Part shown: piece by piece, positions 1 through 59,835 of the stretch
Layout of the letters: each line of letters starts with the position of its first letter
How positions within the stretch are numbered: position 1 is the first letter of the stretch
Assembly (NCBI RefSeq): GCF_022809355.1
Contig: NZ_JAKZMM010000026.1
Span: forward strand, 1 to 59,835
Length of the DNA stretch: 59,835 bases
Reading direction: 5' to 3'
Source: Parabacteroides faecalis
GTDB taxonomy: Bacteria > Bacteroidota > Bacteroidia > Bacteroidales > Tannerellaceae
Program-made: the position numbers and the translations under genes
Notes under the pieces: generated by a model
Databases searched by the model: none
Seen by the model: the letters and a program-made list of their open reading frames with translations, nothing else
Told to the model about the DNA's origin: nothing

Positions 1-90
1 ATGGCAGGATGGAATTCTGATTTCCTCGTAGAACTACTTGATGCAGACTGGAATCCTCCTTGTAATAAAATAGATTCCAGTAAAAAATGA
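1..90 (+). CDS. Possible 3' end of a gene cut by the window edge
   Basis: Frame 1 is open from the first base to a TGA at 88-90 and reads 29 residues, including the stretch DFLVELLDADWNPP. The composition looks protein-like, but the open stretch is too short to be sure and I do not recognise the family. The first codon happens to be ATG; a complete 29-residue peptide is possible but less likely than the tail of a gene that starts outside the window. Confidence 0.25.
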   Translation: MAGWNSDFLVELLDADWNPPCNKIDSSKK

Positions 91-128
91 TTGTAATGCG
101 TCAGCCCTGTTTATATCTTATCTATTAA

Positions 129-216
129 TTGATTCACTAATGTGAATTAATTAATTCACAATTATGATTTAATTAATTTACCAATATGAATTGATTGCAT
201 CACACTAGTGAATTAA
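129..216. repeat. AT-rich cluster of GTGAATTAA-type palindromes
   Basis: The nonamer GTGAATTAA or its reverse complement recurs: TTGATTCAC (129-137, one change), GTGAATTAA (142-150), TTAATTCAC (151-159) and GTGAATTAA (208-216). The middle two form the perfect 18-bp palindrome GTGAATTAATTAATTCAC at 142-159, and CACTAGTG at 203-210 is a further palindrome. The rest of 91-340 is AT-rich with no convincing gene. It lies downstream of the acetyltransferase gene, so it may be an operator for something to the left, or a structured 3' region. Confidence 0.4.
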
Positions 217-340
217 ATAATATATAACTATTTTTTCAAGAGTTATATACGAGGTTAACATTAATTCTAATCTGTTTTTCAATAGATTAGACACTTGTAT
301 ATTTATTCGCAAACCACAAGTGTATAGGCTTATTTTTGTC

Positions 341-967
341 TCAAAACAAAAAATTTCCTCCTATCACCCGTTGAAGTTCCTCCAAAAACTGTGCGGCATG
401 AGCTCCGTCCATTTGTGTATGATGGAACTGGAAAGAAACAGTCAGGTATTTTCGGAAAAAACGTTGTTTGAATCTTCCCCATATCAGGAACGGATTATTG
501 AATATACCGCTATACATGCCTACTGCTCCATCTATCTCGTAGTGTACGAGTGCTGAGGTGCCGATCACCATGCTCTCCGTCAAATCATGGTTTCGGCAGG
601 TTTCAGCCACTTGCCTGGTCAGCCGGATATAGTCATGATTGAATTGAATCAGATCTGCCGAAAAAGGAATGTCGCAGGAACTTATTTCCCCTATTCTATT
701 GGCCACAATTGTATTCACGGCAATTGTATCATACTGAATCAGCTTGTCGCCGACCGGGAGCTGATAGAATTCTCTGATGCCAGAAGCAGCCTTGCCGATG
801 CACCAGCACATCAGCATATTCAGTTTCAGCCCTTTTCTTTTACTGGTTCTTACAAGGTTTGTCACATCAAGCGTTCTGAAAAACGTGACCATCGGCATAG
901 GAGCCTGCATCCACATTTCGTAGGCATAGGCACGTGTTGTCGTTGCGGGATTTACTTCTTTCTTCAT
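341..967 (-). CDS. CatA-like O-acetyltransferase
   Basis: The 208-residue product resembles the trimeric chloramphenicol acetyltransferase family, which moves acetyl groups from acetyl-CoA to a hydroxyl. The decisive motif is FHHTQMDG at residues 181-188, matching the HHxxxDG signature; His183 would be the catalytic base and Asp187 the structural partner. Length is close to the usual 210-220 residues, and the start MKKEVN is an ATG. Many such chromosomal Bacteroidota proteins are not shown to confer resistance, so the substrate is unknown; another xenobiotic or sugar hydroxyl is equally possible. The AraC regulator follows upstream on the same strand, 70 bp away, so the two may be co-transcribed. 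Confidence 0.8.
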   Translation of the reverse strand: MKKEVNPATTTRAYAYEMWMQAPMPMVTFFRTLDVTNLVRTSKRKGLKLNMLMCWCIGKAASGIREFYQLPVGDKLIQYDTIAVNTIVANRIGEISSCDIPFSADLIQFNHDYIRLTRQVAETCRNHDLTESMVIGTSALVHYEIDGAVGMYSGIFNNPFLIWGRFKQRFFRKYLTVSFQFHHTQMDGAHAAQFLEELQRVIGGNFLF

Positions 968-1037
968 TTCTGTATCTCTTAAATCAAAGAAGCAAAAATA
1001 AAGCGAAGCTGTAACGAAAGATAGAACAAATGAGACA

Positions 1038-1856
1038 TTATACGGGTGAAGTAAACAAATCGGAATACGGTTTGCATACGGTAGCCAGCGACAAAGGAGT
1101 ATATCCGCTGAGTTTCCTGAATTCCCGGATGAAATGCGACTGGTCCGAATAACCGCACTGATAAGCTATCTGGGCCTGACTGATGTTTCCGGCCGAGCAC
1201 TGCATAAGTCTAAGTGATTTCTGGAAACGCACAAGTCGCGCATACTCTTTCGGATTCATCCCGACAGCTGCAAGGAACAGGCGTTCAAACTGCTTCTTGC
1301 CCAGACAGGCGATGGATGCCAGTTCGGAAACCGGCCTATTGGGAGTAACATACATTTGACGGACAACTGCCGCAATCCGATCCATATCCACCTCACGTTT
1401 GGAAGCAAAGTTAATCGCTACCTGTGATAGCAGCCACTGTTCGATAAGACTTATACAAGAATCATTCTCTTCACATGCCAGGACACGGGCGGCAAGATCA
1501 TTCAGAGTTTTATTCTCCAGCCCATAACCAGACACTTCCGTATTGTAGAACAAAGAGATGGGAACATGAAGGAAGGCACTCATGGCATAAGGATGAAACA
1601 CGACCACGATCATTTCCACGCTCTCTTCTGCCTTGATATGCGACGAAAAATTCACCTGTCCGCTAATAGTCAACCTGTCCTGCCTCGTACCCAACTCCGG
1701 AATCAACAGAGCAGCTCGTTTATGGAATATAATCTGAGGGCAACCGATTGGGAAAGTATAAGTCTCAATCGGCTGATCACTCTTAAACACCCAATAATAC
1801 CTCACATAATCCCGCAACAGTGGGCTGGGCTTATAAAATCTGAATCCGTCTGTCAT
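1038..1856 (-). CDS. AraC-family transcriptional regulator
   Basis: The product of about 272 residues has an N-terminal ligand-binding-like half (DUF6597-like, beginning GFRFYKPSPLLRDYV) and a C-terminal AraC double helix-turn-helix. The second helix-turn-helix is the clearest: IAYQCGYSDQSHFIREFRK, the family signature, followed by SGYTP. The frame is open further upstream to a TTG at 1889, but the ATG at 1856 (MTDGF) is preferred because a TATCTTTG promoter element lies at 1887-1894, which would fall inside the longer form. It is divergent from the YdeI-like gene and upstream of the acetyltransferase; either could be its target. Confidence 0.85.
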   Translation of the reverse strand: MTDGFRFYKPSPLLRDYVRYYWVFKSDQPIETYTFPIGCPQIIFHKRAALLIPELGTRQDRLTISGQVNFSSHIKAEESVEMIVVVFHPYAMSAFLHVPISLFYNTEVSGYGLENKTLNDLAARVLACEENDSCISLIEQWLLSQVAINFASKREVDMDRIAAVVRQMYVTPNRPVSELASIACLGKKQFERLFLAAVGMNPKEYARLVRFQKSLRLMQCSAGNISQAQIAYQCGYSDQSHFIREFRKLSGYTPLSLATVCKPYSDLFTSPV

Positions 1857-1886
1857 CGTTCCACAAGAGTTCGCTTTTCGGAAATT

Positions 1887-1894
1887 CAAAGATA
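1887..1894 (-). promoter_or_regulatory. Bacteroidota -7 promoter element for the AraC gene
   Basis: TATCTTTG on the minus strand matches TAnnTTTG, about 30 bp before the preferred ATG at 1856. No clear TTTG is seen at -33. Confidence 0.4.
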
Positions 1895-1940
1895 CATAGT
1901 TTTAGGAGAATCATGCAGAATATAATTGGAGATATTTCGT

Positions 1941-1948
1941 TACTTTTG
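1941..1948 (+). promoter_or_regulatory. Bacteroidota -7 promoter element for the YdeI-like gene
   Basis: TACTTTTG matches TAnnTTTG and sits about 85 bp before the ATG at 2034. The -33 element is not clear. Confidence 0.3.
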
Positions 1949-2033
1949 AAATCGAAAACAGAAACAGCATGAATCTGCGAATCCATCTTACGGGGAAGCC
2001 AACATTGTAAAATGCAAATTGAAACAACAAACA

Positions 2034-2600
2034 ATGGAAATACATAATTTACTAGATGTCAAATCAAGAACCGAACTACGTGAATGGCTAATGCAGAACC
2101 ATAAAACGGAGAAAGAATGCTGGGTAGTCGTGAAACGTGGAAGACCTACTGATAACAATACTTTCTGGTACATTGACGCAGTAGAAGAGGCCCTGTGTTT
2201 CGGCTGGATAGACAGCACCACAAAGAAAATAGCAGCAGACGTAACAGCCCAGAAACTTTGTCCACGAAAGCCGCGAAGCAACTGGTCCGAACTCAACAAA
2301 GAGAGATGCCGTAGAATGGAACGGTTAGGACTGATGACAGATGCAGGAAGAGCCGTTCTGCCGGATATGTCGCCTAATGGTTTTATCATAGACAAGGACA
2401 TATTACAAAGGCTACAATCCGATCCGGTAGTGTGGAACAACTTCTGCCAATTCCCCGATTTATATAAGCGAATCAGAATTGACACCATTCAAATCAAGAA
2501 GAATCAGCCCGAACTTTTTGAAAGTCGCCTGAATAAATTCATAGAAAATACCCGAAAAGGGCTCCTTTACGGAGAATGGAACGATAACGGAAGATTATAA
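2034..2600 (+). CDS. YdeI/OmpD-associated family protein
   Basis: The 188-residue protein carries the YdeI-like layout: an N-terminal segment with ELREWLMQNH, then KECWVVVKRG and the family block YIDAVEEALCFGWIDS, and a Lys/Arg-rich C-terminal helical part. Proteins of this family are named bacteriocin-protection or OmpD-associated on thin evidence; biochemical function is unknown. The ATG at 2034 is preferred over the in-frame TTG at 2019. It is divergent from the AraC regulator with 177 bp between start codons. Confidence 0.75.
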   Translation: MEIHNLLDVKSRTELREWLMQNHKTEKECWVVVKRGRPTDNNTFWYIDAVEEALCFGWIDSTTKKIAADVTAQKLCPRKPRSNWSELNKERCRRMERLGLMTDAGRAVLPDMSPNGFIIDKDILQRLQSDPVVWNNFCQFPDLYKRIRIDTIQIKKNQPELFESRLNKFIENTRKGLLYGEWNDNGRL

Positions 2601-2866
2601 AAATACAGAAAGCTTTCATCTATCTCTATTTTTACTACCTTTGCCGTATACAGATTAAAAAAACAAAGATTGTTCAACCCTATGAAATGGCAAGTGTGCA
2701 TATAGCTACGCATTATAAATAGCATTCTCAATCAACGCTATTATTAATATACAGGCTTATTGAATAGGTCCGTATCTTTTTATTTTGCCATTAAATCAAA
2801 TTATCACATTGCAAATAAGTTTACGTCATCGGTTACAGAACTTGTTGCATTTAATCATGTTGAACA
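2601..2866 (+). promoter_or_regulatory. Long leader in front of the MATE gene
   Basis: TACCTTTG at 2636-2643 matches the -7 consensus, but a -33 TTTG is absent. If used, the MATE transcript would carry a leader of about 215 nt. The stretch contains only very short open frames and I recognise no riboswitch. A second, unseen promoter nearer the gene is possible. Confidence 0.25.
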
Positions 2867-4156
2867 ATGAATTATACATATAAAAGCATATGGCTCATCA
2901 ACTTTCCGGTTATGATGAGTATCCTGATCGAACAACTTATTAATATAACTGACGCTATCTTCTTAGGTCATGTAGGCGAAATAGAACTAGGGGCTTCTGC
3001 GCTAGCCGGAATCTGGTATCTAACCATTTATATGCTCGGCTTCGGATTCAGTCTGGGCTTGCAGGTTGTCATTGCACGGCGTAATGGCGAACAGCATTAT
3101 CCGGAAACAGGCAAGACATTCTTCCAGGGATTACTTTTCCTGTCAGGACTGGCCATTCTGTTGTGCACTATTTCGAAAGTATTCTCACCTGTGATTCTCA
3201 TCAAACTAATTGCATCAGAGAAAGTATATTCTGCTGTCATCGACTATTTGGATTGGCGCATTTGGGGATTGATGTTTTCCTTCCCATTTCTTGCCTTACG
3301 TTCTTTTCTGGTTGGTATTACACTTACAAAGCCCTTGAACAAAGCTGCGCTTACTGCCGTATTGGTCAATATACCATGCAATTGGCTTCTCATATTTCAT
3401 TTCGATCTGGGAATAGCCGGTGCCGCAATAGCGTCATCTTTTTCCGAATTATGCTCATTGATAATATTGTCTATCCATGTTTTACGAAAAATGGACAGAC
3501 AAGTTTATGGCCTGAATTGGCAATTTGATAAAGGCATATTGTACCATGTCTGCCGTGTATCAATCTGGAGCATGTTCAATCAGTTTATTGGTGTAGCCTC
3601 ATGGTTTGCCTTCTTCGTAGCCATTGAGCATTTGGGCGAGTTGGAACTGGCAGCGACAAATGTCATACGCAGCATATCCACCTTGTTTTTCGTCATTGTC
3701 AATTCATTGGCAGCAACTACCGGCTCATTGGTAAGTAATCTGTTGGGAGCAGGACAACAGAATCAGGTTATCCCGTTATGTAACCGGGTTATCCGTCTGG
3801 GATATGCTGTGGGATTCCCACTTATTATCCTTTCTATAATCTGTTTCAATCCGCTTTTCAATATTTATTCGGGTAATGAGAGCCTGCTACAAATAGCACA
3901 ACTGCCATTTACAGTAGCCCTGTTGAATTATGCATTTGCCTTACCGGGTTATGTATATATGAATGCCGTAACCGGAACAGGTAACACACGTACCACTTTC
4001 ATGTTCCAGGCAGTAACCATTATTGCCTATCTGATTTATTTATGGACGATAAGCAATTTCAGCACATCTCTGTCTGTATATTGGACAGCTGAATACTTAT
4101 ATGTGATATTGCTTGGAGTGCTCTCTGTTATCTATCTCAAAAACAGGAAATATTAA
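2867..4156 (+). CDS. MATE-family efflux transporter
   Basis: The 429-residue protein is almost entirely hydrophobic with about 12 membrane segments. Its N-terminus (NFPVMMSILIEQLINITDAI) matches the multidrug and toxic compound extrusion family, followed by the usual FLGHVGEIELGASALAG stretch. MATE proteins export organic cations or other small molecules in exchange for sodium ions or protons across the inner membrane. Length is slightly short of the usual 440-460 but no segment is obviously missing. It stands alone on the plus strand, 167 bp before the response regulator, which has its own promoter. Substrate cannot be told from sequence. Confidence 0.9.
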   Translation: MNYTYKSIWLINFPVMMSILIEQLINITDAIFLGHVGEIELGASALAGIWYLTIYMLGFGFSLGLQVVIARRNGEQHYPETGKTFFQGLLFLSGLAILLCTISKVFSPVILIKLIASEKVYSAVIDYLDWRIWGLMFSFPFLALRSFLVGITLTKPLNKAALTAVLVNIPCNWLLIFHFDLGIAGAAIASSFSELCSLIILSIHVLRKMDRQVYGLNWQFDKGILYHVCRVSIWSMFNQFIGVASWFAFFVAIEHLGELELAATNVIRSISTLFFVIVNSLAATTGSLVSNLLGAGQQNQVIPLCNRVIRLGYAVGFPLIILSIICFNPLFNIYSGNESLLQIAQLPFTVALLNYAFALPGYVYMNAVTGTGNTRTTFMFQAVTIIAYLIYLWTISNFSTSLSVYWTAEYLYVILLGVLSVIYLKNRKY

Positions 4157-4257
4157 AAGGTTAAATTCAATATATCCAGTCTGCAACCTGTTGAACACTG
4201 TATCTTGAATCTGCATATCCAATAATATTGGACAACATCCGGCTACAGTGGGCAGGC

Positions 4258-4287
4258 TTTGTTGTATTTAATAAAATCGTATCTTTG
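4258..4287 (+). promoter_or_regulatory. Bacteroidota promoter of the response-regulator gene
   Basis: TTTG (4258-4261) and TATCTTTG (4280-4287) are separated by 18 bp, close to the consensus. It lies 36 bp before the ATG at 4324 and therefore decides that start against the longer open frame beginning at 4228. Confidence 0.65.
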
Positions 4288-4323
4288 TATGTAAGAAAAC
4301 GATATATAAAGATCAATCAACAT

Positions 4324-5652
4324 ATGGTGCAAATTCTAGTAATAGACGATGAAGAACCTATTCGTAAATTATTAGCTCGAATAATAGAATTAGAAGGTTA
4401 TAAAGTATCAACAGCAAGCTGTTGTAGCGAAGCATTGCAACAACTGCGCAAACAACAATATGACGTTATTCTTTGTGATGTGTTTTTGCCCGATGGTAAT
4501 GGTATAGATTTCATTTTTGATATAAAAAAATATTCCAATGATTCGGCAATCATATTATTAACGGCACATGGAAATATTCAAGATGGCGTACAGGCAATCA
4601 AGAATGGAGCATTTGACTACATTACCAAAGGAGATGATAACCGAAAGATTATTCCTACTATAAATCGCGCTGTTGACGAAACGGAGAAAAAGAAAGGGAA
4701 AAAGCCAGCCTCTGTTGCCTATTCCTTTGATTCTATTGTTGGAAAGTCAAAAGAGCTAAAACAGGCCATAACACTGGCACAGAAAGTCTCTACGACGGAT
4801 GCCGCTGTATTACTAACCGGAGAAACAGGTACAGGGAAAGAAGTTTTTGCCCATGCGATCCATCAAGCCAGTCAAAGAGCTGCGCAACCTATTGTAGATA
4901 TTAACTGCTCGGCTTTCAGTAAAGACTTGCTGGAAAGTGAGTTGTTCGGCTATAAGGCAGGAGCTTTTACTGGTGCATTAAAGGATAAAAAAGGACTATT
5001 TGAAGTAGCCAACCATGGAACTATCTTTTTAGACGAAATCGGAGAAATGGCCTATGATTTGCAGGCCCGGCTTTTGCGTGTCCTGGAAACCGGAGAGTAT
5101 ATAAAAATAGGTGACACCAAACCTACTAAAGTGGATGTCAGGATTATATCAGCCACAAACAGGGATTTAAAGAAAGAAATAGAGAATGGTAACTTTCGTG
5201 AAGATTTATATTTCCGTTTATCCGTTTTTCAGATAAACTTGCCTCCGTTACGAGACCGAAAAGAAGATATTGAAAGTCTGTCATATATGTTCCTGGATAA
5301 ATTTGCTGCTCAACTAAAGAAGAAAATTACTGGAATCACTCCGGATGTGCTCAATATATTAAAAAATGCAGAGTGGAAAGGAAATGTTCGGGAACTTAGG
5401 AATGTCATAGAAAGATGTTCGATTGTATGCGAAGATCAAATAACATTCGAAGATTTGCCTTTGGATTTGCAAAGACGAAAATCAGAGGTTGCACCGATGA
5501 AAGACAGTTTTGAACTGGCTGAAATCGAGCGAATGCATATTATCAAAGTGCTGCAATACACCAATGGCAATAAAACAGAAACGGCACGTCTATTAAAAAT
5601 AGGATTGGCAACTCTTTATCGCAAGATTGAAACATATAAAATAAGTATATGA
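4324..5652 (+). CDS. NtrC-type sigma-54-dependent response regulator
   Basis: The 442-residue protein has three parts: a receiver domain (1-120; acidic pocket D9/D10, phospho-acceptor D52, K102), an AAA+ domain (~137-375; Walker A GETGTGKE 166-173, GAFTGA loop 213-218, Walker B DEIG 237-240) and a C-terminal Fis-type helix-turn-helix (~420-442). The intact GAFTGA loop means it should contact sigma-54 and drive open-complex formation. It converges with a histidine kinase at the end of the kdp operon, which suggests it replaces the usual OmpR-type KdpE. The start at 4324 follows the promoter; the open frame upstream is not coding. The target is inferred, not shown. Confidence 0.9.
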   Translation: MVQILVIDDEEPIRKLLARIIELEGYKVSTASCCSEALQQLRKQQYDVILCDVFLPDGNGIDFIFDIKKYSNDSAIILLTAHGNIQDGVQAIKNGAFDYITKGDDNRKIIPTINRAVDETEKKKGKKPASVAYSFDSIVGKSKELKQAITLAQKVSTTDAAVLLTGETGTGKEVFAHAIHQASQRAAQPIVDINCSAFSKDLLESELFGYKAGAFTGALKDKKGLFEVANHGTIFLDEIGEMAYDLQARLLRVLETGEYIKIGDTKPTKVDVRIISATNRDLKKEIENGNFREDLYFRLSVFQINLPPLRDRKEDIESLSYMFLDKFAAQLKKKITGITPDVLNILKNAEWKGNVRELRNVIERCSIVCEDQITFEDLPLDLQRRKSEVAPMKDSFELAEIERMHIIKVLQYTNGNKTETARLLKIGLATLYRKIETYKISI

Positions 5653-5661
5653 TACGAAAAT

Positions 5662-5702
5662 AACCGTTTATAAGCACACCTGTTAATTGCTTATAAACGG
5701 TT
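5662..5702. terminator. Bidirectional hairpin between response regulator and kinase genes
   Basis: AACCGTTTATAAGC at 5662-5675 pairs perfectly with 5689-5702 around a 13-nt loop. It sits between two convergent stop codons (5652 and 5733), the expected place for a shared terminator. Confidence 0.7.
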
Positions 5703-5732
5703 TCATACAGCGATAAGATCAGATAAAGCTGA

Positions 5733-7187
5733 TTATGATTTCAAACGTAATGTAAAACAACTTCCTTTTCCAACTTCACTTTCTACAGTTAAAGTGCCAC
5801 CATGAGCCTCAACAAAATCCTTCGAAATGGATAATCCCAATCCGCTTCCTTGAACTTTTGTACCGGGTACCCGGAAATAATGATCAAAAATACTCTGATG
5901 ATAACGAGGATCTATGCCTTTACCGAAATCACGAACATACATTTCAATATAATTATCATCCGTCTGACGGACACCAATAATAATACGGCCATTTTCAGGA
6001 GAATAACGGATTGCGTTCGAGAGTAAATTAGTCAAGACCCAAGCAATTTTCTCACTGTCAACAAATAATTTACCTATTTTATTTTCCGGATACTGTACTT
6101 CGATTTGTATGTTGAACTTTTCAGCTTGTACCCGATTGGCTTTGATGGCATATTCAATCAATTCGATGGGTTTTGTAATACGGGGTTTAAGCTGCAGCTT
6201 ACCAGACTCTACTTGTGTCATATTAAGCAGTTCGCCGGTGATATTCAGCAAACGCTCACTATTATCCTGAATACTTTGCGCCAATTCTTTCTGTTCATCA
6301 TTCAAGTCTCCAATCCGACTGTCCTCGAGTAACTGTAAACTCATCATGATGGCAGAAATAGGTGTTTTCAACTCGTGTGATATGGTCGAAATGAAAGTGG
6401 TCTTGGCAGAATCCAGTTCCTTGAACTCCGTGATATTCTTAAGCATAATAACGTATCCCTCGTTCATAGAACCGGAGTTATTATTCCCGGACTTCTTAAT
6501 CTGCATATATTTCATCTGGAAATAACTTTCCTTATTGTCAGCATATATTTTTAGAGGTTCCGTTTTACTGACTTTATTGTCTTTTTGTGAGTCCATCAGT
6601 TCACGTATGAGCCTTCTCAGCAAATCATTTCTCATAGAAATATCCTGAGCTGGTTTTTGTAAGGCCTCTTCGCGCTTTAAATTAAGGACATTCAAAGCTT
6701 CATCATTTATAAACAAAATGGTTAACTCATTATCCAAGCCTATAATAGGTTCTTTCACACTATTGATAATGGTTTCCATATAATTCTTCGCTGCCTTTAT
6801 TTGTGCCAGTGTACTTGAATGATAATCAGACAACCGCTTAGCCATTCTATTGAAGTTTTCAGAAACTTCTGCAAATTCATGGCTTTCCAGATTTAATCTA
6901 CAATCATAATTATGATTGGCTATATCTTTTATTCCGTCGATAATCTTTTTGATCGGTTTATTAAAATAAGAAGGAAGGATTGTCAGCATGAAAATACCAA
7001 TCACAATACAAAAGCCTCCAATAGTAGAGATCCAAAGCAGTGCGCGTTGTAATCCAGGACCTGCAGCAGGACTATTAGGTTCTGTTGCTGTCAGAATCTG
7101 TAAGTTTACAATAGAAAGTGAGACCAGAAGTACAATCATAGCCACAAGTACTCCTATTGCCAGGGTCAATTTTGTCTTAATATTCAT
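5733..7187 (-). CDS. Membrane histidine kinase with HAMP and PAS domains, Kdp-associated
   Basis: The 484-residue kinase has two membrane helices (~8-30 and ~50-72) with only about 20 residues between them, a HAMP-like linker, a PAS-like domain (~135-255), HisKA with the phospho-acceptor His271 in ISHELKTP, and HATPase_c with N-box NLLSNAIRYSPENG, G1 DFGKG and G2 GSGLGL (447-452). The near absence of a periplasmic loop points to sensing in the membrane or cytoplasm. It follows the kdpD fragment by 11 bp. In enterobacteria these modules are part of one KdpD; here the kinase is a separate protein that lacks the four-helix KdpD membrane domain. The probable partner is the convergent NtrC-type regulator. 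Confidence 0.9.
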   Translation of the reverse strand: MNIKTKLTLAIGVLVAMIVLLVSLSIVNLQILTATEPNSPAAGPGLQRALLWISTIGGFCIVIGIFMLTILPSYFNKPIKKIIDGIKDIANHNYDCRLNLESHEFAEVSENFNRMAKRLSDYHSSTLAQIKAAKNYMETIINSVKEPIIGLDNELTILFINDEALNVLNLKREEALQKPAQDISMRNDLLRRLIRELMDSQKDNKVSKTEPLKIYADNKESYFQMKYMQIKKSGNNNSGSMNEGYVIMLKNITEFKELDSAKTTFISTISHELKTPISAIMMSLQLLEDSRIGDLNDEQKELAQSIQDNSERLLNITGELLNMTQVESGKLQLKPRITKPIELIEYAIKANRVQAEKFNIQIEVQYPENKIGKLFVDSEKIAWVLTNLLSNAIRYSPENGRIIIGVRQTDDNYIEMYVRDFGKGIDPRYHQSIFDHYFRVPGTKVQGSGLGLSISKDFVEAHGGTLTVESEVGKGSCFTLRLKS

Positions 7188-7198
7188 AACACATTTTT

Positions 7199-8326
7199 TT
7201 ATTGCGGAAAGATAATCAATTTTATATCCATTGCTGAAAGATTCTTAAGAAAATATCCATAGCGATGTATTTTAAAAATCTTACTCCAATTTAAAGTCGG
7301 TTGCCCAATACAAACGGTTGTAATATGCCGTTCATGACATACATCAATAATAGCCTGTATAATATCAGGTGAAGCAACTTGTATCAATTCACCACCCAGT
7401 TCAGTCACCAGTTTAAAATGGTTGAGTAAATGCCTCTGGACAGACAAATTGATCCTATCAGGACTTTCAGAAGGCGTCTGAACATATAGAGCCATAAAAT
7501 CGGTATTATATCGGGAAGCAAGCCGTGCGGTACGGCGTATGATATGTCTCGGGGTTTTCGCGTTACTGCTTATGCAAGCAAGGTATAATTCCCGGTGAAC
7601 CGCTTTTTCTTCGGGGATTACTTCCGTCTCAACTTTCTTTTCAACCCTAAATGCCACTTCCTTAAGAGCCAATTCCCGTAATTGAAGTATATTTTCCGTC
7701 TTGAAGAAATTACTGAGGGCAGTTTGTATTTTCTCCGTTTTATATATTTTCCCGGCTTTCAAGCGATTGATAAGTTCCTCAGCCGTCAGATCAATATTCA
7801 CAACCTCATCTGCTTCCTCTAACACCTTATCAGGAATGCGTTCCTTCACTTCAATCCCGGCTATGCCTTTAATATCTTCATTCAGACTTTCAATATGTTG
7901 AATATTAACAGCCGATATAACATTAATACCGGCCTCTAAAAGATCCATTACATCTTGCCAGCGCTTTTCATTTCGGCAACCGTCAACGTTGGTATGTGCA
8001 AGTTCATCAACGATTACCAGCTCTGGATGCAACTGAAGGATGGCGTCCAAATCCATTTCCTCCAGTTCTTTCCCTTTGTAAAATATCTTCTTACGAGGAA
8101 TAACAGGTAATCCTTTTAGCTGCGCTTCTGTGCCTGCCCGTCCATGCGTCTCAACATAACCAATCTGTACGTCAATACCGTTGTCCAACATTTCATGTGC
8201 TTCTTGCAACATCTTGTATGTCTTACCCACACCGGCAATCATTCCGATATAGATCTTAAAAACACCTCGTTGTGAGCGTTTTATCAGATTTAAGAAATGA
8301 CGTACACTTTCTTCTCTATTTGCCAT
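7199..8326 (-). CDS. kdpD: KdpD N-terminal sensor protein (KdpD + USP domains only)
   Basis: The 375 residues correspond to the cytoplasmic N-terminal part of KdpD: the KdpD domain (~20-230) with Walker A GMIAGVGKT at 28-36, the family stretch VIVDELAHTNVDG, and a universal-stress-protein-like domain (~245-375). There is no membrane or kinase part, so it is not a full-length sensor (about 890 residues in E. coli). In E. coli this part binds ATP and c-di-AMP or potassium-related signals and tunes kinase output; here it would have to act in trans on the kinase encoded next. It lies 41 bp after kdpC in the same transcription unit. Confidence 0.9.
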   Translation of the reverse strand: MANREESVRHFLNLIKRSQRGVFKIYIGMIAGVGKTYKMLQEAHEMLDNGIDVQIGYVETHGRAGTEAQLKGLPVIPRKKIFYKGKELEEMDLDAILQLHPELVIVDELAHTNVDGCRNEKRWQDVMDLLEAGINVISAVNIQHIESLNEDIKGIAGIEVKERIPDKVLEEADEVVNIDLTAEELINRLKAGKIYKTEKIQTALSNFFKTENILQLRELALKEVAFRVEKKVETEVIPEEKAVHRELYLACISSNAKTPRHIIRRTARLASRYNTDFMALYVQTPSESPDRINLSVQRHLLNHFKLVTELGGELIQVASPDIIQAIIDVCHERHITTVCIGQPTLNWSKIFKIHRYGYFLKNLSAMDIKLIIFPQ

Positions 8327-8367
8327 TATTTATATACATTTATTTCCAGTACTGTCAAGTTCATGAA

Positions 8368-8952
8368 TCAGTCTATAGTCGGATTCGCTTCTTCCAGAGC
8401 CACATTCAGTTTTAATACATTAATTTTTGCAGGGCCGAATAAGCCGAACAAAGGTTTTTCTACCATTTTATCGACAATGGCTTTCACATCAGATTCACTC
8501 ATTCCTCTGGCCTCTGCAACACGTTTTACCTGTATATACGCACATTCAGGTGTTATGTCAGGATCAAGACCAGAAGCACTTGCTGTAACCATTTCGGCAG
8601 GAACATCTTCGCGTTTCAAATACGGATGATGAACCAGAAATGTATCAATTCTTGCTTCTACCTCAGCAAGATATTCCTCATTAGTTACTCCCTTATTGCT
8701 ACCGGCTGAACTTGTACCGTCATAGCCGGAACCGGCACATGAAGGTCTACTCCAGAAGAATACATCTTTAGTGAAGACTTGTCCGACATTTGCTACACCT
8801 ACAACTTTACCGTTGAGTTTTACCGTTTCAGCATTTCCTCCTTCACCAGGAGCTGCCAATTGTGCGAAAATCCATAATACCAATATATAACATACCGAAA
8901 AGAATACACAAAACACCCATGTAATTCGGATTGATCTCATCAAATTTTTCAT
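8368..8952 (-). CDS. kdpC: Potassium-transporting ATPase subunit C
   Basis: KdpC is the single-span accessory subunit that stabilises the KdpFABC potassium pump and raises nucleotide affinity. The 194-residue product has one N-terminal membrane helix (~10-32) and the conserved periplasmic blocks FFWSRPSCAGSGYDGTSSAGS and ASASGLDPDITPECAYIQ typical of the family. Length is normal. It follows kdpB with a 23-bp gap. Confidence 0.95.
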   Translation of the reverse strand: MKNLMRSIRITWVFCVFFSVCYILVLWIFAQLAAPGEGGNAETVKLNGKVVGVANVGQVFTKDVFFWSRPSCAGSGYDGTSSAGSNKGVTNEEYLAEVEARIDTFLVHHPYLKREDVPAEMVTASASGLDPDITPECAYIQVKRVAEARGMSESDVKAIVDKMVEKPLFGLFGPAKINVLKLNVALEEANPTID

Positions 8953-8975
8953 AACTGTCTTTTTTGTTTTTATTA

Positions 8976-11012
8976 TTAGAAGAATAGTCCTACGAATAAA
9001 TCTATAAGTTTGATACCCACGAAAGGTACAATAATACCACCCACGCCATAGATCAGCAGATTTCTGCGAAGCAAAGCACTGGCTCCGATCGGTTTGTATT
9101 CAACGCCTTTAAGAGCTAACGGTATCAGAACAGGTATGATTATAGCATTGAATATGATTGCCGAAAGAATAGCACTTTCAGGACTATGCAAACCCATAAT
9201 GTTAAGAGCCGCAAGCTGTGGAACAGAAACCATAAACAATGCAGGGATTATCGCAAAGTATTTGGCAACATCGTTGGCAATAGAGAATGTGGTCAGCGTA
9301 CCACGAGTCATAAGCAACTGTTTACCTATTTCTACAATCTCGATAAGTTTTGTCGGATCGTTGTCAAGGTCAACCATGTTGCCGGCTTCCTTTGCGGCCT
9401 GAGTACCACTATTCATGGCTACACCCACATTAGCCTGTGCTAGAGCCGGTGCATCATTTGTTCCGTCCCCCATCATAGCAACCAGCTTACCGGCTGCCTG
9501 TTCCTTCTTAATGTAATTCATCTTATCTTCCGGTTTGGCTTCCGCAATAAAATCATCTACTCCGGCTTTCTCAGCAATATACTTTGCAGTCAATGGATTA
9601 TCACCCGTAACCATTACTGTCTTTACACCCATCTTACGCAAACGTTCAAAACGTTCCTCTATGCCCGGCTTGATAATATCTTGTAACTCGATCACTCCGG
9701 CTATTTCCTTATTGATGCATACTACCAATGGAGTTCCACCGTTGCTGGTAATTCGCCTGATGATTTCCTCAGTTTCTTTGGGAAACTCATTCCCGGCTTC
9801 GCTTACTATATTACGAATTGCGTCAAAAGCTCCTTTCCGGATTTGAGTACCATCCTTTAAGTTTATTCCTGAACATTTCGTCTCAGCCGTAAATTTGATC
9901 ATGTGAGCTCCTTCCGTGTTTAAGTTATGCATGCGCAATCCTTGTTCACGTCCTAACTCTATAATAGATTTTCCCTCCGGTGTATCATCAGAGACAGAAG
10001 ACAGCATACACGCTTCTATAAAATTACGTTTGTCGAGGCCTGCTACCGGATAAAAATCCGTTGCCTTGCGATTACCGATTGTTATGGTTCCAGTCTTGTC
10101 TAAAAGAAGTGTATCTACATCGCCCGCTGTTTCAACAGCTTTACCAGATTTAGTAATTACATTGGCACGTAATGCCCGATCCATTCCGGCTATACCAATG
10201 GCAGAAAGCAAACCACCAATCGTAGTGGGAATCAAACACACGAAAAGAGAAAGAAAGGCAGCAATAGTAATGACGGTATTGGAATAGTCGGCCATCGGTT
10301 TAAGCGTGATACAAACCACAAGGAACACCAACGTAAATACGGCCAAAAGAATGGTAAGAGCAATCTCATTCGGTGTTTTCTGACGACTTGCCCCTTCTAC
10401 CAATGCGATCATCTTATCCAGAAAGCTTTCTCCAGGTTGAGTGGTTACAACTACCTTAATATGATCTGAAAGGACTTTAGTACCGCCTGTCACAGAGCTC
10501 TTGTCGCCGCCAGCTTCACGAATTACAGGAGCCGATTCGCCCGTGATGGCACTTTCATCAATGGATGCCAGACCTTCTATGATCTCACCGTCAGCAGGAA
10601 TGACATCACCTGCTTCACATACAAATACGTCTCCTTTTTTAAGCTGTGAACTGCTCACCGTCTTTACTTTATCGTTTACAATAAGTTTTGCGGGAGTCTC
10701 CTCACGGGTCTTACGCAAACTGTCAGCCTGAGCTTTGCCTCTGGCTTCAGCTATTGCTTCTGCAAAGTTGGCGAACAACAACGTAAGGAAAAGGATTATA
10801 AATACCCACAGGTTATAAACGAACGAACCTTGCGATGTGCTGAATGCTGAATAAACCGTTACAAACAACATAATCCATGTTGAAACTTCAACTGTAAACA
10901 TGATAGGATTCTTTATCATGATTTTCGGATTCAGCTTTACCAATGACTGTTTCAAGCTTTCTATAACCTGATCCTTTTGAAACAGTGATGTATCTTGATT
11001 TTTTGAATTCAT
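8976..11012 (-). CDS. kdpB: Potassium-transporting P-type ATPase subunit B
   Basis: KdpB is the ATP-hydrolysing subunit of the high-affinity potassium uptake system. The 678-residue product shows the P-type ATPase marks in order: AITGES (155-160) of the actuator domain, DKTGTIT with the phosphorylated Asp305, VTGDNPLTAKYIA and MMGDGTNDAPAL of the P domain, and membrane helices at ~40-80, ~215-275 and the C-terminal region. Length matches the family (about 680). It follows kdpA with a 19-bp gap. Confidence 0.97.
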   Translation of the reverse strand: MNSKNQDTSLFQKDQVIESLKQSLVKLNPKIMIKNPIMFTVEVSTWIMLFVTVYSAFSTSQGSFVYNLWVFIILFLTLLFANFAEAIAEARGKAQADSLRKTREETPAKLIVNDKVKTVSSSQLKKGDVFVCEAGDVIPADGEIIEGLASIDESAITGESAPVIREAGGDKSSVTGGTKVLSDHIKVVVTTQPGESFLDKMIALVEGASRQKTPNEIALTILLAVFTLVFLVVCITLKPMADYSNTVITIAAFLSLFVCLIPTTIGGLLSAIGIAGMDRALRANVITKSGKAVETAGDVDTLLLDKTGTITIGNRKATDFYPVAGLDKRNFIEACMLSSVSDDTPEGKSIIELGREQGLRMHNLNTEGAHMIKFTAETKCSGINLKDGTQIRKGAFDAIRNIVSEAGNEFPKETEEIIRRITSNGGTPLVVCINKEIAGVIELQDIIKPGIEERFERLRKMGVKTVMVTGDNPLTAKYIAEKAGVDDFIAEAKPEDKMNYIKKEQAAGKLVAMMGDGTNDAPALAQANVGVAMNSGTQAAKEAGNMVDLDNDPTKLIEIVEIGKQLLMTRGTLTTFSIANDVAKYFAIIPALFMVSVPQLAALNIMGLHSPESAILSAIIFNAIIIPVLIPLALKGVEYKPIGASALLRRNLLIYGVGGIIVPFVGIKLIDLFVGLFF

Positions 11013-11031
11013 ATCTTGATTTTTTTATTTA

Positions 11032-12738
11032 TTACAATGAAAAATGTTCTGCTAGTGTACTTAATGCCTGTGCAGGGAAGAATGACAATGCTGCGACGAT
11101 AAATATAACAGCAAAGGTCATCACTCCGAATGTTACAGTATCTGTTTGAAGAGTTCCGGCGCTTTCCGGTATATATTTCTTTTGTGCCAAAAGTCCTGCG
11201 ATCGCAACTTGTCCGATGATAGGTATGAAGCGACTTAATATCAATACAATACCACATGATACATTCCAGAACCAGGTGTTGTCACCAAGTCCTTCGAAAC
11301 CTGAACCATTGTTGGCAGCACATGAAGTAAACTCATATAACATTTCTCCAAGTCCATGAAAACCTGAATTGTTCAGCCATCCACCTTCACTTTCTACAAA
11401 TGCAGATACATGAACATAGAGATATGTAGCAAGAGCTGTACCGACAAGTATGACAAACGGATGAAGCAGTGCTACTATTGAAGCGATCTTCATTTCTCTG
11501 GCTTCGACTTTGTGACACATAAATTCCGGTGTACGTCCAACCATCAATCCACTGATGAAAACAGTTATAATAATGAATGTAAAGTAATTCATCCAACCGA
11601 CTCCAACACCGCCAAACCATGTATTAATTTGCATATTAAGCATTTCTATCATACCGGAAAGAGGCATTGTGGAATCGTGCATGCCGTTTACAGAACCATT
11701 AGATGTAACGGTCGTGACCACACTCCAAAGACCTGTTGCCCCAGCACCAAGGCGCACTTCCTTTCCTTCCATCGCTCCACCATCCTGAGCTATACCCATT
11801 GCGTCAATTCGTGGATTACCACCCATTTCCTGAGATACATTGATACATACCCCTATAAGGAAAGCAGCCTGCATAACACCATATATACTATATCCCAATC
11901 TCTTACGGTTTACATAGAAACCAAATGCAAATACCATTGCCATAGGGATCATCAGAATGGAGCAGCATTCAGTCATGTTAGACAAATAGGTAGGATTTTC
12001 CAACGGATGGGAAGAGTTCACACCATAATATCCACCACCGTTAGTACCTAACTGTTTGATGGGAACAATAGCTGCAGCAGGTCCTTGTGATATACTCTGA
12101 GGATTACCTTCAAGAGTAGTTATTTCCATCTTGCCATCAAATCCCATAGGTATTCCTTGTGTAATAAGTATAAAACCAACCACAAGTGATAACGGAAGAA
12201 GGATACGTGTACAACTCAGCACAAGATACTTCCAGAAGTTTCCAATAGTTTGAGTTGTTTTTTCGCCAAGAGCTTTCATGATACCAGCCATAGCAGCCAT
12301 ACCAGTAGCTGCTGTAATAAACTGGAACAACATGATGACAAACAATTGTGTGAAATAAGTAAGACCGGTTTCACCGCTATAATGTTGTTCATTACAGTTT
12401 ACCATAAAAGAAATACAAGTATTGAAAGCCTGATGTACGGTCTGACCGATATTCCCATCCGGATTCAGAGGTAAGTAACCTTGCATAACAAGCAGAATCA
12501 TACCCCATACAAACCAGAATGCATTTACAACAAGCAAAGCCCTCAGAAACTGTTTCCAGTTCATTTCTTCTTCCGGATTGATTCCTGAAAGTCGGAAGAT
12601 TAAATTTTCTAGCGGCTTCATAAAATCACTCCAGACCTTTTTCCCTTTATAAACCTTAGCAATATATTTTCCTAACGGATAGCTTAATACCATCATTAGA
12701 ACGATTTGTGCTATGACACCTAATAGTTCTGTATTCAT
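11032..12738 (-). CDS. kdpA: Potassium-transporting ATPase subunit A
   Basis: KdpA is the channel-like subunit that selects potassium. The 568-residue protein is hydrophobic with about ten membrane spans and contains selectivity-filter-like repeats, the clearest being QLGTNGGGYYGVNSSHPLEN and CAANNGSGFEGLG. Length equals the family norm (about 560). Its ATG lies 51 bp after kdpF. Confidence 0.97.
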   Translation of the reverse strand: MNTELLGVIAQIVLMMVLSYPLGKYIAKVYKGKKVWSDFMKPLENLIFRLSGINPEEEMNWKQFLRALLVVNAFWFVWGMILLVMQGYLPLNPDGNIGQTVHQAFNTCISFMVNCNEQHYSGETGLTYFTQLFVIMLFQFITAATGMAAMAGIMKALGEKTTQTIGNFWKYLVLSCTRILLPLSLVVGFILITQGIPMGFDGKMEITTLEGNPQSISQGPAAAIVPIKQLGTNGGGYYGVNSSHPLENPTYLSNMTECCSILMIPMAMVFAFGFYVNRKRLGYSIYGVMQAAFLIGVCINVSQEMGGNPRIDAMGIAQDGGAMEGKEVRLGAGATGLWSVVTTVTSNGSVNGMHDSTMPLSGMIEMLNMQINTWFGGVGVGWMNYFTFIIITVFISGLMVGRTPEFMCHKVEAREMKIASIVALLHPFVILVGTALATYLYVHVSAFVESEGGWLNNSGFHGLGEMLYEFTSCAANNGSGFEGLGDNTWFWNVSCGIVLILSRFIPIIGQVAIAGLLAQKKYIPESAGTLQTDTVTFGVMTFAVIFIVAALSFFPAQALSTLAEHFSL

Positions 12739-12789
12739 ACTTTAATTATTTTTTAGCAGATAGCCTTAATACATTGTCAACTCACTTAC

Positions 12790-12870
12790 TTAGAACTTTT
12801 CCGGCTTAACCAGGACATACATTAAATAGCCAAACATAATCAGGCCTACAATAAATAATACTGTGTACAT
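12790..12870 (-). CDS. kdpF: KdpF-like small membrane subunit, 26 residues
   Basis: A 26-codon frame just before kdpA reads a single hydrophobic helix beginning MYTVLFIVGLIMFGYLMYVL and ending KPEKF. Size, single helix and position match KdpF, a lipid-like stabiliser of the KdpABC complex. The start is supported by an unusually strong Shine-Dalgarno AGGAGG about 9 bases upstream. Confidence 0.85.
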   Translation of the reverse strand: MYTVLFIVGLIMFGYLMYVLVKPEKF

Positions 12871-12891
12871 CGATATTTCCTCCTTTTCATT

Positions 12892-12990
12892 TTAAATGTT
12901 TTCAAACCAATCAATACATCTCTCGAATAATCCAAAGCAGCTCATGCCTATTAGCAGGCAGACTACAAAACCAATTGTAAATAGTTCCAT
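12892..12990 (-). CDS. Small membrane peptide leading the kdp operon, 32 residues
   Basis: A 32-codon frame ends 21 bp before kdpF and reads a hydrophobic helix (LFTIGFVVCLLIGMSCFGLF) followed by a short polar tail ERCIDWFENI. It is the first frame after the sigma-54-like promoter, and the spacing from its ATG to the predicted transcript start (about 20 nt) fits. It may be a second KdpF-like subunit or a regulator of the complex. I cannot place it in a named family. Confidence 0.6.
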   Translation of the reverse strand: MELFTIGFVVCLLIGMSCFGLFERCIDWFENI

Positions 12991-13021
12991 ATTTTTATGT
13001 TTTAAAATTCATCTTTACTTA

Positions 13022-13037
13022 TACAATTGGTATGCCA
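13022..13037 (-). promoter_or_regulatory. kdp: Sigma-54-like -24/-12 promoter of the kdp operon
   Basis: The minus strand reads TGGCATACCAATTGTA. This fits TGGCAYR-N4-TTGCW with one change (GC to GT at -12) and correct spacing. Transcription would start about 20 nt before the first small ORF. The NtrC-type regulator next to the operon makes a sigma-54 promoter expected here. Confidence 0.55.
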
Positions 13038-13299
13038 GAAAAGGAATAAAGAATATAATCGATTGAATATAAAAGCAATAGAAGTATCCAGTTTACTTCC
13101 AATGCTATTTTAACTTTCTCAATTTGATAAACTGATATTATTATTGTGAGATGATCTATCTGAAAACGGTTAAACTCTATCGGAAGGAAATCATTCCATG
13201 AAAACAGTATAAATAATGCTAAAAGCAGGAGTAGATAAATATATAAATTTCAATACGGACGGAAATGGCGGAGCAGAGCCAATCATGTGAATGTCACTA
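13038..13299. other. Non-coding stretch upstream of the kdp promoter
   Basis: No gene is seen. This is where binding sites for the sigma-54 activator would be expected, 80-200 bp upstream of the promoter; I could not find a convincing repeated or palindromic site by eye. Confidence 0.4.
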
Positions 13300-13302
13300 C
13301 TG

Positions 13303-13350
13303 GGTAAAAAGAAAGCCGACGGAAAGTGTGGTAAGAACTTTCCGACGGCT
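13303..13350 (-). terminator. Rho-independent terminator of the PliI-like gene
   Basis: AGCCGACGGAAAGT (13314-13327) pairs with 13337-13350 with one mismatch in 14. In the minus-strand direction the hairpin is followed by TTTCTTTTT. It begins 54 bp after the stop codon at 13404. Confidence 0.8.
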
Positions 13351-13403
13351 GTGAATATTGTTGGGAAGCAATCAATGTCTATCAATAAAGAAAAGATCAC
13401 ACC

Positions 13404-14024
13404 TTAAAACTCCAGGACTTTATCGATCTTCAATATTCGACCGGTTTCTCCATCCACCAGCTTATACTGTATCTGTCGGGTTCCGCCAGTCGGATTGGCA
13501 TTACTGTCTCCGTCTTTATAGATGGGAAAACGCTGACAAAATGTATTTTCCACAATGGCCATCTCATCATGGCCCATATAACCTTTGTTTACTTCGTTGT
13601 TTTCCGAGATTTCGGGCAAATATACTTGGCTCACTGACTTTCCGTTGTTAACAGAGTATCCGATAAATTTCCCGTAACTTCCGCTACCATCCGAAGTCAG
13701 ATAGACAAACACTTCCGGATAACTGTCTATATTCAAGTCTCCTATTTCGGCATTGACAACTGTATATCCGGTAATATCATGATACAAGGTCTCGTTGGAT
13801 ATACTCAATCCGGAAGGTTGAATCACAAGACTGTCTCCTTTCACACTCACTTTAAAGGAAATCTTACTTCCGGGATATGTCAATTCCGTGTTGAAACCGG
13901 TTTCCTGTCTGGTTACACTGCTTTCTTCTTTTGCTGATACTTCAGAAACATCGCTTTTCTCATTCTTGCTGAATGAACAAGACATCAACAAGGCACATAA
14001 TACAAAAGAACTTATTTTCTTCAT
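13404..14024 (-). CDS. PliI-like lipoprotein (lysozyme-inhibitor family)
   Basis: The 206-residue protein begins with a lipoprotein signal, MKKISSFVLCALLMSC, with the lipidated Cys at 16. The mature part contains AEIGDLNIDSYPEVFVYL and GYMGHDEMAIVENTFCQRFP followed by GGTRQIQYKL, the pattern I associate with the PliI family of inhibitors of invertebrate-type lysozyme. In the envelope it would protect peptidoglycan from host or food lysozyme, although the family also includes members of unknown role. Family assignment is by eye only. It is a single gene with its own terminator. Confidence 0.6.
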   Translation of the reverse strand: MKKISSFVLCALLMSCSFSKNEKSDVSEVSAKEESSVTRQETGFNTELTYPGSKISFKVSVKGDSLVIQPSGLSISNETLYHDITGYTVVNAEIGDLNIDSYPEVFVYLTSDGSGSYGKFIGYSVNNGKSVSQVYLPEISENNEVNKGYMGHDEMAIVENTFCQRFPIYKDGDSNANPTGGTRQIQYKLVDGETGRILKIDKVLEF

Positions 14025-14431
14025 GACTTTCTTGTTTATAATTGTAATCTATTTTTATCAAGCTTCTATGTTATTACATATTTGCTGGATTTCATGAATA
14101 AGTCTTGATACATGAAACCCGTCACAAACAAACTACATTTTTAGAGAACAAAATATTTCTCCATCATTCCTTTAAGCTGATCCGACGATAGATTGACTAT
14201 TCCTATTGATTCTATAAGTGAAAACTCCTCCTTGTTTTTACCTATAACAAACTTGCGTTCCTGACCACTTACTTTCTACAAAACAAAACTATGCAAATCC
14301 TTTGAATAAAACTAATTTTTCCGGTAAAACTTTGATCAACCAATGATTAGAACTGATTACCGAAAACTTCTATATGTGGTCGTCTCTTTAATTCTGGACT
14401 CACTTATGGAGTAAAACTGACAATAGGCAGA
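14025..14431. other. Intergenic stretch without a gene
   Basis: Upstream region of the PliI-like gene on one side and the glutaredoxin-like gene on the other. No intact gene. A short minus-strand frame at 14141-14220 looks faintly protein-like but is closed by stops on both sides. Confidence 0.4.
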
Positions 14432-14463
14432 TTTGCTTTATCAGGTAAAATAAATTATCTTTG
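14432..14463 (+). promoter_or_regulatory. Bacteroidota promoter of the glutaredoxin-like gene
   Basis: TTTG (14432-14435) and TATCTTTG (14456-14463) are 20 bp apart, a near-consensus pair. The ATG at 14496 follows 32 bp later, which supports that start. Confidence 0.7.
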
Positions 14464-14495
14464 GTGGAGTTTGAATGCATTAATTGACTACGGTT

Positions 14496-14795
14496 ATGAT
14501 AAAAATATATGGAATGGACACATGTCCGGATTGTACGTATGTGGAAGAACAAGTGAAAGATAATAACCAGTACGAAGTAATTGATATCGGTCGGCACGTA
14601 AGAGATCTGAAGGCTTTTCTGAAACTCCGGGACCATCATCCGGCTTTTGATGAAGCCAAACGTATCGGAGCTGCCGGCATTCCTTGTTTTGTACTCGATG
14701 ACGGCACAGTAACACTGAATCCTGAAGACGCGGGGTTGCATTCACGCCCCATCGGCGAAGGAACGACATGCAGTATTGACGGAAGCGGTTGTTGA
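14496..14795 (+). CDS. Glutaredoxin-like protein with CPDC motif
   Basis: The 99-residue product begins MIKIYGMDTCPDCTYVEEQV, with a CPDC active site near the N-terminus and GIPCFVLDDG containing the cis-Pro expected of the thioredoxin fold. Such proteins reduce disulfides or mixed glutathione-type thiols in the cytoplasm; the true electron donor in this organism is unknown. A further Cys pair occurs near the C-terminus. The start follows the promoter; a longer frame begins at a TTG (14484). Its TGA overlaps the ATG of the next gene, so the pair is translationally coupled. Confidence 0.8.
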   Translation: MIKIYGMDTCPDCTYVEEQVKDNNQYEVIDIGRHVRDLKAFLKLRDHHPAFDEAKRIGAAGIPCFVLDDGTVTLNPEDAGLHSRPIGEGTTCSIDGSGC

Positions 14796-15403
14796 TGATG
14801 GCACAAAAGATTCTTTTTCTTCATGGCTTCTTTGCATCGGGTGCCTGCGTTCCGGCTCTTGCCCTGAAAGACTACTTCAACGGTAAAGCTACAGTTCTGA
14901 CTCCGGACTTACCTCTGCACCCACAGGAAGCTCTCGACTTTATCCGGAGATTATGCGAACAAGAAAAACCGGATATCTTGGTAGGAAACAGCAACGGTTC
15001 GTTTCTGGCGCAGATAGTGGCTGCCCAAAACAAGATTCCTGCCTTGCTAGGAAATCCGTATTTCGAGATGACTCGCTTCCTTATCGAACGTATCGGTTCG
15101 CATGAATACAAGTCCCCAAGGGCTAATGGAAACCAACAGCTTGTCATCGACCAGGCATTGATTGACGAATTTGCCGGGCTTCAACAGCATCAGTGGGATT
15201 ATTGCCAAACAGCCAGTCAGGAAAACATTTGGGGTATATTTGGAGAGAATGATCACCTGGCGCACTTTGAGCCTTTATTCCTGAAGCATTACAAATATGC
15301 TTATCATTTCCCGGGTGGTCACACACCAACAGCTGAAGAAGTGCGGACGTATTATGCTCCGCTGGCCGAAAAGTTATTGGCGTATAATGGAATTTCCATC
15401 TAA
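14795..15403 (+). CDS. YqiA/YcfP-like alpha/beta hydrolase
   Basis: The product of about 202 residues begins KILFLHGFFASG and has the nucleophile elbow VGNSNGSFLA (Gly-Asn-Ser-Asn-Gly), a late acidic residue in GENDHLAHFEP, and a catalytic-type His in FPGGHTPT. These marks fit the small YqiA/YcfP esterase group. Substrate is unknown. The gene overlaps the glutaredoxin stop in TGATG, so the two probably form an operon for a linked, perhaps thioester or thiol-related, function; that link is inference. Confidence 0.75.
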   Translation: MMAQKILFLHGFFASGACVPALALKDYFNGKATVLTPDLPLHPQEALDFIRRLCEQEKPDILVGNSNGSFLAQIVAAQNKIPALLGNPYFEMTRFLIERIGSHEYKSPRANGNQQLVIDQALIDEFAGLQQHQWDYCQTASQENIWGIFGENDHLAHFEPLFLKHYKYAYHFPGGHTPTAEEVRTYYAPLAEKLLAYNGISI

Positions 15404-15443
15404 TCGTTCATGGAGTTAACTTACACATCCGGCTCATTTTGCT

Positions 15444-16097
15444 TCATTCCTTATGTACATCCAGCCAATTGGTGACGGGTGTTCCAATCAACAGATCGGT
15501 CACACCAACGGTTTTCCCAATCAGATAGGCAGATATAATGGTTCCCAGTCCAATGCCAACGACCTTGTGTACAAGAATAAGTCCCGACAATAGGGTAAAC
15601 AAGACCAAAGAGATATCGAAGCGGATACGTAAATAAGAAAAGGGCTTACGTAATACATGACACAATGTTTCTACAATGGCATTGCCGGGATCTAAAATCA
15701 GATTTGCCTTTGTCATGGCATAAACTCCGACACCTGTAAGGATATTGGACAGGATCAACAGGAAAAGACCCGACAAAAACTTCGGATTCATCACCGGAAC
15801 AAGCAGGTCGTAGATGTCGATAAAAAGTCCGACAAGAAAAGCCATAGGAATCTGTAGCAGTAACTTATAAGATAAAGACTTCAGGAGAATGGCCTGAGCA
15901 GTGATAAAGATTATATATAAGATGAAGTTGGCCGTTCCGAATGAGATGTGCAAAAAGGTGGAGTATGAATAGGCTACCGAACTGATCGCTGCCACACCCA
16001 GATTGGTTCGGGTACTCAATAAGATTCCAACTGACATGATATTCATTCCCAACAAATATAATATCGCTTGCCTCTCTCCGATCTTTCCACCTAACAT
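15444..16097 (-). CDS. YczE/DUF6198-like integral membrane protein
   Basis: The 217-residue protein has about six membrane segments and the stretch GVAAISSVAYSYS followed later by NLILDPGNAIVETLC, similar to YczE/YitT-type membrane proteins. Its function is not established; relatives are thought to be transporters or regulators. I prefer the ATG at 16097 because GGAGG lies just upstream, whereas the longer frame starts at a TTG. It is convergent with the hydrolase gene. Confidence 0.7.
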   Translation of the reverse strand: MLGGKIGERQAILYLLGMNIMSVGILLSTRTNLGVAAISSVAYSYSTFLHISFGTANFILYIIFITAQAILLKSLSYKLLLQIPMAFLVGLFIDIYDLLVPVMNPKFLSGLFLLILSNILTGVGVYAMTKANLILDPGNAIVETLCHVLRKPFSYLRIRFDISLVLFTLLSGLILVHKVVGIGLGTIISAYLIGKTVGVTDLLIGTPVTNWLDVHKE

Positions 16098-16973
16098 AAA
16101 TCCTCCTTCACTTAAAAGAAAACCGACTGGTACAACCGAAGCTTTCCTCGTTATAACCAATCAGCACGCAAATATATTCAATTATTCGACAAATTAATTG
16201 TGTTCTTTACTTTTATTCAAATTCTCCCTATATTTCTTGTCTGCCGTGCCTTAACTCCATATAAATCCATCTCGATCTCAAACTACAACCCAACAGTTGG
16301 TATTGACATTTTGTCAAATTACCCCTTTCATTTTTGCGTTATTTGAACCAGACTGCGAGACTGATTACAAATAAGCGACGCACAGAGAGTTAAGGTTTGA
16401 CAGATCGATATAGGAAACGTTTTTTCAGTGACATTCTGATCAACGGATAAAGCATTCATGCCGGGAATTAGAGTGGGTAGTTCGTATTGAAAGCATTTTC
16501 TCCTTCTTTTTGTCACCCGAAAAAAGACTGAATATGCGTATATTCTGGACTCAAAAATGAGAATTGATGGAGCTCTTTTTCCAAAACAAGCCCTTTTAAT
16601 ACATACATTTTAACAAAAAGGAGCCGTTTTTAAAGATTTTCTCCCTGAAAAGGGTCGTTTTTCGAGTAAAACATACTTATTTTGTTTCGATTCTTCGTTA
16701 CTTTTATCTCAAAACCCTACCAGAAATGACTGAAAACACGCCGGCTTTTGGAAAAAATAAGCCGGCTTTTGCCAAAAAGGCTTTGGAAATCTGATGGAAA
16801 GTCTCGTTTTCTCTCCTATTTTATCCGGTTTTCAGGTTTCTCTCGTCAGCAAATAATCAGAATATAAGTCTTTTTGTCACAAAAACAGAGATTTTACTTA
16901 CACCCCTATTTTTATCTATCAGCTCATCAATTTCATTGATCGGTATTTAAGGAGATAAAAACAAAACATTGTG
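16098..16973. other. Long intergenic region with a short repeated peptide frame
   Basis: About 880 bp without a normal gene. It contains GCCGGCTTTTG twice (16740-16750 and 16761-16771) and a possible 22-codon frame at 16726-16794 reading MTENTPAFGKNKPAFAKKAL, with the repeat KPAF. Several polyA/GC blocks (AGGAGCCGTTTTT, AAGGGTCGTTTTT) recur at 16610-16670. Whether any of this is expressed is unknown. Confidence 0.4.
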
Positions 16974-16981
16974 TACCTTTG
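16974..16981 (+). promoter_or_regulatory. Bacteroidota -7 promoter element before the sulfur-redox gene
   Basis: TACCTTTG matches TAnnTTTG and is 60 bp before the ATG at 17042. No clear -33 TTTG. Confidence 0.45.
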
Positions 16982-17041
16982 TTCTTATAGTAAACAAACG
17001 ATTTAGCTTACGAACTCAGAAACTAATAACTTATAAATAAT

Positions 17042-19495
17042 ATGAAATACCTGATAGTTGGAGGTGTTGCCGGAGGTGCTACTGTTGCCGCCCGCCTCAG
17101 AAGGAACGATGAGAAAGCCCAGATCATTTTATTTGAAAGAGGGGAATACGTATCATACGCCAATTGTGGTCTGCCTTATTACATTGGCGGCACCATCAAA
17201 GAACGGAACAAGCTGTTTGTACAGACTGTTAAAGGGTTTGTCAGCCGCTTCCGTATTGACATCCGTACCCGTCAGGAAGTAACCCGTATATTACCTGATA
17301 CGAAACAGGTGGAAGTCAAGAACCTGCAAAGCGGAGAAGTCTACACAGAGAACTACGACAAGTTGGTACTCTCGCCGGGAGCCGAGCCGTTGCGCCCAAG
17401 AATCGAAGGCATTGACAGTCCGAAAATCTTTACCCTGCGGAATGTTCCCGATACAGATGCCATCAAAGGTTTCCTACAACAGACGAATCCGAAGAAAGCG
17501 GTTGTCGTAGGTGGTGGATTCATCGGACTGGAAATGGCAGAGAACCTACATGAAGCCGGAGTGCAGGTAACGGTCATTGAAATGGCCGATCAGGTCATGG
17601 CTCCTCTTGACTTTTCGATGGCAGCCATGGTGCACCAACATCTCACCAGCAAAGGTGTAACATTGCTCCTAGGCAACGGCGTGAAGAAATTTGAGACTCT
17701 GGCGGATCAATCCCTGGCTGTTCATCTTTCAAGCGGGAAAACCGTACAGACCGATCTAGTAATCCTGAGCATTGGTGTGCGTCCGGAAAACCAACTGGCG
17801 CGCGAAGCCGGTTTGTCGCTGGGCGAACGAGGCGGAATCCAGGTCAATGCCTATCTGCAAACGTCGGATCCGGATATCTATGCCTTGGGTGATGCTGCCG
17901 AAATCCAGCATCTGATTACTCACAAGCCAGCCATGATTCCATTGGCAGGACCAGCCAACAAGCAAGGCCGTATTGCCGCCGATAATATCGTTTACGGCAA
18001 CAAGGAAGTATATAAAGGAGCGATGGGAACATCAATCGCCAAGATATTCGACCTGACGGTTGCCGCAGCCGGAGCCAATGCCAAACTGCTGAAACGGGAA
18101 GGCATTCCGTATATATCTTCTTATACACACGGAAGTTCGCATGCGGGTTATTATCCGGGAGCCGTTCCTTTATCCATCAAGATCTTGTTTGCGCCCGAAA
18201 CAGGTGTGTTGCTGGGTGCACAGGTAGTAGGATTCGGCGGTGTGGACAAACGTATTGAAATGTTGGCCCAGACCATCCAGCACGAAGGTACGATTTATGA
18301 CCTGATGGAGCTCGAACATGCGTATGCACCTCCATACGCCGCCGCCAAAGATCCGGTTAACATGGCCGGTTTCGTTGCCGACAACATCCTGAAAGACCGC
18401 GTTCGGATCATCACCTGGCGCGATATCGACAAGCTCGAAGCCGATGTAGTCAAGATTGATGTCCGTACTAAAGATGAATACAGCTTAGGAACAATTCCGG
18501 GCTTTATCAATATCCCGGTGGACGAACTACGCGAACATCTGGACGAACTGCCCAAAGACAAGCCGATTGTGGTTACTTGTGCCGTCGGATTAAGAGGTTA
18601 TCTTGCCTATCGTATCTTGGTACAGAACGGATTCAAGAATGTACGGAACTTATCGGGTGGATACAAGACCTGGAGTACAGCTACGGCACCCGTCTGCAAC
18701 GATGCCCATTGCCAAGCCCAAGCCGATACGGAAGAAAAAACAGACGACGGGCAGCCGGCCAATGCATCCAAACCAGTTTTATCGGTCGATGCTTGTGGAT
18801 TGATGTGCCCTGGTCCTATTCTGCAACTGAAGAAGAACTATGCAGAACTGAAAGAAGGGGAAGCTCTAGTCATCAAAGCTACCGACCAGGCTTTCGGGAA
18901 AGACGTAGCATCGTGGTGTAAAATGACCGGAGCCCAGCTCACAAGTCTGGAGAACCGAAACGGGATTGTAGCTGCTACCATCCAAAAAGCAGCGCCTGTC
19001 TGTTCTGCCGCCACGAGCCAGCCTGCCGATCACAAGACCATCGTTGTTTTCAGTGACGACCTCGACAAGGCATTAGCCAGCTTTGTGATTGCCAATGGAG
19101 CAGCGGCAGCAGGGAAAAAAGTCACCCTTTTCTTCACGTTCTGGGGACTGAACATCATCAAGAAGCAGAACAAACCGGCCGTCGAAAAAGACCTCATGGG
19201 AAAAATGTTCGGTTGGATGCTTCCATCCAGCAGTGAAAAGCTCAAACTGTCTAAGATGAATATGGGCGGTATGGGTAGCAAGATGATGCGGATGATCATG
19301 AAGCAGAAACGAATTGACAGCTTGGAAAGTCTGATACAACAGGCTATCGACAACGGAGTAGAAATGATTGCCTGCACCATGAGTATGGATGTGATGGGAG
19401 TCAAGCAGGAAGAACTACTGAATCACGTCAAATTAGGCGGTGTTGCCACCTACCTGGAAAGAGCCGAAGAAGCAAACCTGAATCTCTTCATCTGA
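17042..19495 (+). CDS. CoA-disulfide reductase / rhodanese / TusA / DsrE fusion
   Basis: The 817-residue protein joins four modules. Residues 1-450 are a flavoprotein disulfide reductase with an N-terminal dinucleotide-binding glycine motif, the single redox Cys42 in YANCGLPYYIGG typical of CoA-disulfide reductase and NADH oxidase, and VVVGGGFIGLE for NADH. Residues ~455-550 are rhodanese with Cys513 in VTCAVGLRG. Residues ~580-650 are TusA-like with ACGLMCPGP (Cys589). Residues ~665-817 are DsrE-like. Together they suggest transfer of persulfide sulfur and its NAD(P)H-dependent reduction in the cytoplasm. Similar fusions are known in anaerobes, but their substrate is unsettled. Single gene, own promoter. 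Confidence 0.9.
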   Translation: MKYLIVGGVAGGATVAARLRRNDEKAQIILFERGEYVSYANCGLPYYIGGTIKERNKLFVQTVKGFVSRFRIDIRTRQEVTRILPDTKQVEVKNLQSGEVYTENYDKLVLSPGAEPLRPRIEGIDSPKIFTLRNVPDTDAIKGFLQQTNPKKAVVVGGGFIGLEMAENLHEAGVQVTVIEMADQVMAPLDFSMAAMVHQHLTSKGVTLLLGNGVKKFETLADQSLAVHLSSGKTVQTDLVILSIGVRPENQLAREAGLSLGERGGIQVNAYLQTSDPDIYALGDAAEIQHLITHKPAMIPLAGPANKQGRIAADNIVYGNKEVYKGAMGTSIAKIFDLTVAAAGANAKLLKREGIPYISSYTHGSSHAGYYPGAVPLSIKILFAPETGVLLGAQVVGFGGVDKRIEMLAQTIQHEGTIYDLMELEHAYAPPYAAAKDPVNMAGFVADNILKDRVRIITWRDIDKLEADVVKIDVRTKDEYSLGTIPGFINIPVDELREHLDELPKDKPIVVTCAVGLRGYLAYRILVQNGFKNVRNLSGGYKTWSTATAPVCNDAHCQAQADTEEKTDDGQPANASKPVLSVDACGLMCPGPILQLKKNYAELKEGEALVIKATDQAFGKDVASWCKMTGAQLTSLENRNGIVAATIQKAAPVCSAATSQPADHKTIVVFSDDLDKALASFVIANGAAAAGKKVTLFFTFWGLNIIKKQNKPAVEKDLMGKMFGWMLPSSSEKLKLSKMNMGGMGSKMMRMIMKQKRIDSLESLIQQAIDNGVEMIACTMSMDVMGVKQEELLNHVKLGGVATYLERAEEANLNLFI

Positions 19496-19512
19496 TGATT
19501 CAGGTCACATAA

Positions 19513-19560
19513 AAAGGAAATCGCCAATCTGAAGACATTTTCAGATTGGCGATTTCCTTT
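19513..19560. terminator. Bidirectional terminator between the sulfur-redox gene and glmM
   Basis: A perfect 21-bp stem (19513-19533 with 19540-19560) around a 6-nt loop; A-rich on one side and T-rich on the other, so it can end both convergent transcripts. Confidence 0.9.
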
Positions 19561-19584
19561 TATAAGAAGATTAACTGTCGCTGC

Positions 19585-20976
19585 TTATTTACACATCTCA
19601 TGGATGATCTGAATCAATTCGCCACCCAGTTCTTCAGCTTCCTGCATGGTATGAGCTTCTGAATAGATACGGATAATCGGTTCCGTATTACTCTTGCGCA
19701 GATGAACCCATTTGTCAGGGAAATCGATCTTCACACCATCAATATCCGTGATATCATACTGGGCAAACTTTTCTTTCACCTTTGCCAGAATGGCATCCAC
19801 ATCAATCTCAGGAGTCAGCTGAACCTTTTGCTTGGAGATGAAATAAGGAGGATAAGTAGCACGCAATTCACTTACCGTCATTTGTTTCTTAGCCAGATGA
19901 GTCAGGAACAAAGCAATGCCCACCAAGGCATCACGACCATAATGGCTGGCCGGATAAATCACACCGCCATTACCTTCACCACCGATCACGGCATTGGTTT
20001 CCTTCATCTTCGTAACCACATTCACTTCCCCTACGGCAGCAGCATTGTATGCACAACCGGCATAACGACGAGTTACGTCTCTCAAAGCACGGCTTGAGCT
20101 CAGGTTGCTGACTGTATTACCCGGCGTACGGCTTAAAACATAATCAGCTACGGCTACCAAAGTATATTCTTCAACGAACATTTCGCCGTTCTCGCAAACA
20201 ATGGCCAAACGATCCACATCCGGATCCACTACAAAACCAACATCTGCCTTTTCTGTACGAATCAGATTAGAAATATCCGTCAGGTGTTCTGGCAGCGGTT
20301 CCGGGTTATGCGCAAAGTGACCTGTCGGTTCGCAGTTCAGCTTCAATACCTGCTTTACACCCAAAGCTTCCAGCAAAGCCGGAATGGCAATACCACCCAC
20401 TGAATTCACACAGTCGATTGCCACCTTGAAGTTCGCAGCCTTGATTGCTTCTACATCGACCAAATCCAACTTCAATACAGAATCAATGTGTTTCTGGATA
20501 TATGTCGTATCAGTAATTACCTTACCCAAATGATCCACATCCGCAAACTGGAAATCTTCTTTTGCTGCCAAAGCCAACACTTCAGCCCCTTCTGCTGCAT
20601 TCAGGAATTCACCTTTTTCATTCAGCAGCTTCAAAGCATTCCACTGTTTCGGATTGTGACTTGCTGTCAGAATAATACCTCCACATGCTCCTTCCATAGC
20701 CACAGCCAGTTCAGTTGTCGGTGTAGTAGCCAGATCAATGTCCACTACATCAAAACCCATGCCCATTAAAGTTCCTAAAACCACCTGTTTTACCATCGGG
20801 CCAGAAATACGGGCATCCCGACCAACAACAATCTTATTAGTCGTCACTTTCGTATTCTTGCGAATAAACGTTGCATACGCAGCTACAAACTTGACTATAG
20901 CCAACGGATTCAAGCCGTCTTCCGGATCTCCACCAATCGTACCGCGAATACCGGAAATAGATTTAATTAATGTCAT
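19585..20976 (-). CDS. glmM: Phosphoglucosamine mutase
   Basis: The 463-residue enzyme belongs to the alpha-D-phosphohexomutases and would convert glucosamine-6-phosphate to glucosamine-1-phosphate for peptidoglycan and LPS precursors. It shows the phospho-serine loop LTASHNPKQWNALK (Ser106), the metal loop DPDVDRLAI, the sugar-binding block GGEGNGGVIYP and the C-terminal phosphate-binding RKSNTEPIIRIY. Length is normal. A phosphomannomutase activity cannot be excluded. It is the last gene of the run from DUF4827, 25 bp downstream of it. Confidence 0.88.
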   Translation of the reverse strand: MTLIKSISGIRGTIGGDPEDGLNPLAIVKFVAAYATFIRKNTKVTTNKIVVGRDARISGPMVKQVVLGTLMGMGFDVVDIDLATTPTTELAVAMEGACGGIILTASHNPKQWNALKLLNEKGEFLNAAEGAEVLALAAKEDFQFADVDHLGKVITDTTYIQKHIDSVLKLDLVDVEAIKAANFKVAIDCVNSVGGIAIPALLEALGVKQVLKLNCEPTGHFAHNPEPLPEHLTDISNLIRTEKADVGFVVDPDVDRLAIVCENGEMFVEEYTLVAVADYVLSRTPGNTVSNLSSSRALRDVTRRYAGCAYNAAAVGEVNVVTKMKETNAVIGGEGNGGVIYPASHYGRDALVGIALFLTHLAKKQMTVSELRATYPPYFISKQKVQLTPEIDVDAILAKVKEKFAQYDITDIDGVKIDFPDKWVHLRKSNTEPIIRIYSEAHTMQEAEELGGELIQIIHEMCK

Positions 20977-21001
20977 AGTATATTATAGATTAAACAATGA
21001 T

Positions 21002-21589
21002 TTACTGCTCAAAAGTATATCTTACTTTCGGGAAATAAAGCGGTTCTCCAGATGACTGGAAAGAACTCGGTCCCACTTTAAACGGAACAATCAGTTTTAC
21101 CACGGCGCTATCGCCCACATGCTGCAGGCCTGAAGCCAAACCTTCGCAGATGAAGCTACTCATCACCGCATCCACATTGGTATCATTCTGATCATATCCC
21201 CAAATATAGTAATCTTCTGTGTATTTCTGATAAGAAAAAGTAACAGGCAGGCGCGAGCTGGCAAAACCATCCAGTTCAAGAGTATCCGACTTGAAGAAAC
21301 GCACCACAAAACGACAATTGACATTCTGACGTTTCGTACCTATTCTATTTCCATTTCCGGAATCAATGACATTAATATAAACATCATTATCCATCTGATA
21401 GAACTCATTTTCCTTAAACACGCCATCAGCTGGATATTCTTTCAAAACCACGATGTCTTCTTCGTCCATCAACCTCTCAACCGCCTTTTCTTCGGCTTTC
21501 AACATATCGGCATAAGATTGTGTTTTGTCGCATGAAGTAATCAACAAAACAGCAGTCATCATCAACGAACTTCCTAATATTTTATTCAT
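21002..21589 (-). CDS. DUF4827-like lipoprotein
   Basis: The 195-residue protein has a lipoprotein signal ending ITSC (Cys20) and a mature part without cysteines that starts DKTQSYADMLKAEEKAVER. The family, common in Bacteroidales beside glmM, has no known function; parts of the C-terminal sequence (GLASGLQHVGDSAVVKLIVP) resemble FKBP-type prolyl isomerase folds, which is a guess. Encoded between the DHH phosphoesterase and glmM. Confidence 0.7.
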   Translation of the reverse strand: MNKILGSSLMMTAVLLITSCDKTQSYADMLKAEEKAVERLMDEEDIVVLKEYPADGVFKENEFYQMDNDVYINVIDSGNGNRIGTKRQNVNCRFVVRFFKSDTLELDGFASSRLPVTFSYQKYTEDYYIWGYDQNDTNVDAVMSSFICEGLASGLQHVGDSAVVKLIVPFKVGPSSFQSSGEPLYFPKVRYTFEQ

Positions 21590-21642
21590 TTGATTCTATT
21601 ATAAATGTAATTAAAGGCAAATATAGACATTCTCTGAGAATT

Positions 21643-22695
21643 TTACGGCTGATTCTCTCTGTTTTCTTTCCTTAAGCTCGGGTTAAACTCTTCTAATGCA
21701 TTCTCAAAACAGGCGATTGCTTCTTCCAATGTCCCGAAAAATTCTCCACCCGAAGCATTTTTATGCCCGCCACCATGAAAGTATTTGGAAGCAAACTCAT
21801 TGCAAGGGAAATCACCTACCGAGCGCAACGAAACCTTGATATAATCCTTGTCTTCCCGCAAGAAAACACTGAAACAAACATCCTCGATACTCAATGGCAT
21901 ATTGACAAAGCCTTCCGAGTCGCCCGACACATAATGGAAACGTTCCAGTTCTTCAGCCGACAAAGACATCATTGCCGTATGCTTGCCCGGATAAACTTTC
22001 ATCTTCTCATACAATACATATCCCTGCAAACGCAAACGGCTCTCTGAATAGACCTGAAATACCTTCCGGTAGATTTCATCCTTATCAATGCCTTTCTTGA
22101 TCAACTCACCGATGATAGTATAAATTTCCGGCTTGTTCGAATTGTAAGTAAATGATCCGGTATCGGTCATCATTCCGGTATAAATACAAACAGCCGATTC
22201 ACGAGGTAACAAATCAAACATACCCATCCGACAAATAAATCGGAATACCATTTCGCTGGTTGACGACATCTGCGGATAAGACATGGTAACCCGACAAAAA
22301 TCAGCCGGATTCAAATGATGATCAATCATGACTTTTCTGCCTTCGGCTGCCAACAAGGCATCAGCTACCTTTTCAACTCGTTTGGGTTCATTAAAGTCCA
22401 AACAGAAAATAACATCGGCATCGCGCAATAACTGGTCGGCAAATTCCTGGTACTTGTCATACACAACAACATCTTTGGCTCCAGGCATCCAGCGATAGAA
22501 CGGCGGAAAATCGTTAGGTACAATAACTGTTACCTGATCTTTACCATAAGTATTCAAGAAATGATATAATCCTAAGGAAGCACCTAAAGCGTCTCCGTCG
22601 GGAGAAACATGTGTGACAATAACAAACTTATCACCTTTTTCAACATACTTTTTAGCTTTCTGGATCAGCTCTTCAGCAATGATTTTAGTAATCAT
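21643..22695 (-). CDS. DHH-family phosphoesterase (NrnA-like)
   Basis: The 350-residue enzyme carries the DHH/DHHA1 marks: THVSPDGDALGASLG (motif I), DVIFCLDFNEP (II), MIDHHLNP (III), and the C-terminal GGGHKNASGG of DHHA1. Close relatives degrade very short RNAs and dephosphorylate 3'-phosphoadenosine 5'-phosphate, or cleave cyclic dinucleotides. The lack of added membrane, PAS or GGDEF parts argues for NrnA rather than GdpP. Its stop is 53 bp from the start of the DUF4827 gene. Confidence 0.85.
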   Translation of the reverse strand: MITKIIAEELIQKAKKYVEKGDKFVIVTHVSPDGDALGASLGLYHFLNTYGKDQVTVIVPNDFPPFYRWMPGAKDVVVYDKYQEFADQLLRDADVIFCLDFNEPKRVEKVADALLAAEGRKVMIDHHLNPADFCRVTMSYPQMSSTSEMVFRFICRMGMFDLLPRESAVCIYTGMMTDTGSFTYNSNKPEIYTIIGELIKKGIDKDEIYRKVFQVYSESRLRLQGYVLYEKMKVYPGKHTAMMSLSAEELERFHYVSGDSEGFVNMPLSIEDVCFSVFLREDKDYIKVSLRSVGDFPCNEFASKYFHGGGHKNASGGEFFGTLEEAIACFENALEEFNPSLRKENRENQP

Positions 22696-22717
22696 GAAAT
22701 CTACATTTTAATCGGCA

Positions 22718-22749
22718 CAAAGGTACATCTTTTTCTGAATATTCCTCAA
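22718..22749 (-). promoter_or_regulatory. Bacteroidota promoter of the DHH phosphoesterase gene
   Basis: On the minus strand TTG (22747-22749) and TACCTTTG (22718-22725) are separated by 21 bp, 22 bp before the ATG at 22695. The -33 part overlaps the end of the comEC frame. Confidence 0.55.
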
Positions 22750-24005
22750 CTTATTCGTTCAATAAGCATAGACGCTGAAAAGAGAAAAAAGAAAAAAAGT
22801 GCAGTCACTAAGTACCTGGGATATTTTTCCCGGATATAAAAACATAAAAACAAAAGAGATAGATATACTTCAAACAGCATAAAGACAGAAAGAGGCTCGG
22901 CCGGAGTAACCGGATCTACACGTCCTATCCGGTCGACAAAAGAACAAAATGTATCGGTCAGCCAACTGGTCATTTCATGTAAAGGCATACAAACCCAACC
23001 CTGTTTGACAAGAACAATCCATACTAATGCCAACGGAATGATCAAGATAGAAAAAAAGGAAACCGGCAATGCAGCCAGCAACGAAACGGAAGACATTTCT
23101 CCAAAATAATACAAACATAAAGGAAACGTTCCGATCTGGGCAGCCAGGCTAATAGCAAACCAGTCCCAAGGAATCCGGATAAACGGATTTCTCAACTGAA
23201 ACAAAGAAGCAATACGGCGATAGAAAAAGAAGATAGAAAGGACAGCCAGAAAACTCAACTGGAATCCGATATCAAACAGGTAGAACGGGTTATACACCAA
23301 CATGCAAAAGGCCGTTGCACACCAGGTATTATATGAATCACGTTTCTTCCGAATAGTTACTCCAATCAAATAGAGAGAAAGCATCCAAGCTGCCCGAACA
23401 GCCGATGCGGCCAAACCAGTAATGGCTGCAAACAACCAGATAGAAACCAGCAGTAATACGGCCTTTAAATACCGGAGTCTGGACTTATCCGACAAAGGGA
23501 ATAAACACAACCGGAGGAATGAATACACCACACCCACATGAAAACCACTGACCGCCAGAATATGCGCAGCACCAGCCAGAGAGAATCGCTCTCTCACACT
23601 TCCTTCTAACTCCTGACGATAACCGAGAGTCAGTGTTGCCAAAACATTTTTCTTCCATTCAGATAAATCAAGTAAATCGATGGGTTCCAACAGTTCTCTC
23701 TGCCATAGCTGACACCATTCCAACCAGTCTGCATAATAAAAAGAATGGTTTGTCTTCAAGCGATAGTAAACATAGCCACAAGATAATGCCAATAAAAGCA
23801 ACAGATACCAAGTGCCCCATTGCCATCTTTCGCCATACAGAGATTTTTCTCTCTGTACATTACGAGAAAAGAACATAAGAGAAAGACAGATACAGCCTAA
23901 TCCAATAGCTGCACATTCGAAAGGAACGTACACCGATATACATATTCCACATAACCAAACAAAAAGCGGCCTGGCAAAGGGCCGCTTTCTTAATTCCTTT
24001 GTCAT
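22746..24005 (-). CDS. ComEC/Rec2-like membrane protein, short form
   Basis: The 419-residue protein is a polytopic membrane protein containing the ComEC core motif AHILAVSGFHVGVVYS and the long Competence-domain helices. ComEC forms the inner-membrane channel through which single-stranded DNA enters in natural transformation. Full-length proteins are 650-800 residues with an N-terminal OB-type domain and a C-terminal metallo-beta-lactamase domain; the C-terminal domain is absent here and the N-terminal one is reduced or missing. It could still serve DNA uptake, or may be a reduced relic. It lies between rpe (67 bp upstream) and the DHH gene. Confidence 0.8.
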   Translation of the reverse strand: MTKELRKRPFARPLFVWLCGICISVYVPFECAAIGLGCICLSLMFFSRNVQREKSLYGERWQWGTWYLLLLLALSCGYVYYRLKTNHSFYYADWLEWCQLWQRELLEPIDLLDLSEWKKNVLATLTLGYRQELEGSVRERFSLAGAAHILAVSGFHVGVVYSFLRLCLFPLSDKSRLRYLKAVLLLVSIWLFAAITGLAASAVRAAWMLSLYLIGVTIRKKRDSYNTWCATAFCMLVYNPFYLFDIGFQLSFLAVLSIFFFYRRIASLFQLRNPFIRIPWDWFAISLAAQIGTFPLCLYYFGEMSSVSLLAALPVSFFSILIIPLALVWIVLVKQGWVCMPLHEMTSWLTDTFCSFVDRIGRVDPVTPAEPLSVFMLFEVYLSLLFLCFYIREKYPRYLVTALFFFFLFSASMLIERIS

Positions 24006-24072
24006 AGTTTCAGTTTTGAGAAGATATAGATTATTTTAATGCCACTTCGTTATGTGACTCAACATCTACACA

Positions 24073-24729
24073 TCAACTATTCAGCATCTTCAATTCCTTA
24101 ATGATCGCATTTGGATCAGGAGCCTTAAATACAAAACTACCGGCCACCAATACATCGGCCCCAGCTTCCAACAAGCGCTTACCAGTTTCCAAGTTTACGC
24201 CTCCGTCTATTTCTATCAGCGTATTCAAACCTTTCCGATCAATCATTTCACGTAATTGGCGTGTCTTCTCGACCGTATGTTCAATAAAAGTCTGACCACC
24301 ATAACCCGGATTAACCGACATCAACATGACGACATCCACATCCTGAACAATATCTTCCAGTAAACTAACCGGCGAATGAGGATTTAATGTAACGCCCGCT
24401 TTCATCCCTGCTTCATGAATTCCGGCAATCGTCCGATGTAAATGTGTACATGCTTCATAATGTACATTCATCAAATACGCACCGGTTTCAGCAACCTCAC
24501 GAATAAACTTATGCGGTTCAACAATCATCAGATGTACGTCCATCGGTTTCCGGCAAATCTTTTTCAATCCTTTCAGAACAGGAAAGCCAAAAGAAATATT
24601 AGGGACAAACACGCCGTCCATAATATCTAAATGTAACCAATCTGCCTCACTCTGATTAATCATCTCAACGTCTCGCTGCAAATTCATAAAATCGGCAGCC
24701 AATAAGGAAGGAGCAATCAATTGTTTCAT
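24073..24729 (-). CDS. rpe: Ribulose-phosphate 3-epimerase
   Basis: The 218-residue TIM-barrel enzyme interconverts ribulose-5-phosphate and xylulose-5-phosphate in the pentose phosphate pathway. Motifs in order: SLLAADFMNLQRDV, WLHLDIMDGVFVPN (metal and base), VHLMIVEP, MSVNPGYGGQTFI, and EIDGGVN near the end. Length is normal. Confidence 0.97.
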   Translation of the reverse strand: MKQLIAPSLLAADFMNLQRDVEMINQSEADWLHLDIMDGVFVPNISFGFPVLKGLKKICRKPMDVHLMIVEPHKFIREVAETGAYLMNVHYEACTHLHRTIAGIHEAGMKAGVTLNPHSPVSLLEDIVQDVDVVMLMSVNPGYGGQTFIEHTVEKTRQLREMIDRKGLNTLIEIDGGVNLETGKRLLEAGADVLVAGSFVFKAPDPNAIIKELKMLNS

Positions 24730-24750
24730 AAAGAATCCTTAAATTTTAAG

Positions 24751-24781
24751 CAAAGGTAAAAAAAAAGAGAATACAAGTCAA
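24751..24781 (-). promoter_or_regulatory. Bacteroidota promoter of rpe
   Basis: On the minus strand TTG (24779-24781) precedes TACCTTTG (24751-24758) by 20 bp; the ATG at 24729 follows 22 bp later. The -33 element lies in the loop of the preceding terminator. Confidence 0.55.
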
Positions 24782-24794
24782 TGTATCCTCTTTT
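24763..24794 (-). terminator. Terminator of the sigma-factor unit
   Basis: AAAAGAGAATACA (24763-24775) pairs with 24782-24794 with one mismatch. In the minus direction a run of nine T follows. It lies 14 bp after the stop of the 58-residue protein. Confidence 0.75.
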
Positions 24795-24808
24795 CTCCTA
24801 TTCCATGA

Positions 24809-24985
24809 TCAGTTCATCACAAAGCCGCATAAGTCTGAATCTAAAGAAGATTCCACATGATAGGAACGAGCAAACTGATGTAAAAAATCCAGTGTTTGCC
24901 GACGAGGCTTAACCTCTGATCCTGCATGTTGCGCTTTAAATGAATGATCAAACTTTGAAAAACATGACGTAGATATTTTCTTCAT
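24809..24985 (-). CDS. Small basic protein downstream of the ECF sigma factor
   Basis: A 58-residue frame starting MKKISTSCFSKF and containing KPRRQTLDFLHQFARSYHVE looks like a real small protein: the composition is balanced, it ends just before a good terminator, and it follows the sigma gene by 85 bp. I associate similar short proteins with Bacteroides sigma-factor loci but cannot name a family. A role in controlling the sigma factor is possible but not shown. In-frame ATG codons upstream (24991, 25027) are alternatives. Confidence 0.6.
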   Translation of the reverse strand: MKKISTSCFSKFDHSFKAQHAGSEVKPRRQTLDFLHQFARSYHVESSLDSDLCGFVMN

Positions 24986-25070
24986 AGGCATTCTATTTTT
25001 TATCATTCTATATAAAAAACGAATCATCTATGAAAATATTGTGTCTATCCAGTATATTTATAGTTTTTTC

Positions 25071-25664
25071 TTATGCCAATGATAATTCAATATGATGTTC
25101 TTCGGCCAAGCGGCGAAGATTTAATATAGCATAACGCATCCGTCCTAAAGCCGTGTTAATACTAACCCCCGTCAAATCGGCGATTTCTTTAAAACTCAAA
25201 TCGCGATAATAACGCATTTCCAGAACTTCCCGTTGATTATCAGGCAAGGATTTCAACAGTTTCCGAACGTCGGCCAGTATCTGATGCTTCACCAGTTTAT
25301 CTTCAATAGTACCATCACACAACTTGATATTATTCAGCAAATCTACTTCGACTTCATCATTTGAAACCGTATTCTCATTACGCTCCTGGCGATAATTATC
25401 TATAATCAGGTTATGAGCTATCCGTGTGATCCATGCTTTAAACTTACCATTATCAGTATAACGGCCTTGCTTAATAGTCATAATCACTTTAACAAAAGTT
25501 TCCTGAAAGATATCTTCAGCCAACTCTTTGTTACGAACGATAAAGAAAATATAGGAATGAATACTACTTTGATATCGGCTTAACAAAACATCAAAAGCAG
25601 CGTTATTACCTTTTGCATAAAGGACGACAAGATCTTCGTCTGTCATCATCTCTAATCTATTCAT
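25071..25664 (-). CDS. ECF-type RNA polymerase sigma factor
   Basis: The 197-residue protein has sigma region 2 (~18-90; RYQSSIHSYIFFIVRNKELA then EDIFQETFVKVI, the core-binding and -10 recognition part) and region 4 (~130-185; LPDNQREVLEMRYYRDLSFK, then EIADLTGVSINTALGRMR). There is no adjacent anti-sigma factor with a membrane helix, nor a SusC/D pair, so it is not of the usual polysaccharide-utilisation type. It may act on general envelope or stress genes. Confidence 0.92.
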   Translation of the reverse strand: MNRLEMMTDEDLVVLYAKGNNAAFDVLLSRYQSSIHSYIFFIVRNKELAEDIFQETFVKVIMTIKQGRYTDNGKFKAWITRIAHNLIIDNYRQERNENTVSNDEVEVDLLNNIKLCDGTIEDKLVKHQILADVRKLLKSLPDNQREVLEMRYYRDLSFKEIADLTGVSINTALGRMRYAILNLRRLAEEHHIELSLA

Positions 25665-25796
25665 TACTACTATTTTTATGATTTCTACGAGTAATGTTAT
25701 GCTATAGGCGATAGGATTTTAAGAGTTAAACATATTTTATTTCTATGCAAAGAAACATAAATCATTTTACACAACCAAACTTTTCATAAATAAAAA

Positions 25797-25830
25797 TTCC
25801 CTTATTTGTATTATTGTACAAACAAGGGAA
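25797..25830 (-). terminator. Terminator of the FadL-like porin gene
   Basis: TTCCCTTATTTGTA (25797-25810) pairs with 25817-25830 with one mismatch; in the minus direction TTTTTATTTAT follows. It starts 45 bp after the stop at 25875. Confidence 0.8.
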
Positions 25831-25874
25831 TATTCAGGACAAAACCCGTATCTCTAACGAACAAAAGAATAAGA

Positions 25875-27470
25875 TCAGAACTTATATCCTAATGTTAACG
25901 CAACACGTGTCGAACTGGTATTCAAAGACGCCGGAGAAGATTTCACCATAGTTTCTCCAGAATCGGAATACAGCGTAGAGAAGGTATAGGCATCTTCCTT
26001 TACGGTTTTAAGCACACAAGCAAGGTCTACATAAAACTGAGGCGTAAAACGATAACCTAATCCCACCGTATAGTTCGTAATATTATTAGTCAATGTATAA
26101 TGAGGTAATGTACCCACCGTAATGACTTCCGTATTTCCATCTCTCAAGGTTGAACTCATTCCGCTACCAGACCAAGAAGCTCCAGCACGGACTGCAAACT
26201 GAGGTGTAACTTTCACTTCCGCTCCTACTCGAAGCGTATTGGATATACCCAGTTTCTGATCTACCTCGTTATTTGTTTCGATATTGGCATTACCATAATC
26301 ATCCGACAAATACATCCGGCGATAATTCATAACCTCATAATCTACACTCAATAATGCTGTCTGTCCAAAGATAGCCGCTGCACTGAAGATCCATTTATCA
26401 GGTGTGCGGAATTTATATTTACTATAAGCTCCTTGAGGTGAATTAGCCTCATATTTCTTTGGCAAAGATTCTATATCCGATGCTCCATTTGCATCATAAT
26501 AATCAGTCATTTTATACCACGTAGGAGAGTTATATGCAACACCTACACGCAAGAAATCAATCGGACGACAAATTGCACCGATGTTAATGCCATATCCCGT
26601 TCCTTTGGTAGTCAGGCCATTTTCCAGTTCAATATAGCTATTCTTGTTGGAAGCATAGTCTTCAGCATAATATGAATACAAATCATAACGAAGATCCGTT
26701 ATCGATACGGTTGCTCCTAACAGCAAAAAGTCTGATATATTCGTTCCAAAAGCCAAAGCGTACTGATCAACTGCTCCTGATTCCTGTACATGCATTTCTG
26801 TATTCGACCGCGTATAGGGAATTCCGGCTGTACTACGCAAAGATGATTCGTACTGTTTTCCATTATAATTTAAGAAACCGGCATCATTCGACAAGACAGA
26901 CAACCAGTCACCTACTGACTCATACGGATCATAGGTAATATTACCATTTCCATCTTTACGAAAATCAATATCACTGGGTGTCAATCCTCCTTTATTGGCC
27001 CGGGCAGCCACATAATCTGCCAAAGAAGCTCCCATGTCACCACTTCCACGCAATGAATAATTACGAGAATAATTCTTCAACCGGTTATATGAAAAGCCAA
27101 CATTCCAACTTAATAATCCGGAATCGTTCCCCGTTGGGAAATAGCCTACATAAGCGATATTATCAAAATTGAACTTCGTTTTATCAGCAGTCGTTCCATT
27201 GCCTAACCAGTTACTCTTTGCTGAAACCATAGAGACATCTGCAGTAGCTACCACTTCAGAACTACGATAAACAGCCAGACCTGCCGGATTGCTATTCAAA
27301 ACAGAGATATCACCACCTAAAGCACCAAAAGCACCACCCATACTCATACTACGAGCTGTACCGTTTAAATCACCATTAGGTACATATTTATAGGCATCTG
27401 CAAGGCCTTGAGAAAAAGCAGCACCAGTACTTAGTACCAGTGCTGATGCTATTGTTAATACTTTTTTCAT
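25875..27470 (-). CDS. OmpP1/FadL-family outer-membrane protein
   Basis: The 531-residue protein has a signal peptide (cleavage after about AAFSQG) and then SMSMGGAFGALGGDISVLNSNPAGLAVY, the N-terminal hatch typical of FadL/OmpP1 beta-barrels, including the conserved Asn-Pro-Ala. The C-terminus ends in an aromatic (ALTLGYKF), as expected for an outer-membrane barrel. Members carry hydrophobic molecules such as fatty acids; the Bacteroides label haemin receptor is unproven. It follows the Tyr/Trp-rich gene by 26 bp, so both are likely one operon. Confidence 0.85.
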   Translation of the reverse strand: MKKVLTIASALVLSTGAAFSQGLADAYKYVPNGDLNGTARSMSMGGAFGALGGDISVLNSNPAGLAVYRSSEVVATADVSMVSAKSNWLGNGTTADKTKFNFDNIAYVGYFPTGNDSGLLSWNVGFSYNRLKNYSRNYSLRGSGDMGASLADYVAARANKGGLTPSDIDFRKDGNGNITYDPYESVGDWLSVLSNDAGFLNYNGKQYESSLRSTAGIPYTRSNTEMHVQESGAVDQYALAFGTNISDFLLLGATVSITDLRYDLYSYYAEDYASNKNSYIELENGLTTKGTGYGINIGAICRPIDFLRVGVAYNSPTWYKMTDYYDANGASDIESLPKKYEANSPQGAYSKYKFRTPDKWIFSAAAIFGQTALLSVDYEVMNYRRMYLSDDYGNANIETNNEVDQKLGISNTLRVGAEVKVTPQFAVRAGASWSGSGMSSTLRDGNTEVITVGTLPHYTLTNNITNYTVGLGYRFTPQFYVDLACVLKTVKEDAYTFSTLYSDSGETMVKSSPASLNTSSTRVALTLGYKF

Positions 27471-27496
27471 CGTTTCTAATTCAAAATCAACCTTAA

Positions 27497-28834
27497 TTAT
27501 CTTCCTCTACCGCTGGAGCGACCGCCACCACCACCGATACTACCGCCACTCGAACGGCCACCGCCCATGCTTCCACTACTAAACGAACCACTGGAACGAC
27601 CGCTTCCATAATTGGAAGGTGAACTGAAGCTTCTTGTTGAACGGCTTGACTGTGTATTCATTTGACTATTAAATACGCCACTGCTACGACCTGTAGAATA
27701 ACTGCTACGACCCGTTGAATAGCTACTGCGACCTGAAGCTGAACTATTACTGATTCGTGTACGAGAAGACGAAGAAGTAATACCACTGCTACGACCACTA
27801 CCCCGTGTAATGGATGAAGAACTTATTGCACTGGAAGAAGATCCACGACCGATACTGCTACCGGAAGAGCGACCACTTGAACGGCCACTTGTTGCATAAC
27901 TCTTCAATGAAGTAGAGTTTCCAGAAGAATAACGTCCTGAGCCACGTCCTGAAGAAGCAGAAGTGATATGACCTGCATCACGGCCTGATGAATAACGGCC
28001 GGAACTTCTCAAGCTATTGCTACTTGCATATCCACTGGAACGACCATTCCGTCCGTAAGAAGAACGGCCATTGTCATACCGATGATAATAGGAAGGAGCA
28101 TAAGCATAATGATGATAATGCGGATAAAAGCCACCATAATAACCATAGTAACCCCAGCCCCATGAAGGACCCCACCATGGATCGTACCAAGGACTATAAT
28201 AGCCGGCATACCAACCGCCCCAGCCCCAATAATACGGGCGATACCACCAAGATGAATAGTAACCCCACGGATTATAGAACCAAGGATCATACCATCCCCA
28301 AGAATACCAGGGTGAACCAAAGTTTAAATTCACCGACACATTCGTTGTCCCATTAGAATAATCCGTATCATAATCATAGGCATAATAACCGTCTTCCAAA
28401 TATAAATCAACCTGGTCAGCTCCCACAATTGATATTTTACTTGGCGAATGATAACGAATAATACGTTCACTGTATTCCAAATCAGAACGACGATCGGATT
28501 CAACCTTTACCTGTGTTTTCTCAGGCTCTTGTGCTACCTCTTCCTCTTCTGCATACGCTTCATCATCATACCCAGAATAACGACGATTATACTCGTCTAC
28601 ATCCCGTTCTTCTTCAATATCAGAACGTGTATAACTACTTGGCAAAACCGTTTCTGTCGGCTCAGCATCCAAATCATCGTTCTTCTCTTCTTCTTTTATG
28701 TTTTTTTCTACCGAAGCCTCTTCTTTCGACTGGTTCGAAGAATAATAAACATCATCGAAGAATTGCTCCTGCCCTGTTGCATTCAATGCCAACAGAAGCA
28801 TCACCATCAAGGATGTTAATTTTTTAGGTTTCAT
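27497..28834 (-). CDS. Exported Tyr/Trp/Gly- and Ser/Arg/Gly-rich protein
   Basis: The 445-residue protein has a signal peptide ending about NATGQ, an acidic N-terminal part with many Glu (30-120), a short ordered block (RIIRYHSPSKISIVGADQVD), a 100-residue aromatic segment made of Tyr, Trp, Gly and Pro (~170-250), and a C-terminal third made of GRSSGR/SSY-type repeats. It is low complexity and probably disordered or phase-separating, on the periplasmic or outer side. Operon with the FadL-like barrel is likely, and an AGGAGG Shine-Dalgarno precedes the start. Function unknown; I know no experiment on this family. Confidence 0.75.
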   Translation of the reverse strand: MKPKKLTSLMVMLLLALNATGQEQFFDDVYYSSNQSKEEASVEKNIKEEEKNDDLDAEPTETVLPSSYTRSDIEEERDVDEYNRRYSGYDDEAYAEEEEVAQEPEKTQVKVESDRRSDLEYSERIIRYHSPSKISIVGADQVDLYLEDGYYAYDYDTDYSNGTTNVSVNLNFGSPWYSWGWYDPWFYNPWGYYSSWWYRPYYWGWGGWYAGYYSPWYDPWWGPSWGWGYYGYYGGFYPHYHHYAYAPSYYHRYDNGRSSYGRNGRSSGYASSNSLRSSGRYSSGRDAGHITSASSGRGSGRYSSGNSTSLKSYATSGRSSGRSSGSSIGRGSSSSAISSSSITRGSGRSSGITSSSSRTRISNSSASGRSSYSTGRSSYSTGRSSGVFNSQMNTQSSRSTRSFSSPSNYGSGRSSGSFSSGSMGGGRSSGGSIGGGGGRSSGRGR

Positions 28835-29184
28835 ATTTTTTCCTCCTAATTTATTGCCTGTTATCTTTTTGACTATGCCAGAAAAGTTTCGTTTAACCCA
28901 GTAAGGCGTTTTGAATTTATTTCACACTTACCTTCTTTATTCCGAAACATACCAGACATTCTAGTTACAAATATAACTATTTGTCTATTAGTACATATCA
29001 AAAACAATCGACTTTAACATTCATTTTAGAGCATTTTCTCTGTTCTATATAAGAATAGATGCATTTAAAGGATGATTTGCTGCAAAAGCCTTATTCTTTT
29101 TTATATACAAAAAAAACTCGACTTCCTAACTAAGGTTAGAAAATCAAGCTTTCTTATTTTTTACTGCATCACAAACCGATGTTA
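28835..29184. other. Intergenic region with a possible promoter
   Basis: No gene. On the minus strand TATATTTG (28968-28975) with TTTG at 28999-29002 (23-bp gap, long) may start the 28834 transcript with a leader of about 130 nt. The M13 peptidase terminator lies at 29115-29149. Confidence 0.4.
29109..29149 (-). terminator. Terminator of the M13 peptidase gene
   Basis: A stem with several G-U pairs (29116-29130 with 29135-29149) is followed in the minus direction by a run of eight T. It starts 36 bp after the stop at 29185. Confidence 0.65.
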
Positions 29185-31233
29185 TTACCAGATATTAACA
29201 CGATCTGCCGGCTGCATGTACATAGCATCTCCTTCTTTAACATCAAATGCTTTATAGAAAGTATCAATATTCTTCAACGCTGCATTTACACGCCATTTAC
29301 CAAGAGAATGCGGGTCCATTTTGGTCCGACGAACAATTTCCTCATCCCGGATATTCTGTGCCCACAAAGTTGCATAACCTAAATAAAAGCGCTGATCACC
29401 AGTAAATCCATCAATCACAGCAGGTGTTTCTCCCTGAAGGCTATTCAAGTATGCCTGATGTGAAATCAGCAAACCTCCTTGGTCGGCGATATTTTCACCC
29501 AATGTAAAACTACCGTTAGCATGCATCGTATCCAATACAATAATATTGTCATATTGGGCAACTAACTTATTAGCACGTTCCGTAAAACGAGCCGCATCTT
29601 CTGATGTCCACCAGTCTGCCAAATTACCTTCCTTATCATAATTACGACCTTGATCATCAAATCCGTGTGTCATTTCATGACCAATCACAACGCCGATCGC
29701 TCCATAATTGATCGCATCATCAGCCTCCGGATCAAAGAACGGTGGCTGAAGAATAGCAGCCGGGAAACAGATTTCGTTAGTTGTCGGATTGTAGTAAGCG
29801 TTGATAGTCTGCGGTGTCATATACCAACGTGATTTATCTACAGGCTTTCCGGCATCAGCCAACATATATTCCATTTCAAAGATAGATGACCGTCTTACAT
29901 TAGCCCAATAAGAATCCGGTTTGATTTCCAAAGCCGAATAATCTCTCCATTTATCCGGGTAACCAATTTTCACCGTAAAGGCAGCCAATTTTTCCTGAGC
30001 CTTCAGCTTGGTTGAATCGCCCATCCATTCCAATGTATTGATGCGTTCACCCAACGCTTTCTGCAAATTGCCAACCAAAGTCAACATCTTTTCCTTGGAA
30101 CTTGCAGGGAAGTATTTGGAAACATACATCTGACCGACAGCTTCGCCCAATGATCCGTTTACAGTAGACAATGCCCGTTTCCAGCGTTCTTCCAGCATTT
30201 GTTTACCCGACATGGTCTTGCCGTAAAAATCAAAGCTTGCATTTACAAAATTGTCACTCAGATAAGGAGCAGCAGCACTCAGCAGATTAAATGCCAAATA
30301 ATATTTCTGATCATCCAAAGAAACCTTTTTCAAGAAATCGCCCAGTTTCTTATAATAAGCAAACTGCTTGGCATCCAATTCAGGTATGCTGTCTAAGCCC
30401 ATAGCGGCAAAGTAAGCATTCCAATCAAGAGCATCGTTTGATTTTATAAAGTCAGCACAAGACATCTTGTTGTAATTCTTTTGCGAATCGCGCAACTCTT
30501 CACGAGAGAATGAAATCTTAGCAATTCCATTTTCAACATTCATGACTGCGGCTACTGCTGCTTCTGCCTGTTCAGGAGAATGACCAGCCAATGCAAACAA
30601 ACGAGAGATATATGCTTTATAAGCTTCCCGGATCTTGCTGAAAGTCTCATCATTCTGCAGGTAATAATCACGATCACCCATTCCCAAACCTGCCTGATAT
30701 AACTGAACAATATTCATTGAACTGTTCTTCTCATCAGCACCTACATAAATAGCAAAGAAAGGAGTAATACCTTCTTTATGCAGATTGGCAACCATTTTTG
30801 AGAACTCGGCTTTTGTACCCAAATTACGAATGGCAAGCAATTCTTCCTTTACCGGCTCGAATCCCTCTTCATTCGTTTTCACGCTATCCAGAGCCAATTC
30901 ATACAACATTCCGATTTTCTGAGCTACACTACCTTCCTGTTGTGGAGCAGCCTTCAATTCTTCTACCAAAGCGCGAAGCTGTTCACGGTTCATTTCCATC
31001 AACTGTTCAAACACGCCATAACGGGAAAATTCCGGCTTCAACGGATGTTCTTTCATCCAGCCACCGCAGGCATACTGATAAAAGTCTTCACCAGCCGTTA
31101 CTGTTGTATCCAAATTTGCCAAATTAACAGATTTACAAGTAGATTGCGTGTCCGTTTCTTGAGCTTTGTTACCGCATCCCGCCAGCACCATGAATCCTGC
31201 AGCTACAAGCGGGAACATAATCTTCACTTTCAT
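29185..31233 (-). CDS. M13-family metallopeptidase lipoprotein (PepO/neprilysin-like)
   Basis: The 682-residue zinc endopeptidase has a lipoprotein signal (LVAAGFMVLAGC, Cys20), the M13 N-terminal domain and the catalytic part with GHEMTHGFDDQGRNYD (HExxH) and ENIADQGGL, which supplies the third zinc ligand. The C-terminus shows WRVNAALKNIDTFYKAF, also typical. It would cleave peptides at the cell surface or periplasm. Length matches the family. The Nudix gene lies 30 bp upstream, so the two share a promoter. Confidence 0.95.
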   Translation of the reverse strand: MKVKIMFPLVAAGFMVLAGCGNKAQETDTQSTCKSVNLANLDTTVTAGEDFYQYACGGWMKEHPLKPEFSRYGVFEQLMEMNREQLRALVEELKAAPQQEGSVAQKIGMLYELALDSVKTNEEGFEPVKEELLAIRNLGTKAEFSKMVANLHKEGITPFFAIYVGADEKNSSMNIVQLYQAGLGMGDRDYYLQNDETFSKIREAYKAYISRLFALAGHSPEQAEAAVAAVMNVENGIAKISFSREELRDSQKNYNKMSCADFIKSNDALDWNAYFAAMGLDSIPELDAKQFAYYKKLGDFLKKVSLDDQKYYLAFNLLSAAAPYLSDNFVNASFDFYGKTMSGKQMLEERWKRALSTVNGSLGEAVGQMYVSKYFPASSKEKMLTLVGNLQKALGERINTLEWMGDSTKLKAQEKLAAFTVKIGYPDKWRDYSALEIKPDSYWANVRRSSIFEMEYMLADAGKPVDKSRWYMTPQTINAYYNPTTNEICFPAAILQPPFFDPEADDAINYGAIGVVIGHEMTHGFDDQGRNYDKEGNLADWWTSEDAARFTERANKLVAQYDNIIVLDTMHANGSFTLGENIADQGGLLISHQAYLNSLQGETPAVIDGFTGDQRFYLGYATLWAQNIRDEEIVRRTKMDPHSLGKWRVNAALKNIDTFYKAFDVKEGDAMYMQPADRVNIW

Positions 31234-31263
31234 CTTGCTATATTCTTTTTGTTTAAACGATTA

Positions 31264-31773
31264 TCATTCCATTTGCAAGTTTTGCTTGCCTAACTTCTCA
31301 TACTCACTCTCAAAATTAGGAGTAAAAACGCCTTTTCCCAGGTGAGCCTTTATTTCCTCGGCAGACCAAAAACGTCCTTCCTCTATTTCTTCAGGATCTA
31401 GAGAAAACGGACCCTCATAAATAGTCCGATAAGTATTCACCAGTTCTTTTTCCACCTTCGACTCAAAGACATAACGCATCAGAAAAACCGGATTAAAATC
31501 GGTGATTCCTAACTCCTCACGAACCTCCCGACGTAATGCTTCTTCAATCGTCTCGCCATAATCGACATGGCCTCCAACTGCAGTATCCCATTTTCCCGGC
31601 TGGATATCTTTTGTCATCGAACGCTTCTGCAAATACAAATCACCGGCTTTATTAAAAATATGCAAATGCACAACCGGATGCAACCATTTACATCCATTAT
31701 GGCATTCCCGGCGAGTTGCCTTACCTATTGTCTGACCTTCCTCGTTCACCAACGGGAACCATTCTTCCTTCAT
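31264..31773 (-). CDS. Nudix hydrolase (IPP-isomerase-like group)
   Basis: The 169-residue protein has a full Nudix box, GGHVDYGETIEEALRREVRE followed by ELGI, coordinating the metal for diphosphate hydrolysis. The N-terminal part (PLVNEEGQTIGKATRRECHN) and WLHPVVHLHIFNKAGDLYLQ resemble the group of IPP-isomerase-like or nucleoside-diphosphate-linked hydrolases. Substrate unknown. First gene of a two-gene unit with the M13 peptidase. Confidence 0.88.
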   Translation of the reverse strand: MKEEWFPLVNEEGQTIGKATRRECHNGCKWLHPVVHLHIFNKAGDLYLQKRSMTKDIQPGKWDTAVGGHVDYGETIEEALRREVREELGITDFNPVFLMRYVFESKVEKELVNTYRTIYEGPFSLDPEEIEEGRFWSAEEIKAHLGKGVFTPNFESEYEKLGKQNLQME

Positions 31774-31798
31774 ATTTATATATTCATCATTAAACGCG

Positions 31799-31828
31799 CA
31801 AAGATAAAGAATAAATGGAATTTATCAA
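31799..31828 (-). promoter_or_regulatory. Bacteroidota promoter of the Nudix-M13 unit
   Basis: On the minus strand TTG (31826-31828) and TATCTTTG (31799-31806) are exactly 19 bp apart, 26 bp before the ATG at 31773. Confidence 0.7.
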
Positions 31829-31976
31829 GCTAGGAATCCTCAATTTAAGTATGCAATCTATTAAAAATTCCCCTTACTTGATCAACTTCGCAGAACGGCA
31901 AAGGAATCCCATCCGAGACCAAACAAACTTTCAGAAGAGGTGGAATCTACTTGAAGAATAAATGAATTTTATTTTG

Positions 31977-32060
31977 TTCGCCCACGCTGATTATATATTC
32001 ATCCACGCCGAACATATATTCGGCATGGGCGATTATATGTTCGCCCTGGGCGAACAAAGA
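31977..32060. repeat. Four 21-bp units open on both strands
   Basis: Four degenerate 21-bp units follow each other without gaps (31977-31997, 31998-32018, 32019-32039, 32040-32060). On the plus strand they read the heptads FAHADYI, FIHAEHI, FGMGDYM and FALGEQR inside a 63-codon frame (31962-32153). On the minus strand the same DNA reads FAQGEHI, IAHAEYM and FGVDEYI inside another frame (31947-32138). Internal palindromes (for example TGTTCGCCCTGGGCGAACA) are present. Whether a peptide is made from either strand is unknown. Confidence 0.6.
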
Positions 32061-32080
32061 ATAGACAACGTATATAAACA

Positions 32081-32120
32081 AAAAGCACAACGTATTTTGG
32101 ATAAAATACGTTGTGCCTTT
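32081..32120 (-). terminator. Terminator of the panCD unit
   Basis: AAAAGCACAACGTATTTT (32081-32098) pairs with 32103-32120, one mismatch, 4-nt loop; on the minus strand TTTTTGTTTATA follows. It starts 30 bp after the panD stop. Confidence 0.75.
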
Positions 32121-32149
32121 CAAGTTACTCTCCAGCAAAATTATCTTTG

Positions 32150-32500
32150 TTAAATCAAACGATTCGTTGCAGTATCCGGGAATATGACAGCCGGCTTAAA
32201 AGTCTTAGCCTCTTCAAAATCCATCAATGCATACGACATAATAATGACAACATCACCCGGTTGTACTTTGCGAGCTGCAGCACCATTTAAACAAATAACG
32301 CCAGAGCCCGGTTCACCTTTAATGACATACGTTTCAAAACGCTCTCCATTATTATTATTGACAATCGAAACCTTCTCATTCGGTATCAAATTGGCAGCCT
32401 CCATCAAAGCACCATCTATCGTAATACTTCCAATATAATTCAAGTTGGCTTCGGTAACTGTCACCCGATGAATCTTTGATTTAACAACTTCTATATACAT
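32150..32500 (-). CDS. panD: Aspartate 1-decarboxylase
   Basis: The 116-residue proenzyme makes beta-alanine for pantothenate. It cleaves itself between Gly24 and Ser25, seen in [11 protein letters not shown], to create the pyruvoyl group. Other family marks: [11 protein letters not shown] and [13 protein letters not shown]. Length is normal. It follows panC by 15 bp, forming a pantothenate unit. Confidence 0.97.
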
Positions 32501-32515
32501 CTTTCTTCTTTATGA

Positions 32516-33355
32516 TTAATATTTAATATTGTCAATCAGACGTACTTCGCCACAATAGACAGTAATACAACCTACCGGATACGTCGTATCAGACCAGTTT
32601 TGAATAGGCTGCATGGTATTTCCATCTACGATTTCGAAATACTCTACTTCCATCTCCGGAACCTGATTGATTGTATTCACAACATAATCAATCACCTCCT
32701 GAACACTCTTTGCGGGTACAAAGGTAGTGCTTTCTTTTAATGTACGGGCAATTACCGGTGCTTTTTGACGTTGTTCGGGAGTCAAACGGGTATTCCGGCT
32801 ACTCAACGCCAAACCATCCGCTTCACGTTGAATCGGACAATCAACGATATGAACTGGCAGATTCAGCTGCCGTACCATTTCGCGGATAACAGCAATCTGC
32901 TGGAAATCTTTTTCTCCGAAATAAGCATTATCCGGTTCTACTATATAAAACAACTTACTCACGACCTGAGCAACGCCGTTAAAATGTCCCGGACGACGAG
33001 GACCTTCCATAACCTCAGCAACCGGACCCAAATTAAATACGCGTGTATCTGGTTCTGGATACATTTCCGCTACCGAAGGAGCGAAAACATAATCACAACC
33101 TACAGGTTCAAGCAAAGCACAGTCTGCATCCAACGTACGTGGATACGTTTCCAAGTCATGCTTATCATTAAACTGCGTCGGATTAACGAAATCACTGACC
33201 ACACAAATATCATTTTCGGCAACACAACGCTTCACTAAACTAATATGTCCGGCATGCAAAGCTCCCATTGTAGGAACAAGACCGACTTTCTTCCCTTTTT
33301 CTCGCTCAAGAGCCAAGAAATTCTTTAAATCTTTGATAGAACTTACTATTTTCAT
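32516..33355 (-). CDS. panC: Pantoate--beta-alanine ligase
   Basis: The 279-residue enzyme joins pantoate and beta-alanine with ATP to give pantothenate. Motifs: [18 protein letters not shown] (HIGH-type nucleotide-binding), [25 protein letters not shown] and the KMSKS-like [10 protein letters not shown]. Length is normal. Divergent from the GT5 gene with about 100 bp between. Confidence 0.97.
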
Positions 33356-33418
33356 CTTATAGATGCTTAAAAACGGTGCAAAGCAACAAAATAATTATCA
33401 GAAATAAAAGATTTTTAC

Positions 33419-33426
33419 TATCTTTG
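33419..33426 (+). promoter_or_regulatory. Bacteroidota -7 promoter element before the GT5 gene
   Basis: TATCTTTG matches TAnnTTTG, 28 bp before the ATG at 33455. The -33 element is not clear. Confidence 0.5.
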
Positions 33427-33454
33427 TACCGTCTAAATAAAAGAAAAATACAGA

Positions 33455-34273
33455 ATGGATGCAAAAAAAATCTTGTTTATAGCTCAGGAAATCACCCCTT
33501 ATTTACCGGAATCTGAAATTGCAACAATCTGCCGGAATCTTCCGCAAGGAATTCAGGAACGCGGTCGCGAAATCAGAACTTTCATGCCTAAATTTGGTAA
33601 CATTAATGAACGTCGCAACCAATTACATGAAGTAATCCGCCTTTCGGGAATGAATCTGATTATCGACGATACGGATCATCCGTTGATTATTAAGGTTGCA
33701 TCTATACAAGCTGCCCGTATGCAGGTATATTTCATCGACAATGATGATTATTTCCAACGTAAATCGACAGTTGTCGATGAAAACGGAAATGAATATGAAG
33801 ACAACGACGAACGTTCAATATTCTATGTACGAGGTGTCATAGAAACGGTTAAAAAGCTTCGTTGGATTCCCGATGTTATTCATTGTCATGGTTGGATGTC
33901 AGCTTTCACGGGGTTGTATATTAAACGTATGTATGCAGATGATCCATGCGTACGAAATGCTAAAATCGTTTATTCAATTTATAACGACGACTTCAAACAG
34001 CCGCTGGATCCAAACATTGCCAACAAATTGATTATGGATCAAGCAGAAGAAGCTGATGTAGAAAACTTACGTAAAGATACAAGTTTCGTAGGTTTGTCTA
34101 AATTAGCAATTGATTTTGCAGACGGCGTTATACAAGGTAGCGAAACAATCCATCCAGACATTTTACAATATATCGCTACGAAACCTAATACTCCATTTTT
34201 ACCGTATCAATCACCCGAAACGTACATTGACGAATTTAACAAATTCTACGATGTCGTTTTGGAATCTAAATAG
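33455..34273 (+). CDS. Glycogen/starch-synthase N-terminal-like protein (GT5), short form
   Basis: The 272-residue protein matches the N-terminal half of GT5 glycogen synthases: ITPYLPESEIATICRNLPQG near the start and DVIHCHGWMSAFTGLYI in the middle. The C-terminal GT-B half, with the nucleotide-sugar-binding Lys and EGFG-type residues, is missing; full synthases are about 480 residues. The usual Lys-Thr-Gly-Gly loop at the N-terminus is also altered (SEIATI), so catalytic activity is doubtful. Short proteins of this kind are common in Bacteroidales, so it is probably not a fresh truncation. It is 9 bp before the DUF4270 gene. Confidence 0.8.
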   Translation: MDAKKILFIAQEITPYLPESEIATICRNLPQGIQERGREIRTFMPKFGNINERRNQLHEVIRLSGMNLIIDDTDHPLIIKVASIQAARMQVYFIDNDDYFQRKSTVVDENGNEYEDNDERSIFYVRGVIETVKKLRWIPDVIHCHGWMSAFTGLYIKRMYADDPCVRNAKIVYSIYNDDFKQPLDPNIANKLIMDQAEEADVENLRKDTSFVGLSKLAIDFADGVIQGSETIHPDILQYIATKPNTPFLPYQSPETYIDEFNKFYDVVLESK

Positions 34274-34282
34274 TTATTTAAC

Positions 34283-35671
34283 ATGGACTTTAAAAGACTT
34301 ATACTTGGGCTCGCTTTCGGAGGTATTTTACTTAGCGGGTGTAATGATGAATTGAGCCAGGTTGGACCAAGTATTCAGCCAGATGGTGACCGTTCTTTTG
34401 TTTATGCGGATACATTTCAGCTTGAGGCATCTACCATTAAATTAGATTCGGTATATGCCCGTACTGTAAACGGACTGTTAGGACAAATCTACGATCCCTT
34501 GTATGGAAACCTGAAAACAGATTATATCTGTCAGTTCTATTGCCCTGAAAATTACAAATTCGCCCATGAACCGATTGATGGTAAGGTCGATTCAATGGCA
34601 TTCTTTATCATGTATGATGAAGGCGGTTACGTAGGCGACTCATTAGCTCCTATGCAGGCTAAGATTTACCAGGTTACTAAACCTTTGGCACGGAATTATT
34701 ACACAAACATGAATCCCGAAGATTTTTGTGACCTGCAAACACTGATTGGAGAAAAAACTTATACGGCATACGATTTGAGTATCCCTGATTCTATTCGTAA
34801 CATCACGGATACAAGTGATCCTGATTATTATACACCGAATGTACGTATTCGAATCAGTACGGATATTGCTCAACGTTTTTATGATGAAACAGTCAACAAT
34901 CCGAGTTCTTTCCAAAATCAGGAAGCCTTTAATAAATTCTTCCCCGGATTTTATGTAACAACTGGGTTTGGAACAGGAAACATCCTGGAAGTGGCTCAAT
35001 CGTCTTTCTTTATATATTATAAGTATAAATCGACGACAGAAGCAGGAAAAGATACGATTATCCATACAAGAGAGCAGTTCAATGTGACTAAAGAAGTCAT
35101 CCAGATGAATCAAATAGAGAATGGTAACATTGAACAATTGTTGGAACCGAATGAAGAATTCAGTTATCTGAGAAGTCCAGCCGGTGTTTGTACTAAAATA
35201 GTAGTTCCAGCCTCCGCTATCAAAGAAAAGATAGGAGATCGCATCATTAACGGTCTGAACTTCTCCATGAAAGCCATGCCTCAAGAAGAATGGTTATATG
35301 CTTTTGAAGCTCCCGACAATGTGTTGCTTTTGCCGGAAGACTCTGTTCAAAGTTTCTTTGAGAACAATAAAATAGAAGACAACGTGACTTCCTATTTGGC
35401 AACCTTTGGTGAATATGCCACAAACACATATTCTTTTGGGAACATATCAAGCCTATTACAAGTACATTTGGAAAACAAACCTGACGAAGATTTGAATTTA
35501 ATACTACTTCCGGTTTTACGAGGAACACAAAATTCAAGTAGTTCTTGGGGGAGTTCAGGTAAACCTTACACGACATCAATTACGAACTATATGAAACCGT
35601 CAGGTGTTCGATTGAAGAAAGACAAAGAGGCTATGCAAATTGTAGTATTGACAAGTAAATATAACGATTAA
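34283..35671 (+). CDS. DUF4270-like lipoprotein
   Basis: The 462-residue protein has a lipoprotein signal (FGGILLSGC, Cys20) followed by NDELSQVG and a start typical of DUF4270 (FVYADTFQLEASTIKLDSV). The rest is beta-rich with few cysteines and no catalytic motif I recognise. Members are surface or periplasmic lipoproteins of unknown role in Bacteroidota. Encoded directly after the short GT5 protein, in the conserved panC–GT5–DUF4270 order. Confidence 0.8.
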   Translation: MDFKRLILGLAFGGILLSGCNDELSQVGPSIQPDGDRSFVYADTFQLEASTIKLDSVYARTVNGLLGQIYDPLYGNLKTDYICQFYCPENYKFAHEPIDGKVDSMAFFIMYDEGGYVGDSLAPMQAKIYQVTKPLARNYYTNMNPEDFCDLQTLIGEKTYTAYDLSIPDSIRNITDTSDPDYYTPNVRIRISTDIAQRFYDETVNNPSSFQNQEAFNKFFPGFYVTTGFGTGNILEVAQSSFFIYYKYKSTTEAGKDTIIHTREQFNVTKEVIQMNQIENGNIEQLLEPNEEFSYLRSPAGVCTKIVVPASAIKEKIGDRIINGLNFSMKAMPQEEWLYAFEAPDNVLLLPEDSVQSFFENNKIEDNVTSYLATFGEYATNTYSFGNISSLLQVHLENKPDEDLNLILLPVLRGTQNSSSSWGSSGKPYTTSITNYMKPSGVRLKKDKEAMQIVVLTSKYND

Positions 35672-35683
35672 GGATAATGAAAT

Positions 35684-35715
35684 AAAAAAGAGGAACCAAT
35701 CGGTTCCTCTTTTTT
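35684..35715. terminator. Bidirectional terminator between DUF4270 and fmt genes
   Basis: AAAAAAGAGGAACC (35684-35697) pairs with 35702-35715 around a 4-nt loop, flanked by A and T runs. It overlaps the fmt stop codon. Confidence 0.9.
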
Positions 35716-36689
35716 TATTCTACATGGCTTTCTGCTATCTGCTTGAAACCATTCAGGAAATCAGTTACAGACATTCGTTTTTTCCCTGCCAACTGCACTG
35801 ATTGTAATCGTAAAAATCCTCCATCAACCGCAACGTCAACAAAGCTTTTTCCATCCGATTGAATTGTACCAACAGGAAAACAATGTTGCTCCGGACGTTT
35901 CTCCGTCTGATAAATTTTCAGGACTTGCCGTTTACCATCACGGGTAACCAATTCCGTCCAAGCGGCTGGATAAGGAGACAATCCCCGTACAAAGTCATAC
36001 AAATTCTTCAAAGGTTTATTCCAATCAATCCGACAAGTCTCCTTAAATATTTTAGGAGCCGGCAAAAATTCAGACACACCATCAAACAAGTCTTTCTGAG
36101 GGAAAGGTACTACATTCCCTTCACAAATCTGATCAACCGATTTCAGTACAGTCTGTGCTCCTAACGCCATTAAGTTATCATGCAAGATTCCTGCATCATC
36201 AGTATCTGCAATAGGACATGTTTCCTGCATAATAATACTTCCGGTATCAATTTCATGATCCAAGAAAAAAGTTGTTACACCTGTCTTGGTATCACCATTG
36301 ATAATTGCCCAATTAATAGGAGCAGCACCCCGATACCGAGGCAATAAAGAAGCATGCAAATTAAACGTACCCAAACGAGACATGTTCCACACAACTTCAG
36401 GAAGCATACGAAAGGCAACAACGATCTGCAAATCGGCATTCCATGCACGAAGAGCTTCCAAAAACGCTTCATCTTTTAACTTCTCGGGCTGAAGAATAGG
36501 AAGACCAACTGATTCAGCATACTTTTTAACAGCACTCGACTGAAGTACACTACCATGCCGTCCCATCGGTTTATCAGGCATTGTTACAACGCCCACCACT
36601 TGATAACCATGTTCAACCAAAGCTCGCAGGCATTCCACCGCAAATTCGGGTGTGCCCATATATACAATTCTCAAATCTTCTTTCTTCAT
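35715..36689 (-). CDS. fmt: Methionyl-tRNA formyltransferase
   Basis: The 324-residue enzyme formylates initiator Met-tRNA. It has the N-terminal hydrolase-type domain with RIVYMGTPEFAVECL, FNLHASLLPRYRGAAPINWA (formyl-donor loop with Asn-His) and FLDHEIDTGSI (catalytic Asp), then the C-terminal OB domain. Length is normal. Last gene of a tight four-gene run with sua5, the sugar transferase and the ClC gene (gaps 3-6 bp). Confidence 0.97.
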   Translation of the reverse strand: MKKEDLRIVYMGTPEFAVECLRALVEHGYQVVGVVTMPDKPMGRHGSVLQSSAVKKYAESVGLPILQPEKLKDEAFLEALRAWNADLQIVVAFRMLPEVVWNMSRLGTFNLHASLLPRYRGAAPINWAIINGDTKTGVTTFFLDHEIDTGSIIMQETCPIADTDDAGILHDNLMALGAQTVLKSVDQICEGNVVPFPQKDLFDGVSEFLPAPKIFKETCRIDWNKPLKNLYDFVRGLSPYPAAWTELVTRDGKRQVLKIYQTEKRPEQHCFPVGTIQSDGKSFVDVAVDGGFLRLQSVQLAGKKRMSVTDFLNGFKQIAESHVE

Positions 36690-36695
36690 ATCTTA

Positions 36696-38486
36696 TCAAT
36701 CTCCTGAAAAATTATCTACCAAAACTTCTCTATAGGAATTAAATATTTTCGACTTAGACATAAATCCCATATATCTGCCCGTTTCATCAACTACCGGTAA
36801 ATTCCAGGCTTTCGTATCATCAAAAATCTGCATAATCTGGTCCATAGGCGTATTCACCACAATCTTAGCCGGTGCTGATACCATGAATTTGGAAACATGG
36901 AACCGATTATACAACTCTGGACGGAACATGATATTCCGAATATTATCCAGCAGAACTATTCCCAGCAAAATACCTCGATCATCCACTACCGGAAACGTAT
37001 TACGACTACTCCGTGCAATCACTTTTACCATGTCTCCTAACGTCATTTCTGGAGAAACCACCTGGAAGTCGCGCTCAATCACATTGTCTGCACTCAACAA
37101 AGTCAATACGGCTTTATCTTTATGGTGCGTCAACAATTCCCCTTTCTGAGCCAAGCGCATCGAATAAATACTATGCGGTTCAAACATCAGAATTGTAATA
37201 TACGAACCTATAGAAACAATCATCAGAGGAAGGAACAAATCATATCCACCAGTCAATTCTGCAATCAGGAAAACGCCCGTTAAAGGAGCATGCATCACAC
37301 CCGACATAATTCCAGCCATACCTAACAAAGCAAAATTCTTTTCCGACAGATACATCGTAAAAGGAAAATAATTACATATATGAGCGAAAATGAACCCCGC
37401 AATACATCCCAGATATAGACTAGGAGCAAAAATACCACCACAACCTCCACCACCATTGGTAGCACTTGAAGCAAATACTTTAGTCAGCAAAATCAGTCCC
37501 AAAAAGATAACTATTCCAAAGTAGGAATCATTCAGAGGGTAGAACATACTATTGTCCATCAACCCAGCGAACTGACCGTTCAGCAACAGACCGATCGTAT
37601 CATATCCCTCCCCATAAAGCGGAGGGAAAATAAAGATCAACAAGCTCAGCATAATTCCTCCCATCATAAACTTACGCCAATATGTCGTTCCATACCGACG
37701 ATATTCGCCTTCAATCCAGTTCATCACACGGGTAAAATACAGGGAAATCAAGCCACAGAATATTCCTAATAAGATGACATAGGGAATACGTTCTATTACG
37801 AATGCTTCGGTCTGAGAAAATTTAAACATAGCCTCTGTACCGGTAAATATATATGATACGGTAGCAGCCGTTACTGAAGTGATCAACAAAGGCAACACGG
37901 ACGTCATGGTCAGATCCAGCATCAATACCTCGATCACAAAAACAAGTCCCGCAATAGGCGCTTTAAAGATACCAGCGATGGCTCCAGCAGCGCCACATCC
38001 CACTAACAACATCAAAGTCTTTTGTTCCATCTTGAACAAACGGCCCAGATTGGAACCAATAGCGGCACCGGTCAATACAATCGGAGCCTCGGCTCCGACA
38101 GATCCACCGAAACCAATGGTTACCGAACTAGCCACAATGGATGTCCACATATTATGAGGTTTAATCCGGCTCTTCCGCTGGGAAATGGCATATAAAATTT
38201 TCGTCACACCGTGGCTGATATCGTCACGCACGATATATTTTACAAACAACCCAGCCAGTAAGATACCCAATACCGGATACAATAAATACAAATAATTGAC
38301 TTGATCAGCAGCGAAGTTCACTGACAATACATGCTGAATGAAGTGAATTAAATTTTTCAAGATGATGGCCGATGCAGCAGTGCAAATACCTACCAAAAAA
38401 CTAACAATCAATACAAAGTGTTTTTCCTTTATATTGTTTGCCCGCCAAACAAGAAATTTATAAAACCATCCATTTTCTGTTGTCAT
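36696..38486 (-). CDS. ClC-family chloride channel or transporter with CBS domains
   Basis: The 596-residue protein has the ClC membrane core (~20-440) with GFGGSVGAEAPIVLTGAAIG, which holds the gating Glu in the place of the usual GKEGP, and GGGCGGIFAPSLYLGC. It ends in two CBS domains (~465-590), which bind adenosine nucleotides in other ClC proteins. It moves chloride (or fluoride) across the inner membrane, as channel or as proton exchanger. Length is normal for a CBS-bearing form. Confidence 0.93.
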   Translation of the reverse strand: MTTENGWFYKFLVWRANNIKEKHFVLIVSFLVGICTAASAIILKNLIHFIQHVLSVNFAADQVNYLYLLYPVLGILLAGLFVKYIVRDDISHGVTKILYAISQRKSRIKPHNMWTSIVASSVTIGFGGSVGAEAPIVLTGAAIGSNLGRLFKMEQKTLMLLVGCGAAGAIAGIFKAPIAGLVFVIEVLMLDLTMTSVLPLLITSVTAATVSYIFTGTEAMFKFSQTEAFVIERIPYVILLGIFCGLISLYFTRVMNWIEGEYRRYGTTYWRKFMMGGIMLSLLIFIFPPLYGEGYDTIGLLLNGQFAGLMDNSMFYPLNDSYFGIVIFLGLILLTKVFASSATNGGGGCGGIFAPSLYLGCIAGFIFAHICNYFPFTMYLSEKNFALLGMAGIMSGVMHAPLTGVFLIAELTGGYDLFLPLMIVSIGSYITILMFEPHSIYSMRLAQKGELLTHHKDKAVLTLLSADNVIERDFQVVSPEMTLGDMVKVIARSSRNTFPVVDDRGILLGIVLLDNIRNIMFRPELYNRFHVSKFMVSAPAKIVVNTPMDQIMQIFDDTKAWNLPVVDETGRYMGFMSKSKIFNSYREVLVDNFSGD

Positions 38487-38489
38487 ATT

Positions 38490-39893
38490 TCAAATACCCT
38501 TTCCTGTCACAACCGTCTTTATCGTATACACCAAAATGGTTATATCCAAAGCCAGCGACATATTTTCATAATAAATGATATCATACTCCAAACGTTCCAG
38601 CATCTGGTCGACAGTACTGGCATACCCGTACTTGACCATTCCCAAAGAGGTAATTCCCGGCTTCACATTATGTAATAAATAATAATACGGAGCCCGCTGG
38701 ACAATCTGATCAATAAAATATTTCCGTTCCGGTCTAGGACCAACCAACGACATATCCCCTTTCAATACATTCCAAAACTGAGGCAACTCATCCAAACGAT
38801 ACTTCCGCATAATAGCACCAAAAGGTGTAATGCGGGAATCTTCTTCATGCGATAACTTGGGACCACTGTCTTCAGCATCCACATACATCGTCCGAAATTT
38901 ATAAATCATAAATGGACGGCCGTGAAAACCAATTCGCTCCTGCCGGTAAATAATCGGACCCGGCGAATCTTTCTTCACACGCCAGGCTATATATGCGAAC
39001 AAAGGAGATAACACAATCAATACTATACAAGAAACAAACCGATCAGAGAACGCCTTGATATTTTTCTCTGCTTCCGAAAAGTTATTCTCAGTAATTTCGG
39101 CTAATGGAACTGCACTAATCGTCTTCAACCGTACCTTCGAAAACAAAATAGTCTTCTTATCTATCCATACTTTGATAGGCTTTTTATATTGATACAAGGA
39201 ATAAAGGAACTTGGACAAAGCCGTTTCATCCAATGCATCTGTTGCCACTACCAGTTCTTCTATTGGATACAGCTTCATCAAATCAGGAAGATCAGCCGAA
39301 TTTCCCAATATCTGTTCTGAATTTACATGAAGATCCTCTTTGGATGAAATACGGACAAAGCCCGTGACTTTAGTACCAACCTTCTCTAAATATTGAGAAA
39401 GCAACAAGGCCTTCTCTCCTATTCCCAAGACTAAAACGTGAATGGCAAAATCCCCTTGCTGAATCCTTTTCAACAAATGCATCGTCAAACGTAAACGGAA
39501 TAGATAGGTAAGGGTAAAATGCAATCCCAACAATTCAAAGAAAAAATAGTAATATATCTGATACCTGATAGGAAGTTCATTCAGAATCAAGAACATAAAG
39601 ATTCCAAATACACCTATCACCGAAGATATAAGCGTCACCCAAAATTCGGAAAGCCTTGACTTGGCCAATGATTTATTATAATAACCCGAAAAATAATAGA
39701 TCACCAACCAATAAAATGGGATGAACACCTGACCCAACCAAACAGACGGATATAGCAAAAATTCATCTAATGTATTTGCGTCTCGAAAAACAACCTGCTG
39801 ATAATAACGCAATACATTGAAGGCAAACCATACCAAGGCTGCTGTCAGGAAGTCGGTAATGATATATTTCCAAGTCTCTTTACTATAACTCAT
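38490..39893 (-). CDS. Undecaprenyl-phosphate sugar phosphotransferase (WcaJ-like)
   Basis: The 467-residue membrane protein has about five N-terminal helices, a Rossmann-like middle (VLVLGIGEKALLLSQYLEK) and a C-terminal bacterial sugar transferase domain (~270-467) with YRQERIGFHGRPFMIYKFRT and DELPQFWNVLKGDMSLVGPR. It would start exopolysaccharide or capsule repeat units by moving a sugar phosphate to the lipid carrier. The rest of a capsule cluster is not in the window, so it is an orphan here, in an operon with sua5, ClC and fmt. Confidence 0.92.
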   Translation of the reverse strand: MSYSKETWKYIITDFLTAALVWFAFNVLRYYQQVVFRDANTLDEFLLYPSVWLGQVFIPFYWLVIYYFSGYYNKSLAKSRLSEFWVTLISSVIGVFGIFMFLILNELPIRYQIYYYFFFELLGLHFTLTYLFRLRLTMHLLKRIQQGDFAIHVLVLGIGEKALLLSQYLEKVGTKVTGFVRISSKEDLHVNSEQILGNSADLPDLMKLYPIEELVVATDALDETALSKFLYSLYQYKKPIKVWIDKKTILFSKVRLKTISAVPLAEITENNFSEAEKNIKAFSDRFVSCIVLIVLSPLFAYIAWRVKKDSPGPIIYRQERIGFHGRPFMIYKFRTMYVDAEDSGPKLSHEEDSRITPFGAIMRKYRLDELPQFWNVLKGDMSLVGPRPERKYFIDQIVQRAPYYYLLHNVKPGITSLGMVKYGYASTVDQMLERLEYDIIYYENMSLALDITILVYTIKTVVTGKGI

Positions 39894-39898
39894 ACGAA

Positions 39899-40468
39899 TT
39901 ATCGGATAATCTGAAACACACCACCGCTTCCCAATTTAATAATACTTGATGGAGAAGCCTTAGTCATATCATCCTGACGATAAGTTACAATATAATCAAC
40001 TCCCTGTTTGATTTCTTCTGAAATTTCACTGAAATTAGCAGGCGAAGGTTCTCCGCTAACATTGGCCGAAGTTGAAACCAACGGTTTGCGAAACTGAAAA
40101 CAAAGCTTGTTTGAGAACGTTTCCTGTGAAATACGGATACCGATACTTCCATCTTCACCCAGTAAGTTGGGCGCTAAATTTTTACCTTTCGAATAAATAA
40201 GTGTCAAAGGTTTGTCTGCTACCTCTATCAAACTCCACGCAACCTCAGGCACATCTTCTACATACGTTTCCAGTTTGGCCGGATTATCCATCAAAACCAA
40301 CATGGCTTTATTATCGGCCCGCTTTTTCAGATCATAGACTTTACGGACAGCCTCTTCGTTTGTCGCATCGCAACCTATTCCCCAAATCGTATCTGTCGGA
40401 TAAAGGATCAATCCTCCTTGCTGCATGATCCGACAAGCATTTTTTATATCTTCTTCTATTGATATCAT
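39899..40468 (-). CDS. L-threonylcarbamoyladenylate synthase (Sua5/YrdC)
   Basis: The 189-residue enzyme makes the TC-AMP intermediate of the universal t6A tRNA modification. It begins with the YrdC pattern GGLILYPTDTIWGIGCDATN, then KKRADNKAMLVL, and later LVSTSANVSGEPSP. The frame is open for 46 more codons, but the ATG at 40468 is preferred: the extension includes a promoter element and an improbable hydrophobic stretch. No Sua5-type C-terminal domain is present, so this is a YrdC-only form. Confidence 0.9.
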   Translation of the reverse strand: MISIEEDIKNACRIMQQGGLILYPTDTIWGIGCDATNEEAVRKVYDLKKRADNKAMLVLMDNPAKLETYVEDVPEVAWSLIEVADKPLTLIYSKGKNLAPNLLGEDGSIGIRISQETFSNKLCFQFRKPLVSTSANVSGEPSPANFSEISEEIKQGVDYIVTYRQDDMTKASPSSIIKLGSGGVFQIIR

Positions 40469-40490
40469 TGTTCGCTCTTTTTTAGTCAGA

Positions 40491-40498
40491 CAAAAATA
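40491..40498 (-). promoter_or_regulatory. Bacteroidota -7 element for the sua5 operon
   Basis: TATTTTTG on the minus strand, 23 bp before the ATG at 40468. No -33 at the right distance. Confidence 0.4.
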
Positions 40499-40540
40499 CA
40501 AATCATTCTGCGTACTTAGAAAAAATAACAAGAAAAAAAC

Positions 40541-40548
40541 TATTTTTG
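40541..40548 (+). promoter_or_regulatory. Bacteroidota -7 element for recJ
   Basis: TATTTTTG on the plus strand. If used, recJ has a leader of more than 200 nt containing the inverted repeats at 40598-40736. Confidence 0.35.
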
Positions 40549-40597
40549 TAACAGAACTGAAAGAAACCCGATTATAATTTCTAACTTTACGGATTAA

Positions 40598-40736
40598 TTC
40601 AAGCACGCTGCTTGAACTTTCATATTGTGGTCTTGATTTGCGACAGAAAACAGACTCCTAGGCAGACAGCTACAACGAAGAAATCTTGTACGATGAAGCA
40701 CATGCATCATGCCTTTCGACTTTCGCAATATGAAAG
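40598..40736 (+). promoter_or_regulatory. Structured leader candidate before recJ
   Basis: TTCAAGCACGCTGCTTGAA (40598-40616) is a perfect 8-bp hairpin with a 3-nt loop. Immediately after it CTTTCATATTG (40617-40627) is matched by its reverse complement at 40726-40736, so the 98 nt between could form a closed domain. No coding frame is seen. Remaining bases of 40469-40769 hold the two promoter elements. Function unknown. Confidence 0.4.
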
Positions 40737-40769
40737 ATGAGATTAGATAAAAAGAAAAAGAATATATAA

Positions 40770-42497
40770 ATGACTAACAAATGGAATTATCAACCTCCAA
40801 CACAGACAGAAATTCAAGAAAGAGACCATCTGGCTGCCGAACTGGGACTCAGTCCGGTAATCAGCTTGTTATTGGTTCGGCGTGGATTAAAAACTGCCAA
40901 AGAGGTAAAGAAGTTTTTCAGACCTAGTCTGAACGACTTGGAAGATCCTTTTCTGATGCCCGATATGCAGAAGGCTGTCAGCCGGCTTAATCAGGCTTTA
41001 GGCGAAAAGGAGAAAATCCTCATCTACGGGGATTATGATGTGGACGGCACAACTGCCGTATCGCTCGTGTATAAGTATTTAAGAGCTTATACTTCGAATT
41101 TATTCTATTATATTCCCGATCGTTATGACGAAGGATCCGGAATATCCATTAAAGGAATTGATTATGCGTATAGCCAAGGTGTTACCTTGATTATTTCGCT
41201 GGATTGTGGTATCAAAGCGATCGACAAGATTGAGTATGCCAAGGGAAAAGGGATTGATTTCATCATCTGTGATCACCACATGCCGGACGAAGTACTGCCG
41301 GATGCCGTAGCTGTGCTCGATGCCAAACGGAAAGATTCGATCTACCCCTATGAACATCTGTCGGGTTGTGGAGTCGGATTCAAGTTTATGCAGGCTTTTG
41401 CCATCAGCAATAAACGTCCCTTTTCAGAATTGGAAAAATTGCTGGAGTTTACAGCTGTCAGTATCGCTTCAGACATTGTGCCTATTACGGGTGAGAACAG
41501 AATCCTGGCTTACTACGGACTTCGGCAAATCAACAGTAATCCCAGTATAGGATTAAAAGGGATTATTGATGTGTGTGGATTGTCGGGGAAGGAAATTACG
41601 ATCAGCGACATCGTATTTAAAATCGGCCCGCGTATCAATGCTTCCGGGCGTATGATGAAAGGCGAAGAAGCCGTCGAGCTGTTGTTGGCTAAAGATAGTA
41701 CGATTGCCCGCAAGATGAGTGAGAATATCAATCAATATAACGAAGAAAGGCGGGAGCTCGACAAAAAGATTACCGACGAGGCCAATGCCATCATCAATGA
41801 GTTTAACGATATCGACAACCAGAAGGCTGTCATCGTTTACAATCCGAAATGGCATAAGGGGATTATCGGGATTGTGGCTTCCCGGCTTACCGAAAAGTAT
41901 TATCGCCCGGCTGTTGTCTTGACCAAATCATCGGATCTGATTACGGGTTCGGCCCGTTCTGTGACAGGCTTCGATATCTATAGGGCTATCGAAGGATGCC
42001 GGGATTTGCTGGAAAGCTTTGGTGGACATACGTATGCAGTGGGCTTCTCTTTAAAGGAAGAGAATCTGGAAGCCTTCAGGCAGCGGTTTTTCCAATTGGC
42101 AGCCGAACATATCATTCCGGAACAAATGATTCCTCAGTTGGATATTGACGCGATTCTGGATTTGAAAGAGATCACGCCCAAGTTCCTGAGTGACCTGAAG
42201 AAGATGAGTCCGTTTGGTCCTAACAACCAGAAACCGATCTTCTGTACATACGGTGTGCAAGACTATGGAACCAGCAAGCTTGTCGGACGGGATCAGGAAC
42301 ATATCAAACTGGAGATTATTGACAGTAAAGCAGCCAGTGTGCCTATTCATGGAATTGCTTTCGGCATGAGCCAGTATAACGCACACATCAAACTGATGAA
42401 GCCTTTCAACATCTGCTATACCATCGAAGAGAGCATTTACAACGGGAATGCTTCCTTCCAGCTGATGATTAAGGATATTAAGACCGAAACAAACTAA
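40770..42497 (+). CDS. recJ: Single-stranded-DNA-specific exonuclease RecJ
   Basis: The 575-residue DHH-family nuclease degrades single-stranded DNA 5' to 3' in recombination and mismatch repair. Motifs: LIYGDYDVDGTTAVSLVY (I), ISLDCGIKAID (II), IICDHHMPD (III), FKIGPRINASGRM (IV), then DHHA1 with GSARSVTGFDIYRAI and SFGGHTYAVGFSL, then an OB fold. Length matches E. coli RecJ. The recQ gene follows after 13 bp, and RecQ helicase activity feeds RecJ in the RecF pathway, so the pair makes sense. Confidence 0.97.
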   Translation: MTNKWNYQPPTQTEIQERDHLAAELGLSPVISLLLVRRGLKTAKEVKKFFRPSLNDLEDPFLMPDMQKAVSRLNQALGEKEKILIYGDYDVDGTTAVSLVYKYLRAYTSNLFYYIPDRYDEGSGISIKGIDYAYSQGVTLIISLDCGIKAIDKIEYAKGKGIDFIICDHHMPDEVLPDAVAVLDAKRKDSIYPYEHLSGCGVGFKFMQAFAISNKRPFSELEKLLEFTAVSIASDIVPITGENRILAYYGLRQINSNPSIGLKGIIDVCGLSGKEITISDIVFKIGPRINASGRMMKGEEAVELLLAKDSTIARKMSENINQYNEERRELDKKITDEANAIINEFNDIDNQKAVIVYNPKWHKGIIGIVASRLTEKYYRPAVVLTKSSDLITGSARSVTGFDIYRAIEGCRDLLESFGGHTYAVGFSLKEENLEAFRQRFFQLAAEHIIPEQMIPQLDIDAILDLKEITPKFLSDLKKMSPFGPNNQKPIFCTYGVQDYGTSKLVGRDQEHIKLEIIDSKAASVPIHGIAFGMSQYNAHIKLMKPFNICYTIEESIYNGNASFQLMIKDIKTETN

Positions 42498-42510
42498 AGA
42501 AAAATTTCGT

Positions 42511-44421
42511 ATGACATCGTTTCAAGAAGTACTGAAGAAGTACTGGGGATACGATTCCTTCAGACCGCTTCAGGAAGAGATTATTCAGTCCGTCTATGAG
42601 GGAAACGATACACTGGGATTGATGCCAACAGGTGGTGGCAAATCTATTACGTTCCAGGTGCCGGCTTTGCTCATGGACGGTATTTGTATTGTTGTAACTC
42701 CACTGATCGCCTTGATGAAAGACCAGGTGGACAGCCTGAAACGCATCGGGATCAAGGCGACTTCCGTTCATTCCGGGATGAGCCGGCAGGAGATTATCAC
42801 CCAGCTTGAAAACTGCATCTTTGGTGAATACAAATTCCTGTATGTTTCTCCCGAACGGTTGGGTACAGAAATCTTCCTGGCCAAACTCCAGGCGATGAAG
42901 GTTAGTCTGCTGGTGATCGACGAGAGTCACTGTATTTCCCAGTGGGGATATGATTTCCGTCCTTCGTATCTGAAGATTGCAGAGATCCGGAAGCAGTTGC
43001 CCGATGTCCCGGTACTGGCTCTTACGGCTACTGCCACGCCGGAAGTAGTGGATGATATCCAAAACCGGTTGCTCTTCCAGAAGAAGTGTGTCTTTTCCAA
43101 AAGTTTCGCACGGAAAAACCTGGCTTATATCGTCCGGCAGACGGAAGATAAACTGCAGATGCTGGTGCACATCCTCAGCCGTGTGCCGGGAACGGCTATT
43201 GTTTATGTCCGCAACCGGAAAAAGACCAAAGAGGTGGCCGAGTATTTGCGTAAAGAAGGTTTCACAGCTGATTTCTTCCATGCCGGACTGAATCACGACG
43301 AGAAAGAAAGGAGACAGAATTTATGGAAGAACAACGAAATCCGTGTCATTGTCGCTACGAATGCCTTTGGTATGGGAATCGACAAGCCGGATGTACGTGT
43401 CGTGGTGCATCTGGATATGCCGGGGTCGCTCGAAGAATATTATCAGGAAGCCGGACGGGCCGGGCGTGACGAGCGTAAGGCTTATGCGGTTGCTCTCTGC
43501 TCGCCTACTGATACGGCCCAGCTGAAGAAGCGTATCAGTGATGAATTTCCTCCCAAGGAATTTATTTACCGGGTATACGAGGCGCTGGGCAATTATTTCC
43601 AGATCGCTGTCGGATATGGACTGGATACGGTACACGACTTCATGCTGACCGATTTCTGTTCGGCTTTCAAGTTGCCCATCACACAGACGCACAGTGCCAT
43701 CAAGTTGCTGGAGCTGGCAGGTTACCTGGAATATGTGGAAGAAGTGGATAACGCCTCCCGACTGATCTTTACCGCTACACGCAAAGAGTTGTACAGTTAT
43801 CTGCGGCAGGACGAACTGACGGATGCTGTCATCAAGACGATTCTCCGGTCATATACGGGGTTGTTTGCCGATTATGTTTACATCAATGAGAGTCTGATTG
43901 CTACCCGTGCCGGTTGTACGCCCGACGAGGTGTATCATCTGCTGGTGGGACTTTCTAAATACCGCATTGTGAATTATGTCCCGCAGAAGAAGACACCGCT
44001 GATCATCTACCGGCAAGTCCGTGAAGAGCAGAAGTACCTGTCGATCCCCCGGTCGGCCTACGAAGAAAGAAAGGCGCGCAACGAGGCGCGTATCAGTAAG
44101 GTGTTGGAATACATTCACAACGCGCATATTTGTCGGACCCGTATCTTACTGGGGTATTTCGGAGAGAAACAGGACAAGGATTGCGGCACGTGTGATGTTT
44201 GTCTGCAACGGCATAGCAGCGGATTGACAAACGCTGAGTTCCACACAATTCAGGGGGCTTTGGAAGAGTTGCTCCGGCAAGGTCCGCTACCGGTTTCTGC
44301 TCTTTTGCAGGCAGTGGATTTCCCGCAAGAGAAGGTGTTGCTGGTGTTGCGTTTCCTGGCAGACAACAACGCGCATTTTCATTTGGAGGAAGGAGTTTGT
44401 CAATTGATAATTGATAATTGA
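42511..44421 (+). CDS. recQ: ATP-dependent DNA helicase RecQ
   Basis: The 636-residue helicase has the N-terminal RecQ signature FRPLQEEIIQSV, Walker A GLMPTGGGKSITFQ, the DEAH-type box VIDESHCISQWGYDFRPSY, and motif VI QEAGRAGRDE. The zinc-binding region is partly preserved (KDCGTCDVC), followed by an RQC-like winged helix. The last six residues (QLIIDN) and the TGA are encoded by the repeat element that starts at about 44401, so the natural end of the protein may have been replaced. Confidence 0.95.
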   Translation: MTSFQEVLKKYWGYDSFRPLQEEIIQSVYEGNDTLGLMPTGGGKSITFQVPALLMDGICIVVTPLIALMKDQVDSLKRIGIKATSVHSGMSRQEIITQLENCIFGEYKFLYVSPERLGTEIFLAKLQAMKVSLLVIDESHCISQWGYDFRPSYLKIAEIRKQLPDVPVLALTATATPEVVDDIQNRLLFQKKCVFSKSFARKNLAYIVRQTEDKLQMLVHILSRVPGTAIVYVRNRKKTKEVAEYLRKEGFTADFFHAGLNHDEKERRQNLWKNNEIRVIVATNAFGMGIDKPDVRVVVHLDMPGSLEEYYQEAGRAGRDERKAYAVALCSPTDTAQLKKRISDEFPPKEFIYRVYEALGNYFQIAVGYGLDTVHDFMLTDFCSAFKLPITQTHSAIKLLELAGYLEYVEEVDNASRLIFTATRKELYSYLRQDELTDAVIKTILRSYTGLFADYVYINESLIATRAGCTPDEVYHLLVGLSKYRIVNYVPQKKTPLIIYRQVREEQKYLSIPRSAYEERKARNEARISKVLEYIHNAHICRTRILLGYFGEKQDKDCGTCDVCLQRHSSGLTNAEFHTIQGALEELLRQGPLPVSALLQAVDFPQEKVLLVLRFLADNNAHFHLEEGVCQLIIDN

Positions 44422-44617
44422 CAATGGACAATTCAATCCCAAAGTGTGTAGAGGCGCAGCGTGTTGCGCCTCCGGCAGGCGGTATTGCATATACGGCGGT
44501 TGAAGATAAAGAAATCTATTCTCTCCGTTTCCGCATAGGCTCTTGATACCGTCCGTTGGAGGCGCAGCACGCTGCGCCTCTACAGTTGTCAATTGTCAAT
44601 TATCAATTGTCAATTCA
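44401..44617. mobile_element. MITE-like inverted-repeat element between recQ and a surface-protein gene
   Basis: Both ends carry AATTGATAATTGACAAT-type repeats followed by GTAGAGGCGCAGC and a GC palindrome (44451-44472 and 44559-44580); the right half is the reverse complement of the left. The ~85 bp centre is unique and non-coding. No transposase is present. The ends lie inside the 3' ends of both convergent genes and supply their stop codons. It could be a non-autonomous transposon or a BIME-like intergenic repeat. Confidence 0.6.
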
Positions 44618-46910
44618 AACAAAGTTTGTACGCCTTGTCTCCTACCCGGACGATGTAGATGCCGGGGTGCAGGCCGTGGTATTGCTTCAGGCCTATCTGC
44701 TCTTCGTTCTTCACGACTGCACCGCTCATGCTGACGATGATGACTTGCTCACGCTGCGGTGTTTGAACATAGAGGCTGCCATCCTTCGTATAGACTTTCA
44801 CGCCCTCGATAGATTCGATACCAGTCGGGTCTTCTTTTTCTTCCGCACCTTCGGCTTTGATGTAGATGTGGGTCCAGATGTTTTTAATCGGGTATTCGCC
44901 GGGCTGCGTGCCTTCCTTCAATTCTTCCCAACCTCCGTAGTAGCTGCGCTTGTAATAGACCTTGAAGTTATCGAAGGTGTAATTCGCTGTGTCTTTCTTG
45001 ACATAGACGGAGATGCTGTTGCCTTCGCGTACCACGTTGTTGCTGAGGGTAACTTCCACCCCGTCGCACACGTCTTCTATATAGATGTTGTAGTAGCTGA
45101 TGGGATCGGGACGGTAATCCGGGTCGCGGTGACCACACTTGGTGCAATAGCCGTTCACATAGTGGTGGCCGGTGGCAGGGATGACCACATCTGAGAGTTC
45201 TTCTGTCGCATTTTCATCGCTAAAATACTTATCGCAGTTTTTACAGTACCAATACTCGATATTTCCATCCTCGGTACAGGTAGCATCTTTCTTTGGAGTA
45301 TGTACCATACTATGCGTCACTGTCACGGAGCAAGAGGCGCTGACCCCACTTCCGTCCTGAGCGGTGGCGGTAATCGTGGCGGTGCCTGCGCTTATGGCAG
45401 TCACTGTTCCATTTGCATCAACTGTAGCGATGCTGGTGTCGCTGCTTTTCCAAGTTATATCTTGATTGCTGGCATTGGCAGGCTCTACCGTAGCAGTCAG
45501 GGTTGCGCTGCCATTTTCCTGTAAGGTTAGGCTTTCTTGATCCAGCTTCACGCCGGTGACAGAAACGGACTTGACCGTCAGCGAAAGTTCCTTGCTGTCG
45601 CTGCCGGCGCTGTTGGTGGCGGTGACGGTAAAGGTCGAAGTGCCCGCCGTGGTGGGGGCGCCGGTGATTTCGCCGGTGCTGGTGTCCAGTGTCAACCCCG
45701 CAGGCAGGGTGCCGCTGGTGATGCTCCAATTCGTAGGATTATTGTCAGATGCAAGGGTCTGACTGTAAGAAGTGCCCACCGTGCCGTTTAGCAGGCTTGC
45801 GGTGGTGATCTTCGGCGGTGCGGAGCCTTGAATATTGTCTGGCAGGGTGCCGCTGTTGTAGATTTTGCCGTTGTTGGTCAAGGTGCCACCTCCTTCGGTG
45901 GTCACGGTACCGTTGTTGGTCAAGGTTGTGCCAAATGGCACGGTGAGATTGGCGTCCTGGCCGATGGTCAGGCTCTCGCCCTCGCCAATGGTGATGTCCT
46001 CCTGCAAGGTCACATTGCCGTACACGGTGCCGCTCTTGCCATCCCAAATGATGCCTCCGGTGCCATCAGACCCGCTGGCTGCAGGCTTCAATTCAGGAGC
46101 CGAGCCTGTTCCGTCCTTCGTTGTTATGATGTTCGAAGCCTTGACCATAGCGTTGCCGCTGACCTTCATATTAGCTACTGCAGTGGCATCATTTACATTC
46201 GAAAGAAAATGGATTCCATTTGTTTCACCACTAGCCTGCAAACTGCCGCCCTTGACCTCAATGGTGAGGCTCGGACTACCGGTCTGACTTGTGATCAACC
46301 GGACACCAGAACCGCCGTCCTGACTCCCCAACGCTGTAACACTTGCTTCTTCAATCGTCAAATTAGCACTGTTTTGGGAGGACATAAATATTCCTATTCC
46401 ATTACCACTGAGGCCAGACACAGTCAAACTGCCGGAGCCACTGATGTTCAGTGAAGCATCTCCCCCACTACTACTAACATTGATTCCATGCATTCCGGAA
46501 ACCTTGTTTTCTTCCTCTAAAACGATATTCAGTGATACGGGGCCTGAACTACTCGCTGCGTAGATCCCGGAGCCAGATGTGTTTACATTATTATACACTC
46601 CTTTAATGGTCGCATTCTTTAGGGTCAATGTGACGGTGCTTGGGTCGTATTTGACATTCCAATTGTCATCGTTACCCTCGTATTCTGTCAGTCCCCCTGT
46701 TGATTTATCCGTGGTCCAGAAGGTGGTATTATTGCCATTGATAACCTGCTGATCTCCAACATAAAGACTATTAGGCGCACCTTCCACCGCCAGCGCCGTG
46801 ACGGGCAGCAGCAGAAGCCAGATAAATAAAGTAAAGATTTTCTTTATAAGCGGACACAGCCATAAGGGCCGCACCCGCTTGTTAGTTGTTTGTAAAATGT
46901 TTTTTCCCAT
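44610..46910 (-). CDS. Large secreted Ig-like surface protein with C-terminal sorting-like domain
   Basis: The 766-residue protein has a signal peptide (cleavage about VTALAVEG, residue 42), a long Ser/Gly/Asn-rich repetitive part (~50-350) that reads like a beta-helix (LTVSGLSGNGIGIF), a cadherin/He_PIG-like Ig domain (~365-450; LPAGLTLDTSTGEITGAPTT), a BIG_2 domain (~453-535), a Cys-containing block (CTEDGNIEYWYCKNCDKYFS) and a C-terminal ~70 residues (GIESIEGVKVYTKDGSLYVQ) resembling T9SS-type or DUF6383 sorting domains. It is probably at the surface and adhesive. The Cys block resembles Firmicutes cell-wall proteins. The stop codon lies in the repeat element. Confidence 0.75.
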   Translation of the reverse strand: MGKNILQTTNKRVRPLWLCPLIKKIFTLFIWLLLLPVTALAVEGAPNSLYVGDQQVINGNNTTFWTTDKSTGGLTEYEGNDDNWNVKYDPSTVTLTLKNATIKGVYNNVNTSGSGIYAASSSGPVSLNIVLEEENKVSGMHGINVSSSGGDASLNISGSGSLTVSGLSGNGIGIFMSSQNSANLTIEEASVTALGSQDGGSGVRLITSQTGSPSLTIEVKGGSLQASGETNGIHFLSNVNDATAVANMKVSGNAMVKASNIITTKDGTGSAPELKPAASGSDGTGGIIWDGKSGTVYGNVTLQEDITIGEGESLTIGQDANLTVPFGTTLTNNGTVTTEGGGTLTNNGKIYNSGTLPDNIQGSAPPKITTASLLNGTVGTSYSQTLASDNNPTNWSITSGTLPAGLTLDTSTGEITGAPTTAGTSTFTVTATNSAGSDSKELSLTVKSVSVTGVKLDQESLTLQENGSATLTATVEPANASNQDITWKSSDTSIATVDANGTVTAISAGTATITATAQDGSGVSASCSVTVTHSMVHTPKKDATCTEDGNIEYWYCKNCDKYFSDENATEELSDVVIPATGHHYVNGYCTKCGHRDPDYRPDPISYYNIYIEDVCDGVEVTLSNNVVREGNSISVYVKKDTANYTFDNFKVYYKRSYYGGWEELKEGTQPGEYPIKNIWTHIYIKAEGAEEKEDPTGIESIEGVKVYTKDGSLYVQTPQREQVIIVSMSGAVVKNEEQIGLKQYHGLHPGIYIVRVGDKAYKLCLN

Positions 46911-46970
46911 ATTTGTTTCCCCATTAGATTACGTTCGTTTTTGGGAAACAAGGGGTATTGGGAAGAAATT

Positions 46971-47453
46971 TTAATCGATCGGATAGAAATCGTTTTTTAC
47001 CAAATCATAGAAGGCATCCAGCAAAACATGAGACCGAGGATTCGCCCGGTGCAAATAGATTGACACATATATAGTATAATCTTCCGTTACTGCCGACGCA
47101 TCATATTTTCGGATATTCCCGTCGTTATACTTCTTGAACCAGCGGTCAAACAAGTTTTTCCGCTTTTCTTCTTTACCATCCAAACTGTCACACACCATCA
47201 ACATTGCCCTTTGTTTATCACGGAAAAAAGATTGCAAAATAGAAACGACTGTTACTGAAATTCTGACATCCAAGGGATGTGGCTTGTCCGTTTCCGGTTC
47301 GATATTGAATGTGTAAACATCGGAAAAAGCTGGATGATAGTTGGAAAATTCTATAAAATAAGCATGGTAAATAATGCCATGCTTTGTTTGAAATGAATAG
47401 TCCCAATCTTTATTCTTTACCACTTCATACGGGCGTTGCAAACTTGATTCCAC
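46971..47453 (-). CDS. DUF6169-like protein
   Basis: The 160-residue protein starts at a GTG inside the preceding small ORF and contains DYSFQTKHGIIYHAYFIEFS, DVRISVTVVSILQSFF and LFDRWFKKYN, the pattern I recall for DUF6169 in Bacteroidota. It has no signal peptide or membrane helix. Function unknown. Translational coupling to the upstream 48-residue ORF (29-bp overlap) suggests a two-protein unit. Confidence 0.65.
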   Translation of the reverse strand: MESSLQRPYEVVKNKDWDYSFQTKHGIIYHAYFIEFSNYHPAFSDVYTFNIEPETDKPHPLDVRISVTVVSILQSFFRDKQRAMLMVCDSLDGKEEKRKNLFDRWFKKYNDGNIRKYDASAVTEDYTIYVSIYLHRANPRSHVLLDAFYDLVKNDFYPID

Positions 47454-47571
47454 GATCTTTGGCTACTTGTTTGATGTCTTCTCCTTTTTGAATACACTCC
47501 CGTATGGCTTGTTTGTCGTCCAACACTCGACGGAAAACGGATTGGACTTTTTGTTCTGTCTTTTTTTTCAT
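47425..47571 (-). CDS. Small basic protein overlapping the DUF6169 gene
   Basis: A 48-codon frame from ATG 47571 reads a charged helical protein, MKKKTEQKVQSVFRRVLDDK then QAIRECIQKGEDIKQVAK and DRGIKFATPV. A -7 promoter element lies 26 bp upstream and the frame overlaps the start of the DUF6169 gene by 29 bp. The C-terminal stretch VAKDRGIKFATP resembles small helix-turn-helix-like Bacteroidales proteins. It may be the first half of a two-gene module such as a toxin-antitoxin pair; that is inference only. Confidence 0.55.
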   Translation of the reverse strand: MKKKTEQKVQSVFRRVLDDKQAIRECIQKGEDIKQVAKDRGIKFATPV

Positions 47572-47596
47572 AAGGCTTCGTCTTTTATTTACACGA

Positions 47597-47604
47597 CAAA
47601 GGTA
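47597..47604 (-). promoter_or_regulatory. Bacteroidota -7 element for the small ORF/DUF6169 unit
   Basis: TACCTTTG on the minus strand, 26 bp before the ATG at 47571. No clear -33. Confidence 0.45.
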
Positions 47605-47767
47605 ACTTATTTTCTGACACAGAACTATCTATTTCGATTAAAATTCTTTCAAAGACCGCTTGTTTCCCAATAGTTTGTTTTTTAATGATGATACGCTGTC
47701 CTTTCAGCATCAAGCCGGAAAGGACGGAGCACGTCCGGGCGGAGGTACAAATCCACCCGGACAATTG

Positions 47768-48553
47768 TTACTTCTCAACGGTTTCGCCTTCTTCCGGCTT
47801 GTTGGACTTCTTTTGCGCCTGGCTCTGGGTGTAGCTTGTCTTGTGATTGGCAATCACGCGGTTCATCTCGTTGATGACCGAAACGACAAACTCCAGATCT
47901 TCGGGCGTAGCAGCCATAAGGGCAGCCGCCGAGATGAGGGTACACATGTTCTGATACACCGTGTCGGTCTTGCTCCGTGCATCCTTCAGGTTATCGCCCT
48001 CGGTCAGGGCGCGTTCGCTTGTCCGTTTGTTTTTAGCGGCGTCGAAGTTGTTGTTGGCTTCTTCCAGCTCGTCTACCGTAGCATCCAACCCCAGCGTCGT
48101 GACCGCCGCCGTGTTTTCTTCCTTTCGTAAATCCAGGATCAAACCCTTAATCAGAGAAGTTTCGGCATCGTCTGCCACACCTTGCGCCCCTTTGTAGGGA
48201 CGAATCACCACGTCGAGCTGCTGGGCAGCAGCCTTGACCGCCGCCTTCGAAGCCTTCAGGCCATTCGATACCATGTAGAACATGACCGACAGCAGGCGGT
48301 CGCGCTCGGCATCTTCCTCGTCCATCTTGATGGTATTAGTATTGGCGGAACTCTTTCTGTTGAGGTCTTGTTCGACCTCCACATCGTCCCCATACTCATC
48401 TACTATGGCCTGCGTCAAATTGAGTTTCTTCAGGTAGTCCTCCAAATAGCCGGCAAACACCTGGTGCATGTGGTCGTGGAAACTCATATGCAAGGCGTTG
48501 TTGTAGCGATAGCATGAACTACCTTCGATTGCAGGAAATACATTCATAGTCAT
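47768..48553 (-). CDS. DUF6261-like helical protein
   Basis: The 261-residue protein is mostly alpha-helical and charged (LKASKAAVKAAAQQL, EAETSL-like stretches, ELEEANNNFDAAKNKRTSER), with no signal peptide and no catalytic motif. It resembles DUF6261, a family restricted to Bacteroidota and often found in variable regions. Function is unknown. Gly-Lys-rich ends (NKPEEGETVEK) are probably disordered. It sits next to the palindromic array with no other gene near, so it may be the coding part of that module. Confidence 0.65.
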   Translation of the reverse strand: MTMNVFPAIEGSSCYRYNNALHMSFHDHMHQVFAGYLEDYLKKLNLTQAIVDEYGDDVEVEQDLNRKSSANTNTIKMDEEDAERDRLLSVMFYMVSNGLKASKAAVKAAAQQLDVVIRPYKGAQGVADDAETSLIKGLILDLRKEENTAAVTTLGLDATVDELEEANNNFDAAKNKRTSERALTEGDNLKDARSKTDTVYQNMCTLISAAALMAATPEDLEFVVSVINEMNRVIANHKTSYTQSQAQKKSNKPEEGETVEK

Positions 48554-48588
48554 TCCTTTTTTGTGTTAAACAATTCCGTTTTAGTCGT

Positions 48589-48915
48589 AGATCACCTGTG
48601 ATTTTGAGTGCGAAATCTTTCGCAGTGGTCGCTCACATATGATCGGAGACCGAAAAAATATTTTCAGTGCAAGATCACATGTGATCTGCCACCGAAAATC
48701 CATTTGCAGAAGAAAATCACTAGTGATCAAGGACCGAAAATCTAAAAACAGACGAAATCACCAGTGATCTGGGACCAAAAATTCATTGACAAGGCCAGAT
48801 CACACCTGATCTGATACCAAAAATCTATTCTCAATGGGAAATCACATGTGATCCGGTACTGAAAATCTGCCAACGGTGGTAGATCACATGTACACTCCGA
48901 TTCGTGATTTTTACC
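48589..48915. repeat. Tandem array of eight ~42-bp palindromic units
   Basis: Units start at 48589, 48631, 48672, 48714, 48755, 48797, 48839 and 48881 (spacing 41-42 bp). Each opens with a near-palindrome of the form GATCAC-NN-GTGATC (for example AGATCACATGTGATCT, unit 3), continues with about CCGAAAATC and ends with a variable 12-14 bp. The last unit is incomplete. On the minus strand units 4-8 read a 14-residue repeat (DFxYxIT-type), but the 41-bp units break that frame. The remaining bases of 48554-49586 hold the hairpins and GC palindromes listed below. Confidence 0.75.
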
Positions 48916-49087
48916 TTGTTTCACCTCAGAACAGAAAGAGTTCCGCCAAGACAACAGTTCTCTTTTCCTATTGAGAAGTATGGCAAATTAAATAAAAATA
49001 ATTGAAAGTGCAGGTATAGGAAGAGTTGATTTTGGTATTGGATTTGGTGTTCGTATCTGTTCTTTTGGCTTGTCGCAGACTGTGTAC

Positions 49088-49160
49088 GTTCTTTTGCCTT
49101 GATGCAAAAGAACCAAAAGATCAAGTTCGTATTCGTACTTTTGGCTTGACCCAAAAGTAC
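49088..49160. repeat. Two perfect related hairpins
   Basis: GTTCTTTTGC pairs with GCAAAAGAAC (49088-49113), and GTACTTTTGG pairs with CCAAAAGTAC (49135-49160); both have 10-bp stems and a CTTGAT/CTTGAC loop. The loops and stems are alike, so they are paralogous copies. A GC-rich tract (49165-49300) follows. Confidence 0.65.
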
Positions 49161-49304
49161 CAAAAGGTCAAGGCTGCGTCTGCTGAGCTACTCCGTCACT
49201 GCGTTTCGCTGTGCGCGCCGCAAACTCGCCTTCGGCTCAGACAGCGACGCTCCGGCCGCTCCACTTCGTTCCTCCGCTTAACGCTCACCAGAACGAGGCC
49301 GAAA

Positions 49305-49519
49305 CAATTGATAATTGAGAATTGACAATGGAGAATTATCTTTTTCTCCCACATTTATTCATGGAACTTGCCTGGCGACTGTAGAGGCGCAGCGCTGCTG
49401 CGCCTCATAACGACGCTCTACACATCCAAATAACAATCAATATAATAACGAATGAATTTATTGTGTTATTTGTTGTTTTATCCTTTCACGCTGGATGGAG
49501 GCGCAGCACGCTGCGCCTC
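49305..49519. repeat. Second pair of GC-rich palindromes with AATTG repeats
   Basis: CAATTGATAATTGAGAATTG starts at 49305. GAGGCGCAGC…GCTGCGCCTC palindromes occur at 49384-49406 and 49498-49519, in inverted orientation to each other. This matches the element at 44401-44617 in parts, but lacks the right-hand AATTG repeats. Confidence 0.55.
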
Positions 49520-49586
49520 TACTCGCATTCCCTATATCCGATGAGGGATTAATATTCTCGTAAAACCCGTACCGAATGGAAGCCTA

Positions 49587-51317
49587 TTATTGGCAATTCT
49601 CCTTGATCAGCTTATCGGCTACCGGATCACCCAGCTCTTTGGCTTTGTTGAAAGCCTCGCAGGCAGCATCCTTCTTTTCGGTGCGGAGGAAGCAAACCCC
49701 ACGCAGACGGTAGCAGGCTGCAAAGTCGGGAGCCAGCGCCAAGGCCTTGTCGATACTCTGCAAAGCCTCGGCATACTTCTTCTGGCGAATAAAGATCGAA
49801 GCCTCTTCGGCCAGATACATCGGGCTTTTGGCGTTGATGGCCATCGCTTGACGGATATCCTGCAAGGCTCCTTCCAGATCTCCCTGGCGGAACTTGGCCT
49901 GTTCGCGCAGGTAATAGAACGAATCGTCCACCCGTCCGCCTACTACCTTATAATATAAGTCATAGTCGGCCACCGCCTGTTCATACTGCATCAGCTTCAG
50001 CCGCCAGTCGATACGCTCGAGGATATAAGGCGCCATTTCCGGATTCATCGACTCGCCATAACAAGCGATCGTACTATCGAGCAGCTGGATGACCTCGCCG
50101 ATATTCACGCCACCCTGCTTAGACGACTTCGATTTGGCAGCCATATACCACGAGCTGGCATTGGCCGCATCGCTCCGGTTGACAATCATGTATTCCTGAT
50201 AGGCCTCGTCATATTTTCCCTGATTGAAATACATTTCCCCCTGAAGCTGGTGATACACCGGATTATTCTCGGCCGTCATGGCCTCCGTCAGTCGGTTCTG
50301 TGCATGCTCGACCGTCCAGTCCGTATCCTTCAAGGTAGAATCAGAGAGGGCCACACTGTAAATCAGCTGCGCCTCGCTATAAAGCACGTCACTTTTCTTT
50401 TCGGCCAGATCGAGCGCCTGCTTCATATCTGCCTGGGCTTTCTCGAGATACTGCAACTGTCCGGCCCGGTCGTTGGCCAAATCGGTCCGGTGATAGGCAT
50501 AATGCGAAGCCCGGCGGATATAACTCTCCGACCAGTCGGGGAAAGCTGCCACAAAATCATTCAGTGTATTCAGATACGTTTGGGCATCCTGCGAATTGCC
50601 CATCAAGAACAAAGCAATCTGTGCCTGCTCCCGATCGGCAGGCCATGCCTTCTTGATCCCGATAGCCGTGTAGGTAGAACTCAGCATATCCATCGTCGAG
50701 ATCTGCAGGCTCTCGGCATAAGCTGCCGATACCGCATACGATACCTCTTTCTTGCCCGAAGCATCCTCTTGCGCCAAACCGAATACCTCGCCCTCTTCGT
50801 TCAGCACAGGCGCATTCACCCAGCTTACCTCGAGCGGGAAAGACAATTTATAGTAATGATAAACATCTTTCAGTTTGGTCACCTCTTCCACCTTACCCGT
50901 AGCGAAGGTCTTCACCTTGGCATCCGTATAAGGCTGCAGATAAACCGGCGCACCCACAGCCAGGGGAGCGGCTGCCATCTTCAGGAAGCTCACCTTCTTG
51001 GGCACTTCCACCTGTAGCTTGATCACGTCATACAATTCGTCGGCCGCCAATACCGTCGATACCTCGTAGGTCTTTCCGCCTCCGTCAGTAACCGTCGCCT
51101 TGTAAGCCCCGTTGAAGAGCGAATAAGCCGAGAGCAACTTTCCGTCTTCCGAAATAAAGAAGCCGGTACCTGTATGCAAGGTCGTACCATCTTCCTTGTA
51201 TGTAGTAATCTTCGCGATCGCCTTTTTCTGTTTTTCCATCCATTTAGGCGCCTTCTGCTGGGCAAAGAGTGAAAGACACATACATGCCAGCCATCCTAAC
51301 AATAGTAATCTTTTCAT
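49587..51317 (-). CDS. Trypsin-like pseudoprotease with TPR repeats
   Basis: The 576-residue exported protein has a signal peptide (cleavage about SLFAQQ), a trypsin-like fold (~25-215) and TPR repeats (~240-570; EASIFIRQKKYAEALQSIDK among others). The GTGFFISEDGKLLSAY block marks the protease fold, but the His position of TNxHV reads SAYSLF and the Ser of GNSGGP reads WVNAPV; only the Asp (DVIKLQV) remains. It is therefore probably inactive and may work as a scaffold in the periplasm. It follows the FHA gene by 24 bp on the same strand, and its C-terminal repeats would bind proteins. Confidence 0.85.
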   Translation of the reverse strand: MKRLLLLGWLACMCLSLFAQQKAPKWMEKQKKAIAKITTYKEDGTTLHTGTGFFISEDGKLLSAYSLFNGAYKATVTDGGGKTYEVSTVLAADELYDVIKLQVEVPKKVSFLKMAAAPLAVGAPVYLQPYTDAKVKTFATGKVEEVTKLKDVYHYYKLSFPLEVSWVNAPVLNEEGEVFGLAQEDASGKKEVSYAVSAAYAESLQISTMDMLSSTYTAIGIKKAWPADREQAQIALFLMGNSQDAQTYLNTLNDFVAAFPDWSESYIRRASHYAYHRTDLANDRAGQLQYLEKAQADMKQALDLAEKKSDVLYSEAQLIYSVALSDSTLKDTDWTVEHAQNRLTEAMTAENNPVYHQLQGEMYFNQGKYDEAYQEYMIVNRSDAANASSWYMAAKSKSSKQGGVNIGEVIQLLDSTIACYGESMNPEMAPYILERIDWRLKLMQYEQAVADYDLYYKVVGGRVDDSFYYLREQAKFRQGDLEGALQDIRQAMAINAKSPMYLAEEASIFIRQKKYAEALQSIDKALALAPDFAACYRLRGVCFLRTEKKDAACEAFNKAKELGDPVADKLIKENCQ

Positions 51318-51341
51318 GATATTTCCATTATATTTAGTCGT

Positions 51342-51881
51342 TTAATCTTCTAATTCTTCTCCGTCGGGCGTATGCAGGATAAACGTAGTTGCCCCGATCG
51401 TCACGACAGCCCCATCGCCGATACGGACCACCTCCCGGTCGCCCAGCAATTCACTCCGCAGGAACGTACCCGTCAAGCTGGGGAAATCGCGCAAGGTATA
51501 GCAGAACTTGCCTGCGGCATCCTGCTTGACATGAATCACACAATGCTTGCGTCCCATACTCGGATCGCTGGTAATGATCGGGACATCCACACCATCGGTA
51601 TCTTTGTTGCGGCGGCCGATCACATTATCGCCCAACACCAAGGGCAAATCCTGCTTAAAGGCAAAGGCATTCTCGATAACCGTAATAAAGCCACACGAGA
51701 AATCGGGCTCCTTTACTTCCTTCTCCAAACCAGACTTCGAGCGGACCACCTTCCGCCCAATCTTAATCTTGAACTGTGATGCACATTGCGGACAGACAAA
51801 TGCCACCACTTTTCCTTCTTCGTATTTAGTTTCATCAAAAGCGATCTGATGATCACACTTCGGGCAAAAAACTCTTTTCAT
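51342..51881 (-). CDS. Zinc-ribbon and FHA-domain protein
   Basis: The 179-residue protein begins with a four-Cys zinc ribbon (FCPKCD, VCPQCA; Cys6, 9, 30, 33), then an FHA domain (~80-170) with VIGRRNKD, SMGRKHCVIHV and LTGTFLRSELL, the phospho-threonine pocket. FHA proteins bind phosphorylated partners, yet no Ser/Thr kinase is seen in the window. The ATG at 51881 is fixed by a near-perfect promoter at 51904-51934 and by the position of the ribbon. In operon with the pseudoprotease. Confidence 0.85.
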   Translation of the reverse strand: MKRVFCPKCDHQIAFDETKYEEGKVVAFVCPQCASQFKIKIGRKVVRSKSGLEKEVKEPDFSCGFITVIENAFAFKQDLPLVLGDNVIGRRNKDTDGVDVPIITSDPSMGRKHCVIHVKQDAAGKFCYTLRDFPSLTGTFLRSELLGDREVVRIGDGAVVTIGATTFILHTPDGEELED

Positions 51882-51903
51882 ATCTGTATCTATTTTCCAG
51901 CTG

Positions 51904-51934
51904 CAAAGATAAACCAAGCCACCCATAGAACAAA
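51904..51934 (-). promoter_or_regulatory. Bacteroidota promoter of the FHA operon
   Basis: On the minus strand TTTG (51931-51934) precedes TATCTTTG (51904-51911) by exactly 19 bp. It decides the start at 51881, 23 bp downstream, against the longer frame beginning at 51938. Confidence 0.75.
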
Positions 51935-52045
51935 ACAAACACCCGACAGAAAGCCATTCCCGGCAACAATCCTTCAGAAAATTTGGAGAAAGAAACAGGT
52001 TATCGTAATTTTACGGAGTTTGAATCTTTTATACTTACATAACCT

Positions 52046-53242
52046 ATGAATCTAACGGATACAACACTTTCGCCCATCCGAAAAGGGATTGTCGGCGTAC
52101 AATTCCTCTTCGTGGCTTTCGGAGCCACTGTACTGGTACCTTTGTTGGTCGGCCTCGACCCATCGACAGCCCTATTTACCGCCGGAATCGGGACATTGAT
52201 CTTCCACCTGGTAAGTAAAGGGAGAGTGCCCATCTTTCTGGGCAGCAGCTTTGCCTTCATCGCCCCCATCATCAAGGCCACCGAATTATATGGTCTTTCA
52301 GGAACCCTTTTCGGACTGACCGGAGTAGGATTGGTCTATTTCGCCATGAGTGCCCTGGTCAAATGGCAGGGACTATCGGTCATCAACCGCATCTTCCCGC
52401 CGGTTGTAATCGGTCCCGTCATCATCCTCATAGGTATAACCCTGGCAGGCACAGGCGTCCAGATGGCCGAAGAGAATTGGGTGCTGGCTCTGATCTCGCT
52501 GGCCACAGCCGTCATTGTATCCTTGAAAGCCAAAGGCCTGCTCAAACTGATCCCCATCTTCTGTGGAATCGGAGTCGGCTATCTGGCTGCCCTGTTCTTC
52601 TATGAAGTCGATCTGAGCAGCGTACGCGAAGCCGCCTGGTTCAAACTGCCGAAGTTCGTACATCCCACCTTCTCGTGGGAAGCCTTTGTCTTCATGCTTC
52701 CCGTAGCCATCGCCCCCGTGATTGAGCACATCGGGAATATCTATGTAGTCAATACGGTAGCCAACAAAGACTTCGTGAAAGATCCCGGCCTTCACCGTAC
52801 CCTGTTGGGCGACGGAATTGCCTGCATGATAGCCGGAGTTTTGGGAGGACCTCCTGTTACTACTTATGCCGAAGTAACCGGAGCCATGTCTATCACCAAA
52901 GTGACCCATCCGCAAGTGATACGCATTGCGGCCGTAACTGCCATTCTATTCTCTTTGGTCGGGAAAATCAGTGCCCTCTTAAAATCCATTCCCAATGCCG
53001 TACTGGGAGGCATCATGCTGCTGATCTTCGGCACCATTGCCACAGCCGGTGTAACCAACATGTTGCAGCACAAGGTAGATCTGACGAATACCCGGAACAT
53101 CATCATCTTCTCCCTGACGCTGACCATCGGTATAGGAGGCGCCACTTTCTCCTGGGGTGAATTATCGCTATCCGGAATCGGGCTTGCCGCCATCGTGGGA
53201 GTTGTACTTAATCTGATTTTACCGAAAGATAAGAATGCTTAA
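52046..53242 (+). CDS. Uracil-xanthine permease family protein
   Basis: The 398-residue membrane protein belongs to the NCS2 nucleobase-proton symporters (UraA/XanQ-like): VGVQFLFVAFGATVLVPLL near the N-terminus, then LGSSFAFIAPI (TM3 motif), VIEHIGNIYVVN with the conserved Glu-His of TM8, and GGPPVTTYAEVTGAMSIT of TM10. It takes up uracil or another base with protons. Length is normal. It is divergent from the FHA gene and convergent with the DUF418 gene. Confidence 0.93.
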   Translation: MNLTDTTLSPIRKGIVGVQFLFVAFGATVLVPLLVGLDPSTALFTAGIGTLIFHLVSKGRVPIFLGSSFAFIAPIIKATELYGLSGTLFGLTGVGLVYFAMSALVKWQGLSVINRIFPPVVIGPVIILIGITLAGTGVQMAEENWVLALISLATAVIVSLKAKGLLKLIPIFCGIGVGYLAALFFYEVDLSSVREAAWFKLPKFVHPTFSWEAFVFMLPVAIAPVIEHIGNIYVVNTVANKDFVKDPGLHRTLLGDGIACMIAGVLGGPPVTTYAEVTGAMSITKVTHPQVIRIAAVTAILFSLVGKISALLKSIPNAVLGGIMLLIFGTIATAGVTNMLQHKVDLTNTRNIIIFSLTLTIGIGGATFSWGELSLSGIGLAAIVGVVLNLILPKDKNA

Positions 53243-53316
53243 TTCATAATAGCAGGGAATCGAGATATTACTCCCTCATAATTACATACGGAAAACAAAG
53301 GAAGCTATCAATACAA

Positions 53317-53366
53317 AAATTTCTGGAAAGCCTAGGATTTAGAAACCTGAGACTTTCCAGAAATTT
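53317..53366. terminator. Bidirectional hairpin between permease and DUF418 genes
   Basis: AAATTTCTGGAAAG (53317-53330) pairs perfectly with 53353-53366; the 22-nt loop can fold again. Flanked by A and T runs; it lies between convergent stops. Confidence 0.75.
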
Positions 53367-53401
53367 CATTGAAGAGAATACTATAATCAGAATCTATATG
53401 C

Positions 53402-54580
53402 TTATTTCTTTCCGATCCACGTCAACCGGTGCCAAATGGTTTCCAGCGGACCCCGACGGAAATGACGGAACCACCAATGAGCAAATGCCACCTGCAGTAC
53501 AAGGAAAACAATTCCTATCAGCAGACTATAAGTCGTCCCGCAAACCAAATGCAGTTCCAGTCCGTAACCGAAATACAAGAAACTGCCAATCAGTGATTGC
53601 GTGACGTAATCCGTCAGACTCATCTTTCCATACGGAACCAGAATCTTCTGAACCTTGCCTTCATTCACCCAATAGAGCAACAGAAATCCTGAAACAATCA
53701 GCAACATTCCCGCCAGATTGTACCACGAATCCCAAATCGTCCGCATCGACGACTTCAGGAACGGATTCTCTATCTGCGAATAAATAAAGTCTTTCAGATA
53801 ATAAAGGACCACAGCCGAAGGCAAAGCCAAAAAGGCAACGCGTTGCCAGAAAGCAGCTACCCGTTCACGATTCTCACCAGCATATACGAACAACCCTTTT
53901 CTTCCCAACAACATACCCAGCATAAACAAAGAGGCTGTTTGGAATACCCTACCATGAGACCACGCCCAGTTCAAGCTAGCCAACTGCCCTGTGACAAAGT
54001 TCGCTTTCAGCATTTCCCAAAAGGAATGTCCTCCTAATTGTGGATACACATCACCCAGCGAGAAATAAGTCTGTTGCGGATTCGCATCCGGTACCAGACA
54101 CGCATAAATCACTTTTATCCACTCCAACGGCTGCAACATCAGAATCAAAGCAATCCATGCCACAGTCCGATCCTTCAAATGCCGCACAGGCACCAAGACA
54201 AAACCTATCAGGGCATACAGGACCAATATCTCACCCGGGAAAAAGATGGCATTTACAAAACCGAACAGCAACAGCAATACAAGCCGCCACATATAGCGAT
54301 TCCGAAAGTCTTCCCCCCTCATCTCACAATTATGATGCTGCAAATAGAAAGTAAAGCCAAAAAGTAAGGCAAAAATCGCATACGACTTTCCTGCAAAAGC
54401 AAAGAAAAGCATATCCCACAGATGAGTATCCAAGCTAGACAAAAAAGGCGAAGCAGTTTCAGGGAAAGAATAAAAGTTGAAATGCTCTATGTTATGCAGT
54501 AAAATGATCGCCATCACAGCAAATCCACGCAAGGCATCAACAGCCCATACTCTTTCTTTGGAACGAATCGTTTCAGTCAT
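53402..54580 (-). CDS. DUF418-family membrane protein
   Basis: The 392-residue protein has about ten membrane helices, begins with VWAVDALRGFAVMAIILLHN, and ends with a C-terminal DUF418 block (GKMSLTDYVTQSLIGSFLYF). The N-terminal stretch resembles acyltransferase-3/OafB-type proteins, which may modify surface sugars, but the DUF418 function is unproven. It is 42 bp upstream of nothing obvious and is likely single or shared with the next lipoprotein gene upstream. Confidence 0.85.
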   Translation of the reverse strand: MTETIRSKERVWAVDALRGFAVMAIILLHNIEHFNFYSFPETASPFLSSLDTHLWDMLFFAFAGKSYAIFALLFGFTFYLQHHNCEMRGEDFRNRYMWRLVLLLLFGFVNAIFFPGEILVLYALIGFVLVPVRHLKDRTVAWIALILMLQPLEWIKVIYACLVPDANPQQTYFSLGDVYPQLGGHSFWEMLKANFVTGQLASLNWAWSHGRVFQTASLFMLGMLLGRKGLFVYAGENRERVAAFWQRVAFLALPSAVVLYYLKDFIYSQIENPFLKSSMRTIWDSWYNLAGMLLIVSGFLLLYWVNEGKVQKILVPYGKMSLTDYVTQSLIGSFLYFGYGLELHLVCGTTYSLLIGIVFLVLQVAFAHWWFRHFRRGPLETIWHRLTWIGKK

Positions 54581-54622
54581 AGTCCTTTCATTTTGAGTTG
54601 TCAGACGTCTCTCCTACGAAAA

Positions 54623-55510
54623 TCATTTAACAACCGAGATAGATGAAATCATTCCGAAGTTCTTGTTGTCGTTAACTTCCCAAACGATTTTTCCGTTCTT
54701 GTCGATCTCCATTAATTGAGGAATATTCTTGGAAGCAACGCTCGGATCATGACCTTGCCAATTACAGATATATAAACCGCCATCTTTAGTCGGCAACAGC
54801 TGAGCTACAAAACAGAACTCAACGCCTTCGATATCTCCTGAATTGACCGTACGCAAGATTTCACCACTTTCCAAATTAAATTCTACATAACGATGTGAAT
54901 CACCGCAAGCGCCTACATAATTTCCATTAGCCAGTTTGCTGACACAATACATATTACCCGGCATCTTGATGGTACGCAGTAAATTTCCTTCTACATCGAT
55001 TACCCGTACATCAGCTGTTTCAAACAAAGGAACCAGATAGTTTCCATCTTTATCTACATTCACATGGCGGAACTGAGCATGAGGCACTTCAATACCTGTT
55101 TCGTAGGCAGTCTCACGAATAATTTCTCCCTTCGGACTAACTTCGAATATTTTAGCCGGATGACCGCATTCAGCTACCAGATAATTTCCGTTATCCAATA
55201 CACGGGCTGTCTGAAATTCAGAACCTGCATCAGCCGGAATATTCCATAATTCCTCACCTTGCTTGTTGATCAGCTTAACACCTTTGGCATACGAAAACAG
55301 GATATTTCCATCAGGTGTCCAGCTGGCTGAATTACATTCCCAGCCTTTTTCCAATGGATGTTCCCACTCTACTTTCTTGGTTTCTTTATCAATAATGACA
55401 ATTTTATTCCAACCAGAACCGGCTAACAATAATTTTTCACTCTTCTGCCCGCATGAGAACAATCCCAACATCATACAAACCATACACAGATAAGTAAATA
55501 TTGATTTCAT
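54623..55510 (-). CDS. Lipoprotein with beta-propeller-like repeats
   Basis: The 295-residue protein has a lipoprotein signal (MLGLFSC, Cys20) and repeated WTPDGNILFSY / LDNGNYLVAECG / LANGNYVGACG blocks, the pattern of PQQ- or NHL-like beta-propellers. It is probably periplasmic or surface-attached, binding a ligand rather than catalysing. The thiolase/DHA-kinase operon lies upstream, but a terminator-like hairpin (55534-55590) separates them, so it may be expressed only partly with it. Confidence 0.75.
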   Translation of the reverse strand: MKSIFTYLCMVCMMLGLFSCGQKSEKLLLAGSGWNKIVIIDKETKKVEWEHPLEKGWECNSASWTPDGNILFSYAKGVKLINKQGEELWNIPADAGSEFQTARVLDNGNYLVAECGHPAKIFEVSPKGEIIRETAYETGIEVPHAQFRHVNVDKDGNYLVPLFETADVRVIDVEGNLLRTIKMPGNMYCVSKLANGNYVGACGDSHRYVEFNLESGEILRTVNSGDIEGVEFCFVAQLLPTKDGGLYICNWQGHDPSVASKNIPQLMEIDKNGKIVWEVNDNKNFGMISSISVVK

Positions 55511-55528
55511 AATAAATATACAGTTAGT

Positions 55529-55590
55529 AAAAAAGCTGACAGAATCTGATATTACGTCCGGATAACGGACTGAAACAGATTCTATCAGCT
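55529..55590 (-). terminator. Terminator of the LsrF/DhaKL unit
   Basis: AGCTGACAGAATCTG (55534-55548) pairs with 55576-55590 with one wobble pair; an inner hairpin (GTCCG/CGGAC) closes the loop. On the minus strand TTTTTTACTA follows. It starts 19 bp after the lsrF-like stop. Read-through to the lipoprotein gene is possible. Confidence 0.7.
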
Positions 55591-55608
55591 TACTCGATAT
55601 AAATAAAT

Positions 55609-56481
55609 TTATTTAGACAGATCTTGATACATTTCGTATCCCTGTTCAGCAGTAATACCATCATGTACAACTGCATGAACTGCTTGAATCATAGCCAGCG
55701 GATGTTCGCTCTGGAATACGTTACGTCCCATATCTACACCACAAGCACCATCCTGAACGGCTTTATAGCAAAGCTGCAAAGCATCTAATTCGGGCACTTT
55801 CTTACCTCCGGCGATTACAATAGGAACCGGACAAGTTGCAGCTACACGTTCAAAGCCATCGCAATAATATGTCTTCACAATAGCAGCACCATTTTCAGCA
55901 CACATACGTGAAGCCAATGCGAAATAACGCGCATCGCGAGCCATTTGTTTTCCTACAGCAGTTACACCCATTACAGGAATACCATAGCGATTACCCAAAT
56001 CTACAGCTTTTACCAAATTAGCAGCAGTAACAGCTTCACGTTCTTCGTCACCGGCAGCAAACATAACAGCCATAGCTGAAGCATTCAAGCGGATAGCATC
56101 TTCTACGTCGATCAGAACGTTACGGTTCAATTCTGTCAAGATAGAAGAACCTGCATCTGAACGCAAACAAATCGGTTTGTTTGTAGCGGCAGGAATAGAA
56201 GATTGCAAAATACCGCGTGTACACATCAAGCAGTCAGCATACTGAGTAAGCGGAACAATGCTCAAGTCGATACGTTCCAAACCAGAAGTCGGTCCCATAA
56301 TAAAACCATGGTCAAAAGCCAATAAAACAGCTTTACCGGTCTTCGGATTGAAAATACGGCTTAAACGGTCTTTCATACCCCATGAAAGATTAGCTGCACC
56401 TTTTACGTGAAAGTTTTCTACAGACTGTGCCTGATCGAACCCAAAATTGCTGGCTTCTCTGAAGCCTTCCATATCTGGCAT
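55609..56481 (-). CDS. LsrF-like thiolase/class I aldolase (DeoC/LacD-type barrel)
   Basis: The 290-residue protein is close in sequence to E. coli LsrF (about 291 residues) along its whole length: SRIFNPKTGKAVLLAFDHGF, TSGLERID, YADCLMCTRGIL, SILTEL and VPIVIAGGKK. The Schiff-base lysine is Lys203 in IVKTYY, the same number as in E. coli. LsrF cleaves 3-hydroxy-2,4-pentanedione-5-phosphate, the phosphorylated quorum signal AI-2, transferring an acetyl to CoA. Here it stands with DhaK/DhaL and a VOC protein, not with lsr transport genes, so the substrate may be different. Confidence 0.85.
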   Translation of the reverse strand: MPDMEGFREASNFGFDQAQSVENFHVKGAANLSWGMKDRLSRIFNPKTGKAVLLAFDHGFIMGPTSGLERIDLSIVPLTQYADCLMCTRGILQSSIPAATNKPICLRSDAGSSILTELNRNVLIDVEDAIRLNASAMAVMFAAGDEEREAVTAANLVKAVDLGNRYGIPVMGVTAVGKQMARDARYFALASRMCAENGAAIVKTYYCDGFERVAATCPVPIVIAGGKKVPELDALQLCYKAVQDGACGVDMGRNVFQSEHPLAMIQAVHAVVHDGITAEQGYEMYQDLSK

Positions 56482-56522
56482 AATTTTCTCTTTTTTATTC
56501 GTTAAACAATTATCTATTTAAG

Positions 56523-56563
56523 GTCAAAGTAACCAGCAGAAAATCTCTACCAGTTACTTTGAC
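56523..56563. repeat. Hairpin between dhaL and lsrF-like genes
   Basis: GTCAAAGTAAC (56523-56533) pairs perfectly with 56553-56563. T-rich on its plus-strand side only, so it is more likely an RNA-processing or stability hairpin inside the minus-strand operon than a terminator. Confidence 0.5.
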
Positions 56564-56573
56564 ATTTTTCTTA

Positions 56574-57188
56574 TTATCCAATTTCTGCGAAAGAAGCAAA
56601 CATACAGCTCCAAGAAGCAGCACCACTATCCATATAGCCAACAGAACGTTCGCCATAATTACGGGCACGTCCGAAATTAGCTTTCAACTGAATAGTTGAT
56701 TCAGCTCCTGCCAAAGCTGCCTTTGCACCAGCCTGAAGCACTTCCTTTATATCGTTAGAAGGACAATTCTGGATGGCTTCGACAGCAGGGATCAAAGCAT
56801 CCATCATGGTCTTATCTCCCACTTGTGCACTGGTTTGTTGTTTTACATTTGCCAAACCACCGGCAAACATTTTCTTAACACCTTCGGCATCCAATTCTGT
56901 ACCTTCAGCACAATCGCTCATGCCTAAGAACAAAGCACCCAATAATGTACTGGTTGAACCGCTCACTTCGAGCATCACGTTCATACCCATGTCCATCAGC
57001 ATAGACTTGAATTCTGTTCCTTGCTGTGCAGAACGGACGATGCAAGACAGAGCTGTTACAATAGCAGTTCCATGATCGCCATCACCAATTACGGCATCCA
57101 ACTTGGAGAATTCTTCTTCACGTGCTTTAATATTTTCCAAGGCTTTGTTCATCATTGCCTTGAAATCAGCAATTGTCAGTTTATCCAT
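56574..57188 (-). CDS. Dihydroxyacetone-kinase subunit L (DhaL)
   Basis: The 204-residue protein is the nucleotide-binding half of a DHA-kinase: LDAVIGDGDHG (Asp31, 36, 38 for magnesium), VSGSTSTLLGALFLG, QVGDKTMMDALIPAVEA and GERSVGYMDSGAAS. In E. coli DhaL carries bound ADP that is re-phosphorylated by DhaM; no DhaM is present here, so ATP exchange or another donor is expected. It is 5 bp after dhaK, so they are co-transcribed. Confidence 0.9.
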   Translation of the reverse strand: MDKLTIADFKAMMNKALENIKAREEEFSKLDAVIGDGDHGTAIVTALSCIVRSAQQGTEFKSMLMDMGMNVMLEVSGSTSTLLGALFLGMSDCAEGTELDAEGVKKMFAGGLANVKQQTSAQVGDKTMMDALIPAVEAIQNCPSNDIKEVLQAGAKAALAGAESTIQLKANFGRARNYGERSVGYMDSGAASWSCMFASFAEIG

Positions 57189-57193
57189 ACTAT

Positions 57194-58207
57194 TTATTTA
57201 CCAATTGTAGTCCAATACGGAGCATTTGACTGTTTATTCAAATAAGCGATGTGATCATCGTCCAGCAAAGCCATGATCATCTGGAATCCAGCCTGTTCCT
57301 GTACAGTCAGGATTTCCTGGATACGGCTGCAAGCAACTGTAATGCCACGGCTTTCCAATTCACGATATGCCTTACGGAAAACAATATTCAATTCCATGTG
57401 AGTAGTAGCACCTACACCGTTAATGATCAACAAGGCTTTGCTTCCGGCAGCCGGTTTCAACTGCTGGCACAACAAATCAACCATTTCAGCAGCAGTAGCA
57501 TCTGCAGAAACCAAAGGCTTCTGACCGCCACCACCTTCACCGTGTTGTCCCATTCCGATTTCCATCACACCTGCAGGCAGATCTGTAATAGTAGCACCAT
57601 TCTGCGGATGTGTACATGCACGCATAGCAACAGCCAATGTAGCACAATGTTTATTATAACGTTCTCCGATTTCTACCAATTCGTCCAAAGACTTTCCTTC
57701 TTCTGATGCTGCACCCAGAATCTTATACAAAGGAACACAACCAGCCAAACCACGACGGTCTTTGTCATCAGCGCCAATACCAGCACTGATATCATCATGA
57801 GTTACGATCTGCTTAACTTTGATACCTACACGAGCAGCCAACTGACAAGCCATATTGGCACTCATGATATCACCTGAGTGGTTCAATACAACCAACAAGA
57901 TACCAGCTTCACGTTTCATCAACTGCAAAGCCTGGAACAAACGTTGAGCTCCCGGAGCAGCGAAAATATCACCTACAACTGAGCAGTCCAACATACCTTC
58001 GCCTACAAAACCACTCAAAGCGGGTTCGTGACCAGAACCACCTAATGTTACGATAGCAACTTTATCTTCACTCTTCGGATGTGTACGAACTACGATATTC
58101 TCAGCGGCCAACTTAACCTGATCAGGATAAGCCAATACATAACCTTCCAGCAGTTCTTGTGTGATATGCTGCGGATCATTGATGAATTTTGTCATAATTT
58201 CAGCCAT
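57194..58207 (-). CDS. Dihydroxyacetone-kinase subunit K (DhaK)
   Basis: The ~337-residue protein is the substrate-binding half of a DHA-kinase. It has GGSGHEPALSGFVGEGMLD (His60) and MGQHGEGGGG with His222, the residue that binds the substrate carbonyl covalently in the E. coli enzyme (His218). The frame starts with TTG at 58216; the ATG at 58207 or that at 58195 (MTKFINDP) is more likely. Substrate could be dihydroxyacetone, erythrulose or another short ketose; relatives phosphorylate several. Confidence 0.9.
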   Translation of the reverse strand: MAEIMTKFINDPQHITQELLEGYVLAYPDQVKLAAENIVVRTHPKSEDKVAIVTLGGSGHEPALSGFVGEGMLDCSVVGDIFAAPGAQRLFQALQLMKREAGILLVVLNHSGDIMSANMACQLAARVGIKVKQIVTHDDISAGIGADDKDRRGLAGCVPLYKILGAASEEGKSLDELVEIGERYNKHCATLAVAMRACTHPQNGATITDLPAGVMEIGMGQHGEGGGGQKPLVSADATAAEMVDLLCQQLKPAAGSKALLIINGVGATTHMELNIVFRKAYRELESRGITVACSRIQEILTVQEQAGFQMIMALLDDDHIAYLNKQSNAPYWTTIGK

Positions 58208-58229
58208 AACATTCAATTTTTAGGGTTTA

Positions 58230-58547
58230 TTACTTGATTTCCATTAACTCAATAGCGATACCTTCTTCTTCGATGAAAGCAATTGTCAGGTGTTCATCGC
58301 AAACAGCCGGACCAAAAATTACTTTTTGTCCTTTCAACGCTTCTTCCAATGATGGAACTTGATAAGCGATATGTGCTGTTGTCAAAACTTTTTCTGGCAA
58401 TGGACTTTCTCCTGATTCCAGATAGATAAACTCTATTTTGTTAGCACTCTTACTGAAGTCTGTCAACCAGACATTCAAACCTTCGTTATACATGGCACCT
58501 TCCGGTTTGTAATTTACCGGAACACCAAAATGATTTAACGTTCTCAT
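58230..58547 (-). CDS. Small VOC/glyoxalase-fold protein
   Basis: The 105-residue protein starts MRTLNHFGVPVNYKPEG and contains TTAHIAYQVPSLEEALKGQ and GIAIELMEIK, with His and Glu residues placed as in single-domain vicinal oxygen chelate enzymes. VOC proteins are isomerases, epimerases or lyases that use a metal. It is the first gene of the cassette, 22 bp before dhaK, and could supply an isomerase step. No promoter of its own is obvious in the 35 bp behind the ccsA gene. Confidence 0.7.
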   Translation of the reverse strand: MRTLNHFGVPVNYKPEGAMYNEGLNVWLTDFSKSANKIEFIYLESGESPLPEKVLTTAHIAYQVPSLEEALKGQKVIFGPAVCDEHLTIAFIEEEGIAIELMEIK

Positions 58548-58582
58548 AGCATTAGCTGTTTTAATTATTTGACATAAAAAAA

Positions 58583-59725
58583 TTATTCTACTTCTTGATT
58601 TACGTTCGACAATTTAGAACGATATTTCCAATAAGCGATTGCCGAAATAACGACTATCACTGCAAGGGAAACAAATATATAAATAAATATTCCGTGTACC
58701 TGGTCATTCTCTCCGTAAGAATGCATTCCACTCAGGAAATAGTTCACGCCGAAGAATGTCATCAGTACCGAGCAAAAAGCCATAACAGATAAGAAGTTAA
58801 AAGACCAGGCATTATACCATCTCCGGACTAACCGCAAGTGTTCTACCAACGCATAGACAATCATGGTAATCAAAGCCCACGTTTCTTTTGGATCCCAACC
58901 CCAATAACGTCCCCACGATTCGTTGGCCCAAACGGCTCCTAAGAATGTTCCGATCGTCATCAATGCGAGACCTATCAGCATGGCCATTTCGTTTACGATG
59001 GTCAATTCCCGTATCCGTGTTTGCAACATTCCTTGATTTTTGTCACTTGCCAGCGTCATAACCACCATATTGGTAATTCCCAGCAAACAACAGATACCGA
59101 AGAAACCATAAGCAGCCACAATAACTGCCACATGAAACATCAGCCACGGAGATTTTAACACAGGAACTAACGGACTAATTTCCGGATCCATCCAGTTCAG
59201 ACCTGAAACGAACAAGATGATTCCTCCGAATAAAGTTGCCAAAGCCATCGTTATCCGACTACGACGGACAAACATCAAACCGGCGGCAACCGTAGCCCAA
59301 GCAACATACACCATCGTCTCGTACGAATTACTCCATGGCGCATAGCCGGCTATATACCAACGGACTCCCATTCCGTATGTATGGAATCCAAAAACAGCAA
59401 CAACCAATCCCAGCAGCAGCCAGAAAAGCCAATTCAATTTCCGGAGGTCATTAAACATAGCTGCAAATGCTAGTACCAGCAATAATCCTCCAGCAATCAG
59501 ATAGCCAATCTTGCACTGACGGAAAATATTCATCTGATTATATTTGATTTCTGCCTGCATCTTCTTGGGGCTTATGTCGAGACCTTGACTTTTAGCCTGC
59601 TGATAAGTCTCAATCATTCCTAATACTTCATCAGCTTTGCTCCAGTCTTGTGTTTTCAAAGCAGACTGGACTTCTCCCAAATACCACAAGAAAATCCGAG
59701 AGACAAACAACGAATCCTTTCCACC
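58583..59725 (-). pseudogene. Cytochrome c biogenesis protein, CcsA half, interrupted N-terminally
   Basis: The frame reads about 380 residues with eight or so membrane helices, containing the haem-handling block SWGRYWGWDPKETWALITMI and WSNSYETMVYVAWAT, both signatures of CcsA. In Bacteroidota CcsB and CcsA are usually fused. The frame is closed upstream by a TAG at 59726-59728, and bases 59729-59835 do not continue a CcsB-like reading, so the N-terminal half is missing. The ORF starts at a TTG (59710), which is not convincing. It may be cut by an insertion, or the sequence may end at a contig junction. Confidence 0.75.
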
Positions 59726-59835
59726 CTAAAATCCGCAACTATCATCCAATACACGATTAAGGGTAGATTTATGAGTCGTTAGTAGCAGCTTTCAGTAAAA
59801 AGCAACAGCACAACATCAATATGTAGCCACCATCC
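59726..59835. other. Unrecognised DNA abutting the broken ccsA frame
   Basis: No frame continues the CcsB part. The first bases (59722-59745, with ACCCTAAAATCCGCAACT) could be the end of an insertion sequence, but no transposase can be read in the short remaining stretch. Confidence 0.3.

Follow-up and report, generated by a model that had tools for sequence, protein, structure and literature searches.

We found that the four genes at positions 55609-58547 of the window (the whole 59,835-nucleotide stretch of Parabacteroides faecalis DNA that we analysed) are part of an operon of about ten genes conserved in Bacteroidales. Because this larger operon also encodes periplasmic electron-transfer proteins, the genes are more likely to break down a sugar than to process autoinducer-2 (AI-2). 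We propose, with a probability of roughly 0.55, that they make up the cytosolic half of a glycan-linked pathway of sugar catabolism.

The cassette and its flanking features all lie on the minus strand. The preliminary description had placed an LsrF-like protein with its catalytic Lys203, both halves of a dihydroxyacetone (DHA) kinase and a VOC protein in one operon; its coordinates and gene content were borne out. The LsrF-like gene (55609..56481) encodes a Schiff-base aldolase/thiolase of the DeoC/LacD superfamily (290 aa; NF006081, PF01791); it is preceded by genes for a DhaL-like nucleotide-binding kinase subunit (56574..57188, 204 aa), a DhaK-like kinase subunit, the substrate-binding one, whose pocket is altered (57194..58207; ATG at 58207, with a TTG in frame at 58216) and a small VOC-like protein (58230..58547). 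The RNA of the dhaL-lsrF gap (56484..56573) would fold into a perfect hairpin of 18 bp (the whole gap gives -26.4 kcal/mol, z -6.6). A second, strong hairpin followed by a T-run lies 3' of lsrF (55511..55608; -34.2 kcal/mol, z -8.0); it is terminator-like and absent from the output of a simple terminator scan. Beyond it lies a gene for a beta-propeller protein (54623..55510, PF22701) whose N-terminus looks lipoprotein-like by eye, a common downstream neighbour (48 of the best 80 of 224 loci). On the other side, ccsBA, a gene for cytochrome c biogenesis, is split: its C-terminal part occupies 58583..59710, and contig C23, which starts with a transposase-like ORF, carries the N-terminal part.

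Another contig of the same genome carries the remainder of the operon: an IclR regulator, two hydrazine-synthase (HZS)-like cytochromes, an FkbO/Hyg5-like protein, a D-lyxose-isomerase-like lipoprotein and part of ccsBA. Among the best 80 of 224 loci, gene order was conserved and gaps were short: LsrF and DhaL were each present in 79/80, VOC in 75/80, the HZS-alpha-like protein in 63/80, the cupin in 61/80 and the FkbO/Hyg5-like protein in 55/80, several of the misses being contig ends (presence was counted by tblastn; gene calls with preferred antisense ORFs missed some cassette genes). In 62 genomes of the family an LsrF exceeded the cut-off, and 50 of these encode DhaK no more than 1.5 kb away and in the same orientation, a linkage far beyond chance. 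HZS_alpha was found in 49/50 family genomes with the DhaK-LsrF pair versus 12/68 without it, kinship being ignored in this count. The cupin lipoprotein (L157 copy) matched D-lyxose/D-mannose isomerases (7nzo, 1.7e-9; 2y0o, 9e-9). Glycan-associated genes also occurred nearby: a regulator of the HTCS two-component type in 7 and GH36 in 3 of the best 80 of 224 loci, GH130 next to transporters of the SSF or MFS type in certain Parabacteroides, and upstream glycosidase-like proteins, every one below its family cut-off, in B. cellulosilyticus (HTCS, SusC and SusD labels were assigned by eye). Searches of open-licence literature, mostly screened by title, yielded no paper on this operon.

The two kinase subunits scored well over their Pfam cut-offs (DhaK, Dak1, 322.2 bits against 31.4; DhaL, Dak2, 130.7 against 27), and the catalytic equivalents are present (DhaK His56, Asp109 and His218; DhaL Asp30/35/37). 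With these residues and its two-gene DhaK and DhaL organisation, the pair resembles the DhaKLM dihydroxyacetone kinase, from which it differs in three respects: (i) neither subunit reaches its NCBIfam equivalog threshold (DhaK, 290.5 of 406.25; DhaL, 131.1 of 138.3); (ii) DhaM was not found in a search of the whole genome; and (iii) five pocket positions are changed. We compared the pocket with three canonical DhaKs (that of E. coli and two from the family), all of which have T79, S80, K104, Y106 and P221. T79A, S80A, K104L and Y106H were found in 79/79 clade members, and P221 was replaced by G or A (74 and 5 of 79); the comparison covered two of four Dak1 paralogues, L064 and L065 being left out by a motif filter. 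Lys104 is presumably a contact to DHA. Since all five positions are altered in 79/79, dihydroxyacetone appears an unlikely substrate of the cassette DhaK. DhaM occurred in 2/118 family genomes, each time sharing a contig with a canonical DhaK distinct from the cassette, and we rejected a PTS-coupled DhaKLM kinase because no DhaM was found in the genome.

The LsrF-like protein exceeded the cut-off of its NCBIfam model (NF006081, 440.7 bits against 297) and shares 161 of 287 aligned residues (56%) with E. coli LsrF, with Lys203 in register. The Schiff-base lysine was kept in 76/76 LsrF proteins of 280-340 aa from the loci compared; in a divergent protein (g114, L090), Glu stands in its place. 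In a tree of 30 rows, 19 Bacteroidales proteins formed one group (87/97, not starred), with the LsrF proteins of E. coli and of L. paracasei falling outside it; the deeper branching order is unsettled. E. coli LsrF cleavage gives DHAP and acyl-CoA (retro-Claisen; see PMC7828210).

The VOC label of the preliminary description is weaker than stated there. Neither Pfam nor NCBIfam matched the protein at 0.001 (Glyoxalase_4: E 0.0093, 16.7 bits, cut-off 27), and Glyoxalase_4 matches were seen in 19/65 of the VOC-like sequences at E<=1. A PDB search with the single sequence gave no match at E<=10, and one with the profile matched FosB only at E 1.1. The label is given mainly because of four invariant residues, H6, E39, H59 and E100, the H/E/H/E metal-ligand set of the VOC superfamily, present in 65/65 sequences, and because of an hhalign match that aligns half the length with E. 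coli GloA (66.7% probability; YaeR, 10.3%). In that match H59 and E100 align with an H and an E of GloA, which we take to be GloA metal ligands. Judged from these residues, the protein is probably a metal-dependent isomerase or epimerase.

What are the cytochromes linked to this cassette? The operon neighbours contain the HZS_alpha domain (PF18582) over its cut-off and, like hydrazine synthase of anammox bacteria, a beta-gamma-like fusion with CxxCH motifs. Unlike that enzyme, they lie in operons of gut Bacteroidales, carry additional NPCBM and FGE domains and score far under the NCBIfam hydrazine synthase equivalogs for alpha and beta-gamma (L070 copy, 41.5 of 800; L157 copy, 90.6 of 1250). 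Two paralogous loci, L218 in the same genome and L221, likewise combine HZS-like periplasmic proteins with a sugar kinase and a class I aldolase, and L218 also has an IclR regulator. They differ from the cassette in kinase and aldolase families: an FGGY kinase with xylulokinase as its best family (334.8 bits in L218, 397.1 in L221, cut-off 380.25) and a DeoC aldolase over cut-off (163.5 and 261.9, cut-off 117.3). We found no VOC, FkbO/Hyg5-like or ccsBA relative in the stretches of L218 and L221 compared. It is possible, and we offer it tentatively, that the HZS-like cytochrome complexes in gut Bacteroidales form a group of sugar oxidoreductases acting in the periplasm, and that several of these complexes each connect to a kinase and aldolase module of their own in the cytosol. 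The module here would be DhaKL/VOC/LsrF, which, much as in Lsr, would isomerise, phosphorylate and cleave (by retro-Claisen or retro-aldol reaction) a sugar-derived diketone or ketose.

How might the sugar pathway work? Gene content, conserved order and the catalytic and pocket residues are observed; from these we infer the reactions and substrates. In the periplasm, the cupin isomerase-like lipoprotein and the HZS-like cytochromes, matured by the co-encoded CcsBA, would prepare or oxidise the sugar. In the cytosol, DhaKL, a DhaM-independent and presumably ATP-dependent kinase with an altered pocket, may phosphorylate the hydroxymethyl group beside the carbonyl of a ketose probably larger than dihydroxyacetone. 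The VOC-like protein could isomerise or epimerise an alpha-hydroxy-ketone before or after this step, and the Schiff-base lysine of the LsrF-like protein would convert the ketose phosphate into DHAP and either an aldehyde (retro-aldol) or an acyl-CoA (retro-Claisen, as in E. coli LsrF). The preliminary description had offered a ketose phosphate as its alternative; a substrate other than AI-2 does fit the operon context and the changed DhaK pocket.

The sugar pathway is favoured by the conserved order, the HZS_alpha co-occurrence, the cupin isomerase match, the glycan-associated neighbours, the L218/L221 parallels and the DhaK pocket. Against it, glycosidase and transporter neighbours vary among lineages, and the kinase-aldolase pair was seen in only 2/8 HZS-paralogue regions read by eye. 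Also against it, the near-complete genome G240 has LsrF and no Dak1 match, and six loci (L124, L129 and L132-L135) have no periplasmic genes beside the cassette within the 18-19 kb they span, so that close cytochrome linkage is not obligatory. The FkbO/Hyg5-like protein and DAHP synthase, the latter in 12 of the best 80 of 224 loci, speak against a plain sugar pathway.

These same two proteins would fit a biosynthetic role, in which DhaKL supplies DHAP and the LsrF-like protein joins this to an aldehyde, giving a precursor of C7 type. The chorismatase-like protein and DAHP synthase would take part as well, and the end product would be a small cofactor, aromatic or quinone-like, that serves the periplasmic cytochromes. 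Consistent with such a role, LsrF shows weaker similarity to ADH synthase and the BagB/FevI aldolases, and the chorismatase-like gene and ccsBA stayed together in 5/5 regions read from which the cassette is gone. We consider it unlikely, however: the LsrF-like protein scores 166.2 bits against those synthases versus 440.7 against the LsrF model, two chorismatase-like proteins reach 90.9 and 140.3 bits against a cut-off of 325, no ligase or DHQ-synthase-like protein was found among the operon proteins scanned, and the transporters, glycosidase-like genes and cupin sugar-isomerase-like protein indicate catabolism.

Could the cassette nevertheless act on AI-2? It shares with the E. coli Lsr system (LsrK, LsrG, LsrF) an LsrF relative accompanied by a kinase and a probable isomerase, but has DhaKL instead of the FGGY autoinducer-2 kinase LsrK, a VOC-like protein for LsrG, an IclR regulator and cytochrome partners. 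The AI-2 pathway put forward in the preliminary description is unsupported. LuxS was found in 0/118 family genomes, this one included (positive controls were found, 5/14), which led us to reject AI-2 as a self-made signal, and in 3/13 named operon carriers; the partners are cytochromes, a sugar-isomerase-like protein and, in some lineages, glycan-associated genes. As to the absences noted near the cassette, LsrB, like DhaM, was not found in the whole genome (E. coli LsrB as query, run without a positive control), the LsrK relatives found are on other contigs, the closest 26% identical and below the AI-2 kinase cut-off (NF008187, 204.6 of 528), and a scan of seven proteins in this neighbourhood showed no glycerol genes. 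Scavenging or quenching of AI-2 made by other bacteria is a separate matter: luxS is widespread in Bacteroidetes according to a 2008 paper (PMC2561040), so neighbours could supply AI-2. The VOC protein would isomerise DPD, DhaKL would phosphorylate it, and LsrF would split the result into acetyl-CoA and DHAP; with isomerisation as the first step, the kinase would meet a hydroxymethyl ketone, which an enzyme of the DhaK type could accept. AI-2 degradation was proposed for a Bacteroidetes lsrF homologue in 2018 (PMC6084841), and the LsrF match itself agrees with it. The parallel with LsrK and LsrG may hold as chemistry: in an L. paracasei plasmid lsr operon, the part covered by an incomplete gene table has a small cupin protein and lacks an annotated lsrG. 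The operon context argues against the 2018 proposal, as do the LuxS, LsrB and LsrK results and the sugar-type partners. In addition, seven positions common to E. coli and L. paracasei LsrF (the two references, 51% identical to each other) are changed in the Bacteroidales clade, and we regard scavenging as quite improbable.

Ordinary handling of DHA, erythrulose or methylglyoxal, with DhaKL scavenging DHA, the LsrF-like protein as a general aldolase and VOC as a glyoxalase-like detoxifier, agrees with the family assignments, the intact kinase catalytic residues and the GloA alignment, but is very unlikely given the replaced canonical pocket, the missed equivalog cut-offs and the close association with both LsrF and the cytochrome genes.

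In an annotated P. distasonis record, the cassette genes are named lsrF and dihydroxyacetone kinase subunit. Set against these labels and the 2018 suggestion of possible AI-2 degradation, the operon context points to another function, and the AI-2 reading of lsrF therefore needs a direct test. If the sugar pathway is correct, common gut bacteria would possess a variant two-part ketose kinase tied to periplasmic HZS-related cytochromes, and the pathway would give these cytochromes a testable function.

On the minus strand, from 58547 to 55609, lie genes for a VOC-like protein (105 aa), DhaK, DhaL (204 aa) and an LsrF-like protein (290 aa), in that order and separated by gaps of 22, 5 and 92 bases when the DhaK start is taken as the ATG at 58207. 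The LsrF-like protein scores 440.7 bits against the LsrF model (cut-off, 297); of the 287 residues that align with E. coli LsrF, 161 are the same, and Lys203 is kept. DhaK and DhaL are clear Dak1 and Dak2 members, both scoring below the NCBIfam equivalog levels. Gene positions, family scores and the E. coli LsrF alignment thus bear out the four-gene cassette, with its conserved lysine, of the preliminary description. Two very stable hairpins flank lsrF (56484–56573, z −6.6; 55511–55608, z −8.0). Across loci, folds below −10 kcal/mol (raw energies, no shuffles; gaps of at least 30 bases) occur in 27 of 54 dhaL–lsrF gaps and 19 of 22 lsrF–propeller gaps, the propeller being a beta-propeller protein.

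Is the first protein a VOC protein? An H/E/H/E quartet is invariant in all 65 VOC-like sequences. Glyoxalase_4 matches 19 and Glyoxalase 6 of these 65 (E ≤ 1), the window protein lying under the cut-off, and hhalign pairs its second half with E. coli GloA at 66.7% probability; the match to YaeR is weak (10.3%). At the level of sequence, the VOC label is supported by the quartet, the Glyoxalase-type matches and the GloA alignment.

We scanned genome contigs with DhaK and took the best 80 of 224 relatives, 79 from records with Bacteroidota names and 1 from a MAG named Clostridiales; the nearest named DhaKs among them (93 and 92%) belong to Parabacteroides. By tblastn, these best 80 loci contain DhaL (79), LsrF (79) and VOC (75), along with an HZS-alpha-like cytochrome (63), a cupin lipoprotein (61), CcsBA (55), an FkbO/Hyg5-like protein (55), the propeller (48) and an HZS-beta-gamma-like cytochrome (48), many, not all, of the missing genes reflecting contig or locus ends. 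Two gene orders recur. The Parabacteroides operons mostly run IclR, HZS-beta-gamma-like, FkbO/Hyg5-like, cupin, HZS-alpha-like, CcsBA, VOC, DhaK, DhaL, LsrF, propeller; those of B. cellulosilyticus and its relatives begin with a two-component regulator gene and carry HZS-alpha-like, DAHP synthase and CcsBA genes after the propeller. The nearest relatives (loci L107 and L108) carry the operon without the FkbO/Hyg5-like gene, and at L124, L129 and L132–L135 the cassette stands in 18–19 kb of locus sequence without any periplasmic partner. Some operons have glycosidase-like genes and transporters at their sides: among the best 80 loci, GH130 occurs in 8, SSF in 6, GH36 in 3 and MFS in 2. Two species have two operon copies each, B. 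clarus (L165/L208) and B. nordii (L117/L166). L136 (6090–6905) has a rhamnulose-1-phosphate aldolase gene immediately after a VOC-less DhaK-DhaL-LsrF cassette.

The upstream operon part of this genome sits on another contig, C23 (L192), where a transposase-like ORF comes first and the N-terminal part of ccsBA next (both within 1–2192); the C-terminal part is in the window (within 58583–59835). When the two contig ends were compared, shared matches were no longer than chance length. The split is likely an insertion in this strain, an assembly break being the less probable explanation.

What are the partner proteins? The 1331-aa protein, in its L070 copy, has NPCBM, HZS_alpha and FGE domains, and two CxxCH motifs are conserved in 49 of 49 proteins longer than 1250 aa. 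The ~600-aa protein (L157 copy) reaches 90.6 bits against the hydrazine synthase beta-gamma fusion model, far under its cut-off of 1250; we rejected the name hydrazine synthase for either cytochrome. The cupin lipoprotein matches D-lyxose/D-mannose isomerases and the FkbO/Hyg5-like protein matches PDB 5ag3 (2.6e-29). HZS-alpha paralogues are common. In the window's own family, Tannerellaceae, HZS_alpha-domain matches number up to eight per genome (G257, G277 and other family genomes), some adjoining SusC/SusD-like genes by eye. Seventeen family genomes have the FkbO/Hyg5-like domain without a DhaK-LsrF pair; in all five such regions read (L193–L196, L210) this chorismatase-like gene adjoins ccsBA, two also having MFS and GH130 genes and one of these a VOC gene. 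As the two genes are kept together without the pair, they have a role of their own.

Among 118 family genomes, LsrF exceeds its cut-off in 62 and Dak1 is present in 51; LsrF exceeds its cut-off in none of 14 control genomes. DhaK adjoins LsrF on the same strand in 50 of the 62. Ten of the other 12 belong to a single genus (g114) and have a divergent LsrF; in G309 LsrF lies on a short contig where DhaL is seen and DhaK is absent, and G240 has no Dak1 match at all. In one g114 protein (L090, 9406–10290), Glu replaces the catalytic Lys at position 203. An even phylum sample gave 43 of 198 genomes with LsrF over the cut-off: 40 in family f17 of another class, suspected to be Chlorobiaceae, one each in families f15 and f34, and this genome, the only one of its class over the cut-off in that sample. 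At the f17 loci L093 and L097 (neighbour families named from L097), the lsrF relative adjoins genes for a bifunctional aldolase/short-chain dehydrogenase and a RuBisCO-like protein. Comparing neighbourhoods upheld DhaK as partner within the family; outside it, LsrF relatives are also found with different partners.

Does the cassette process AI-2, perhaps scavenging AI-2 made elsewhere? LsrF similarity is high, a scavenger can do without LuxS, and a 2018 paper proposes AI-2 degradation as plausible for a Bacteroidetes lsrF homologue (PMC6084841). Against this, none of the 118 family genomes gave a LuxS match in a search positive in 5 of 14 controls, and only 3 of 13 named operon carriers have LuxS; the absence is valid for the family, not the phylum, because luxS is widely found in Bacteroidetes according to a 2008 paper (PMC2561040). 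E. coli LsrB as query had no match in this genome, in a search without a positive control. The nearest LsrK relative here (in L218) is 26% identical and scores best as a xylulokinase, yet below that cut-off too. An L. paracasei plasmid LsrF, 50.5% identical to the window protein against 55.8% for E. coli LsrF, offers a contrast: its lsr operon also holds lsrK and genes for an ABC importer. The two systems are thus told apart by their context rather than by the LsrF name. Seven positions shared by these two lsr references, the only ones compared, are changed in at least 67 of 74 Bacteroidales proteins (including F61I and Q141M). At six of the seven, 13 of 13 f17 proteins match E. coli, and T191 is kept in 8 of 13, with no lsr operon around these proteins in the loci read; E. 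coli LsrF is 62% identical to one f17 protein versus 55% to the window protein in that alignment. Given the LuxS and LsrK results and the operon context, the AI-2 pathway first proposed is not supported, and we consider it improbable.

A sugar pathway fares better. In 79 clade DhaKs, H56, D109, H218 and F78 are kept, whereas none of the 79 retains T79, S80, K104 or Y106 and every one has G or A in place of P221; all five residues are retained in E. coli DhaK and two canonical family DhaKs (two other paralogues, dropped by a motif filter, lie outside the comparison). Because of this pattern of kept and changed residues, the kinase is probably intact and its substrate probably differs from that of canonical DhaK. 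DhaM, described as not lying nearby, was not found in the whole genome either; the 2 of 118 family genomes that have it carry it on a contig with a separate canonical DhaK. Of the 50 genomes with the DhaK-LsrF pair, 49 have HZS_alpha and 45 the FkbO/Hyg5-like domain; of the 68 without the pair, 12 and 17 do, Fisher values being overstated because the genomes are related. In two of eight HZS-alpha paralogue regions read, L218 (from this genome) and L221, the HZS-like gene stands with genes for an FGGY kinase and for a DeoC aldolase that exceeds its cut-off; no such kinase–aldolase pair was seen in the other six (by eye, from protein starts). We put the probability that the cassette is the cytosolic side of a sugar-breakdown pathway tied to glycans at roughly 0.55.
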